Part shown: in pieces, positions 1-64,000 of the stretch
Layout of the letters: every line of letters begins with the position of its first letter
Numbering within the stretch: the stretch's first letter is position 1
Assembly: GCA_010093515.1 (NCBI GenBank)
Contig: MU001708.1
Location: forward strand, 62,001 to 126,000
Source: Lineolata rhizophorae
Taxonomy: Eukaryota > Ascomycota > Dothideomycetes > Lineolatales > Lineolataceae
Length of the DNA: 64,000 nt
Reading direction: 5' to 3'
The notes under the pieces: model-generated
The model's database searches: none
The model's input: the letters and a program-made list of their open reading frames with translations, nothing else
What the model was told of the DNA's origin: nothing
Program-made: the position numbers and the translations under genes

Positions 1-1203
1 CCCATTGCCCGTCGCAGCGGCGATGGGCGCAGGTGCACGACGTTCGGTACCTCGCCACGCACAACACGCGAGAGGCGGTGCTCGCGAAGTACAAGGAGAA
101 GCTGGACCGCAAGGCGAAAGAGTGAGTCGGGACTGTTCGCGTTTCTGTCTCCCCGCCCAGATAACCTTTTGGTGCAATTGAGCTCCGCGCTATTTTAATT
201 GATTAATTATTTACTTCTGAACGCTGGGCGAATTCGCAAAGACTGACGCGGCGCTCTCAAACGGAATAGAGAGGGCCTCTCCAACATCGACGAGCTCAAA
301 CAAGCATACCAAGACCGCATCACCGAGCTGCGCAAGAAATCCACCGTGCCCGGCGCCAACGCGCCGTTCGACGCCGCCGCCGCCGCCACCGCCAGCATAC
401 CACAGCAGGCCCCCTCACCGACGTCGCCCTTCCCACCGCCTCCTCCGCCCCCGGCCCAGCCCGACCTCGGCCACCAACCAGTACCCCCTTCCTCCGCAGG
501 CCCGACCTCATCATCCCCTCCTCCACCTCCGCCCTCCTCCTCGGTGCCCAAACCGCCCCCCGCCGGCATCAAAACGCTCTCCTCCTTCGTCGACGTGGCC
601 AAGATGCGCGACCTGCCGCCCCGCGAGATCGAGTACCTATGGCGGCTCCGGCACGCGGGCGCCGCGACGTCGCTGTGCGGCGTGGTGCCGGCGGCGACGT
701 ACGCGGCGCTGGAGCGGGCCGCGCGGCGGCACCCGCAGTTCGTGCTGCCGCTGCCGGCGCGGCGGGCGGGGGCCGACGCCGGACGCGGGGAAGGACGAGA
801 AGGGGGGGGCGGCGCCGCGGCCGCGTCGATACACTTCCTCCAGTGGGCCTTCCCCGCGCCCGACACCGCCACCGTCGTCTTCACCCACCTGGCCGAGTAC
901 AAGCTGCGCGGCGAGTTCAGCGCGCCGCACACGGCCGTCACGCTGCACGCGGAGCTGGCGCGCGACAAGGGCGTGGTGCTGATGCAGGGCGGCGTCGTCG
1001 AGGGGAGGGGCGTCGACGTCGACGAGGGCAGGTGGTTGGTCATGTGTTTGCAGAAGTTTTACGCCATGGGCGAGCAGCCGGAGGAGGAGAGCGCCGTGGC
1101 GAGGGAGGGGAAGGAGCGGAGGAAGAGGCTCCTGGAGATGTTTAGTAGGGGGGATGAAGGGTTCAAGGTTGAGGAGCTGGTTGAGGAGGCGGAGAGGATC
1201 TGA
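1..1203 (+). CDS. ATP11: ATP11-family F1-ATPase assembly factor (3' part; 5' end outside window)
   Basis: Mitochondrial chaperone of the ATP11/ATPAF1 family, which binds free beta subunit during assembly of F1-ATPase in the matrix. The first codon lies outside the window. Two exons are seen: 1-121 and 270-1203, joined across a GTGAGT...TAG intron of 148 bp, giving KLDRKAKEEGLSNIDELKQ at the join. The conserved core begins at GIKTLSSFVDVAKMRDLPP and includes EIEYLWRLRHA, HPQFVLPLP, HFLQWAFP and the C-terminal block with VVLMQGGVVEGRG and CLQKFYAM. Between the N-terminal helix and the core lies a Pro/Ala/Ser-rich linker of about 70 residues (bases 346-560), longer than in compact homologues, and there is a short Gly-rich insert near 790-820. 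It ends 843 bp from the convergent Ca2+-ATPase gene. Family assignment is from recognised motifs. Confidence 0.85.
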
Positions 1204-2046
1204 TAGGGCGCGAGAGTTGACATTGTGGTGCCGCAAAACTAGACCCAAGACGCGGAAATGGCCCTCATTGATTGTAGGACCTTGCGTGGGTGGTCTTTGG
1301 CGTTGTATAAAAAAAAAAAAAAATCAAGAGTGGAGTAGACGCAGACAATGGATTTAGAACTAGGTCATGTACAACAGCACGCACCAAATCATTTCGATTA
1401 CAGATGTTTCAAGTGAATAGTTCCAAAGTAATATGCGTTCAGTAGTCATGCCTGTACGCCTGGAAAGCACTTAGAAAACCAGCATCGGAAAGCAAAAGTA
1501 AACTTCTTTTTCTGCAATATCTGCACTGTCTAGATTACGGAGTAGTAGCGCTCCATACCCCAAAGTCATGCAACCAATCCACGACCTAGAGGAGTGCCAA
1601 AAGTCATTGCACGAGATTTACCACACCAACAGATCCCTAAACCCGCCAGCAAGACGCAAGCAAACTTGCAAGATCTTCCGCAAAGACGCCTTTTGATGCG
1701 AGCACAGTGCCATAACTCGCCCCGCTAATTCACCAGCACGACCGCGCTCTCTTTCGCGAAGCATTTCGGAAGAAATCCGTCCTCCCATGCCAACCAAACC
1801 ACCACCCCCTCAGCCCCATCAAGCCTCAACCCAAACTACCGTACCGATGTACAGGTATATGTACTCTAGTCCAGCGCAGCCATTAGATACTCATATGGCG
1901 ATAAAAGTACAAACATGGGTCAGAGAAAAAGGACGAAAACAAAAAAATGATCCTGTCTATTTCTAATGCAACGGAGAAACAAGAGAGAATATTGTCCGAG
2001 ATCAAGGACATAGTCTTCAGGGCCAAGGCCTCTCTATTCTAAACAT
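1204..2046. other. Convergent intergenic region, ATP11 to Ca2+-ATPase
   Basis: 843 bp between two genes that both end here. It must hold both 3' untranslated regions. A run of 13-14 A lies near 1308-1321, and one copy of the dispersed word TACGGAGTA sits at 1536-1544. I see no open frame with coding character and no RNA gene. Confidence 0.6.
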
Positions 2047-5000
2047 CTACTCCATCTTCTTTTGCTTGCTCGACGCCGCGGCCGCGGCCACGGCCGCCGG
2101 CTTCGGCGTGATAAACGTCCTCTCGACAAACTTGAGCGCCTCGTCGATCAAACTGATTGTTGCAACAAACTTGTTAGCAAACCGCAAACCACCTCCTACC
2201 TACGAAAGATCCGAGGCTGGTGCAAAGGGGATGAGAACTCACATGATGGGCGCGCTGATATACAGGACCGCCTGCCACTCGTTCCAATCGAGCGGCACGA
2301 TGGAGAAGAGAGTCTGCAGGAAGGGGATGTAGAGCAGGGCGAAATGCAGCGCCATGGACAGCATGATGGCGTAGACCAGCATCATGTTCTCCCAGAGGGG
2401 CAGGGTGAGGAGCGACTCGCTAGACGAGAGCGCGTTCATGGCGTTGAACATTTCGATGACGACGAGGCTGCGTTTTTCCATGGTCAGGATGCGCTGCTCC
2501 CAAGAAGAGACAGTTGGTGCGGGGGTGGAGACGAGGTAGGGATGCACTCACATAGACAGTGAGACAGTCGAGGCCGACTTGGCCATATTGTTCGAGAACA
2601 TCTCGCAGCCAATCTCCGAGAAAGCCGAGGGGCAATGGTGGAAGTGCGTCTACGAGTTATACCAGAATCAGTCTTCAACCTCCGATACCTCCCCAGTAAA
2701 CTTCTACCAGAAGCTAGGGAGAAAAAAAAATACTCACCAGCTGATAGAACGAAATCTGCGGCCCCGCCGCGTTCCACATGAACCACCACGCGTACCCGCC
2801 CACCGTCGCCACGCCCACGTAGGTCCCAATGACCAAGTACCTAAAGAACAGCCATCCGCCGACGAGGGCCTCGTCGCGCTTCCTCGGCGGCCGCCTCATG
2901 ACGTCGTGGTCGGGCGGGTTGAAGCTGAGCGCCGTAGCCGGCAAGCCGTCGGTGACGAGGTTGACCCATAGCAGCTGGACGGGTATCAGGGCCTCGGGCA
3001 TGCCGGCCGCCGCGGTGAGGAAGATGGACACCACCTCGCCGATGTTGCTGCTGATGAGGTAGCGGATGAACTGCTGCGTGTTGGAGTAGATGGCCCGGCC
3101 TTCCTCGACGGCCGCCTCGATGGTGGCGAAGTTGTCGTCGGCCAGCACCATGTCGGCCGCCAGCCTGGCCACGTCGGTGCCGGACCCCATGGCCACGCCG
3201 ATGTCGGCCTTCTTGAGCGCCGGCGCGTCGTTGACCCCGTCGCCCGTCATGGCCACCACCTCGCCCGCGCTCTGCAGCAGGTCCACCAGCTTCGACTTGT
3301 GCGCCGGCTCGGTGCGCGAGAAGAGCGAGGCGCCCCGGGCCGCCGCCAGCTTGCCCTCCTCGGCCAGGTCGTCGAACTCGCGGCCCGTGAAGCTCTTGCC
3401 CTTGAGGTCGTCGTCGGCGCCGAAGACGCCGATCTGCCGGCATATCGTCTCGGCCGTGTTCTGGTTATCGCCCGTGATGACGACGACGCGGATGCCCGCC
3501 TCGCGGCAGAGCTTGATCGACGCCGCCACCTCGGGCCGCGGCGGGTCCAGCATGCCCACGAGCCCGATGAGCGTCATGCCCTGCTCGAGGCGCGCGTAGT
3601 CCCTGGTCGTCTTGGCCTCGCGCGTCAGCGGGTGGCCCGACACGTCGTCGACGGCCGCCAGCGCGATGACGCGGAGGCCCCTATTGCCGTACTCGACCAC
3701 CTCGCGGGCGACCAGGGCCGCCAGCTGGGGCGTGAGCGGCGCCTTGACGCCGTCCTTGCCGACGAGGGCGTGCGTGCACCGGTCGAGGATCGACTCGGGC
3801 GCGCCCTTGACCAGCAGCCGCTCCGCGTTGCCCCGGCCCGTCCCGTCGCCCACTAGCACCGACATGCTCTTGCGGTCACGCGAGAACTCGTACGTCGCGA
3901 GCCGAGGCGCGCGCTCCTCGTAGAAGCTGCTGGCGTAGTGCAGCCGCTCGGGCGGCGGCAGCGCCTCGCGCCCCTCGTTGACGTGCGCGTGCGGCGTGCC
4001 GATCTTCTCCACCAGCACGCGCAGCGCGCCCTCGGTCGGCTCGCCCACGATGCTGTAGGTGCCGTTCTTGGCGTCCAGGGACAGCTTGGCGTCGTTGCAG
4101 AGGGCCACCACTTCGGCCAGCTGGACGACGATGCGCGACTCGGCGGCCGGGTGCTCGAGCCCCTTGCCGCGGAAAGACAGCGCGCCCTCGGGCGCGAAGC
4201 TGGTGCCTTCGACGTCGATCTCCTCGAGCCCGCGGCCGCCGTCGCCGATGAAGACGATCTTGTTGACGCTCATCTGGTTCGTCGTCAGCGTGCCCGTCTT
4301 GTCCGAGCAGATGACGGAGCACGAGCCCAACGTCTCGACCGACGGCAGGCTGCGCACGACGGCGTTCTTGGCCGCCATCTTGCGGGTCCCCAGCGCGAGG
4401 CAGGTGGTGATGACGACGGCGAGACCCTCGGGGATGGCCGCCACGCCCAGTGACACGGCGATTTTGAGGTAGTAAATGGCGCCCTTGGTCCAGCCGCCGA
4501 AGGCCGGGTCGTGGAAGTTGCGCACGTTGATGAGCCAGACGAGGATGCAGATGCCCGTGATCACCTTGGCCAACATGTCGCCGAAGTCGTTGAGCTTCTC
4601 CTTGAGCGGCGTCGGCTGGGAGATCTGCGCCGTGATGCTCTCGTGGATGTCGCCGATGGCCGTGTTGGGCCCCGTGAGCACGACCAGCGCCTTGGCGTGA
4701 CCCGTCACCACCGTCGTGCCCGAGAAGAGCATGTTGGTCTGGTCCTGCTTGACGGCGTCGGCGTCGGCGACCGGCCGCGTGCTCTTGCCCACGCTCTCGC
4801 TCTCGCCCGTCAGGATCGACTGGTCCACGCCGAAGCTGTTGCTCTGCACCGACAGCAGCCTGCAGTCGGCGGGGATGCGGTCGCCAATGGCCACGCACAC
4901 GACGTCGCCGGGCACCAGCTCCTCGGCGCGAATCCGCTTCAGCGTGCCATCCCTGATGACCTTGGCCTCGTTGGCCGAGTACTCCTGCAGGGCCGCGATG

Positions 5001-5341
5001 GCCTTCTCGGCGCTGCTCTCCTGGCTGACGCCCACGACGGCGTTGAGCACCAGGATGGTCAGGATGACGACGGGGTCCACGAACGCCGTCCAGTCGTCGC
5101 CGCCCTCGAACAGCGCCAGCACGAAGGACACGGCCGCCGAGCCCAGCAGTATCACCACCAGCTGGTCCTTGAACTGCTCCAGCACCAGATGCCACAGCGG
5201 TGTCGGAGGCTCCTCCGGCAGCGCGTTGCGCCCGTGCTTTTGCCGCGCCGCAGCCGCCTGCGCGTCCGTCAGCCCGTTCTCATGACTAACGCCAAAGTGC
5301 GCCAGCACCTCCGCTACCGTCCTCGTATACGCTCCTTCCAT
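2047..5341 (-). CDS. SERCA-type P2A calcium-transporting ATPase
   Basis: Pumps Ca2+ from cytosol into the endoplasmic reticulum using ATP. It belongs to the same family as Neurospora nca-1 and animal SERCA. Four exons on the minus strand: 5341-2738, 2649-2552, 2467-2243 and 2152-2047; phases agree and give 1,010 aa, the usual family length (about 1,000). Visible motifs: actuator LTGES near 178-181, the M4 Ca2+-site segment AAIPEGL near 302-307, phosphorylation site DKTGTLT at D347, nucleotide-binding KGAPES, hinge TGDGVNDAP, and M6 [20 protein letters not shown], which carries the Asn/Thr/Asp Ca2+ ligands. No key residue is missing. The short last exon encodes a C-terminus ending in Ala-rich then Lys-rich sequence; I see no obvious ER-retrieval signal. 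The start ATG at 5341 gives the family N-terminus ([14 protein letters not shown]). The intron at 2650-2737 has an A/T-rich tract directly after the donor. Confidence 0.95.
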
Positions 5342-6976
5342 AGTGTGGTGCCGGCGGTGTCGAAGAGAGAAAGCAGGAGCCGGAAAAGGGATTGTTCGCG
5401 TCGCGCCGAACGCAGGGCCGGCTTGAGACCGAAGGGAAAGGGTTTAGAGCTGACACCGTAGCTGCCGCCCCACTGCGCGAGTTGTCGGAAGAGGGAAGGC
5501 GGAAGGCGAGATGTGTTGAGCGCGCTCGAAGCGCCGTGCTCGATCGTGATGGCGATCCTGCGAGGGCTTCTGTCGTCCTGAGGCTCAGATCGCTTGCCAA
5601 TGTGCGAGGAAGCCGAAGGTGAAAGGATGAGGCTTAGGATGGTCGCGGTACCGGCCGAGGTTAACCGGGTGAGAGAAGGTTAGGCACCTTTTAGCGTCGA
5701 CTTGCGGAGTTCGGAGGTTTTGCCAGACACTTGCGGCGGCGGGGAGAAGGATTGTCTGACGGGATGCGCTCGCCCGTCTCTGGGACGAAACTGGGTTCCG
5801 CTCGCGTGAAAATCGCCGCTATGCTCCTGGGACAAAGATTGCGTGTCTCGGTGGCTCCAGATTCGAGCGCCTCGTCGCAGAAGTGGACGCCGGTCGGGAG
5901 TTGTTCGCGCAACCGAATGCGGCTGGCGGCGAGAGAGCAGTCGGCAAACGGGCCAAACTCAGCCTCCTCGATCCCACCTGGCGCAAGCCAGATACAATAG
6001 AAAGGCCCGAGGGAATCAAAAGGGGCCGTACGGGAAATGTACGTGCGCGCGCAGCTCCGCGAGGTCCTCGTCGGTAGCGGTCGTCAAACAAATCGGTGGA
6101 AGCACAAGAGGTCCAAAGCATCCGGAGCACGTCCGTTGTCGTGCACCCATGCGTTTTAGTAATAATAGCAAAAACGTGGCCTCAAGCGCGGGCCGGCCAG
6201 CGAGTGGCCAGTGGCCCTGGTCGCCCTGTGGCCGGGAGTGCGGCAGCGGAGAGGCTTCTGGCCACCGGACCTGCCAGGGGCCGACGGCCGAGCGAAGGAA
6301 CACTACTGCCGCTTTGTTCATGCGGCTACACTTACCTAGTTCGCACGAAGGGTACATTATTAGGTACTGCCTTTTTTCTTTTTCCTTTTTAGCCATTTCT
6401 TCGAGCATTTGTCTTCCCTAGCAAGACCACCGACGGCTCTGCCCTAAGACGCGCACGAAAGACAAAGGCACGCAGTCAAGGAGTGAGCATACCCGTAGTT
6501 GAGTAGTACCTAATATATGGTTTATCTCTGGCCCCCGTCTCCTCTCGTACATCGTTAGCCAGCAAGTAAAACATAGCCCATACCCCTAAGTGGTATCGTA
6601 CAACAGAAGGAAATTAAAAGAAAAAAAAAGAAAAAAGAAGACGGACCGACGCATAGATGGGAATGCACATCAACAACAGGAAAACAAACAAGGAACTCCC
6701 GTCCTGTACCTCTTTTGACCAGCCCGTAGCTAGCATCCTCCTCGCCCAACAAAACGAACTCCAAAACGCATCGAACAGGTTCAACGAAGAACAAGAGAAA
6801 CTGGGGGTGCAAAACTAAAAAGGCCGTGATAAATCGAACCTAGGCGACAAGCGCAACAAAACCAGTCCCACGAGGCTCCTCCTAACTACCCGAACCAGGT
6901 AGCGCAGAAAAGCCGCCAGACTAGATGAAATAGCTCGGATATTCTCACCCCGACTCGGCCTCCTTCACCGCCTCCT
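5342..6976. other. Intergenic region, Ca2+-ATPase promoter side
   Basis: 1.6 kb between the start of the Ca2+-ATPase gene and the stop of the histidine kinase gene, both on the minus strand. It should hold the ATPase promoter and leader and the kinase 3' untranslated region. Open frames here are short and have no recognisable product; none looks real. Confidence 0.55.
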
Positions 6977-7167
6977 TCACCCATTCCCACACCTCCCACC
7001 GCCGCACGCGCCCCCTTCTCTCGTGCAATACTCGACGATCAGGTGCTCCAGATCCAGCAGCTTGTACGGCTTCGTCATGAAGCCCTTCATGCCGACCCGC
7101 GCCGCCTTCTCGAGCGCGCCCTCGGTGACATCCGCCGTGACGGCCAGGATGGTCGGCGTTGGAAGCG

Positions 7168-7199
<32 letters not shown>

Positions 7200-10100
7200 C
7201 TGTCTCCAGCGTCGCCATTCACCTCGCCGGCGCTCCCATCTCCTCCGTCCTCGTGGCCCAAGCTCAAGATGCGCTCCGCCGCCTCGTAGCCGTCCATATA
7301 CGGCATCCACAAATCCATCAGCACCACGTCGACCAGGCCGGGGGCCTCGCCTCGGGCCCGGCCTTGGCCGGCCCCGCCCGCCACCTCCCGCCTGTTCTCC
7401 ACCATCTGCCTGACCGCGTCCGCGCCGTCGTACGCCTCGCGCACGTCCTCGTACCCCAGCTTCCGCAGCATGCTCACCAGCAGCTTGCGGTTGATCTTGT
7501 TGTCCTCGGCCACGAGGAAGGTGAGCGGGTACTTGCGCGCCAGCCCGCGGTCGATCTGCGCCTTGTTGCGCGCCGACGGGCGGCGGCCGCCGGAGCCGAG
7601 GCCCGGCGGCGGCAGCGGCGTTGGTGGCGTCGGCGCTGGTGCCAATGATGGCGACGACGGAGCCGCGGCCGCGGCCGATGCTGGTGCTAATGCTGATGCT
7701 GATGCTAATGCTGCTCCCGCAGGCGCACCTTGTTGTTGTTCGCTTCTCCTACGCAGCGGCGTGAGGCTCGACTCGGTGAACGAGCGGCGCCTAGTAACCC
7801 CCTGCTGATCCTGTTGCTGCTGCTGCCGCGACTGCGGCGTCTTCTGCCCATCCCGCTGCTCCCGCAGTTGCGCCCCCGTTCCCGGCCCCGGCGATGCCGC
7901 CTCCGGAACCGACAGTCGATCCCCCTCCGACACGCCTCTCGAGCGCGGCCGTCCCTGCGGCGGCGGCGGCGGCGTCTGCGTCTGCGTCTGCGCGCTGCCG
8001 CGCTGCCGGTGGTCTGCCGGCGCCGGGGACCCAAAGGGCGAGCAGGGCCTACTGCAAATATCGCCCGGCGTGACAGGGACGCGCAACTCGAACTCGGACC
8101 CCCTGTAGGGTCCGGTCGTGTTGGAGGCGCGGCAGACGAGTTCGCCGCCGAGCTTGCGGGCGAGGCCCTTGGCGACGAGCAGGCCGAGGCCGAGCCCCTC
8201 GCTCTGGCGCGTCAGCGAGTCGTCCTCGCGCGCGAAGGGCTTGAAGAGGCTGGCCATGAAGCCCGGCGGGATCCCGCAGCCCGTGTCGCGCACCGCGATG
8301 ACGATGTAGCGGTTCTTGGGGCTCACGCGCGCCGTCAGCGTGATGGTGCCTTCTTCGGTGAACTTGATGGCGTTGAGGAGGATGCACGAGATGACCTTGG
8401 CGAGGTCCCGTTCGTCGACTACGATGGTGAAAAGGGGAGAGTTAGATTTCTTTTTTTCTTTTTTTTTAAAAAAAAATTTTCATAAGGCAGGGGTAGTAAG
8501 CAAGAGTCAAACATACTGAACATAGTCTCGGGCACCCCCGGATCCACCGCCCACTCGATCGACTTCAGCATTTCCGTCCCGCTCGAACTCCTCGTCCTCA
8601 CCTCGATGAACTCGCCGCCCTCCGTCTCGTGGGCGATGGCCGACTCGGGCCGGCCCCCGACCTTGAGCGAGTCGTTGACCACGTACTGCAGCACCTCACG
8701 GATGTTGCAGTGCCGCAGGCCCGGCACCACCGGGTGCTCGAGCGGGTTGATGGGCGTGCTGAACGAGCTCCCCTGGTACGAGAACGGCTGAGCGATGTAC
8801 GCGCCGCCGCTGCCGCCGTCGTCGCTCCCCCGAAGCGTCGAGTCGCTCGCCGCGTACCCGCCCGCCGCCTCCTCGACGATGTTGGCCCCGGGACCCCCCG
8901 CCCAGTTGACCCGCGCCGTCGCGCGGATCTTGGTCGCGTTGCCTGCCGTCCAGGTCTCGCTCTCGCGCCGGCGCTTGTTGCCGCGGAAGTTGAAGGGCAC
9001 GTTCGTGCCCGTGACGACGATCTCGGGCCGCGCCTCTTCGCCACCGCTGCCGTCCAAAGCCGTGGGCGAGACGGCCGCAGAGTCATTTTCGATGAATGGT
9101 CGTGGGGTCTCGGGCATGCCCATGTTCATCTCGTACGCGTGGACGACGTTGTCAGCCGCTTCGACCGCCCGTCTTGAGCTGTCTGTTGTGGCCCCCAAAA
9201 GTCAGGACAAAACTCATGATAAAAAGGACAAATATCATCGCCATGAATAAGTGAATGAATGAATGAATGAACGGATCCAAGCTGATGCATTACCTTGAAC
9301 GACTTCGATGTTCTCCCTCAGGCTCTGAAGGATCTGCCGCATGCGCGGGTCCGACAGGCCCTCGGCCGCCTCCTGCACCGTCGCGTACATGACGTCCAGC
9401 ATGCCCACGACGCCCTGCATCGGCGTCCGCAGCTCGTGCGACAGGCTGCGCGCGTACGGCTTGAGCGACTGCGACGCCGAGACGGCGTCGTGCGGCACGA
9501 CCCTCGTCTTCTTCCGGGCTGCCGTAGCTGCCGCCGCCGCCGGCGCTGGCTGCGGCGGCTGCGACGGCTGCGACGGCTGCGACGGCTGCGGCGGCTGCGG
9601 CGGCTGCGGCGGCTGTTGCGGCTTCGCGAACGGCTTCCCTTCCAGGAGGCGGTCGACAATCATGTCCTCGAGCGAGTGCAGCAGCAGCTCGACGTAGTTC
9701 CAGCTAAGCTTGCGGTCGGCGGCGCCCTTGGCCGAGTAGAGGACGCCGAAGTGGGCGAAGGCCCTTCCGTCGGCGAACAGAGGGACGCCGATGTAGGCCT
9801 CGCCTGTGATGGGCAGCGTGTTGGGGTTGTTGGGGATGAAGGCCTTGAGGTTGCTGCCGATGACGAAGACCTTGTCGTACTTCATGTAGGCGCACGGCGT
9901 GTCGTAGGCGTGGTACTTGATGTTGCGGAGCGAGCCGGGCTTGCCCTCGTCGTTGCGCCAGTAGAAGGCGGCGCCCATGAGGCACGAGCCCTTCTCACCC
10001 ATGGGCGGCAGCTCGATGGTCACGCTATCGTCGTTGTACAGCACCCGCTTCGAGATAAAGGCAAACTGGGCGCCCGTCAGCGCCGTCAGACCTTCCGACG

Positions 10101-10335
10101 CCGCCTCCCAGAAGTCCTCCGTCTTGGTCCGCCGCAGCTTGTCCTTCAGCTCGATCAGCCGCGCCGCCGCGGCGTTCTCCTCCGGAACGAACAACCGGTC
10201 CACCTCTTCGCGGAATCCCTCATCCTTCGCGTGCAGCACCATCCCCGGCTGCGGCATCGCGACACACAGCGACTCTCGCTCGTACATGTCGGGAGGTTCG
10301 GCGGCCAGGTCGCCGCCCGACTCGCCGCTAACCAT
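6977..10335 (-). CDS. Hybrid histidine kinase with N-terminal GAF-like domain
   Basis: Soluble two-component sensor that autophosphorylates on His and passes phosphate to its own receiver Asp, normally feeding a phosphorelay (Ypd1-type carrier, then response regulators). Exons 10335-9294, 9182-8517 and 8418-6977 give about 1,049 aa. The first true ATG is at 10335; an in-frame GTG lies 18 bp upstream. Order of parts: GAF-like sensor, about residues 70-235; Pro/Gln/Ser repeat linker, about 240-265; dimerisation box SLSHELRTPMQG with His300; a long insert, about 350-540; N-box LLNAIKFTEEG near Asn585; D-box RDTGCGIP near 614; G-box EGLGLGLLVAKG; Pro/Ser/Ala-rich linker; receiver domain with VAEDNKINRKLL, phospho-acceptor VLMDLWMPYMDG at Asp938 and the conserved Lys in FMTKPY. 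All catalytic motifs are present. No transmembrane segment is seen. The signal sensed is unknown, and I do not assign a Catlett group. Confidence 0.9.
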
Positions 10336-13300
10336 AGCGCCGGCGGCGTCCACGACGCCGGAACCGACAGCCTTTCCGTTCCTTCCCTTCTTCCTCCTCC
10401 CCCTCCTCCTCCTTCCCGCTCGGTGTGCGCTCCGCGACCCCTTCTCTCCCGCACCGCCCGAAGCAGCTGGCGATACCGCGGTACTCCCAGCCCGTCACCC
10501 ACGCCGTCCTCTCCTCTGCCCGTCCTCGCTCTCGACACGGAAGGCACGAAGGCCAGCCAATCCAACGAGGCGCCACGGCCCTCCGCAAACCGGGTTCCGG
10601 GGGCAGCCGCGACGCGCGTGAATCCGTTCGCCCAGCGCGCCCACACGCGCGCGCGCACACGACACAAAAATCTCGGTTCCTGCTATCCGGTGCTTGGACA
10701 GCCAGGGCCGCCGGATGCCATTGAGCGGCGCTCGAGTCGCGAGCAGTCCATGCGGGCCAGCCAGCCCAGCCCGCCCTCCAACCCACGCTCAGTTCCGGGT
10801 CCTCCCAGCCGGCGTTTCTTGCACTCGCGAGCGCACACGCTCGCCCGCCCGCCCGCCCGCCGCGGGCGAGCCTCTCGCGATTTTGGGCTTCAGGAAGCCC
10901 GGCCCCTTTCCCTTAGTCCGGCTTCCCCGCGGCGGGGAGTCGCAAAGCGGACTTGGTGTTGCGTGCGCCGGAGGGCCCGGGCGGAACGGTCTCGTCGCGC
11001 GAACCGCGGGACCGGCTCGAACTTGGTTTTTTTTTTGGCCCCGACCGCCCGGAACGAGCCCCGGCGGAGAAGAGTTGGCGGGGGAGCCGGGCGGAGAGAA
11101 GTCGAAGAGGCGGCCGGCGCGCGGTCGTCCCGTGCGGTGGTGCGTACGGAGCTTGCGGCGCAGGCGCGCCGGTTGCTGGGCCCTGGGGGGAAAGCAGTGC
11201 GGATAAGCTGGTCGGGGCAAGCCAGAGCCGGGCCCTCACCCGCCTCTTCTTTTTTTTATCTTTTGTTTTTTTTTTTTCCAGGGAAATGCGAGAGTGGCCC
11301 GTTGGCAAGGTGCTGCTGCTGCTGCTGCTCCCGGAGGGATTCCCTGCTTCGATGGCGGCCGCGGGAAGCACGCGGCTGAGTAAGTCTTGGCGCGAGACTG
11401 GGCGCAGCGCTTGTACGTAGGCGAGCGAAGGGAAGGGCGTGCAATCGAGAAGCGCGGAGGGTCGGGAGCGAGTTGGCGGGCTGGTCGTGCGTTGGGGTGG
11501 TTGCGATGGTTTTGGGGCCGGTGGTGACGGGCCGGGCACGAAGCGGGAACACGGGACGGAATGGCAAACGGGCAGGAGGTTCTTTCGCGTGTGTTGTAGC
11601 GGTGGCTATGGATTCTGGCCCCCGTTTCGGCGGTTGGAAGTTGCTCGGGGGCGCAAAATAAAAAATACAGGAAATGGGGACCTCGAGCAACGGAGGGAGA
11701 AGGACAGGGCGCCGGCGGCAGGTCACTGCTGCCAAGTGCGCGGTGAGCGCAACTGCGGTGCATGCTATGCCCGGGGCCTGGCTTCAAGCCCTCGCCCTGC
11801 CCTGCGCGGTGAGCGAAGGCCTGGCGCGGGCGCTAGGGAGGCGAAGAGGGGTGCGTGGGACCCCTCTCCGTGCCCCGAAAAGGGCCGCGCGCGGGCGGGC
11901 TGCCGTCCCCGGCGGGGGGGAAGGGGGGATAGGGCGTGCGCGCGCCCGCGCCGGCGACGTTCTAGATCGCGCCCGCCCCGGGCCCTCGGCGCCCTCGGCG
12001 GCCAGGCCCCCCGGGGCTAGACGCCGCCTGCGCTTTCGTCTGAACTCATTGTGCGCCTCACGGTGAGCACTGCGGACACGGACCCGGCCGGACACGAGAC
12101 GCGGGCTGCCGCTGCGACCTTTTGCTTGCTGCGCGGACGCTACCGGACGGAGTTCCTGTGCAGTACATGGTATAGGCCCCGGCTGGTCCCTTATGTACGT
12201 TTATTCCCGGCCCGCTGAGGGTACTTTGTATGTAGGCAACGCCCCGAGAGGCACAGCATGCCCAGAAGCCCTACGATTCCTACGCGTGTGCCGTCCTTTC
12301 TCGAACCCAGCGCGCAAAATTAGGGGGCGCAAGCCATTGCCCGCCGCCCCAGCCCAGCCCTCGCCCTCCACCGCCCCCCCCCCCGATCTCTTTCCAAAGA
12401 CGTCGGTGGCTTGAACGCCAGCCGAACGCCCGCAGGGCCACCACAGCCAATCTCCCCCGAGAGCCGGCGCCTCTCCGGCCCAGGGTCCTTCGATCCCTTA
12501 GTATAGTAGGTATAGGCTTCGCGCCAGGCTGCGCCAGCACTTCTGGAACGGAATCGGGGCCCCGTCGCCGCCGACTCCCGTCCCCTGTGCGCCCCCCCCG
12601 CCCCCGGCTGCCGGGCGCGTGTGCGCCCGCCGGAGCGACTTCCTGTCTATCCCACCCGCACACAACTCTCCGTCTCCCCCCCCCCACCCTACATATTCGA
12701 GGGCTCTCGCGGCCCAGGGCGGCCCGGACCCACCTGGCTTGCCCGCTTGGCACGGCACAGAGCGCTCTTGCATGCGTACATACCGCCCTGCGCCTGTTTA
12801 TCTGCGGCTTTTTGCTTCCCAATGTTTTTGTGCTCGGGGAGCGAAATGGGGGCGTCTGTTCCCTGGCGACGATCGGGCCTGGGATGGCGGACGGCGGGCC
12901 CCGTCGCCGACGTTGCGTACGCGGAGTCACGAGGGGTTTATGGGAGCCCGGGAAGAGCGGAGCATGAAACGGTAGGGATCCGCGCTCTTCCTTTGGCCAT
13001 GTGCTGCTGCGGACGGTTCCTCCGTGCTAGGCACATATGTGCGTGACAGCGTTTGCCCTAGCCGTAGCTTTTGTGGAGCAGCGTCCCAAAGAAGAAAGGG
13101 GAGGAAAAAAAAACAGGCCTTGTAGAGGGCACTTCAGCATTCATGAGAGAAGACACGGAAGGGCACCCGCTCAGCGTCTCGCAATGGCGACGGGAAGTGG
13201 AACCGGCCCCGCTGCTGCTCGGCCGCTGCTATGCCTACATGCCTAGCTACTCCGTATGTAACGCGACGCGACGCTGCCGAGCCCAAGCTTGGACGTACAA

Positions 13301-15600
13301 CGGCAGGCGTGTACGTAGGTAGCACCGTGCGCGCAAACAGACGGGTCTGGATCGCGCGTCCGCTGCCCTTCTCCCTCGGCCCAGCGGCCGGCGCCCAATC
13401 GCGCCGCCGAGCCGCTCATGCGCCATGCCGTCATCGCTGCGGGCGTCGCCGCGTGCGTCGATGCGGGCCAGGGGACCCCCATGCAGTGCAGCAGCCTTTT
13501 GGTGTAGGAAGACGCTGGGCAACCTGCATACGACGTACTACGTAGGTAGGTACATTGGTACCGCTGTATGTGCCTACTACGCTGGAGATATGTGCTCCGT
13601 GCGACGTACTCTGTTCGGAGGAGGTTAGCTAAGCATATTTACCATCTTAAACGCCCTCTGTGGGTCCGAGCTCCTCGAGCGCAGTCCAGCCGCGAGGCGG
13701 GGGGAGCTGCCCGTCCCACGGGGCCGTTTCGTCTACCCATGGGTAGCACGTATCACTCGTTGCTGCTGGCTGGCTGGGCTGCTGGAGCCCGACCTGGCCT
13801 GGGTGCAGCGGGCGGCGTCGATCCGGCCGCCGGGCGGGGCGAAGATCAATCAAATCCACGATTGCCCTTAGCCGGTTGCGGGAGCGCTCGAGAAGGACGC
13901 ACGTGCCGGTTCCACCGCATTGGCGGCCCAGTCCGAAGAAGTTGTAGGGAAAGGGGGAAAAAGGAAAGGGAGAAAGGCTCGAACTCTCCGATATACGCCT
14001 TCGTGGCCCTTCTGCGCGGACCATGCTGATAGAGTTGATCTCCCAGCTGGCTCTGACTTGTGCACATTGGCCCTCTTGCCTCGCCTGTCGATTCTCGAAC
14101 CGTGATTGGCGTCGCTTGCCCCGGCTTGATTCGCCCTTCTAGATCCTCGTAGCCCGGTACCGAGTACATGGTGGAAGAGAAGATCCATCTGAACGCACTA
14201 GAGATTAGGCAAGAGAAAGGAAAATACAAGAGCTCAACTGACCTATGTCCGATCCGGCCGGTTGCTCTGCACACCACTTAACGAGCCCTTCGACGGTCTG
14301 TGTGCCGTGAACAACCTGACCAGCGATCTTAATTTGCACACCGCTTCAGGCTCCCCGGGCTACAGTTCGATTCTCGTTTACATACGTTGACCCAGTGCGT
14401 CGTCGCCAAGGGCCCGTTCTAGTGGAACCTTTGTAGGTGGGTCATCCGCCGGGTGCAGAGTACTTACCGCCTTGGCCTTTGGATATTGGTAAGCAGGCAG
14501 GATCTCCTACCTACCTACCAACTACCCAAGGTAAGTAACCAACAAGTTTGCATTTGCAAGACTTCAAGTGCTGCCGATTTACCTGCTCCCGAGCTACTCT
14601 CGTGGGTGGAGGCTTTGCGTGGTTAGCAATCAGCGCAGGGATCCTACGATCCAGGTGGGCTAGTTTTGCGGATGTGAACGCGGATGCGGATGCGGATGCG
14701 GATGCGGATACGGGTGCAAGTGCAGAACCGCGGATAAGGATGCCGATGGAAATCCCCGCGAATCAAAACTGCCCATTGTGCGCGAGCTTCCCATGAAAAA
14801 TGTGCAAGTCCGCAAATCCGCATTTCGCAATATTCGACGTGGTTCGGACTTGTTGCTTCCTTGACTTGAGCGAAACTAAGGCTCCGAGGTCCACCCTCCG
14901 CCGAATCCAAGCACTCCCACGTGCCTCTCATTATAAATGCAGCAGCCAGCCAGCCATGTGCCGGCCCAGCCCCGAGTCTGAGGTGGGCCCATGAACCGCC
15001 GGGAATTAAGCATGGCCTCGTGGCAGGCGCTAGCTGGGCACAGTGCTTGGTTCGTACCTAGCACAGCGTTGCATGGGAAAGTAGGCGAGACTGTGGGACA
15101 AAGCAGAGGCTAGGCAGGTGCTTCTTTCGTTCTCCGTTTAGTCGCTAGTCGTTCTAGATGCCTTATCGACTGACTATAGGTTCTAACCACAGGTCCTAGT
15201 GGGAACGGGTGGGAGCGGCTATCGTACTATGCACTTGCTATTGCCACAGTCTAGACTTTCACTAGTGGATCGTGATCTGACCACAATGGGCCCACAATGA
15301 TGCGAGATTATGTCGAGACGAACTACGATATATTGGCCTTGGGCACGGCCTTTCTTTTCTGAAACCATTGATTTTGTGTGGAACGATGGATAAAGGTGCT
15401 GAAGGATAGTTTTGCTGTGATGCGATAGTGGTAGTACGTACCAGTTCTTACCAGTAAAGTGAATACCTAGTCACTAGTTTTCTCCAATCACTAGACTGTA
15501 TTGAGCCCCTAAACGTCCAGTTAAAAGTTAAAACAAAAAAAATCACTCTTTTAGAAATAAGGACCCCAAGCAAAAGTTCAATCCAATATAAATAATTTGC
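10336..15600. other. Gene-free GC-rich interval
   Basis: About 5.3 kb with no supportable gene. Open frames on both strands are GC-biased, Arg/Pro/Ala-rich and overlap one another, as expected from chance in high-GC DNA. The part next to 10335 should contain the promoter and leader of the histidine kinase gene. It holds G/C homopolymer runs (for example near 12370 and 12590), one TACTCCGTA at 13248-13256, tracts built from CCTAC/GTAGG words (13540-13555, 14505-14520), and a short GGATGC tandem repeat at 14682-14711. No tRNA- or 5S-like sequence was found by eye. Confidence 0.5.
14682..14711. repeat. GGATGC hexanucleotide tandem repeat
   Basis: Four exact GGATGC units followed by one GGATAC variant, in intergenic DNA. 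It is a simple microsatellite. Confidence 0.85.
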
Positions 15601-15626
15601 AAATTAAAGCAATATTCAAGCCAAGC

Positions 15627-16492
15627 TCATGGGGTGAAAATTGCCACTCCGTCATTCTCGTCCACTAAGCTTGGACACGCCCAGAAAAAAGAAGGATCAC
15701 GTCCATCATAACAACATCGTAACGAGCCGCACCTCAATCCTTCTACCGCAAACCCCTGACCAGCCTCATCTCCTCTCTCCACCTCCCTCCCCGCCGTACA
15801 TTCGATTTTGATTCCCAACCCAGCCAAACCCTCCACCAGCCACGACAGCCCAAACATGACACCCCCCGGATCAGTCGCCCTAGACGACCTCTCCCCTACA
15901 ACGTACACAGCAAGGCCCTGCGACTACGCTGCACAGTTTCGAACAGACCCAAAGTTCCGTCCGAGTAGAACGGCAGGAGGAGAGCGTACTTATCGAGCCC
16001 GCGAGCCAAACGCGGCTCCACGCATTCGCGGGACGTCGCTTCGGTTGGCACACGCGACGTCGATCCGGAACGGCTGCGCCTCCGGCGGGAAGCAGAGCGC
16101 ATCGCAGAGCAACTGGGTGATTGATAAAAAGGCCTTTTTTTTTCTTGGACCGTGTTCTTTCGACTTTGGTCGAGTTGCCCCAGGGCCAGGATAACGTCGC
16201 ATTCTCGAGGTCAATGCCGTCGGAAGACGTATGGGGGAGTTCGTAGCGCGGTTCGAAGGCCTCGCTGTCGTCGGGAGTGACTAGGGAGGGCTGGTACTTT
16301 AGAGGCTGTTTTTGTGCTGCGTGTGGTTGCGTGGGAGATGGCGATAGGCGGACTCTATGGATCTTGGACACCGTTGCGAAGGATGGGACTGGAGGAGGGG
16401 TAGATGGAGTCCATGGCTTCACGGTCCGATTGAGAAGAGTGGATGCTGTTGTCCTAATCGGCGAAGGTCTATTGATTGAAGGAGTAGTTTAG
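15627..16492 (-). pseudogene. Unassigned minus-strand coding-like region, possibly a broken gene
   Basis: A minus-strand frame is open from about 16492 down past 16165. It has Pro/Ser-rich sequence with RYELPHTSSDGIDLEN and ending NATLSWPWGNSTK, but no ATG is in frame; the first candidate start is GTG at 16422. A weak GTCGAA donor at 16164 and a CCAG acceptor at 16113 would join it to LLCDALCFPPEAQPF down to a stop at 15990. Further coding-like peptide (LDKYALLLPFYSDGTLGLF, then SWLVEGLAGLGIKIECTAG) lies downstream in two other frames to 15627. This could be a real gene with introns I cannot place, or a decayed one. I do not recognise the product. It lies directly upstream of the DUF3435 relic and points away from it. 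Confidence 0.3.
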
Positions 16493-16536
16493 CAGGCATA
16501 TCACCGTGAAAGCGTGGCTATGCCACAGCGGAAGTC

Positions 16537-18130
16537 ATGGCGCTCGGATCAGTTGGTAAGCTCGATGAGGAAGATGAACTGCAAACTCCCGACAGCGTGC
16601 GACGCAAAATACGCCGATTCTGTAACGCGTGGGAACGTCAGCATGATCTATCAATACCCCTGGAAGTCAAGCGCTCGATGGTACCGGCAAGTATGACCTC
16701 CTACCAGCGTGCGGCCTTTTTTTCATGACGCTTATCAGTCACAAGCGTATTGAAAAGGAACTCGCGGAGAAGCTCGGTCTGAAAGATCTATATTGAGAGC
16801 AAACATACCTGACCATAGAGAACCATGTCAAGCTGCATGAGCTCCTGTGGTTCGATGACTATCATGGCTACGTGCACAACAGGTACCGCGTGGACGACGC
16901 CAACCTTGTAAATTCTCATTGTTTTACTTTCGCTCGCCTTAAGGAGCTATATCAGGCCAAGCACCGGGTGAGTGCCAATAATGGCACTGTTAAATGTGAC
17001 CATTTCGCTGACTTTGAGGCAGGATCTCGTCTTGCTAGTGGGGTGGAAATATGGAGAGCCGGAGCTGAAGCTGAAAATCAAGAGGAGAGAATGCAAAAGG
17101 AAGCACAAGAAACAGTAAGTCGCAGGCAACTGGCCGCCCTTGGCAACGCAGCTGACCACCGTTTAGGCCGGAACACATCATACCCGAGAAGATGTCGCCA
17201 AAGCTTGGACCTCCGCCCCTGTACTCACAGCCAACATTGCTCTGGCTCGCCACTTTCATCTCGTCCAAGGCGATCAAAGGCAATCCCACCCTTGAGGAAG
17301 TCCTTGGGCTCGTTCCGCCACCAGGTCGGAAACACGGGGTGATCCCATGGGAAGAGGATATGCTAGACAAGCCGGTCTTCCCGAGTTAGGCCTCAGAGGG
17401 GCCAAAACCGGAGGCCCGAAGTCCAAGCAGTTTGGGCCATCAAAGACCAGACACCGCTAAGCGTGCCGGGTTCTGCGACGGCATGGGCTTTCACGCTCTC
17501 CGCCCTGGGGTCCTCGTCAAAGTTGTTGGTAGGATTGTCTGCTCTAGCGAGCGAGTACATGCCGTAGCCTGCTAACATAAAGACCAGATGACGGCTACTG
17601 CATCGAGTAGGTGTTGAAGTACGCCGACCAGCAGAACTCTTCAGTTCTCCGCAGACATTACCTAGGTGCAATGAACACAGTCGACGGGGTGGGGAGCTAC
17701 CTAGGTATGGATAGCAGGAGCGACCTCACTGAGGACTTCCTGTCGGCGACAATGAGATGAAATATGGACCTGCCTCTCGGACTCCCGACCAAGGAGCGGG
17801 CCGCGCTGGAGCTACAAGAGGAATATGTTGCATCCAAGCGAGAAACCGAGGAGCTCACACTGCAGATTGAAGATGTCAGCACCGCAGAGGAGGCGCGGGA
17901 ACAGTACAAGGCCTTTCGACGTCAAGCATGCGCTGAGCGACGAGGGCTAGAGAAGAATAAAATGCGAGAGTGCCAGTAGAACCAGCCGCTTGAATATCCG
18001 ACCGAACGGGAACGCCGTGAACAGAGCGACTGGCGACGAACTCGCCTACCTCGTATCTTGCATATGATGCCAGAACGCCGACCTCTGTTTCATACCTTAG
18101 CTATGCCTCCCTCAAAACACCTGTAAATAA
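16537..18130 (+). mobile_element. Decayed DUF3435 tyrosine-recombinase gene (Starship captain / FluG-type superfamily)
   Basis: DUF3435 proteins are fungal tyrosine recombinases. Members of the superfamily are the captains that move giant Starship elements; others sit in short or orphan elements. Read in order on the plus strand, pieces match the family: DSVRRKIRRFCNAWERQHDL near 16600-16660, LTIENHVKLHELLWFDDYH near 16810-16870, the YRVDDANLVNSHCFTFARLK block, WKYGEPELKLKIKRRECKRK near 17043-17100, PPPLYSQPTLLWLATFISSK, PPPGRKHGVIPWEEDMLDKP near 17315-17370, and the C-terminal RRHYLGAMNTVDGVGSYLGM that carries the expected nucleophile Tyr. The SLPTKE-like segment and the MMPERRPLFH segment near 18065 follow. 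The pieces fall in different frames with several breaks, so no working protein is expected, although intron signals explain part of this. Base composition is lower in GC than the flanking core genes. Family recognition is from memory of conserved blocks. Confidence 0.65.
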
Positions 18131-18639
18131 GGAAACGGTCGAGGCTCCGCACTCCGCCTTAAAGACGACTGACGTCCATCAGCTCGGATGAGGAGGCTTT
18201 TCCCAAGCACAAGAGGGAGAACTAGTTGCTGGGTGGTCATAGAGTCGTCCAGTAGAGAATTTCGTCTTCTCTTCCCAACTTTTACGATCCTCCATTTTAA
18301 GCTGATCGTTGTCTCTATTCGTCTCTGTGCTTTACCTAGACCTAGTAAGCTGACTACCGGAGGCGGAACAACAACACTTGTCATTATGGACCTCTTGAAG
18401 CAGTTCCAGGATCGATTAGTATGAACCTCTTTTGAGAGAACAGCGGAGAGAAGTGCATACCGACGATAAAACAGCAGGGACTGGTGGTCGAAATTAGTAC
18501 CGGAATCCCCTTCACAACACTCTGGCAAAGCCCGAAAGACCCGTTAGATATTCGTATCTTGATCTAGACGGAGGCCGAAACTTATCCGACAGCAAATTCA
18601 AGTCTCCGGCAGCTGCTTCAACAACCTGCTGAACGAGAA

Positions 18640-18905
18640 CTTTACGGTAGCCTTACCGAGCTCTCAGAGCTGTGTCAAGACCTCAGTGTCGATGACAGAT
18701 ATGTCATTTACTCTGTCATGTACTACCAATACGGCCAAGAGCTCGACGGACCATGTGAACACTGCAAAGAAAAGGGTGGGGCTCCTTTCGAGAAGTGCGT
18801 GGTCTCGCATGGCCAATTCAGCAATGCTTGCGCCAACTGCATTTTGACACGATGTCATAGATCGTCTCGTGGATCATCTCTTGAAAATCCGATTGTGTTG
18901 TAAGG
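18640..18905 (+). pseudogene. DUF3716-like cysteine-motif fragment
   Basis: A plus-strand stretch reads DDRYVIYSVMYYQYGQELD, then GPCEHCKEKGGAPFEKCVVS, then GQFSNACANCILTRCH. The pattern C-x2-C, GPFxxC, then CANC resembles the small cysteine-rich module of fungal DUF3716 proteins. The frame is open over about 80 codons from about 18658 to the TAA at 18901-18903, but no convincing start is seen, and the sequence between it and the DUF3435 relic is broken. It may be a remnant of a separate small gene or a tail of the same element. Confidence 0.4.
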
Positions 18906-21179
18906 TAAATAATGTTGCATATTGGTCTCAGCTGTCATGCATGCTGTTGTCAGGGCGAGTTGATTTGAAGTGCCACGGTCGAGTGGGCAAGGGCTGTCTT
19001 CTTTGTCAGGTCTTGCTCTCGTTCTGCGGTCGTTTACCGTCGCTTCTGCTTTCTTAGAGAGATCGTATATCCGTTACGTTTAGCCCCTTGAGCAACACGG
19101 AGACAAGCTTTAAACAGTGAGCTGCGACAAGTCCACCTGCCGCGACGTTCCAGCATGGCATGTTGAGGGCCTGTCACCCGAATTTAGCAAGGATCAAAAA
19201 TGGTGCCATCTCCAGTTCGGCAAAGCCGACTAGTAGAAACGTCTCGCATGAGCAAAAGGAGGGACAAATTTGAGGCTCCTTCGTGCTCAGACGTCCAACA
19301 TAACATCACGTGCTACTACATGATAACCTTATCACGTGGGACTTTACACAGCTAACATGCCTGCACTAGCACAGCATTTGCCTGGTTCAAAGCAGCCAGG
19401 TATCTGGTGCTATCTGTAGGCGTCTCGGGTCTAGATCAACGCTGAACAGGTATTCCAAATAGGAGTTCAGCGATAGGCAAGTTAGCTTCGCTTCTAGATA
19501 CAAGACGTAGCGCGAAGAAGAGGAAAGGAGAGGAAGGAAGCGGACACAGCTTCTGCCAGTTCAGGGGTAAGCTTGATTATGTCAGGTTCACTTGTGCATA
19601 TGATCACGTGAATCACTCACGGTGTCCTCTTGAAGTGCCAGTACGCGGGGCTAGTGCTTGCTCTTAAGCACTAGGGGTTTAAACGGGGTGCGTCGTCAGA
19701 AGTATCGTGGCTCTGCTCTAGTCTTTAGGAAGTGATGAGTGCCTGAACGGTTGTTTAACAGTCGTCGTGCAAGCGACTTCGTAGGAAGCCACACGGGCGA
19801 AGCAACACGTCGTCTGGCGCTTCCTGTCGCTAGATGATTATTTTAGGCCAGTCCTCACTCAACAATTCTCGTACGAGAAGTGTCTTCGTACGCTAGCTAT
19901 CCGCTTACAGAGCACGTCGTCTGAAGCCCTCGATCGTTTGAGCATAGGTAAGCGCTCGCGCAAAGGACTCTGAGAGAGGAAAACTGCTTCCTGCTGCATG
20001 CTGTATGAGCGTCTAATTAGATACACGGGTTAACATGAGCCCTCTCCTCCTCGAACATCCTCGAAAACAAAGCTCGAACGAGAACTCCTGAGACAAACCC
20101 GCACTCATCCGAAGCTCTACGTCGTCTGGAGCTGCAGATGGTCAGAGGCCACAGGGCGAATGGTAGCGCGGTGCTCATGTGCCGATAGGCCTTTAGAAAC
20201 AGTACAAGCGGTGAGAAATATGAGCGTGCTTGTACTAACAGAAAGTACATTAAGGCCAACAATAACTGTGGATGATATATAAGATGTTACATAATATGTA
20301 TATTTGTTTGCATTTAGCACGCTATTTCTTTCACCACTTGCGGCGATTCTAAGCTAAAGTGCCGAGATCTGCGATATTCAGTCCTATCCCTTTCCCTGTT
20401 GGTAGCGGTGTTAGCCTATATGTAGTCCCTAGCCAGCAGAATCGTACTGAAATGCGATACTGTGCCAGTGTTTTGACCAAGTTGGCTAGTTGCAGGCTAG
20501 GGCATGCTAGTTCTAACACTCTATAAGTTTCTACTTTATAAAGGCGACTATTTTTAAGAATTCTATACTATATAGAGATTATAGGGTAAAATGAAATCTA
20601 ATTAGTAGATTAAATTTATAGAGTATACCTACTTGCGAGATACTAAGCTTTTCTAGATATGGTTTAAGAGTAAGCTAATATTACGGGCCGTAGATTAGCG
20701 CCGGGGTTGGCAAAAACAGTTAAAGAGAATGAAAATCGACGCACCCTTCAGGCCGCCCTGTCTAGACTTGTGATTGGCAAGATATGCTTACTAAGGAGCG
20801 ACATGGCTGCTCACAAAAATTCCTTGTCCGGATTTTGTGAGAAATGCACATTCCAGTTCTCCTGACGTAAATCCCTGTCGCGCACGACAATATACTGCAG
20901 CGAGTGTGCAAGCACTGCAAATGCAAGTGCAAGTGCACGACCGAGCCTTTTCAACAGGTAGATTTATCCCTGAGGGAACAGAGTTGTATGGCCCGTCAAG
21001 TTTTGCCAACTCGGTGAGAGGAAAGCTACTTATCAGCTTAACTCTTCCAGCCGTAAATTCCTTCCAGTCACAATGGTCTGCCCTACCCTTCATCAGCGCC
21101 TTTGGGCATCATCGCAGTGCACCGCCTTTGTCGCTATCATTGACTCGCCGCCCCTCACCTCTTCCGATAGTTTCATATC
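18906..21179. other. Gene-poor relic DNA with an AT-rich patch
   Basis: No supportable gene. 20510-20700 is strongly AT-rich (rich in TATA, TTTA and TAGAT words), in contrast to the GC-rich core. This is compatible with old repeat DNA mutated by repeat-induced point mutation (RIP), but I have not measured RIP indices. 20840-21179 is more balanced and should include the promoter and leader of the HNH gene. Confidence 0.5.
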
Positions 21180-22467
21180 ATGTTGTACAGCTCAATGGCC
21201 AATCCTTCGCCTCATCACCGCCATCAGGCGTCCCTCAAGGGCGTCATCGACTTTTCCACCGAACCGCCGCTGGGAGCAAATGAGCGTGTCGAGGCCAGGC
21301 GCAGATTTTACCACATAGTCAACCATTTTGAGGATACAGAGAAGAGGAACAGCAGCGGCAGCAGCGGCAACGAGCCGTATAATCGACCGGTCTTCGTCCG
21401 CCTCACTTATGAGTACGCCCTCTCCGAGGAATCGCAAGATCACTATCTGCGGGCCTTCTTCCGTTTCATGGCGCTCTCGGTGACTGGAGAAGACGTGGAT
21501 TTCGGCGATAAGAACCTCAAAGATGAGATTCGCTCGACCTTGCTTAGCTTCGCAGATTATCTCCTAGACAGCTTCTTCCTGCCTTGTCTGTATCCCAATC
21601 TCTTCAACTCCCCAACCTCTGCTGATGTCTTCTTCTAGTGAGAGCTTCTACGAAAAAGACTCCCCAACCATCTCCCGCGCACCGTTCCGCCGTCGAAAGG
21701 GGAGCACAACAGTTTTTTGGGACGCCGGAACGAGTATCAGCCCTTCATGGCACCTGTCTTGTCCGTGACCGTCACCGCTGTGTAATATCTCGCCGCTTTG
21801 ATCAAAAGGAAGCTGTAAAGCGTTGGGAAAAAGATGGCAAAAACTACAAAGACGACGACGGGAATTCCCTTGTTTCAGAAGGGTTCAATAAGCTAGAAGT
21901 TGCCCATATCCTCCCGCGTTCTCTGACAAAGATTGAATCGGGCTCTGAATTAGTTTGTCCCTAAAATTCGAAACAAAGGTGTTTCTCCTGGCTGATTCAT
22001 CTACACAGAGTGCTTCGAAACAAGCCGCACTCGCCATTCTTAACATGTTTGACAGCGGCATTGGGCACCTTATTGAGGGCGCCAACATCGACCAGCCACA
22101 TAACGCCCTCACTCTTACAGCTGATCTTCACGAGCTCTTTGGCGACTTCCGCATATATTTCACCTCGACGGAACAAGAGCACAGCTACCGGATTGACTCT
22201 TTTCTGCCGCCGGCTCTCTTGCCAATTCATCTCCCAGTTACTCGTACGCTGTACCTCACGCCTAATAGGACGATTGATCCCCCTTTACCGCGGCTCCTTG
22301 CCATCCATCGTGCTATTGCTCACATCCTTCACCTCTCCGCGGCAGGCCAGTACATCGATAGAATACTGCGAGATGTCGAGGAGACGGGCGTACGGGCAGA
22401 CGGATCTACTGACTTGAGTCGTATCCTAAGGCTCGGACTGGGTGGGTGGTTACGTGTCGCTATTTGA
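21180..22467 (+). CDS. HNH_2-type nuclease-domain protein
   Basis: Fungal HNH_2 (PF13391-like) protein. The family has a beta-beta-alpha metal nuclease fold, but its role in fungi is mostly unknown. My model is 21180-21585, 21639-21952 and 22009-22467, with introns of 53 and 56 bp in matching phase, giving 392 aa. The N-terminal half, with SFADYLLDSFFLP near the first splice, is helical and of unknown function. The HNH core follows: CLVRDRHRCVISRRFD supplies the leading strand, LEVAHILPRS (His near 224) the first H, and HNALTLTADLHELFGDF (Asn272, His281) the N and second H. All three signature positions are present and no frame break is needed, in contrast to the neighbouring relics. The first in-frame ATG was chosen; MANPSP six codons later is an alternative. 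Its position between a recombinase relic and a DNA transposon suggests accessory DNA. Confidence 0.75.
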
Positions 22468-22901
22468 TGCCTAGCATTCGAAGCGTGTCGAAAGGGCCAG
22501 GAGGCCGAGATACGGATCGATAGTGCCTGTGCACATTCTGCTCTGTTGCAATACTAGTGGGGACGAGCAGGATGGAGACGACGTACTTCTCTAGCTGGAA
22601 ATGGTAGGCGGTAACAGGCGAGAGGCAGAATTTGAGTGGTGGAAGTGCTACCCCTCACTGCATTCCATAGAGTGAGAAGTACTAAGTACCCCTCGCAGGA
22701 GCCAGACAAAAGATGAGCACAATTCTGCAAGCGGACATGGCGTCACAGCCTTTGTTGGTGTCGTGAATATCAATGTATGGCAGCAGTAGACACGTGACGC
22801 CCGGGGCCAAGTAATGCCGGCCCTGGTTCAGCACACAGCAAGTGCCAAGCCATTAGTTTAACACTCACCAAATTTCCTACCAAAATCTAGGAATTTAGCT
22901 A
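22468..22901. other. Intergenic region between HNH gene and transposon
   Basis: About 430 bp holding the HNH gene 3' region and the left flank of the transposon. The TA dinucleotide at 22900-22901 is the left copy of the transposon target-site duplication. I see nothing else in it. Confidence 0.6.
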
Positions 22902-22946
22902 ACCGTTCCCATCAGGGTATGACCCACCCTCAGGGTATGACCCACT
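22902..22946 (+). repeat. Left 45-bp terminal inverted repeat of pogo-type element
   Basis: Begins ACCGTTCCCATCAGGG and is the exact reverse complement of 24708-24752. It contains two copies of CAGGGTATGACCCA with an 18-bp period (22913-22926 and 22931-22944), which could be tandem transposase binding sites. That function is inferred. Confidence 0.95.
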
Positions 22947-22990
22947 CAACACCATGATCCTATCCCAATTCATCATAGAACCTTCAATTC

Positions 22991-24656
22991 TTACTCAATT
23001 TGAATGATCTCAGGCTCATTTTGAAGCTGATCATCTGGAGAATCCTGCTGGCATGCCCTGGCGTTGTGTCCTAAGGTACCACATTTGCCACATCGTCTTT
23101 TCTTCTTGGCACCGGGGGCCTCCATGAGGACATCTTCGACCAATTCGGTCTGCCATTGCGCATATAGCTCCTCATCGTCGATCATTTCTTGCCCTTGAGC
23201 TACAGATAGTGGTCCTTCAGCCTTCAGTAGCTTTCTCTTGCGCTTCTTCCGTCCAGAAAGCTCTTCATTTAGCGCTCGAAGCTCGGCGTTCTCCTGCTGC
23301 AAGAGCACCGCCGCCTTGACCGTCTTCTCCCAGCCCTTCTTCATATAAGCCAAGGCATCCACGATTGGTGTTGGAGAGCTATCTTGGTGTTTTCGGATGC
23401 TCTTTTCGATGAGCTCGGTCTGACAGTCGAATCCGACGTAATTCGAAGGCGTTTGGGAGTGCCAAGCAGCGTGTTCGAATGGCGGAGGCGTCGGAGTTCG
23501 GAGGTGGATGTTCAACTGGGACAACACCATAGCAGGGTCCCATGGTACGAGACCTGTCTTTTCGAATGCTGATCTGACATTGCTAGCTCTGAATGCCTTG
23601 GGAAAGGCCTCGGAGAAGGCCTTGAGGAATGCTGGCTTGTCAACGTGGACCTGTCCGAGACGCATTCGGCTGTTGAGAGCATCTCCGTAGTACGCCTTTA
23701 ATGGCCCGAAGCACCCAACATCCAATCGCTGAGTGATATGAGAGGAATGCGGAGGTAAATAGAAGCAGAGGATCTTGTTGTCTTTCGCGTATTGGTCGAA
23801 TTTGGCGGAAATATGGCTCTCATGACTGTCCAATATGAGCAACCGCCATGCNNNNNNNNNNNNNNNNNNNNNNNNNNNNNNNNNNNNNNNNNNNNNNNNN
23901 NNNNNNNNNNNNNNNNNNNNNNNNNNNNNNNNNNNNNNNNNNNNNNNNNNNNNNNNNNNNNNNNNNNNNNNNNNNNNNNNNNNNNNNNNNNNNNNNNNNN
24001 NNNNNNNNNNNNNNNNNNNNNNNNNNNNNNNNNNNNNNNNNNNNNNNNNNNNNNNNNNNNNNNNNNNNNNNNNNNNNNNNNNNNNNNNNNNNNNNNNNNN
24101 NNNNNNNNNNNNNNNNNNNNNNNNNNNNNNNNNNNNNNNNNNNNNNNNNNNNNNNNNNNNNNNNNNNNNNNNNNNNNNNNNNNNNNNNNNNNNNNNNNNN
24201 NNNNNNNNNNNNNNNNNNNNNNNNNNNNNNNNNNNNNNNNNNNNNNNNNNNNNNNNNNNNNNNNNNNNNNNNNNNNNNNNNNNNNNNNNNNNNNNNNNNN
24301 NNNNNNNNNNNNNNNNNNNNNNNNNNNNNNNNNNNNNNNNNNNNNNNNNNNNNNNNNNNNNNNNNNNNNNNNNNNNNNNNNNNNNNNNNNNNNNNNNNNN
24401 NNNNNNNNNNTCCAAACCCACGCGCGTCCATATCGAGGATACGCTTAATAAGAACCTCTCTTTCCACTTGGCTGAGCTTCTGAAGGCTCATGTCGCATTC
24501 TTCTGCTGATTTGGTCTTGCCGTCGCGTCGACGCGCCAGAGTCCGATGGTTGACGTTGAAGGCTTTTGCAGCGGCCCTGACACTGTCAAAATGGCCTTTT
24601 TTGAGAGAATCGATAGCAAGGAGGATATCTGCTTCATTTGAAAGGTGTCGAGGCAT
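22991..24656 (-). CDS. Fot1/pogo-type transposase (interrupted by an assembly gap)
   Basis: DDE transposase acting on the element's own inverted repeats. The N-terminus (ATG at 24656) carries a Psq/CENP-B-like helix-turn-helix, with LSNEADILLAIDSLKKG and AAAKAFNVNHRTLARRRDGK, and breaks off at DARGFG by the gap. After the gap the DDE domain resumes at WRLLILDSHESHISAKF (second catalytic Asp), then FYLPPHSSHITQRLDVGCFG (third acidic position) and SNVRSAFEKTGLVPWDP. The C-terminus has a Leu-rich segment (VLLQQENAELRALNEEL), a Lys/Arg cluster and a CCHC zinc knuckle (CGKCGTLGHNARAC). The first catalytic Asp lies in the N run. The two visible parts are in different frames only because the 559-base gap is not its true length, so this is not evidence of a frameshift. 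Confidence 0.9.
23852..24410. other. Assembly gap (559 N)
   Basis: A run of N inside the transposase gene. Reads from other near-identical copies would make such a region hard to assemble. The sequence here is unknown and the gap length need not be exact. Confidence 0.99.
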
Positions 24657-24707
24657 TTTGGGTGGAGAAATTGAGGTTTGAAGTTGGTGGACGCGTCAAG
24701 ACGCGGG

Positions 24708-24752
24708 AGTGGGTCATACCCTGAGGGTGGGTCATACCCTGATGGGAACGGT
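24708..24752 (-). repeat. Right 45-bp terminal inverted repeat of pogo-type element
   Basis: Exact inverted copy of 22902-22946, ending GGGAACGGT next to target-site TA at 24753-24754. It holds the same duplicated 14-bp word in inverted orientation. Confidence 0.95.
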
Positions 24753-24754
24753 TA

Positions 24755-26050
24755 CGCACTTTAATACTAAATAAAATTAATAAAATTACAAAAAAAATTA
24801 TAATAGCAGTATTTAAAAGATAAACTAAGATTCTCCTTATTTATTTAAGACAGATATAAAGCCCCTAGCCACGGTCTGAATAGCATACCTCTACAGTACT
24901 CGAGGGCTGCGAGTTGCAAAAGGAACGAGGAGGACAAAATGCAACAGGTTTTCTTCCCCAGAGGGTTTCGCCTGTAGATCGAACAGACAGAAGCACCCCA
25001 TAAGCATCAGCTTGCAAGGGCGTATGAGATAATAATAATATAATGTATATGAATTTTGGACCATTATACGAAGATACGTTGCTAAAATTTAAGGTGTCAA
25101 GAAACTAATGTCCTAGTATGGTAGATCGCAGAGTGCAGGTTCACCTACACTCTGCAATCTCAAACCTCAACCTCGTATACACTCTGTTTGCCACCGTATA
25201 CCCTGTGGAGCTCGACAAGTCTTACCACTACGAAGCATGCGTAACTTCGATGTCATGCATCAATTGGGCATTGCACCTTCGGAGTTCGTACTACGCAACA
25301 CGCGACTCGACACAATTGTTAATAATATGCCTTATTACGTCCCTAATTACCGCCACCGCACTTCGAACTCCCGATGCCACCTTGAATGCATCACTTCGGT
25401 TAGTGACGCGAGCCTCCTCCGTAGCTACTTACATGAAGTGGAATCAAAAGTGCAAAGACAAGAAAAGCACAGTATGAGAAACAAACAAGCACACAAAACA
25501 CCCAAAGAGAATGCTGCAGCATGCATCCCGCAGACGCCTCCTCCAGTCCAGATGAAAAGGGAGGTGCAAGAATCAGAAAAGCCAGGAACCAACTTAGTCA
25601 TCCCCTTCCCCAACTCGAATAAAAACAAACAAGTTCTTTTTACAGTAATCGATCAGCCCGATAAAAAAAAGTTCCCGCAAAAAAAGAAAAAGAGAAACCT
25701 AACGTCCAAAGTGGTGGTAGTGCAAAAGCCCGTTCCTTGCGTATGGGTTGTGTGCATGTACCCGCTTGTGCATGCGTCGTGCAACGAAACTAGCCCACTC
25801 AGCCCCAACCACAGTCTTCCCTTCCCTTCTTCCTCCCACCTTCACAACGCCCGCTTCGAACCCGGCTCCCTCTCTATGAAGTACAAGCCCGTCGAGGCCT
25901 CAACTTCGGTCCTAAGCTCCGCCAGCTCGATCTCTTCGACATTCCTGCTCAAACATCCGCAACATAAGCAATATCAAGTCTGTAACAAAGTACTCGCACT
26001 TCCTCTCCTTGCACTGAGGCCAGCGCCCCGTCCCCCACATCACATCGAGC
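24755..26050. other. AT-rich right flank of transposon and 3' region of the Csi2-like gene
   Basis: 24755-24850 is very AT-rich (runs of AATAAA/ATTA words), resembling RIP-mutated DNA. A near-perfect hairpin lies at 25124-25159. From about 25600 to 26050 the sequence is pyrimidine- and A-rich and probably the 3' untranslated region of the minus-strand gene that ends at 26051. Open frames here have no recognisable product. Confidence 0.5.
25124..25159. repeat. Short near-perfect hairpin
   Basis: The arms pair GATCGCAGAGTG with CACTCTGCAATC (one mismatch), then AGGT with ACCT around a two-base loop. About 35 bases in total. Its function is unknown; it may be a relic of a small inverted-repeat element. 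Confidence 0.6.
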
Positions 26051-27442
26051 TTACCGCCGACCATGTCCACCATGCCCATACCCCTCATCCGCCATCGCGT
26101 TCCCATGAATATCGAACAGATCCTCCAAGTACGCGCTCGGCGCCCTCCCACCATTCGCATTCCCGCCCGGGACACCCAAGCTCAAACTGCTCGTGCTCGG
26201 CTGGTTATACAGGCCCTCGCGGCCGTTGACGTTGCCGACGACGCTGCTCGGCGCGCCGCCACCGCCCACGAAGCTAGCCCGCTGCCACGCGCCGCCGCTG
26301 CCCGTGCTCTCGGCGCCGCGGCTCGGCGGCGGCGCCGACCCGTCGTAGTAGGACAGGCGGTCCGGGCCGGGAGAGCCAGGCTCCGAGGGGGCGCCCACGG
26401 AGCGCGCGCGCGTGTATCCCGCCGCCGCCGGGCCGCCCAGGCTCGGCAGCAGACCGCCTCCCGAGCCGCCGAGCTGGGTGACGCCGGCGCCGCCCGCGGG
26501 CGCCGCCGAGCCGGCCGCGTAGTAGCCCGCGGGTAGGAAGGTCGAGGAGCGGTTGTGCGGGTTGGAGTGGACGCCGGCGCCGGCGGTGGGCGAGAAGAAG
26601 AGCGACGAGGCGGCGGCGGGGTTGGGCGGCGCGGCCGAGTGCCGGTGGTGCACGGCCGCGGGCATTGAGCCGCGCTTATCAGCCTTCGAGATCTTGCTAG
26701 TCGGTGCCGCTGCCGTCATGGCGTCGACGGAGAGGGAAGACGCGGCGAAGTTGCTAGATCCGCCGCCGCCGCCACCGCCGTAGGGGTTCAGCATCACCTT
26801 GGTGTCCGGCGCGACTTTGTGGGCTAGCGCCGCGCGCTTGACGGAGCGGTGGAGTGACCACGCCACGAGGAGGCGCCAAGCGATGACGGCCGAGGCCATG
26901 AAGGCTAGGATGGCGCCCACAGCGATGAAGACGGTGCCCTCGGGCATGGTCGACTTCTGCATGAAGGGCGCGCGAGACGTGTCAGGCACGACTTGAGTCG
27001 GGATACCGGCGCCGGCGATGGTGGGCAGGCCCGTCAGATGAAAGACAGAGCCCGTGAAGGTTGCCGTGCCAGTTTCTTCGGTGTCGCCCGTGGTCGTGGG
27101 TGCGTCGGTGGTGAGCGCCGGGGCGTCCGTAATGGTGATTTGCCGGCCTGTTCCAGTCGCAGATGCCTCGTCCGTCTCCGAGGCCGTGTTGTCATCCCCG
27201 CCATCGGTCGTCTCGGACGAGTCCTCATCGTCATTGTCATCATTGTTGTTGCTGGAGTCGGTCTCCTGGGACGAGTCGGCGTCCTCAGTCGCGGTGGGGT
27301 CTGAGCCGAGGCTGGTCAGGTCGTCGAGGTCGGGAAGGTCATCTTGGGCCGCGGCGAGAGTGGCGAACGAGGCTGCCAGTGTGAGAGGAGCAATGACGGC
27401 GCCGAAGGGCCGCGATGCCTGGCGAGAGCGAAGGAGACGCAT
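26051..27442 (-). CDS. Csi2-like single-pass membrane protein
   Basis: Resembles the fungal Csi2/Prm5-type family (yeast Csi2 is linked to chitin synthesis; homologues are often called vacuolar membrane proteins). Its biochemical role is unknown. The frame is open well upstream, but MRLLRSRQ at 27442 gives a normal signal peptide (residues 1-32, ending TLAAAQ) and was taken as the start, giving 463 aa. Layout: signal peptide; acidic Ser/Thr/Asp-rich extracellular part, about 35-130; conserved juxtamembrane block GSVFHLTGLPTIAG to STMPEGT; one transmembrane helix, about 169-192 (VFIAVGAILAFMASAVIAWR); basic SLHRSVKRAA; long disordered Gly/Ser/Pro-rich cytosolic tail with an oligo-Gly run. Expected topology is N-terminus outside or in the lumen. 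It is divergent from the Fcf1 gene, with 924 bp between the two starts. Intronless in this model. Confidence 0.75.
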   Translation of the reverse strand: MRLLRSRQASRPFGAVIAPLTLAASFATLAAAQDDLPDLDDLTSLGSDPTATEDADSSQETDSSNNNDDNDDEDSSETTDGGDDNTASETDEASATGTGRQITITDAPALTTDAPTTTGDTEETGTATFTGSVFHLTGLPTIAGAGIPTQVVPDTSRAPFMQKSTMPEGTVFIAVGAILAFMASAVIAWRLLVAWSLHRSVKRAALAHKVAPDTKVMLNPYGGGGGGGSSNFAASSLSVDAMTAAAPTSKISKADKRGSMPAAVHHRHSAAPPNPAAASSLFFSPTAGAGVHSNPHNRSSTFLPAGYYAAGSAAPAGGAGVTQLGGSGGGLLPSLGGPAAAGYTRARSVGAPSEPGSPGPDRLSYYDGSAPPPSRGAESTGSGGAWQRASFVGGGGAPSSVVGNVNGREGLYNQPSTSSLSLGVPGGNANGGRAPSAYLEDLFDIHGNAMADEGYGHGGHGRR

Positions 27443-28366
27443 TGCGAAGCCGAGTGAGGTTCCAAGGAGCGCAAGGTAAGTTGCTTGTGTTGGCGCGTTG
27501 AGTTGAGATGCAACGGGCCGTTCTGTCTTGATGCGATGATTAGAGGGCGCGTTGATGTCGTCAACACAGCCTTGCGGCCTCGGAGCCAGGGCCCTCCGAG
27601 TCACGAAGCGGCTGCGTGCAGCCTCAGGTCGCGCTGCGTGGCACGGTCTTGGTCGACGGAGGTCCCGAAACAGTGGCTCTGGGGTGGCACGGGGTGATGC
27701 CAATTTTCAGTAGAGATGCGGATGGGATGAAGAAGCGAGTTGGAAGGGTGTTTGTGATGTCGAAGTGAAGGTGTTGCCGGCGCGAAGGAGGCCGGTTTCG
27801 AATTGATGCAGTGCCGCGATCAAGGCAGAAGCGAGGTAGTGCCCTAATCCACGTCACAGCGAAAGTGCTGGCTCCCGGGGGGAGGCGCGAAGGGGTGCCA
27901 GTGGCAGGCACAGCGAGCGGTGGCCAGCGACCTGTTCGTTATTGGCAAAACGAGTGTCAAGCACGAGCGTTGGTGCCGCAGGGTCACGCGTGGCGGCGGG
28001 ACCGAGAAAGGAGTTGGTGGTGATACGGCGTCCTGCGTCGCCGTCTCCTGGGGCGGCGGCTCTCAGCCCTGGCTCGCCTGTTTTGCGTTCCGCTGGTTCC
28101 TGCTGCGGGCGTTGCCGCGCCGCGCTAGTCCTGATCCGGCTGCCCTCGCCATCGTCTGGGCAACTCTAATTTTAACTGGCAGGCGCGCCTCTCCGGATGC
28201 GGAGAATCCACTTCTGCCGCGTCAAGCTCTACCGGTGGGCGGTCAAATGCAGCAAAAAATATGTTCGCGGAACCCGAAGAGCCGCTCTATAGGTACATTT
28301 TGCGTCTCCCAGACCTCGACCGGTTCCCGACGACCTGCACTCTGCCAACGGAGGTGGTGCGCAATC
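27443..28366. promoter_or_regulatory. Shared divergent promoter region, Csi2-like gene / Fcf1 gene
   Basis: 924 bp separate two outward-facing start codons, so both promoters and leaders must lie here. I cannot identify a specific binding site. The upstream extension of the Csi2 frame into this region is probably not translated. Confidence 0.55.
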
Positions 28367-29025
28367 ATGGGCATTCAGAAGCGCACCCGAAAGTTCGCAC
28401 AGGTTCGAACAATTCAGCCCTATCGAGTCTCTTCCCTATGCGTCGGTGGGCACCAACTTATCGACAACCACAGGTCAAACGTGTCATCGGCCAGCGCGAC
28501 GCGCGCCTGAAAAAGAACCAGCTCAAAGGCGAAGAAGGCTCCAAAAAGAAAGCCAAGGGCGATGAGGTCGTGCGCGACATCCCGCAAGTCTCGTCTGCGC
28601 TGTTCTTCCAGTACAACACGGCCCTCCAACCACCCTACTCCATTCTCGTCGACACCAACTTTCTCAGCCACACCATCCAGAACAAGCTCGACCTGCTGCC
28701 CTCCATGATGGACTGCCTGTACGCTTCGTGCGTCCCCATCATCACATCTTGCGTCATGGCCGAGTTGGAGAAGCTGGGCCAGAAGTACCGTCTCGCGCTC
28801 AAACTAGCCCGCGACGAGCGATGGCAGCGCCTCGAATGCGATCACAAAGGTGTCTACGCGGACGATTGCATCGTAGATCGCGTCATGAAACATAAGGTTT
28901 ATATTGTCGCTACAAACGATAGGGACTTGAAGCGCCGTATACGGAAGATTCCCGGCGTGCCAATCATGAGCGTGAAGCGGGGTGGTTATACGATTGAGAG
29001 GTTACCAGATGCGCCGGAGAAGTGA
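28367..29025 (+). CDS. FCF1: Fcf1/Utp24 PIN-domain rRNA-processing nuclease
   Basis: Essential nucleolar protein of the small-subunit processome; Fcf1/Utp24 is the PIN endonuclease for early 18S pre-rRNA cleavages (sites A1/A2). Exon 1 at 28367-28402 encodes MGIQKRTRKFAQ. A 71-bp intron (28403-28473) leads to exon 2 at 28474-29025, starting VKRVIGQRDARLKKNQ. The total is 195 aa, against 189 in yeast. PIN motifs seen: ILVDTNFL (first metal-binding Asp), VMAELEKLGQKYRLALKLAR, CDHKGVYADDCIVDRVM, and IVATNDRDLKRRIRKIPGVP, with the typical tail ending IERLPD. All acidic catalytic positions are present. The frame is also open upstream of the intron acceptor, but the short first exon fits the family N-terminus far better. 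The donor (GTTCGA) is weak. Confidence 0.93.
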
Positions 29026-29894
29026 ACTTCTTTTCAAGGTGCTCAAATGCATGGTTGGGTGTTTTCAAGGGGTGTGTTCGTTGGATTGGGGAGGCTAATA
29101 ATGATCACGCATTTACTGGCGTTGACGAATTATTGTAACTGACAGGCGGGCGTTCTTTATGTGCCGCGGTAAACTATTTATATGCTTAGCAGTACAGCGC
29201 CGAAAGAGCATAACGAATGCCCCTTATTTCATGCTCGGGCAAGCATATTTATTGTTCATATTGATCGCTCGACGCTTTAAACCTTCTCGATGCCGCGCAG
29301 CTTTTGAGCCTGTCAAGATTATGGGAATAATCCCGAAAATTGCTGCCGGGACAGGAAGAATCTAAGACGGACTGCTTGGCTCCTAGACTACCTATGAAAG
29401 GAACGAACAGTATGAGACGTGAGTATTTGCAAACAGCGCTTTCCGAAGTAAGTTAAGCATAATAGGTGTTTCCGTAAAGGGATGAAGTGTTCCTTGGGCC
29501 TATAACATAGCAACCGAAGAGAAAATCTTTCTTCTAGCTAAATAGCCGCATAACATATTTCTTAAAATTATACAGTGGTTTATGTATGAGTACCAAGGTT
29601 AGAAAAGACCTGCGTTCGGCAATGCCAAAGTGGAGGCAACAAAAGTCTCGCTTAAGATTGCCTACAGCTGTTTTAGGCTAGATCGTCTCCTTAATGTCTC
29701 GTCAACCAGCCAAGAATTCTAGGCTCCCATGCGGTGCGCCAGCCCTCGTCTATCAAACATTGACTAGAAGTTGAAAGGACTGTCAATACCCAGCTTGATA
29801 TCTTGTCATTTACGATCTCCTATTGAAGGGAGCATCTCGAACTTGCCGTTAATCCCTTCGTAGGTGCTTGCTCGACAGAGCGAATGGAAAGAAA
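29026..29894. other. Intergenic region before the Zn2Cys6 gene
   Basis: About 870 bp, more AT-rich than the preceding core genes. The switch in composition occurs just after the Fcf1 stop. No gene is seen. The promoter of the regulator gene should lie in the right half. Confidence 0.5.
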
Positions 29895-32375
29895 ATGGCC
29901 GAAAGAGCCCATAAAGCGTCTCACCGCAGCTCGTTTCTTTCGCGGGCGGTACATCTCCTCTAAGGCTGATCTACACTTATACCACTGCTGACCATTTTCT
30001 CTCAGTGCGAGAACTGCCGTCTAAGAAAGGTTAGCACCTGCACAGGCGTTTAAACTTAACTGAGCATCCCTTCTATACTTGCACTACCAGGACCATGCCA
30101 CCATGAATAGAAATAATGGCATATTCTAAGAAAGCTGTCGTGTGAGTCAAGCTGACTTCGTTCTAGATCCGATGTGACAAAGCGATACCCTGCTCGAGTT
30201 GCCAAACGCTCGGTATTACGTGCCAAGCTGCAACAAGGCAGGTTGAGCCTCGCCCCCGAATGGTCGTTTCTGGCCAGTAGTGCGTACCCCGCAGCATGAC
30301 AGCCAGGATCTTCACGCTAATCAGTCTCAGTGAGAAGCAAATAGAGCTTATACAGGAACGGTTACGTACCATAGAGATGAGCGTGAAAGAGATATCGAGG
30401 AGTTCACAACGCTCCCAATCTCCACCCAGAGAGGATTTGCTTGGCCAATCAACAAAAGGGTCGCCACCTGCTTCCATCACGGCCTTTGAGGGAGACTCTT
30501 CTTTTGGAACTTCGACTTTGGAAGCCAGTAAAGCGGCGGACCTAGCGGTGGAGAGAGTTCTCGGTGAAAACCAGGAAGTTGCCGCTGCACTGTCTGCCTT
30601 AAGAGACAGTCTTCAGAGTCATGAAACGGACTCGCGAGTTCATTATGCATATCTTTCCAATCAACAAGGACCATCGAAGCCGTTTCGCGCTGATATACGC
30701 CTGCTTCCTGTTGAGTTTGTCATTGCATTGGTCAAGAAATACAAAGGTAACTGGTCGAGAACCACCCCTTGCAATCGTATTCGAATCAACGCTGATGGTC
30801 TTTCAGTGGCTCCACCACTTTGCCTCGTTACTATGGCAGCTCCTGAACATATCGATGTTGAGAAGCTTTGCCAAAAGATTTACTTTCCGAGCGAACCAAT
30901 ACCTCCAGGATCCGTGACTCTCATGCATGCTTTATTGTACTATATCATGCGTGATTACGCCGAGGAAGACTACTCGGATCTTTCCGAATTTGATTTAGCT
31001 ACGTATAAAGATATCTGCGAGAAGAACCTCTACAAGGGATTGGAGACTTACGAGACTCTTGTGACTCCCACACTAGAGAATATTCAGTCTCTGCTTCTGG
31101 GAGTAAGAATGAATTGTAACAGGTTCGAGATAACGTACTGACAAACTTATCCTAGGCATCCAAAGCGCAAGAAGATTCCAAAATCTCGCTTTGTTGGAGC
31201 TACGTATCGGCAGCCCAAAACATGTGCCAGACCCTTGGCTACCACAGGAAGTCAGCTTTGAGGAACGACACGTTCAAGGTTGCAGAGGCGAAACGAAATG
31301 CTTTTTGGAATTTGTACATGCTTGATAAAAATCTCTCCTTGAATCTCGGTCGCGCGTCTAATTTTCGAGACTACGACATCGACGCTGAGTTTTTCACCCC
31401 TTGTGAAAATCCGCTTCAGCGACCGTGGGATCAGATGGCTCTTGGGTGGGTAAAGTTTGCGACGGTACAAGGCGAAGTCTACGATCAGCTGTACTCCGCT
31501 CAGGCAGCCAGATCGCCACCAGAAGGAAGATTACGGGCTATTCAAGAGCTGTCATCTCGTTTATTGACCGTTCGGGATGAGATCGTCTCGGTATAACGCA
31601 CTTGTAAGCGATGGGAAGCTTATGATCTTATGCTAATGATCGTTAGGTTGACTATTCGCGGGGATATTTCTGCGAGTATGTTTGTTGCATGGACGCTGCT
31701 ACAGACTTCATTACCTACTCTGTCCTTACAATTATATATAGAGCGCAGGCCATTCAAGGACACGGTACCGAGATTAGCGGCAAATGCTTCGAGGCGGCCA
31801 AACTAAGCTTGCAGAATCATCTGAGGTGCTTTGAGGATTTTCGACGTTTAGGAGGCTCAAAGCAAACTGACTATGTGAATTGGTTAGTAGGGCTTCTGCT
31901 ACCAAAACATGTCTTTCTCACAGCTGATTTTTCTTATTGTAGGGTGTTACTCTATCCATCCTTCACGCCTTTTGTTATAGTTTTCACACATGCAATCGGG
32001 ACCACTGATCTCGACGATCTTGCCCTATTGAGCGAAACCGTTCATTCACTCGACATGCTCAAGCATCTATGCCACGGGTCGAAACGGCTCTTCAACGTCT
32101 GCAAGGCGTTCCTCAATGCGGCCGAGGCACTGATTAACTCTCGACAGACGCTAAGTGGGCTCCACCAACACGACAACGGCTCGCTCGTCCTTTCGCCCGG
32201 GACGAACCCGCAAACTCAACAGATGCCCATCTCAGACTTCGTGTGGCCTACCGAGGACTTCAATTTCGGCGCGTCCAACATGGATATGTCGGCTTTTTTG
32301 AGCGGGTGGCTTGGCGCGAACAGGCCGGTGACAGAGATGCTCAATCTCGAGTTTGGCGAACACGACACGAACTAA
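29895..32375 (+). CDS. Zn2Cys6 fungal transcription factor
   Basis: Nuclear zinc-cluster regulator. My eight-exon model gives 669 aa with consistent phases: 29895-29948, 30006-30029, 30167-30276, 30325-30746, 30807-31102, 31156-31590, 31647-31882 and 31943-32375. The zinc cluster is split over the first three exons and reads ACENCRLRK then IRCDKAIPCSSCQTLGITCQ. Cys19, 22, 29, 35, 38 and 45 give the exact C-x2-C-x6-C-x5-C-x2-C-x6-C spacing, which strongly supports these splices. A short coiled coil follows (EKQIELIQERLRTIEMSVKE). The middle holds a fungal-specific regulatory domain: LCQKIYFPSEPIPPGSVTL, WSYVSAAQNMCQTLGYHR, and AKRNAFWNLYMLDKNLSLNL with GRASNFRDYDID. The acceptor at 30324 could instead be 30330. 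The gene sits 548 bp before an ABC transporter on the same strand, suggesting it controls that gene. Base use is less GC-rich than the core genes. Confidence 0.88.
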
Positions 32376-32923
32376 CCGGTGCTCGTACGATTCGCGTATG
32401 GCCGGCTGTCGTTGTAACCGAACGGGTTGTAATGAGGGATTTTTTCTTTGGATGGACGGTCGTAAGGGGCTCGCTGTAGACTAATGAACTGCCACGATTG
32501 TGGCACGCATGCGGCCGCCCTTCTCCCAAGACCTCATCAAAGCCACTTTTTCTTGAACTCGAGATGTAATCTTGCAGACTTGTGACCGTGCGTTGGGTGT
32601 AGGCTGTCAACATCGCGTGGCCCATTCTTTGTTGCCTGGAGGGCCAAGGCCAAGAGTTTTAAGTCTACCGCCCGCGGCGACCTCGGGGTCCGCGGACTCC
32701 GTGGCTGGACTGAATCACCACGCTCTATTTGGCAGCGCTTTCGGGGCTCAAGAACTGCCAGCTAATCGTAGAATAAAATATTATATTCTGCGCAAGTATG
32801 GGGAGTTAGAATTCAAAGTTAAAAACGTTTTGCAGTTTGTTTTATCTCGTTGTCTCGTGCCCTTCTCACAGTTTTACGGAGGTTCCATATTTGCAAGCTG
32901 GGATTCTATTTCACGACATTGCC
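32376..32923. promoter_or_regulatory. Intergenic region, transporter promoter
   Basis: 548 bp between the regulator stop and the transporter ATG, holding the regulator 3' end and the transporter promoter. CGG-type half sites typical of zinc-cluster factors can be picked out by eye (for example GTCCGCGGACTCCG near 32688-32701, a palindromic CCGCGG core), but binding is only a guess. Confidence 0.45.
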
Positions 32924-35900
32924 ATGGAACAAACGGACTGCAATGAGCACCCCACAGAAAAATCTGAAAATAGAGAGAATGATTCCTCTGTTGATTGTGG
33001 TTCTTCTGAGGAAAAGAAACAGCATAAAGGCGCATTGGTTGCATACATGGTAAATCAAACCTTGATCCCACTCTCTATCGTGCGTTCCTAACTTGTCCGA
33101 CGCAGCGGATATTCTCTCATGCAGACGGAACAGACTGGGTACTCCTCACTGTTGCTACGCTTGCAGCCATCGGGTCCGGAGCATCTCTTTCGATGGTGCA
33201 ACTCATTTTCGGCGACTACGTCGATGTCATCAGTGATTTCAGTCTAGGCATCTTGTCGCCATCCGAGTTTCGTGACGTGATCGTTACACACACTTTGCGG
33301 TTCATCTGGGTCTTCATTGCACGGTTCTTCTGTTCTTACATTTTCACCGTGAGATACACTTGCTTCGAATTCCCTGGTGTTGAGTGCACAGTGGTTCTCT
33401 GATTCGGAACTTAGGTCTGCTTAACAATATCGGGCACTCGCATTACACGAACGATTCGCTTCCTCTTCCTTAAAGCAACTTTGTCTCAGGAGATTGCCTT
33501 TTTTGACAGCGGAACGGGTGGTTCCGTGTCGGTGCAAGCTACGAACAACGGGAACCTGATCCAGCAAGGCATTTGTGAGAAGCTCGGTCTGACTCTCCAG
33601 GCCGTGTCTACATGCGTCTCCGCAATTATCATCGCGCTCGTCGCGCAGTGGAAACTCACGCTCATCACAATAACAATCGCTCCCGTCATGGTAGCCGTGA
33701 TTGCTGTCGGAGTGAGCATGGACACCAAAATCGAATCGAGGATACTAAAGATATACTCACAAGCTGCGTCGCTGGCCGAAGGTGTCATATCATCCATTAG
33801 GAACGTTCATGCCTTCTGGATGCGGCCACGTCTTGTCGAGAAATACGATGAGTACCTATGTGAAGCGCATCAGAAGGGAAAGAGGAAATCTCTCGTATAT
33901 GGATGGCTGTTTAGCATAGAGTATTTCTTGATCTTTGCTGGGTTTTCGCTAGCTTTTTGGCGCGGTGTCCACATGTACGCCGAAGGCGAAATCCATGGCC
34001 CTGGAGTGATCGTAACGTAAGTTTTCGAGTTCTGTATGTTCAATTCGCAGTCTTCGCGCCCCCATTTGTGGCTAAAGCCCGGCTTCGCCGCTAATTCATA
34101 TAGTGTCTTATTTTCTATCGTCATCGCCTCCACTTCACTCACCCAGATATCGCCCTACTTTGCTGCCTTTGCCAACGCCGCTTCAGCCGCGAATGAGCTT
34201 TTCCAGACCATGGACCGACCTTCGTTGATAGACCCACTTGACAGCTCTGGCGATAGGCCTGAAAAATCGGACGGTGAGGTCGAACTTTCGCAAATTAATT
34301 TCTCCTACCCAACACGTCCTGAAGTTCAAGTCCTTAGCAACTTCTCGCTTACATGCCCCGCTGGAAAAACAACTGCCCTTGTGGGCGAAAGTGGATGTGG
34401 CAAGTCTACGATCGTTGCGTTGATTGAGCGGTGGTACAATCCGACCTCAGGATCAATTAAATTTGATGGCCGTAACATTGCTAAGCTCAATATTAACTGG
34501 CTCAGAACAAGGGTCCGGCTAGTCCAGCAGGTAAGCTGTTTTGTCTGTTAGGCTGTTATCATTCTTAGGCCCGTGTATTTACTTTAAATCGTGTAGGAGC
34601 CCGTTCTATTCAACAACACAGTTTTTCAGAACGTCTGTTATGGTCTAACAGGGACAATATGGGAAAACGCATCAAGGGATGAACAGATGCATCAGGTTGT
34701 TGAAGCTTGCAAGATCGCCAGCGCTCATGGTTTCATTTCCGATCTTCCCGAAGTAAGTTACGTTGCATGTGCCCGCGAGTATTCTCTGGCTAATTTGGAA
34801 GGGCTATGATACGCACGTTGGTGAGCGGGCTGGACTTCTTTCGGGAGGTCAGAAGCAACGTATCGCTATTGCGCGGGCAGTAGTGTCCAACCCAGATATC
34901 CTGCTCCTCGACGAGGCGACTAGCGCTCTCGACCCGCACTCTGAAGGTCTGGTACAGCGAGCCCTGGATCAGGTTTCAGTAAACCGGACCACGATCATCA
35001 TTGCCCACAAACTTGCCACAGTAAAAAACGCCGACAACATTGTCGTCATGTCCAAGGGGCGCATCATTGAACGTGGGAAGCATGAAGAACTAATCAAGCT
35101 TGACGGTAGTTATGCACGCCTTGTCAAAGCCCAGGATTTGGAGATCAAGGTTGACACAGTTCAACCTGACGGGGAAGATAATAGCACTGAGGAAGACTTG
35201 GGTGCGTCAGCTTTGACGGAAAGGACAACAACTTCAAGCAGTGCTGTGCGGGGACGAGAATTATTGCAGAATCAACAAGCAGAGCTTGACTATGGCAACT
35301 ACAGAGAGAGAGGCATCCTAAGCGTAGTTGTGTCCACATTACGCGAACAACATTCTCTTCGGCCGACGTTCGCTATTATGCTTATCGGTTGCATTGCTGG
35401 AGGTACGTAAAATGTTATGATGCAGTTAATTACTCACTGACCTATATAGGCGCTGGGTACCCGTCCCAAGCAGTCATCTTGGCCGAATTGATGGATGTAT
35501 TTAACTTCACTGGTCAGAAGCTTCTTGACGAGGGAGACTTCTATGCCCTGATGTTCTTCGTCGTTGCAATCGCAATGTATATTATATACTTCACTCTCGG
35601 ATATTGCAGCAATACCGTCAGCCAGGTGTGTTTACTGTATCGATTCTGTTATCAACAAGGAAACATACTAAAACCTATAGACCATGACTCATTTCTACCG
35701 GCGAGAAATGTTCGACACCATTTTGCAGCAAGACATTCAATTTTTCGACCGCGAGGAGAACACGACAGGAGCTCTGACTAGTCGCCTTTCCACTCAACCT
35801 ACTCAGCTACAGGAACTCATGAGCTTGAACCTGGCACTGATCATAGTTATGTGCGTCAACCTGGTAGCTAGCAGCATCCTAGCTATTGCAGTCGGCTGGA

Positions 35901-37365
35901 AACTCGGCCTCGTCGTTGTGTTAGGTGGTCTTCCACCCATAATTTTTGCTGGCTGGCTTCGAATGAAGCTCGAATTCAAGTTCCAAGCCGACACTTCCAA
36001 GAGATTCGCAGACAGCGCCGCACTAGCCGGGGAAGCGGTGGGGGCCATCAGAACTGTTGCGTCCCTTGCGCTGGAGCGGAAGGTTCTTGAGCGCTACCGA
36101 ATGAGAATTGACCATATCGTCCGTATCTCTGTGCCTTCGATCTTATTCTCGATGTTCTTTTTTGCTGCCACCCAATCAATCGAATTTCTGGTCCTTGCCT
36201 TGGGATTTTGGTATGTCATTGGAACCAACGATAATGCGAAAACGAAAATGGGTTTGCTAAATTTTTCTACAGGTACGGTAGTAGATTACTTTCCACTGGG
36301 GAATACAGCTTGAAGCAATTCTATATTGTTTTTGTTGGCGTCTTCCTAAGTGGACAAGCTTCCGCACAGCTATTTCTATTTTCCACTAGTGAGCAGTACT
36401 AACGCCGTGCCTGTCACGGGGACTGAAGTCTAACGAACATTCTCTAGGCATTACAAAGGCTGTCTCTGCGGGCAATTATATTGGCTGGATACGCAGCCTG
36501 AAACCGATCGTTGCAGAAACCGACCAAAACGTCCAAATTGGGCCAAGTCGGTGTGATCCGGATCTCTCACTCTCGCACGTCTCTTTCACCTATCCTACCA
36601 GACCGGATACAAGAGTGCTCCGCAACATTTCTATTGACGTGGGTACTTCCCCTTACTATCTTCCACCACTGGCATGCTAATAATCGATAGATCCATCCGG
36701 GCACTTTCATCGCACTAGTAGGAGGGTCCGGATGTGGCAAGAGCACCGTCATATCCTTGATTGAAAGATTCTACGATCCAACCTCCGGCCGAATTCTCCT
36801 AAGCCATGCAAACATCTCCTCCTTGAACCCGCGTCTCTATCGTCGGCAGCTCGCCCTCGTCCAGCAGGAACCCGTCCTATACCAAGGCACGATCCGGGAG
36901 AACATCGCGCTCGGAATGGAAGACGTCGACAGCCTTTCCGAAGACGCCATTATGCACGCCTGCAGACAAGCCAATATCCACGAGTTCGTTGCATCTCTCC
37001 CGGAAGGACTCAACACTGATTGCGGCTCCCGCGGTCTGTCGCTCTCCGGCGGTCAGCGACAACGCATCGCCATTGCGCGGGCGCTGATCCGCAACCCGAA
37101 GGTGCTGTTGCTCGACGAAGCCACGTCGGCACTAGACACCGAAAGTGAGCGTGCGGTGCAGACGGCGCTATCCGAGGCGGCGGCGCAAAGTATGCGCATT
37201 ACAGTGGCAGTCGCGCATCGTTTATCCACGATCAAGGATGCAGATAGGATTTTGGTGTTGCTGGGCGGTAGAATTGCGGAAGCGGGCACGCATACCGAGT
37301 TGGTGCAAAAGGGCGGACTGTACACTAAAATGTGCCAAGCGCAGTCTTTGGACCTTGCGGCTTAG
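32924..37365 (+). CDS. Full-length ABCB (P-glycoprotein/MDR-type) ABC transporter
   Basis: ATP-driven exporter with layout TMD1-NBD1-TMD2-NBD2, expected in the plasma or an internal membrane; the substrate is unknown. Eleven exons with consistent phase give 1,280 aa: 32924-33049, 33106-33348, 33415-34016, 34104-34530, 34597-34752, 34802-35402, 35450-35625, 35681-36210, 36273-36388, 36448-36638 and 36691-37365. NBD1: Walker [10 protein letters not shown] at about 418, Q-loop LVQQEPVLF, signature LSGGQKQR near 532, Walker [12 protein letters not shown] near 552, H-loop [12 protein letters not shown]2: GGSGCGKST at about 1067, [17 protein letters not shown] near 1175, [20 protein letters not shown]. 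Both ATP sites are canonical. The N-terminus is hydrophilic and acidic. The gene is apparently intact. It follows a zinc-cluster regulator on the same strand. Introns are many and short, unlike the near-intronless core genes. Confidence 0.93.
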
Positions 37366-40150
37366 GCAATGTGTTTGTCTTGGACTAGGTCATTGTGGTT
37401 ATTGAGCGTTACGAGCGTTCGTATAGTGAGATTGTGTAAAGAGAGAATTGAAGCGTAGAAGAGATGGTGGAGCGTGACATTCTGCACCCATGTACCTACC
37501 TAAGAATAACGGCCTAGACGTCCGATCCTTGTCTTTGTTGGACAATCGTGATATTCTGACTGCCAAAGTGCTAGGGGGCAGATGAAAATGCCTAAACAAG
37601 GGACAAAAGTGAAACAAGGGCTACTAATCAAGGACTAGATTCAACAAAGACGATCTAGCAAGGTTTTTGTAAAGGCGGTATTGTCATTTGGAAGTTGAAT
37701 GGAACCGGGCATAATTCAACGCGCAGACTACAATTCCGGAGGTATACGAAAATGGCGATGCCTCCTTGAAAGACGGCCAATCCATATATCTGGCTTTCCA
37801 ACTTTGTATCCTTGCGTTTTGCAGTTTCGATGCTATAGGAGCAATTATGAAGTCAACACAAAAAGACTTCAACATTGTATCAGTTGAGCGGAAGGTGTGG
37901 GCTCGCGAAGCACAACAACAGGACCCTTTTTGCGCCTGCAACTAATAAGCGCACGTCTGTTTCAAAGGATTGCGACGTCTTTTTCGTGACTTGATATGAT
38001 AAGATCATCGGACGAGTGATTACACATAGATCTCTTCCATACTAGCCTTCACGGGTCTAATGCGATTAAACATCGTAGTCTGTAGACTAATAGCATCCAC
38101 TCCTGCATTCGCTGGAGGAGCGCCGCCGAATCGGTTTTGTAAGCATGTCTCTCGTTTTCTAACATCAGCGGGTCGTCTGCTAATGCGAAAAGTCGCCAGT
38201 TAGGTAGACAACATGTGGGTGGTTCTGAGCTAAGCTTATATCATCCGGGTTCCAAGAGAAATAATTTTCCACCGCACCTTTTGAGCCAATTGAGAATATT
38301 ATGTTTTGCTATAGATACTACTAATAGGTCATGTGCAAATCAAACTATGGCGGTGTTCCGGAGGCGTTGATCTGATTTTGGGTTGGTGGATACGCAAACT
38401 ACCACTTTCTTCATAAATTTGGCGTTTGTTTTAGGAAGGAGCCTTCACTACTGTGCTAGGACGGTGCAAATTGCAGTGAGTAGCAGAACGCCGAGGTTTG
38501 TTGACACAGGCACCAAGTCAGTGCGCATTTTCAAAGCAGTCCCATAAAAGACTATATTGGTGAAGATCGTGTAGTTTATTTTCCACCGTTTATCTTCATT
38601 TGTTGAACGCAGGACTTGTTGAGTATCGAATGGGTCTGAGTAAGTGGCTCGATCATGCGGTGAGGAGAAAGATACTCAACTACATAGACGCCACTTGTTG
38701 AACGGTCATAGCGTCTGCAAGCCGAAAACTAGAAGCTAGTTCCACTGTTGACATGGCATATCCCGTTGAGAAGAAGCCTCAATATCCATGCCAGCTTTAC
38801 TCAATACGGATATAACAAAGATCGCTATAGCTACAGAACTTGCCATGGAACGATTTTTCAGGCCTAGGGGCACACCAGAACCCGTTCCTTGCGCAGAAAA
38901 CGGCACTATTGGAAGGGGAAGTTACTGCAATCTACCCCATACATCAGCAGATGATCTTCTTAAGGGATTGCCATCCTATGTACACGTTTGTACGTAGTAT
39001 GTACATGCCCACCGCAGATCAACGGCACCTAGCAAGGGGCAGCAAACGCCACCCCTCGTCCTTGGGGGAACCCCCCGGAATTGCACAGCGCGAGCCACAC
39101 ACACACGCACGACCACATACACACACACCGCAAAAAGCAGGAAATCATTACCGCCAAAACAAACCCCGGGGGAGCCAGAATTCCAAATCGCTAGCCACTG
39201 CCCCCATCTCTTCGAGTGCAGCAGCACGTTCGCGTCACTTCGCGTGAAAGCAGCGAATCTAAAGAAAACGGACTTAGCACGCCGCCCCTGCGCGGGAAGA
39301 GAGCTAACTAAATTGTTTCAAACCCACGGCACAATGCGTGCGGGTTCGGGCACGGGCTAGACCGGGACCTACTCCGTACATATACATGCTGTATAAACAA
39401 ACGCTAGCAGACGTTTCTCCGGGCACCTCAGCCAATGATATGGCATGTGGCGCGCTGGCTTTGCCCTTTGTATGTACATACGGAGGGCGTTGTCAAATGG
39501 TGCTCGAACCATACTCCCGGACTATTCCCGAGGCGCCAAGTGTTAGCACTAATATATGTATGACATGAGCGGGAGGGCAAAAGGAACTTCGAATCTGCCA
39601 GCGGCGCTGGGCCTCTCGACCGGCGTTTTGCGCCCGCCAAACGGGGCGAAAAAAACAAAGGCTCGACTCGCTCTCGATCGACATCCTTGCGGCTGATCGC
39701 GATCCGAGTCATGACGACCGTTGCAAGCCGGGGCGAACAAACCCGTCTCTTCCCCCCCTTGTTCAACTTGCGGCTAAACGACCTCTAGCTACATTTGCCT
39801 ACCGGTACGTACGTAGTATGTACGTAGTAGGTATACTGGCACGCTAGCTCCGTGGCTCGAAAGAACGCAGTCATCCCACATTCCAACGGCGAAAAAACGT
39901 GCCGCTCGCTCGCTCGCCCGCTCGCTCGAGCCAACGCCAGGTAGATGTGCATACCTCGTAACTCCTATGTATAGCACTGCCACATATAACCCGTGGGCTA
40001 GGTAGTATACAGTAAGATCGGTGGTGGTGGTGGTGGTATCTAGGTCCGTGACCGGTTTCCAGCCTCACTTTCATCCACTTTTAAGAAACATGAACCCCGA
40101 ACATTCTCCAGAGGCGCAAATAAAAAAAAGAAGAAGCGTTGGGGGCCGAA

Positions 40151-40171
40151 GTACGGAGTAGTACTCCGTAC
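40151..40171. repeat. Palindrome of the dispersed TACTCCGTA word
   Basis: GTACGGAGTA and TACTCCGTAC face each other around one central G, a perfect 21-bp palindrome in intergenic DNA. Confidence 0.9.
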
Positions 40172-41156
40172 TCGGCACCTTCGTATGAACAGGGGGGCGC
40201 CCTCGAATTAGAAGACCACGCGAACCCCCAATTACTGAGCCCACCGCGACCGGAGGGAGGCCCGATGGAACACACACACACCCAAGAGGTGGCGCACAGC
40301 AACAAAAAAAAAAAGAGGAATAAAAAGAAAATTCAAAGCCGCATTACTCCGTACTTTGACCGGCGGGGGACCCGGCGGGGGGGAGGGGGGAGGGAGGGGC
40401 GCGCGCCACTCAAAGGGCTAGTTTATTGGTGCCACTTTCGCCCCGTATCCCGGCCGCTCGGGGCGTCTCTCGAAGGAAACAAGCCACGTATCCTGCGAAA
40501 CCCGCGGAGGCGTGTGTTCGCGTTGTGAGAAAGGGGTGGCTAAGGTCGTTCAGCTTCTAAAATAGGGCAACGCCGGAAAAAGTGGCCGAGTGGCTGGCCC
40601 CCCCACTACCCCCCCCAAACCGGTGGGTAGGTATGTATGTATGTGTGGACTGCCGAACTCGAACGGGACCAGCCACGGCCCACGGTTGCCCCCGGTCTTG
40701 TGCGCGGTGTGGCTCACGCAAGCGTCACTCTACATGCTCCCCCGCGGTTGCAGCCTCTCGGATGTTACGATGTCACTTGTGAAGAGTTACGCCTGATGGC
40801 CCTGAGGGTGTGGATAGTAGGGCAGGAACAGACGACCTCGCCGCGCCATTGGCTGCTCGATTCTGGATGCGAGCCGGATGGGAAACCGACAAAACGCGAT
40901 GGGATTGGCGGGGCGCGACCCCCGGATGGCTCGAGATGGCTGAATTGGCTACCGGGTATCCATCGTCCACTGATCCGGCGACTCCACGCTTCGTGACTTT
41001 CGTCAGCGCTGGCTCGTGCTTGCCCCCAGCTGACAGTTTTGGACCTTGAGGATATGAGCCGGTGTGAGCATGGGCAAAAGAGCTCAGCTCTGGCCCCGTC
41101 CTGAAATGACCATCCAACAACGTTCTAGACACATCAAGCCCCGGTTCTCCATGTAC

Positions 41157-41157
<1 letters not shown>

Positions 41158-41190
<33 letters not shown>

Positions 41191-41264
41191 TTTTTGGGGG
41201 GGGGGGGGCCCCCCCCCCCCCCCCCCCGCCCCTCCTTTCTCCCCCCCCCCCCCCCCCCCTCCCC
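41158..41264. repeat. Poly-C / poly-G homopolymer block
   Basis: 33 C, then TTTTT, 13 G, 19 C, a short mixed stretch and another 19 C. The C-T5-G order could fold as a hairpin. Such a block is hard to sequence and may be partly an assembly or base-calling artefact. Confidence 0.85.
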
Positions 41265-41703
41265 GGACTGTCCTTGTTCGTGGGGAAGTGGCCTCCCGTC
41301 GTCAGCTACCTGCACCCTGAAACGCGCTGGCACCGTCAGGAGAGGTGGATGCAGCGCGATGCCAGCAGCGCAGCAAAAGTGGAAGCAAAAAAGGTCGGCG
41401 TCACGGGGTGCTGCCAGTGGGCGGAGTGCGGTCAAGATGGCGCGCAGAAAGTGGCGCTGGCGCCCGCGGACGGTGCAACCGCATTCAGGACCGCTCGCTG
41501 CCCGATTGGGGCAACGGGTGGCTGGAGCGAGAGGACTGGGTTAGCGGTTTGCGAGCTTAGGGAAGGAGGGGGGACGGGGCGGGGATTGGGGGGTTTGGCT
41601 CGGTGACGCGAGGCGAGGCGCGCGACTGTACCATGGTAGTAATGGGCGGTTCCGAGGTCGGCCACGACCAATTGCAATGAGGCGCTTGGGAGTCGTGTGT
41701 AGG

Positions 41704-41719
41704 TACGGAGTACTCCGTA
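41704..41719. repeat. Perfect 16-bp palindrome TACGGAGTACTCCGTA
   Basis: A second palindromic arrangement of the same dispersed word. A near copy with one centre change (TACGGAGCACTCCGTA) is at 42427-42442. Confidence 0.9.
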
Positions 41720-44551
41720 GGTCCTGCCGGTGCGGCTGTTGGGGCGCTGTCGTGTTGCTGCTGAACGCTGCGGAACGCTGCGGAATTAGTGTCTACCTAC
41801 TACGTATGGTAGGTCCCGGAGCGCATTACCCATAGAACTGAGAGGCTGGTTTGGCGGCCGCGTCCAAGCCTAATTACGTCGGCGCGTCATTGGAGAGAAG
41901 AGCTGGGGGTTCTCTTTACTCTCCTGCAGAAAGTACCTGGTCGGACAGCTGGGTAGGTAAGGTAAGTGGTAATGTACGACCGCGGCCCGCCGAGCGGGCA
42001 ACTCGAGGTGCCGCTTGGTGCCTTTTTGTGCTGCGTCTGGGATGTTGAGGAGGCCGGCTGCCTGCGTGCGGCCCGTCTGTCACTCCGACACCGCTTGGGC
42101 ACGATCGATCGTTGATGGTTGAACGCGGGGGTGCGGATTGCAGTGCTCCGCCACCGCCTGCCGCCCGCTTCCCGCTAGCCGGTCGGCCGCCTTGTCAATC
42201 GTTCAATTCGTTGGAGAGAGCTTGGTTCGGGTGCCTGGGATACATATGGGTATGTACTTAGTAGGCGACGAACGATCGCCCGCCTTCCGGTAGATGGAGG
42301 GCCCCAGCCGCAGGCCTCCGCGTGCGCCGCACTGACGCAGCGGAAGCAACAGCCGGGAGCGCGTGCTGCGGCGTGCTTGGCTCCGGACGCGGCCATCGGG
42401 AGGCGTTATTGCATGTAGGCAAATGGTACGGAGCACTCCGTATGGTACGGAAGAAATGGTTTATCTGATCAGGTTGAGGCCGAGGTGGCTTGTCGCATAA
42501 TTGAGACGGCAGGCATCTCACTGCGATTTTCATTTAGCCGTGCCTTTTGACAGGCTTTGCTTCTGATCTTTGCTTGCAAACAACTCTCCCCAGCCAAACT
42601 TGTTTTGCACTCGTGGCGGTACCTCCTTGCGAGGGTGTGGCTTCTACCGTTCTACGGGGCTTCGACCTGCAACAAGGGACCCGGGCTCCCCATCCCGGCT
42701 CCGCTCGCATTTTGCCCCTGGTCACAGGCCCCCATATTCCGAACGACATTCGCAATTCACATCTCGTTCCAGGAGCTATGTGCAGTACCGCATGCACTTA
42801 TGTCCCTACGCACCCGGCTCTTTCTCTCCGGCAACGTTTTGCGAGTTGAAGAGCAAGGGGAGGGGGGACGAGGGGGGAGGGGGGAGGGGGCAGCGGGAGA
42901 GAAGAGGCGTCAGGCCGGGGCCAGGCGCCACTCTTTCCAGTGGATGCCAGCTGGTGCGGCCGGTGGGATTGTGGGGCAGCGGCGACTCAGCGCGGATCGG
43001 AGGCTCAAGCGGGAAGAGCAAGACCTTGGGCCGGACGGGAACAGCGTACCAGCAAAGGTCGCCTCCGCAGATGTAGCCTCTAGCCACCGGTGCCTGCCTC
43101 GAGTTGCGCTCGGTGGCCGGGTGGTACGTAGTATGTCATAACGCGACGAGCCATGGCTGGCTGCGGCTTGGCGCGGTCAATCTGTTCGCGCGGGCAGCCA
43201 CACGGCGAAGTGGCAGTTCGCTAGCACGGGGCACCAGGACGGCCCCCGGCCGGCAGCGCCCAGGCAGGACGAGCGGCTTGGTGATTTGCGCGGACGAGCT
43301 AGGAGGGGGGGAGGGGGTGGGGAAGGGGGGGCGGGAAGGCGAGACGAGGCACAGCGCGCTGCGGGCGCGGGCAGGCTCGGCTGGGCTGGCTGGGCCCCGG
43401 GCGCCGCGCGCTCCGGCATGGGGGTGCCGCGGCCTGGTTGGTCCAGCCACGCAGGCGTCATACGGGCTCAGGCCGTCCGGCCACCACCACCGCCGCCGCC
43501 GCCGCCGCCTCCGCCTCTGACCGGCCGCACCACCCAGCACCTGCCACCGAGGCACCGCCGCACCTCCAACACAGCACGCACCCGCGCCCACAACACCCTC
43601 TGGCTTGCGCTGCCGCTTGCTCTCCGGCAGCCGCAACGTCTCGCGCGCTCGCTGCTGTTTCGCCGGCCCAGCCCGCACGTCTGCCCCCCGGAAGCGCCCG
43701 CTGAGCTCATCGCCAGGCCGCGCCGCCGATCGCCGCTCCCGTTCGCCCTTGCGAGGGGACCCGCCGCCCGCTGCCGCCCTGCCGCAGCAGCGCCGCCGCC
43801 GCCGGCCCGCCTTCGCTGCTTGCTGCCGTGCCTTCTGCCGCGCCACACCCCAGCCAGCTCGCTCCTCTCTGCCTCTGTCGCAAACCTCGCTCCCGCGCCC
43901 CATCCACACCCCGAGCTTTCACGATACCTCGGTGCCCGCGCTCTTCGTGCCCTCGCAGACCGCCCCGTCGCCTGCGTCGCGCCTCTCGCCGCCTTGCGTC
44001 ACGCGTCCCCTCTTTTGCGGCTCCGCGTCCTTCGCCTTGCGCCCGGCCGCGCGCCCGCCGCCGTGCTGCCGTGCCTGCCTGCTTGTCGATGCTCCACTGT
44101 TGTGGCCTCGACTCGTAAGCCGTTCCGGGTTGGCCGTCGAAGCGCAACCGCCCTCTCAACCAGCGAGCTGGCTGCATCCGCCTCTCGGCGCGGTTTGCCT
44201 TCCCTTCTCTTTTCCCCTTCGTCGTCGGCCGCTCCGCAGGCCCCATCGGCGAGCGCAATACTCGCTGGATAATGGTCAAGCCTTGTCCGCCGTCCGACGT
44301 TTCTAACGCACGGTGAACAAGGGCTCTGTGCGTTCTTGTCGAGCGGTGCGTCCATGCTTCCCACTCCCAAACCTTAGGACAAATCTTGCAATCGCCTCCC
44401 GTCATCATGGGAGCGCAATCCCAATTTTTCGCCTGCCTCTTTCTGGCGGTCCGTCATCGCCCCGGATGCTGACAATGGCCACCAGAGTAGGCGTCCTGCT
44501 TGTCCCGCACTCGCACCATCTCTATCCTAGACTGCCCAGATCGAACTTCTC

Positions 44552-46624
44552 ATGGCCGCAACAACCCGCGCCATCACGCCGACGCATACAGGCCCGTTCC
44601 CTTCACCCAGCGTCGATCCCGCTACCCCGACCTCGATACAATCCGGCACGCATCCCACCGTGGCTAGCTCTCGAGAGAAGTCGCCAGGCTTACCGAAGCC
44701 TATGCAATCGTCGCTGGCGCCCGGTGGTCCTCCTACCACCCTTTCGCCCAAGTCTCCCAAGGCCGGTCTGTCGCCGAGGTACACGCCTCAGCCGCTGACC
44801 GGCGCCGCCGCCATGGCCGACGAGCAGCTCGCTCGAGAGGAGAAGGCGCGGGAGGAGGCGCGTCAGATGAGCCCGAATCCTGCTCAAAATGCGCTCAACG
44901 CGCTTTTGGGCGAAACGGGCATGAGCAAAGCTAAGGACGCCCCGCAGGAGGCCGCAACGACGCTGAGCGAGCCTCTACAGAAGGTTGCGAGGAGCCTCAC
45001 GATTCCAGACCAGGTCACGGCGGAGAACGTGCAGACTAGCCCGGTCAGCATGTCCAGCTTAGGCTCTATAGAAGCTACGACCGCGCCGACGGTTACCGCC
45101 AGCGAGCCGGCCACGGTCGGGCCGATAGGTGTCGAGGCGCAGCCACCTGCACCTCAGACGACAGCCAGCCCGGACCCGACAACGAGTAATCAGCACATCG
45201 TACCGCCAGGCCACACTCCTTTCGGCGGTTCAGATGGCTCCAGCAGGGCCTTTACGTTCCCAGTTCCTAACCCAGATTCCGACCCTCGAGCGCCGACGAG
45301 GCAAATGAGTCTGCCCATGCCCGGCTACGCGCAAGGGTTTCAAAAGTCGGCATCGCCCAAGCGGCACAAGTGCCCGTACTGTACGACCTATTTCACACGT
45401 CACCACAACCTCAAAAGCCACCTCTTGACCCACAGCCAAGAAAAGCCCTACGAGTGCCCAACCTGCCAAGCGCGGTTCCGTCGTCTGCACGATTTGAAAC
45501 GGCACACCAAGTTGCATACCGGCGAGAGGCCGCACACGTGTCCCAAATGTGGTCGCAAGTTTGCGCGCGGCGACGCGCTTGCTAGGCATAACAAAGGCCA
45601 GGGCGGTTGCGCCGGGCGCAGGTCGAGCTTTGGCGTGGATGATGAAGGAGATATGCGCGGTGAAGATAGCATGGACGGGATTATATACCAAGGGGAACAC
45701 GGCGATGACGAGCGAATGGATGAAGATGATGTCCCCGGGAGCGCAGATCGCCGACGAGTGAGCGAGCCAACCTCCCAAGCGCACGGCGGCCGCCAGGGTT
45801 CGATACAGGGCCCGTTCTCGCAACACGGAAGCACGTATCCTCCAGTCGGGGTCGGCAACAACTTGCGGCCCATGTTCCAGCCGGCCTCGGGCTCGTCTGC
45901 GCCGGGCCAGAGCCAGGCCAACATCAGCCCGAAGCCGGGCCACACGCAGCAGCCCCCCTTCAACGCGTCGCAGTCCGGCGCCGTGTTCCCGCAGAGCGGC
46001 ATGACAGAGAGCCCAACGCCCCTCTCGCCCGGCAAGGCCGAGGCGGCGCAGCAGAGCAACCGGATGAGCATATCAGACGCAAGCCACGCGCGCGCGCGCT
46101 CGCCCAGCATGACGCAGCAGATTCATCAGCAGCACTACAACCGCGGCGCGGGCCGCGGGTCGTCACCTATGGGTCCCCTCCCGCCGCCCGGCACGTCCGC
46201 CCCCTCGCAGCTCCCCGTCAACCCGGCCCTGGGGCCCACCGACAGGCGCCTTCCGATCCCTGCCAAGGTCGGCTCGCAGCACGCGCAGGGCATGCTGCAT
46301 CAGCAGGTGCCGCCACCGCCGCCCGCGACGGCAGCGGCCAACACGTCCAATCCCGGCAGTCTGTCGAGCCACGGGCCGAGCAGCGCCGGCAGCATGCGTG
46401 AGATACTAGGTGGGCGTGAAGGTGGTGACATCTGGAACTACGTGCGCGATCTGGAAGCGAGACTCTCACGCATACAGGACGATTATGAAGTGCGCGTATC
46501 GAGGCTGCAGGATGAAGTGTCGTCGCTCAAAGCGCAGCTGCACCAGCAGCCACAGCAAGGCCAGCAGCAGCGACCGCCCCCACCGCCGCCGCCGCCACCG
46601 CCGCCGTCGCAAGCGGGCCGCTAA
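44552..46624 (+). CDS. Three-finger C2H2 transcription factor with C-terminal coiled coil
   Basis: Predicted nuclear DNA-binding regulator, 690 aa, one exon. The N-terminal 270 residues are Pro/Ser/Thr-rich and disordered. Zinc fingers run from about 272 to 356: CPYCTTYFTRHHNLKSHLLTH, CPTCQARFRRLHDLKRHTKLH, and CPKCGRKFARGDALARHNKG, whose last ligand appears to be Cys (GQGGC), making the third finger C2HC. Canonical TGERPH-type linkers separate the fingers. An acidic stretch (DDERMDEDDVPGSAD) follows, then a long Gln/Pro/Ser-rich region, a C-terminal coiled coil (WNYVRDLEARLSRIQDDYEV, about 627-665) and a Pro run. The start is the first ATG of the frame, after a C/T-rich leader. I recognise the architecture as a conserved filamentous-fungal type but not a named gene. 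Confidence 0.85.
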   Translation: MAATTRAITPTHTGPFPSPSVDPATPTSIQSGTHPTVASSREKSPGLPKPMQSSLAPGGPPTTLSPKSPKAGLSPRYTPQPLTGAAAMADEQLAREEKAREEARQMSPNPAQNALNALLGETGMSKAKDAPQEAATTLSEPLQKVARSLTIPDQVTAENVQTSPVSMSSLGSIEATTAPTVTASEPATVGPIGVEAQPPAPQTTASPDPTTSNQHIVPPGHTPFGGSDGSSRAFTFPVPNPDSDPRAPTRQMSLPMPGYAQGFQKSASPKRHKCPYCTTYFTRHHNLKSHLLTHSQEKPYECPTCQARFRRLHDLKRHTKLHTGERPHTCPKCGRKFARGDALARHNKGQGGCAGRRSSFGVDDEGDMRGEDSMDGIIYQGEHGDDERMDEDDVPGSADRRRVSEPTSQAHGGRQGSIQGPFSQHGSTYPPVGVGNNLRPMFQPASGSSAPGQSQANISPKPGHTQQPPFNASQSGAVFPQSGMTESPTPLSPGKAEAAQQSNRMSISDASHARARSPSMTQQIHQQHYNRGAGRGSSPMGPLPPPGTSAPSQLPVNPALGPTDRRLPIPAKVGSQHAQGMLHQQVPPPPPATAAANTSNPGSLSSHGPSSAGSMREILGGREGGDIWNYVRDLEARLSRIQDDYEVRVSRLQDEVSSLKAQLHQQPQQGQQQRPPPPPPPPPPPSQAGR

Positions 46625-49600
46625 GGACGAGAAGAAGGTCAGACGTGCACAAACACAAACATACATTGGGACGTATGCATTTTACGAAGCTACTCATGTG
46701 TATTATTCCAAGGCAAAACCACCGGTGGCTTTTCGGAGTTCTTTTATTTTTTTTCAGTCCCGTCGGGATCCTACGTGAAAAGGATGGACGGCGAGGAGAG
46801 GACGGAGTCTGCAGATATATCTGTCATTGCTGTGAGAGGTCCCGTACACGGTAGCGACCTCGACTGGGTCCTTGGGTTCTACGCATCCCCTTAAAAGCCT
46901 TTCCCCCTGCCTCCTTTTTCCTTGCCACCCCTTTCACAAACCCACGGCTGCCTGTCACTATGCTGTTATTTTTATTTAAACCCTGTTCCTCCTTCCCCGA
47001 CGACGACGGTTCTAACCCTAGCAGAACAAGGCTGTGGGGTGAGGGTCGGACTGGCAAATCGGGTTGGGGTTGTCATTACTCTAACTTCTAGAAGGAAATG
47101 GAAGGGGGCCAGGGATTTGGGGGGGCGGGGGGGGGGTTGTTTAGGTGGGGTTGTAGGAGACGAACTTCTTTGGGACTTTGGGAACTTGGGACTCGAACTC
47201 GAAATGAAGACGGCTTGATTCACGGGAGATGTAGGATGGCGTGGAGAAATTTCCAAGCGGCGTTTTTGTTTGCGAAACGCCCGGTACTGTTTTTAAATTT
47301 TGGTTTTTTTTTTGGAAGGGGGAGGGGGGAGAAAATCGGGGGGCCTTTTTTCTATTGGTTTTTGCAGACTTCTAGTTTTTCCTTTTTCCTTTTTTTTTTC
47401 TGTTTTTTGTTAGCTGTTTTTGTTTTTAGTTGGTGTGCTTGTACTTTCTTCCCCCTTTCATTTTTCATCTGTCTTGCCACTAGGGTCTAAATCCTTTCTG
47501 TAGCGGGGAGAGGTTGTTCGGTCCAGATCTGTCTTTCTGCATGCACGCCCTTTGTAGCTTGGGGTGTGTTGTATTGAGAAGTTGAGCGTGCGGTTCTTGC
47601 TTGATTCATCCGAGTCGGATTAGGTCAATTTCATGTCCATTGAAAGAAAAGATTCTGAAAGTCAACCGAAGGAACCAACCAATCCCAAAAAAGCAGTCGA
47701 AGTCTCTCGCAAGCTTTCCCCCGATGTCAGAAAGGCCGTTTTCTCTCTACTGCTCACTACCTACCTACTTACGACATGTTCGGCCGTTTACCCTCCTTCC
47801 CTTGCACTAAAAAAGACTTCACGCCCCATGGCACCATGATGGTTTGCGACCACCTAGTGTATATTATCTCCGCGCTCTCCTTCCTATTCCTAGCTTCCGA
47901 CCGTGTCCGATTGTTCCTTCCTGGGGTGGTTGTGCATTGGTGGATGGGCTTGATATTTCTCTTTTTATCCCCCCTCCCCCCCCCACCTGCTTCTCGCTTT
48001 GCCATTTCTGGTGGTTTTATGTACAGCTGGAGCGCAATTCGGCCGTACAGGTTTTGCCCGCTTTTCTCCATTTGTCCCCCCTTCTTGCCCTTTCCACGTC
48101 ACACAGTTCACGTTCGTAAGTGCTTGTGTCCTCCGACCTGGGCTTCCTTATCCCCCATTTCTTCCCTGACTTTTTCTCCTTGTGCCTTTTCTTTTTCTTC
48201 TGGCTTCTGGTTTTGCTCCGTGTCAAAGTATTTTTTCCTTTTCCTTCTCTTTTTTTCTATTCAGGGGTCTGATACCTACTTTATACCGGTTTGGATTTTT
48301 TTTTTCGTGTTACGTGCGTCTTGTGCGTCTTGTGTCCGAGAAAGTTTCCGAGATCGACTAAATTAAGGCTCCCCCTTTTTTTTTTTCTTTCTTTAATTTA
48401 CAGTCAAGAAAACATGCTCCGTCCCGCCCCGTGCTTGTGCCGCCGTGTTTAGTTCCTCCGTGCGTGAATCTGCCTCCCCGCCCCAGCGGACGCGTGACAG
48501 CTCCTCTGAAACGAACGACCGCGAGAGAACCGCGTACGAGCAATGGCAGCGCGTTCTAGTGGGCGCCCGCCCGCTCGAATGGATCGCCGAGACGAGCCCC
48601 CGAGTCGAGAGACGCCGCGTCGTATGTAGGTGAGCAGGTCGAGCGGCGTGGCCGCCGCCGCTCCTCGGCGACTGGGCGCACCGGCCAGAACGTGCGCGGG
48701 CTGCGGCTGGCCGCTCTGGCGTCCGAGGCGCGAGGTGTGGCTAGGAGATTTTCCCCCCGCGTGCGAGGCTCGGGCTGTCGGTGGCGTGGGAGGGAGCGAG
48801 TTGGGGAGAGGGAAGACGTGTGCGGTTCCCGCGCTCCGTCGTTTCGCGCGCGCGCGCGCGGTGCTTGAGCTGCGGTTGCTTGCGCGCGCTCTGCTGTTTA
48901 GGCCCTCGTTGGGGTGGTCTGATGGCTCGGTTTGGTGCTGCGGGCTCGGGACGGCGTCCTGCGTCGGTGAGGGTGGGGGCGGCGGTTTTTGAGAGGTTGG
49001 TGCGGTTGTGGAGTTTCAACTTTCATTCTTTTTTTTTTTTTTGTTTTGGTTCGGCATTTTTACTGCCAGCTTGTGCGTAGGAGATGGCTTGTCCACCTCG
49101 AGTGCTTCAATCTTTCTATTCGTTTTTTTTTTGATTTTCTTCCCCAATTTATTTCACTTCAATCTTTCACTACCTAGGGAGACGAAAGTCCCCGGCGCAC
49201 TTTCCTCTGATAAGTGTCCCTTTGGCCATCATGGCCGCCGTCTCTGCCTCGTCCTAGCCCCGCTCCCTCTACGCCTCTCCCTGGCAGCCGCTCTCCTCCG
49301 CCTCCGCTGCCGTCGAACCCGCCTCCGGCTGCCGCAATTGCCGGCACGGCGGCGGACAGCGCGGACGCGTGCGCCGAAGAGGCTGGGAAACACACGTAGA
49401 TGGTGGCCGGTGGGAAAGAGAAGGTCGAGCTGCAGTGAGGTGAGGCAGGGTGGTGGTGGGGTCTGGCGACGTGGTGCCTGGGTGCGGGGGAGGGGCATCC
49501 CGGCCACAGCTCCGGCGGATGTGCGGCGGCGCATGAAGCGGCGGCGACTGGCAGCGTGGTCTGGCAGGGGTGGCGGTGGCCAGGCGACTGATTGACCGCC

Positions 49601-52600
49601 TGGGAAGCCGCCCTAGGTACCTACCTAGTCTGGAACTTGGAGTTCGCACTATAAGAGCGCTTTATCATACGAAGCTTCGCGATTGAAATGATTTGGTTCG
49701 GGTGGACATGCCTCCCGAATCGGTGGGCTTTGGTTAGGAATGCGGTCGGAGGTGAGGGAGTGTGCGAGGCAGAACCGAGGTGAAGCAAAGCTTAGTTGAT
49801 TGCCTGGTTGGGAAGGTTGAGTGGATCCGGGCGTGCTTAGAGTAACATGACCAGGGAAACGGAGTGCTCAATATATGTGGGATATACGTGAGCACAGTAA
49901 GATACTACCCAAGTTCCATCCTCAGTGCCCATATGCCGAACCACTCGAGTGACTTGCGGAAACGCGGAGTGGCATGGATCAAGGAATGCAGGACCTCTTC
50001 AGCTCGTCGGGGAATTTACAAATCTTCCACTTATGCAAGAAAATCAAGCAAATGCGAAGCGGAGTAACATGTACGATTGGGCAGCGATAGGCGAAGGTTG
50101 CCCATCAATGCAAAAAGTCGGAGAATTGATCGCTCGCATTGTGACTCTCCATCGGTCGAGAAGCAGGCGTAGGCGAGAGCTAGACAGCTAAGGGAAGGGA
50201 TCCCTCCTCCCACATGAAACTGCAGCCTATCTTATCTTCAAGTCGCGTGGTGCAGAAAACTTTTGAATCAGTTGATCAATGCGAATAGGCCGAAGATGGC
50301 TTGCTTTCGCAGGTATATTGGGAGGTCACTTTGGTTGATAGGAGGCCGAGCGAGCTAGTTAATCGAGGCAGGCTCACGGACATCGGACTAGGATATATAC
50401 CTCTACACGCTGGACTATAGCACTAGTCTGCGGCGCGTACGCATATTGAGTAGTCGGTTGGTCCGGTACAGGATAGACAAGTAGCTGGTTCCCTTCTTGG
50501 GCATCTCGATGCGTCGTGCCCTTTTGGTCGCGGTCATTTATGATTATTTATATTGCCCCGTTGCCCGATTCGGCCGCCAATTGGGGCCGCTTGTCGCCCG
50601 TTGCGGCGTCCAACCTCGCGCTCGACGTACTCCAGCCAACAGCTAGAGTGGGTGGCACACCTCACTTACGCAGTGCTCTCTCCGCCCATGCCGTCGTCCC
50701 GGCCAGCGTCCCGTGCCCCAGCGCGTCGACCACCATCGTCGTCAATGCAGGACCCGGCCGGTCCGTGCCAGCAGCCTGGCTCGGCCAACCAACCGGCGGC
50801 GCGATGCGGCCAGGCCAACGCGGCAAATCAACGTGCGACCGCCAGCAAAGGCCCCGGCCCCAGCCTGTCCCACCGGCCAGCAATCCCTTTTCCCACCTCG
50901 AGCCTGTCGCAGCGGCAACCGGACGAGACGCACGGCATTAACGGCCGGGCGCAACCGTTGCTTTGCGTCCTCCGGCAGGACGAGCCGGCTCGCGGCGTCC
51001 GCGCGCGGCGCACAGTCTCTCCGCCCACGGATCGTCGGTCTGCTCCGTTCAGAAATTGGCCTTTTGGCCCTTCAACTCCGGGCGGGCGCGCCCTTTGGCG
51101 ACGCGGCCGTGTCAGTTGGCGAGAGGGGAGGACGCGGACACGGGGGGAGAGACGATGACGCGTTTTGCGGCACGGCACGGACGCTGCTGCGCGCTGCAGG
51201 TCTGCAACACCGACGGCGGAGCGAGAGCCGCCGGCGGGAAATGATGATGGGCCGCTCATCTTCGCCATCGTCACCGTCGCCCTCGCCCGTCCTACGTACG
51301 TTTTCATCGGCCGCTCGGTCGACTCGTCCGACCGGACTTCGTATTGCTGAACCCTGATGCGTATGTACGTCGGTAAAATGGGCCTAAGTACGGAGTAGCC
51401 ATCTACCTACATACGGAACCTGCGGGGATTCAACCTGCGCGACAGCCCGGTTTTCGAGCGACGCTGCGCGGATTCCAGCCAGGTTTTCGGCCCTGTCCGC
51501 ACTTTACCGCCTGCACCGGCGCGCGCGCGCCTCCTTGCTTTTGCCTGCTGGGTACCTTAGCTACATACCTACTACCATGCCTACTACGTACTCTACACAC
51601 TCCGTAGGTACGTACTCCGTACTACGACAGCTACGCGACGACTGAAGCCGATGGCGGGGCGCGCTGTGGCTCTGCGCGGTGGCTGGAGATTGCGATCCTC
51701 GATCGACGATCAACCCGGGAGCCAATCAGACCGCCCGGCCGTCGCTCTTGCGAGCCTCGTGCCACGCGGCGGGCTGTGGCGGGTGGTGGTGGTGGTGGTG
51801 GTTGTGGTCGCCGTCGTCGGTCAGCCACTGCCGCCCACTCCCGCATCCCATCCCTGGCAATCCCGGCCAGCAATCATCGCGGGGGCGACGGTCTGAAACG
51901 CGCGTGAAGCTTGGACTGCGCCGAACCGGCGCCGGCTCTCTTCTGCCTCTCCCAGCCCCTCCCCATCCCCCGCCGCCGCCCTTTTCCTTGTTTACCGAGG
52001 GCGGACTATGGCCGCAGAAAGGAAAGACCATGGCCGCTGGGCCACGCGCGAGTTCCCAGCCTGGCTCCATCCCTGTCCCGGCGCTCGGCAGACGGCCGGC
52101 CTGCAGCTGCAATTCCCGCTCTCGTCGCCCGTTGCCGCCTGGACGGCGTTGGTTGTTGTGGCCCTTGTTGGACGCGCCTCGTGCGACAAACCGGTCCCAT
52201 GGAGAGGGCCAATTACGGCCCAGGAAGGAGGAGGAGGGAGATCCCAAAGCCCGGCAACCAACCTGCCCAGGCCGCTCTCGCTTGCATCGCCTGGGCCGCC
52301 GCTTGCGTGTGCTGGCGGGCCCGGAAAGCCGCCTGATAATGTACATGTCCATGCGGGAGAAAGCGCCGGTTCCTAGCCAGTCCCGCCAGTGACGAAGAGG
52401 GGGCCGGTGTGGAGTAGCAAAAGCTCCCAGCTTTGCTCTTTCTTTCCTTCACTTTAACCTCACTCACCTACCCTTCCCGAAGCTCAAGCTAATCTGTCCC
52501 CTACTGACCCGCCATCTCGTGTGCATTGAGGTCCTAATTGCGCCCCTTCTTCAACCTCGAACAGTGCTTCCTTCCGTCTCGCTATATACTTCTTGCCCTA

Positions 52601-53074
52601 TCGAGGCCACCCCGGTCCTCCCGCCTTTCGCTCATATTAACCTCGTGCACAATCCAAACCCCCGGTCCTCGGCGTCCGCGGCCGAGCTCCAAGCAAATAG
52701 ATCGTTATCGTTTCAGTCGCCCTCAGTGATATTGTTCACTTCCGAACCGCTCGTGCCCGAGGGACGGCCCCAGCTCCCCCACCGAGACTATGTTCTTATA
52801 GCTCTCCGGAGAGCTAGCTAAACAGCTCCATTCCCCCCTTTCTGTTTGGACGCCGGAGATATTTCCTACCCCTCATCTCCGACCCTTTCTCTCATATCTC
52901 CTTCTTGCCGTTCCCATCCTATTGGAGGCTTCCCTAGCTTTCCTAGCCAACCCCAGCCCTCTACTCCGGGCACCGCTGCTTCAACCAAGTTAGCTAGGCG
53001 TTCCCTAGCTAATCACTCAGCGGATCGTCTCTTCTCACCATCACTTCCCGTCGTAAACCCGCCTATTATTCACC
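46625..53074. other. Long intergenic interval, T-rich then GC-rich
   Basis: 6.4 kb without a gene I can support. 46740-48420 is dominated by T- and C-rich runs on the plus strand with interspersed G runs (for example near 47119-47140). The open frames in it (such as 47776-48366) are hydrophobic and Cys/Phe-rich simply because of the pyrimidine bias. 49400-52400 is mixed, with TACGGAGTA words near 51389 and 51613 and a GGTGGT run at 51785-51800. 52450-53074 is C/T-rich and ends in CACCATGG, and is probably the leader of the next gene. Confidence 0.5.
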
Positions 53075-56000
53075 ATGGGTAACGTCCAGTCCGGCGAGCT
53101 CGTCCCCCGCGAGTCCCACCGCCTCTCTAAGCCCAAAACCAATACCAACGGTTTCGGCTCCCGCCCCGAAGACACCTCCCCTATCGACTCCATCACCACC
53201 TCCACTTCCTCCTCTTCCTCACCAGCCACAGAGGATCTCGTCGTCCGCTCACTGAGCGGCGACGTCCGCTCGCGCCAGGACGCCCGCGAGCAGCTGCGTC
53301 GCCGCCTCTTCGGGCAGGACACCGCGTCCTCGCCCGGCGGCGTCGAGGATGTCCCGCCGGAGGATGGCGAGCTCGACGACCGCCTCAGCGAGCTGGCGTC
53401 GAGAGTCAGGGAGCGGTTGGCGTTGGTAGGGCTGTCGAGGTCGGCGTCGTCCGTAGGCGCGAGTGTGCCTGGGGCGTGGGTCTCGGCGACGATGCTGGGC
53501 GCGGCTGGGGAGTCGAAGACGTCCTTGGTGACGGGTAGTGGTAATGGTGTTGGTCAGCAGCAGCAGCAACTAGGAGGAGAGGCCGGCCAGGCGGTCGATT
53601 TGGAGGGGCTGATTGCAGTTATTCGTGAGCTGAGGAAGACGGCGTCGCCGGAGGATCTGGCCGCATTATGTATGTTTTCTTGTCTTTTGCCATGGGAGCG
53701 CTCATTCATCACCGTTAGCATAGACACTTACCATCATTGCCCACAGACAAAGCGCTTTCCCAAGCCGGCGGTGTCGGAGTCGCACAACCAACTACTCTAG
53801 GAGACGGCGCCACCAAAGCCGGCCCCTCCTCCAAGCTCATCCGTCGCCGCTCGCTCGCCATCCCCGGCCTCGCCACGCGCGGCACCCCGCACGGCGCCCT
53901 GCGCCGTCCCGTCGCCTCCACCTCGTCAGACTCGCTCTACCAGCAAAGCCAAGCGCACACCTGGCGCGCGGCCGCCGCCCCTACCGGCGCCGAGCCGCAC
54001 CCGCAACAGCCACGGCAACGGCAGCAGCAGCAGCAGCAAGACCACGCGCCGGAGGAGGCGTTCTCGCAGCCGCCGCCCCCTCCCCTGACTCGGCTGCTCA
54101 GCTTCGACGGCGGCGCCGCCGCCGACTCGTCGAGCGAGCGCGCCCAAACGCCCGCCGAGATGGTGGCGCACTACTCGCACCTGGGCGCGCTCAAGCCGGG
54201 CACGCTCGTCGTGACGAACGGCTCGGCGACGCCGGACCCGAGCATCCGCGAGGGCGCCATGACGCCGGTGCGCCCGTCGACGGCGACGGCGGGGGCGAGG
54301 CCGGGCGCCGGGGACGACTATTTCGGCGCGGGGAGGAAAGGCCCGGAGGACAAGCCGTTGCCGGCGACGCCGGGGGAGAAGGCGGCCCCGAGGAGGGGCC
54401 GGTGGGATGCGAGGGGCGTTGTGGCGAGGATGAGGAGCGTGGCGAGGGGGGTGGGCGAGGTGGAGCGCGAGAGCGATGGCGGGGAGCGGCCGCGGCGGGA
54501 TCGGCAGCAGCAGCAGGAGGAGCAGCAGCAGGAGCAGCAGCAGCAGCAGTCGAGGAGGGCGGCGTCGATCGCCAATTCGTACATTGCGGAGTTGCCCGCT
54601 AGTCCTTTCGGGGGCGAGGAGGGTGACAAAGGCAACTCGAAGGCGGACGAACCAAGGCCTTTCTCGAAGCAGGAGGTCAGGCTCAGTTTGGTGACCGACG
54701 AGACGATTACGTTCCGCGAGGAGGCGATTCGTATCTTGGAGAAGACGCTGTTTGGCGACAATGACTCTTTGTATCGCCAATTGGTCGAGTCGCCCTCGTC
54801 GATCACGAGCTCGGAGAGGTCGAATTCAACGGGCCGTCGTCCGACCAAGAAGAAGACGGATTCGGGGTACTCGTCATTATCGAGCCTCAACGGGTTGTAT
54901 GAGGCGCAGGAACCTGAGAACAAGCACCAGCCTTCTCGGATCCCGGAAAACGGGCCGATGCCCCCGGAGAAAGATTCAGAGGACGAGAAGGACTCCTCGG
55001 ATGCGAGGAGCCTTTACACGTTCGCGGAGATGCTAGCTGTTCTGAACTCGGGCCCGGAGAAAGAAGAGAAGCCCTCAGAAGAGCTCGTCGAAGGGAAGGA
55101 TGAAGAGCCTCTATTCAGAACGTCGCGGTTTAGCGTGTTGCGGCCTAGGCCGTCCGTCTCGTCTGCGAAGCGCCTGCACAGACAGAGCATGCCGGTGATC
55201 GCGTACGACCCGAGCCCGGTCTCGCCGCGGTCCGCGAAGAGCATCCCGCTCAATTCCCGGCCGCAACAGAAGAGGCTTCAGAAGACGCGGCCGGAGTCGT
55301 CGCACGAGCCGGTGGTCCAACGGAGCAGGCCTATTCGAGCCGGCAGCATCCCGCATATCCCGCTCGACATCATTTCTAATTTCGCACACCGCCTTAACAG
55401 GACGCCTGATATGGGGCACCTAGAACGGACGTTCCCGCCGACGGGCAAAGTAGACGGCGAAGGTAGTGATGACGAGGAATTCGGTCATGGCAACTCTTGC
55501 GGCATCCAGCTTCGCTTCCCGACCCCTGCGGCGAACAAGTCTGAGTCCGCCAATGCAGACTCGGAGACTAGTGAGAAGCCGGTAGAGAAGCCGTCTACGC
55601 CTCCTTCTCAGCGCGCTTTCCGCACGCACAGGAAAGCGGCCAGTATCTCGGTCCTGCGCCGGCGGAATCAAAACCGCGACAGCATCTCGCTGGCCAGCAT
55701 GCCGGACTCGGAACCCTCGACTACGAGCCAGAAGAAGAAGAACAAGCAAGACGACCACGACCCCAGCAACGAGCCCATCATTGCCGACTTCGGCACTGTC
55801 GCACAGTCGCTCGGCACGTCGCCCTACGACATCGCCCTGCATCCGGCCTCGCGCGGCGGCTTCAACCGCGGCTCGGGAGGAGGCACGACCAGGAGGAGGC
55901 CGTCCGCTACGCGCCAGCACCCGCACCAGCTCACAACCTACTCGTCGGCCTCATCGGCTTCGTCGGCGACCTCGCGCCCCCACTCGCTCAGCACGATGGA

Positions 56001-56970
56001 CGACGCCACAGCCGCCGAGTTCGCTCGCCTGCGCAGCCGCGACATCGCGTCGCGGCAAGCCTCGCTGCAGTCGCGCTCGCGCCTGTCCGCGGAACCCCTC
56101 CCCATCATCCAGCCGCTTCGCCCGCAGAAGTCCATGAGCAGCATCCGTCCGGGAACGGGCTCCGCCGCCTCGGCTGCGGTCCCCGAACCCCTCCGCCCGC
56201 AGAGGTCCATGAGCAGCATCTACAGCACGGCCACCACCACCACCACCAGCGGCGGCGGTGCTGGCTCCGGCGCCCTCGCCATCCCTTACCCGGGCCCAAC
56301 GCCGGGCCCGCGCCCCCGCACCGCGCACGACCACCACTTCGCCGAGCGCGGCGAGGCCCGCAGCCTCCGCCGGCGCCCCAGCCGGGAAACGGCCGCCTCG
56401 GCCGCGCCCGCGCCCAGCCGTCCGCACACCATGTACGTGGACGCGCCGCCCGTGCCGCCGCTGCCGGAGCGGCGCCGCGGCGGGGCCGCTGGCAACAGCG
56501 ACGGCGCGCTGCGCGCCAGCACCGGCACCGGCACCGGGTACGTGGACGAGCGGCGCCGCGAGGCTGGCCAGCTGCAGGGCCCGACGCTGCCGCGCAGGGG
56601 GAGCGCCGTGGGGCTCCAGCAGCAGCAGCCGCGCCAACAGCGCAAGCCGTCCGTGCCGGACGTCGTGGTGTCGGCGGCGGCGCACCCGCGGCCCGCTGCG
56701 GGCGCGACGAGGCCGGTCTACCGGCACAGGAAGTCGAGCAGCGAGGGGCTGTTGGCGCCGACGACGACGACGGCGGCGGCGACAGTGGGCCCGGCTAGGG
56801 CGGATGGCGGTGGTGGCGCCAGCGTGACGGGCGCGGAGAGGCCCCCGATTCCGCCCAGGAGCCCGAGTAGGGAGGCGTTGAGGGCGCGGTATGGGACGTA
56901 TGAGAGGCGTGGGGGGCTCGTCGCAGCGGCCGGGTCGGCGCGCCGGATGCGCGGTGTGGGGGGGACGTAG
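53075..56970 (+). CDS. Large disordered protein with predicted N-myristoylation start
   Basis: Function unknown. Exons 53075-53669 and 53747-56970, split by a 77-bp intron, give 1,272 aa; the join reads PEDLAALYKALSQ. The start sits in a strong context (CACCATGGGT) and encodes MGNVQSGE, a fit to the N-myristoylation pattern (Gly2, Ser6), followed by a basic patch (RESHRLSKPK). This suggests attachment to the cytosolic face of a membrane. Folded parts are limited to short helical blocks: DDRLSELASRVRERLALVGL, VDLEGLIAVIRELRKTASP, and VTDETITFREEAIRILEKTL near residue 520. The rest is rich in Ser, Pro, Arg and Gln, with poly-Gln/Glu repeats around 54505-54550. Near the C-terminus LRPQKSMSSI and LRPQRSMSSI form an exact-frame duplication, followed by VDAPPVPPLPERR and PPIPPRSPSREALRARYG, which look like proline-rich ligand sites. 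I recall similar proteins in other filamentous fungi, without a name. Confidence 0.8.
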
Positions 56971-59717
56971 GTGGTGCTGCAGGGGAGAGCTGCGGTTGGG
57001 GGTGGAGTGGTGAGGGTGAGGGTTGTGAAAGGGTCCGCGGGTTGCCGGATGGGGGAGGTGGATCCGAGGTGGGTGAGATCGCATATGATCTGATCTGGGA
57101 TGATCTGGAGAAAACCGGCTCGGTTTGCTATCTATCTTTATCTGTCGGTCTTTTATGCGTCGAAAAATTTTCTTCTTTGTGTCTGTTGGCTTTTTCTTTT
57201 GTGCTTCTGTTTCGCGGCTGCATTTACGCGGCCTATTGCTCACCCAACCCAGCCGGGTCGACGGTCTGGACCTTCCATCGCTTTGAGAGCTTTTCGTTGT
57301 TTTCGAATCCGAATGATGTCGTTCGGGATTTGGAATCTATGTCCTTGATTGTTTTCTTTTGTCTTGAAAAGATATTGAGCTTTTTCTTATACCCAGTATA
57401 TCCCACACGGGTTGGTGCACATTCGCTTGGAAAGCTTTTCACTTCGGTTCGGAACATAAAGATTACGCACGACGCCATCGACTCTTTCCTTGACTGTTCT
57501 GATATACCCCTAAACACTGGATTGCATTTTGCTTTTGAAGGGGGAATTGGCGACATGGATTTCCTTGGCATTTCAAAGTCACACATACACACAGATGACT
57601 GGACTAGCGTAGCATGCTCAGAACGATGAGATGCGTTGAACTTTTCCTTTGTTATACATGCGCGATGCTTGGCTACGGTATACGGATGTCGTCAAGCTGG
57701 TTAATGTACGGGGTGACCAAGCACCTCGAGAACGAGAATGGATTGAGTGGGTTCGAGAACCCCGTAATGGCTGACGCGAGTGGGTTTCGCTCCATACTCT
57801 CCAGTAATGTAGTAATGATACGACTTGGAAACGCAAGACCGATGCGTCGGGTACAGAAATTTCGGAACGCTTCCGTCAATCTTCTATACTCCTGCAGCTT
57901 CATGATTCCCGTCTCCACTTATTCGGGAAATTACAATAACGCTGAGTGCTTGGGTTTCTTGGCCTGGTACCTACATCGGGGCGCACGGCAACCCGCATAC
58001 CACGTACGTGAACGCGGACCGAACAAGCAGGTCCATCCGGATCACAGATGCCCAGTCCAGGCGCCATCTAGGCGGGAGTCTAGGCGCTGCAGCACTGCAC
58101 CACCTCACCATGGCATCAGCCGGGCCTCACAGGCCCGGAGTTTCCAGAACCTGCGAGAGGTGCGTGCGAAGTAGTACGCGCACGACCTGCCTACCGGTAC
58201 AGGTGGAGTATCACGTCCTACGTAGGTAGATTGCCACTAAGCGTCCGGCACCATTCCGGCATGGCCCGAGGTGTTTTGCGCCGGCCGCGCGGCATGTGCA
58301 GTAGCGTCCATCAGACGTTGGGCGATCCGTGGGGAGGTGCGGAGGACTGTCACTTGGATGTTTTTGGTCGGGCGTGGCAGGGGTGCACGAAGTACCTTGC
58401 GAGTTGGACGAACGTGGCAGCCTTACTGTCGGGCAGTGGTTTGATGCGGGGACTCTACCTAGAACGCTACCTGGAAGGCTCAGAACGATACGAAGGACTA
58501 CGGTACGTGGCAAGCACCGTACTACGGACTATGTACTCCGGCGCACCGTTGCTGGACGGCCAGGTTCCGGGGAGAAGAAGTCCGTAATGGGGCGCAGGGA
58601 CGGCCAGGTTATTATTATTAGGCGAGACCGTTTCACGACAGACGTCGCGCATTTCGTCATGTTGGTCAGGGGGCTTGGGGCAGTGACGTTCTGGGGCCGA
58701 AATCCAGGTGCAATCCTGCGGTCCCGGATCCAGCAAGCAAACAGGCTCCATCCCATCGGCCCCGCTGTGAGATGTAGCCATTCGGCTCAGGATTTCCCGG
58801 GGCCCGCTATTACCCCTGCGAGGCGTGCGGATCCTGAAAGAAACCTGCTTGGCTTTCGGAACGTGCCAGCCCTGCCCGCAGCAGCCCGACGATTCACTTC
58901 TCGGATGGTGGCTCAGTCTGCACCGAGCATCTGCTATACGGGACTTGCACTCCGTACTTACTTGGGTAGATACGCCAGAGGGCTTGGTTATCAGCTGAGC
59001 TCAGTTGTCCCCTTTTCGTTTCCTTCGAGTCGTTCCCTTCTTGCGAGGGACCGACGACGCGCAAGATCATCTGAGGAAGGCTGATAAAAGGGAGCGCGGT
59101 CCCGGGCGCCGGTCCAGTCTTAAAAGCCGGGCACCGCCAACGGGGGGGGCATCTCAAGAAGACCCAAGAACGTGCGGCCAAGGCCACGTTGGAAGTTGTC
59201 AATCCCGGAGCGGACCGCCCAACCGGCGACGGTAGCGCGTGGAAAGCGCGAGGTTAAAGCCCCCGGACCCCTGGCAGGTGCCATGCTGTCGGTGACGTGA
59301 GGGCGAGGTCAAATTGTCGAAAGCGTCGCGAAAGCCTTCGAAGCTTCGAGCTTGCATTTCACGTCGACCAGCCCCACCACCACCACCACCTCCACCACCA
59401 CGCGCCCGCCCCTTCGCCCCTGCGCTCTACCTGCACGCGCGGCCGACCCGCCCAGTCATCGGCCGCCGACCTCCATTCCTTTCCTTCGCTTTCGCCGCTC
59501 TGAGCGACAGAAAAGCGCCAACGCCCTGGCCGGCGACTCCCAGCATCACCACCAAGCCTGCGGGTTCCTCTTGCTCTCCTCCGCTCGTCGACTCCGAGTT
59601 TGAGGTTCTATCTCGCGCAGACGCATTGCGAGCGAGGTCTGCACCGCCACAGTACACGGGGACTCGAGCTATCGGTGCTACGGCCGCAGAGCTCCGGCTC
59701 TGCTCAAACAAACCACG
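56971..59717. other. Intergenic region and leader of the Tps3-like gene
   Basis: 2.7 kb with no supportable gene. The left part (to about 57600) is T-rich and probably 3' untranslated sequence. The right part contains a CCA-repeat tract at 59368-59400 and C/T-rich sequence leading to the short first exon at 59718. Several short plus-strand frames lie just upstream, so upstream ORFs are possible. Confidence 0.5.
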
Positions 59718-62700
59718 ATGCATACGCACATTGTGTCCCTGTATGTTTTCCGACATTTTATCTCGCGCCGGTCTTCATTTGCCCCTGCTTGTTTGTGAAT
59801 TTTGCTTCGCCGCTCGTCGAGCCTCACCTCGTGGCGCCGACACCAAAGCGCGCAAACTTGCCGAACCCGGCCACCGGCTCTCCAATTCGAACTTCTGCTT
59901 CGCAGGCTCACACTCTGCTTTCCAGGTTCCTCCCGTACACGATAAATTTTAACAACTTGCCTGCCTCGCGCCGGCAGAGCCCATCCCCGCGGCGGGGCGT
60001 CGCCACACTTCGTAAAGCCTCTACCGATCCTGCTTTAGAGCAAACTGCTAGCTTATTCTCGATACCCACCCCTCCAGGCACCCCGGCGGAGCGTGAACAT
60101 GTCTTCCTGCAGGGCGAACCTAACGTGACGTCGTACTTCCCGCATCCGCACGACCCGCGCTCAATGGGATGGAGCGACCCGCACGTGCCCGAGTTCGGCA
60201 GCAACCTCTTCTTCAACCAGCCGCGCTCCCGCGCCGCGCCCGCGCCGCCCGACACCATTCTGAGGTATGCCCAGCCGCCGATTGAAGACCGCCTGCCCGA
60301 TGATCGCCCGCCGCAGAAGCCGGCGCATCGCCGGAGCATCAAGTCCCCGCGTGCCGCCAGCAGCGAGCGGGACTGGGACTCGGACTGGACTGTCGAGCCG
60401 GCCGTCGAGGGCAATGGCGGGTTGACCAACGCAGTTCGCGCCGCCATCAACTCGGGCGCCATGGGCGATATTTTCTGGGTTGGCACCCTCGGCTTTCCCA
60501 CCGACGCGCTCGACGATGTGAAGAAGGACGAGATCCACGAGAAGCTCGAGTCCGAGTACGACGCGCTTCCGGTCTACGTCAGTGACAGCGACTTCGACGG
60601 CCACTACGTCCATTATTGCAAGACCATCCTGTGGCCCGTCTTTCACTACCAGATCCCGGACCACCCCAAGAGCAAGGCTTACGAGGACCATTCCTGGGTC
60701 TACTACGTGCACCTTAACCAGGCGTTTGCGGACAAGGTGGTCAAGAATTACAAGCGCGGCGACATCATCTGGATCCACGACTACCATCTCCTGCTCGTCC
60801 CCGAAATGATCCGTAAGAAGCTTCCGGACGCGCAGATTGGCTTCTTCATGCATGCCGCCTTCCCTTCCTCTGAGGTCTTCCGCTGCTTGTCCGTGAGGAA
60901 GGAACTGCTTCTCGGGATGCTTGGCGCGAATCTGGTCGCTTTCCAGACGCGCGAGTATGCGCACCACTTCTTGCAGACTTGCAGCCGGCTGCTGATCGTC
61001 GAGGCTACGAGCGAGGGCGTGCAGCTTGACGACCACTTCGTCAACGTCGCTTGGCTTGCTATCGGCGTCGATCCTAGAGGCTTGGGCATCGCTCGCAAGG
61101 ATGACCAGGTTAAGGCCTGGATCAAGGTTATCGAAGACCGTTACAAGGACAAGAAGATTATTCTTGGTAGAGATAAGTTGGACAATGTGCGCGGAGTGAG
61201 GCAGAAGTTGCTGGCTTTTGAACTATTCCTGAACAAGTATCCAGAGTGGCGCGAGAAGGTACGTTGCGCAAAGTCAATCTGCAATGTATCTCAAGAAGTC
61301 TCATAAAATTCCCAGGTCGTGATGATCCAAGTGGCGACGTCAACCACCGAGAACTCGGAGCTCGCTGCTACGGTCTCCGACATCGTCACTCGCATCGATT
61401 CGATGCACTCGACGCTTGCGCATCAGCCGCTAGTGTTCTTGCGCCAGGACATTCCTTTCGCGCAATATCTCGCTCTGCTGTCCGCTTCGGATGCTCTGAT
61501 GATCACGAGCCTTCGCGAGGGCATGAATCTGACGGTTCATGAGTTCGTGTACTGTCAAGACGGGGAACTGAGCCCGAAGAAGCATGGTCCGGTGATCCTT
61601 TCCGAATTCACTGGCAGTGCCTCCGTTTTCGGGGGGCATGAGCTTTCGGTCAACCCATGGGACTACCAAAAGTGTGCAGAGGCAATCAAGGTCGCGCTGG
61701 AGATGGATCCGGGTGAGAAGCTCCGCCGCTTCACCAAGATGCGTGAAGTCGTGATGCATCACACGGGCGAGTATTGGTGCACCGGCCTCGTCAAGTCGCT
61801 CGCCAAGGTCCACGAGGAGCACTACCAACGGGACACAATGTCGATCCCGCGCCTCTCCATCACGCAAACGACTGAAAAGTACAAGAACTCGTCGCAACGG
61901 CTCTTCATCCTCGACTACGAGGGCACGCTCGCCCCCTACGGCAACCCGACGTCTATCATCCTTACCTCGCCGCAGCGCGTCATTGATGCGCTCAGCGACC
62001 TCACTGCTGACTCGCGCAACCGCGTCTACGTCATGTCCGGACGAACGCCCGAGGAGCTAGAGCGCCTTTTTGTGCGGTTGCCGGGCGTAGGCATCATCGC
62101 AGAGAACGGGTGCTTTGTGCGGCCAGTTGGCAGCGACGAGTGGCTGCAGTTTGCGGACCAGGAGCGCATGGAGTCGTGGAAGCCCGGCGTGCGCCAGATC
62201 CTGCAGTACTACGTGGACCGCATTGAGGGGTCGGCCATCGAGGAGCGCCACTGCTCCATGGTGTTCCGGTACGACAGCGTCGAGGACCCGGAGGCGGCGG
62301 CTAGGCACGCCGGCGACGCGGCCAACCACATCAACGACGCGTGCGAAGCGCAACGAGTCCATGCCGTCCCTGTCAATCGCGCCGTCATTATCGAACCCAC
62401 AGATTGGAGCAAGGCCTCGGCCGCAAGCCACATTTTTGAGAACATCTGTCGCGGCAACGGCAACGGCAACGGCAACGGCATTCTCACGCGCTCTGCCTCG
62501 AACGCCGGCTCCGCCCACGGAAGCGAGGACCAGGCCGCCGGCCCGCCGTCCCTCACGACTCTCTCCGAAGGACCCGGCACCCCGCGCAACACGACGGCGA
62601 CGGGCACACCCATCGTCGACATGTCGGCGCTGGCTCAGCCGCTCGCCGAAGCGGCCGTCGAGACGACGCCGTCGTCGTCGCTGCCCTCGCAGACGTCGCC

Positions 62701-63379
62701 GCTGTCGCAGATGGCGTCGCCGCCCTCGCAGGCCATGTCGCCGCAGTCGCAGGCAACGACGATGTCGTCGCTGCCCTCGCAGGCGCTGTCGTCCTCGGCC
62801 CTCGGCCCCGCCGCCAACACGTTCGCTAGCGAAGGCCAATCCGCCGCCGCCGCCGCCGCACAAACCGGCGCCCAGCCGCCGGCCCACCCGGACATGCAGC
62901 CTCTGGCCGCCGTGCTGGAGTCGTCGCCGACGTCGCCGGCGCAGGTCCCCCAGTCGCCGGCGCTGTCGGGCGCCATGTCGCCGGCGGCGACGGCGTCGAC
63001 GTCGGCGTCGGCGTCGAGGCCGGGACTGCACCGGACCGGCGGCGCAAGCGCCGCGGGCGGCTCCGGGCCCGACTTCTTGTTTGTGGCGGGGGACGATCGC
63101 GAGGACGAGGTCATCTTCCGGTGGGCGAACAAGTTGGGGGCTAAAGGGGAGGTGCCGAACGTGACGACGGTGTGCGTGGGGAAGAGGAGGAACACGGAGG
63201 CCATGGCGACGTTGACGCAAGGGACGACTGGTGAGTTGGGCTGTCCTTTTTCTTTCGTTTTGCGTTTGCGTTTTGTGTTTGTGTGGAGAGGTATCTATGT
63301 GGCTTCGATGTGGCTAACGCTGGGTTTAGGTCTGCTGTCGGTCTTGCAGAGGCTGGCGAGGGCGAGTCAGGTGTATTAG
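59718..63379 (+). CDS. Tps3/Tsl1-like regulatory subunit of the trehalose synthase complex
   Basis: Cytosolic protein with a GT20 (trehalose-6-phosphate synthase-like) domain and a TPP-like HAD domain. Exons 59718-59740, 59926-61258, 61316-63230 and 63330-63379 give 1,106 aa. The tiny first exon plus exon 2 makes MHTHIVSLFLPYTINF, the conserved family start. The synthase-like domain, about 150-600, holds DSDFDGHYVHYCKTILWPVF, DIIWIHDYHLLLVPEMI and SLREGMNLTVHEFV, but the substrate-binding RLDxxKG-type motif reads KLDNVRG. The HAD domain, from about 645, has LFILDYEGTLAPYG: Asp652 is kept but the second Asp is Glu654. YVMSGRTPEEL and GDDREDEVIFRWANK follow. A Ser/Pro/Ala/Gln-rich insert of about 200 residues (including a Gly-Asn repeat at 62455-62480) splits the HAD domain. 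The altered motifs favour a regulatory Tps3/Tsl1-type subunit over an active Tps2 phosphatase. Confidence 0.9.
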
Positions 63380-64000
63380 GTGGTTCGCGCGCCTGCCGCC
63401 GAAGGCGAGGGCGGTGAGGATGGTGTTGCGCGGGGAGATGAATAGCAGAGGCGGCGATGGAGTCGTGGGTGTGGGTGTAAGATTTCACTGCGGACAATGC
63501 AAAAGGCATGTGGAGAGGGAGGAGTGAGCGACTGGGGAGTATTAGCAGGGAGAGAAGTTCCGTAACTTAGGCATGTGGAGTCGCGTGCGAGCTCTGCGGC
63601 AACCTTTCTAGGATCCCCGTCAAGCTTAGATAGTATTCTTAACTTCTTCCACTACCTTTGTTCTCCTTGGGTTTTTTCCTCCCGCGCCTCGTGGGACCAT
63701 TACGGACCCTGAGAATGGGGGCTGTTGTTGTTGTTGTTGTTGTTGTCAACATTTCCCTTTTTGTTTTGATACATGCGGACGACTTGGCATGAACATGATA
63801 TCCCCCCTTGGCGAAGCATTTTATGTGGCGATGAAATTGTTACGGATAGGAATAGAGGAAATAACAAGAAAAAAAATAGAATATAGACGCAATGGACGGT
63901 TTTGTTGGGTTTTCGTTTTACTTTTGAACAGGTAGGAAGACTAAGACACTGAGAGCGTAGTCGTTGAGATAGTTAGAAAGCGCTTTTACTTTCTAGTTAA
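63380..64000. other. 3' flank of the Tps3-like gene
   Basis: 621 bp after the stop with no open frame of note. It contains a GTT microsatellite (63724-63744) and A/T-rich sequence around 63860-63890 that could serve 3'-end formation. Confidence 0.55.
63724..63744. repeat. GTT trinucleotide repeat
   Basis: Seven exact GTT units followed by GTC, in 3' flanking DNA. Confidence 0.9.

What the first reader, a model, noticed from the sequence alone, without database searches (positions are those of the whole stretch)
16537..18130. Relic of a DUF3435 (Starship-captain-type) recombinase marks an accessory island
Ordered conserved blocks of the DUF3435 family can be read across 1.6 kb, in several frames. 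Captains sit at the 5' end of Starship elements with cargo downstream, so the DNA to the right (cysteine-motif fragment, HNH gene, pogo transposon) could be remnants of cargo. Seen: the blocks and their order. Known: captain position in Starships. Inferred: any link to the neighbours.
Basis: partly seen in the sequence, partly recalled or inferred. Interest (0 to 1): 0.7.

Follow-up and report, generated by a model that had tools for sequence, protein, structure and literature searches.

The report
Dead DUF3435-type recombinase gene, standing alone
A fungal genome carries the broken remains of an intron-containing gene that looks related to the recombinases that move large fungal transposons, but nothing found around it shows that it ever headed such an element, so it is most likely an ordinary gene fossil.

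Summary
The observation largely holds; the island is not supported. Window 16510-18126 (+) is a decayed gene whose pieces align in order with a second decayed copy in the same genome (C14:280323-281802; 47% and 34% identity, E 1.4e-26 and 2.0e-18). The "several frames" are best read as four introns, each of which joins the frames exactly when removed; three recur at the same place in the C14 copy, one of them seen only by eye. No frameshift is needed, but five in-frame stops break the gene. Partial kin lie on C18 and C37.

DUF3435 membership is likely but indirect. No relic piece passes Pfam's cut-off (best 13.5 of 25.8 bits); the C14 copy reaches 25.2 bits (E 1e-5). One of eight Pfam-positive loci (C21) outscores all 486 controls on the relic.

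No evidence for a Starship was found. DUF3716 and HNH relatives elsewhere have no DUF3435 match (E 1e-3) in the flanks held. The pogo element looks like a later arrival. No long repeat brackets the relic. Related strains could not be compared, so an empty site is untested. Solo DUF3435 genes are already described (PMC12134995, passages).

The parts
16510..16686 (+). Exon 1 of the relic (similarity starts at about 16555); no stop inside
   Evidence: 45% identity over 47 aa with L040:4224-4364; frame reading
16687..16745 (+). Intron 1 (GCAAGT...CACAAG), 59 nt; seen by eye, acceptor chosen because it keeps frame
   Evidence: Sequence; frame check; the motif scan did not list it in the relic but lists a GTGAGT donor at the same codon position in the C14 copy (L040:4356-4412)
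16746..16967 (+). Exon 2 of the relic; in-frame stop TGA at 16794
   Evidence: 63% over 19 aa with L040:4528-4584
16968..17022 (+). Intron 2 (GTGAGT...GGCAG, CTGAC branch motif); removal keeps frame
17023..17114 (+). Exon 3 of the relic; no stop inside
   Evidence: 30% over 40 aa with L040:4608-4727, E 0.009
17115..17166 (+). Intron 3 (GTAAGT...TTTAG, CTGAC branch motif); removal keeps frame
17167..17528 (+). Exon 4 of the relic, the best conserved block; in-frame stop TAG at 17387; weak PF11917 match
   Evidence: 47% with C14, E 1.4e-26; 46% over 126 aa; PF11917 13.5 bits, profile 125-203
17529..17587 (+). Intron 4 (GTAGGA...ACCAG, CTAAC branch motif); removal keeps frame; same place as L040:5141-5191
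17588..18126 (+). Exon 5 of the relic, to TAA at 18124; in-frame stops TAG 17608, TGA 17758, TAG 17977
   Evidence: 34% with C14, E 2.0e-18; 35% over 84 aa with C37, E 9e-8 against held loci

Best explanation
The feature is a pseudogene of a DUF3435-type tyrosine recombinase gene. While intact it would have encoded a recombinase that cuts and rejoins DNA through a tyrosine-linked intermediate, as DUF3435 proteins are thought to do (inferred from the family, not shown here). The gene had at least five exons. It lost function, leaving five in-frame stops, and the start of the gene is missing or no longer recognisable. It belongs to a small, old subfamily in this genome with at least three other members, one decayed (C14) and two partial (C18, C37). 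It now stands in gene-poor DNA that has also collected transposon debris, and most likely does nothing. Shown: ordered similarity, the stops, the kin. Supported: the introns. Supported indirectly: DUF3435 membership. Inferred: the ancestral mechanism and present inertness.
For: Ordered similarity to the C14 copy. Four introns that join the observed frames in the relic, with matching introns at two places in the C14 copy by motif scan and at a third by eye in the sequence printed there. Five in-frame stops. C14 copy 25.2 bits, E 9.9e-6 to PF11917 over profile 228-332. The C21 DUF3435 locus (67.0 bits to PF11917) aligns to the relic with 66, above all 300 shuffles (maximum 65) and all 186 other windows (maximum 53), and with a second set of penalties with 79 against maxima of 77 and 70. 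Further kin on C18 (E 3.1e-5) and C37 (E 0.0084; E 9e-8 against held loci).
Against: No relic piece passes the PF11917 cut-off, the C14 copy is 0.6 bits short of it, and the pieces of the C18 and C37 kin have no PF11917 hit. Of eight DUF3435 loci used as queries only C21 beats all controls, and with the laxer penalties one control window (131) exceeds C21's score on the relic (120). In the reverse test with the C14 frame as query two of the eight (C9 and C17, 50 against a null maximum of 49) do so and six, C21 among them, do not. Profiles built from the relic and its kin find no DUF3435 locus significantly (best E 0.085), and profile-profile comparison gives probabilities of 8% and 39% from very thin profiles. 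Catalytic residues were not mapped against a reference.
Confidence: 0.82

Rival explanations
1. The relic is the captain of a decayed Starship. The element began just upstream of 16.5 kb and ran rightward, and the DUF3716 fragment, HNH gene and perhaps more are what is left of its cargo. (A sub-case of the best explanation: it concerns what the dead gene once belonged to.)
For: DUF3435-type gene on the + strand with low-GC, gene-poor DNA to its right. A DUF3716 domain starts about 0.6 kb downstream although only three were found in the genome. Elements whose captains or repeats have been lost are described (PMC12134995, passages).
Against: No direct or inverted repeat of 18 nt or more brackets the relic in 13-42 kb. 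The two other DUF3716 loci (about 5 kb flanks) and the HNH loci (about 1.5 kb flanks) have no match at E 1e-3 to the relic, C14 or the eight DUF3435 loci. The pogo element looks young. No flanking DNA shared with C14 in a capped search. DUF3435 genes are more usually solo (PMC12134995, passages).
Confidence: 0.12
2. The relic is a solo member of the DUF3435 superfamily that never carried cargo, a resident or domesticated gene that was lost. (Also a sub-case of the best explanation.)
For: Multi-intron structure kept in two strongly diverged copies, few copies, and no element ends found.
Against: Four scattered members, decayed or partial as far as seen, fit old mobile genes at least as well; no orthologue could be examined for conserved position or selection.
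Confidence: 0.3
3. The similarity to DUF3435 is chance and the gene belongs to an unrelated multi-exon family.
For: The relic and its C18 and C37 kin fail the PF11917 cut-off; links to the genome's other DUF3435 loci are weak in most tests.
Against: E 9.9e-6 for the C14 copy and the C21 alignment above all 486 controls. The weak PF11917 matches of relic exon 4 (profile 125-203) and of the C14 exon 5 region (profile 228-332) fall in the right order.
Confidence: 0.08

Closest known systems
DUF3435 (Pfam PF11917) tyrosine recombinases, solo copies
   Same: Weak PF11917 matches in the right order (relic exon 4, C14 exon 5 region); scattered, mostly interrupted copies in one genome
   Different: The relic lies below the curated cut-off and forms a divergent subfamily with C14, C18 and C37
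Starship captains
   Same: DUF3435-type gene beside gene-poor, low-GC DNA
   Different: No element ends, direct repeats, empty site or shown cargo; the gene is dead
Degraded or derelict Starships (elements that lost captain and/or repeats; PMC12134995, passages)
   Same: An element whose ends have decayed could leave a picture like this
   Different: Here the captain-type gene is what remains, and no cargo region can be tied to it; no intact relative could be compared

Membership tests
DUF3435 (PF11917) | Profile match above the curated cut-off (25.8 bits) on the feature itself | tested here: not met
   Best relic piece 13.5 bits, E 0.034; six whole-frame readings none
DUF3435 (PF11917) | Match through a close homologue | tested here: inconclusive
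   C14 copy 25.2 bits, E 9.9e-6, 0.6 bits under the cut-off; C18 and C37 pieces none
DUF3435 (PF11917) | Sequence similarity to accepted DUF3435 loci of the same genome | tested here: inconclusive
   One of eight loci (C21) beats all 486 controls on the relic; reverse test two of eight, barely
DUF3435 (PF11917) | Catalytic Arg/Tyr residues of tyrosine recombinases | not tested
   No reference alignment held; candidate residues seen by eye only
Starship | Captain is the first gene at one end of the element | not testable with these tools
   No element boundaries known
Starship | Flanking direct repeats and/or terminal inverted repeats | tested here: inconclusive
   None of 18 nt or more brackets the relic in 13-42 kb; published direct repeats can be 5-6 bp (PMC12257634, passages), too short to tell from chance here
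Starship | Cargo carried with the captain | tested here: inconclusive
   Relatives of the neighbours occur elsewhere without a DUF3435 match at E 1e-3 in the flanks held; this does not exclude cargo here
Starship | Polymorphic insertion with an empty site | not testable with these tools
   No related fungal genomes held

The most novel reading that the evidence does not exclude
DUF3716, a cysteine-motif domain that no paper in the searched library mentions by that name, is a partner gene of this divergent DUF3435-type subfamily, so that the two together are the fossil of a so far undescribed two-gene or Starship-like element.
Probability: 0.05. Interest if true: 0.45.

Novelty: new member of a known kind. 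Interest (0 to 1): 0.15.

Why it matters
Little on its own. It suggests that a low-copy DUF3435-type subfamily can fall below the Pfam cut-off through divergence and decay and so be missed by a standard captain search. It also shows that a gene fossil read in three frames may simply keep its introns.

Tried and rejected
Frameshift decay as the cause of the several frames: set aside in favour of introns. The first frameshift-tolerant alignment used penalties too lax to separate signal from noise and was repeated with stricter ones. RIP as the cause of decay: composition indices over the relic are not raised (composite index -0.47 and -0.37 for the 2-kb windows starting at 16001 and 17001), so not supported. 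The DUF3723 search (a Starship accessory family, from recall) found nothing, but no control genome rang either, so it says nothing. Parts of the C14 locus upstream and downstream of the shared gene give no convincing match in window 13001-22900 (best E 0.24). The PDB search with a C27 stretch was off by one base and so in the wrong frame; uninformative. A Prp6 search meant to place the host gave three PDB sequences that do not narrow it down. No Rfam match in 14000-26000 at E up to 0.5. Structure prediction was not run: its stated rule does not cover loci from the fetch from genomes, and the relic segments alone would be folded almost without an alignment.

Full report
Setting. The window is bases 62001-126000 of contig C39 (172,753 bases) of an unnamed 31-Mb genome in 48 contigs, by its gene content a filamentous fungus (inference). 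The relic lies in lower-GC DNA (0.44-0.56 in 1-kb windows from 14 to 24 kb, leaving out those dominated by masked bases) between GC-rich genes (GC 0.66 at 9.2-10.5 kb and 0.68 at 26.1-27.7 kb). No related fungal genome is held, so the locus could not be compared between strains.

Noticed in passing
window 20409-20518: A 110-bp repeat with terminal inverted TGTTAG/CTAACA that can fold back on itself (MITE-like); 22 further near full-length copies at 87-93% identity and two fragments among the 42 rows; no Rfam match, folding z -2.15 on the + strand.
   Followed up: partly
window 22900-24754: Pogo-like DDE_1 transposon with identical 48-bp terminal inverted repeats; its interior is partly masked (N 23852-24410); its end recurs in 13 rows at 90-96% identity.
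   Followed up: partly
window 30281-37365: ABC transporter (33.4-37.4 kb) with coding stretches of no Pfam assignment upstream, in low-GC DNA (GC3 0.47-0.66 in five stretches, against 0.67-0.93 in seven stretches of other genes of the window); possibly a separate accessory or transferred cluster.
   Followed up: no
window 21180-22467: HNH_2 family gene with relatives at five other loci in the genome at 51-68% identity; an expanded gene family.
   Followed up: partly
G000 contigs C1, C9, C17, C18 (two loci), C21, C27, C31: Eight Pfam-positive DUF3435 loci; seven of the eight have at least one stop in a matched frame (some may be introns read through), so the genome looks like a graveyard of these genes.
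   Followed up: partly
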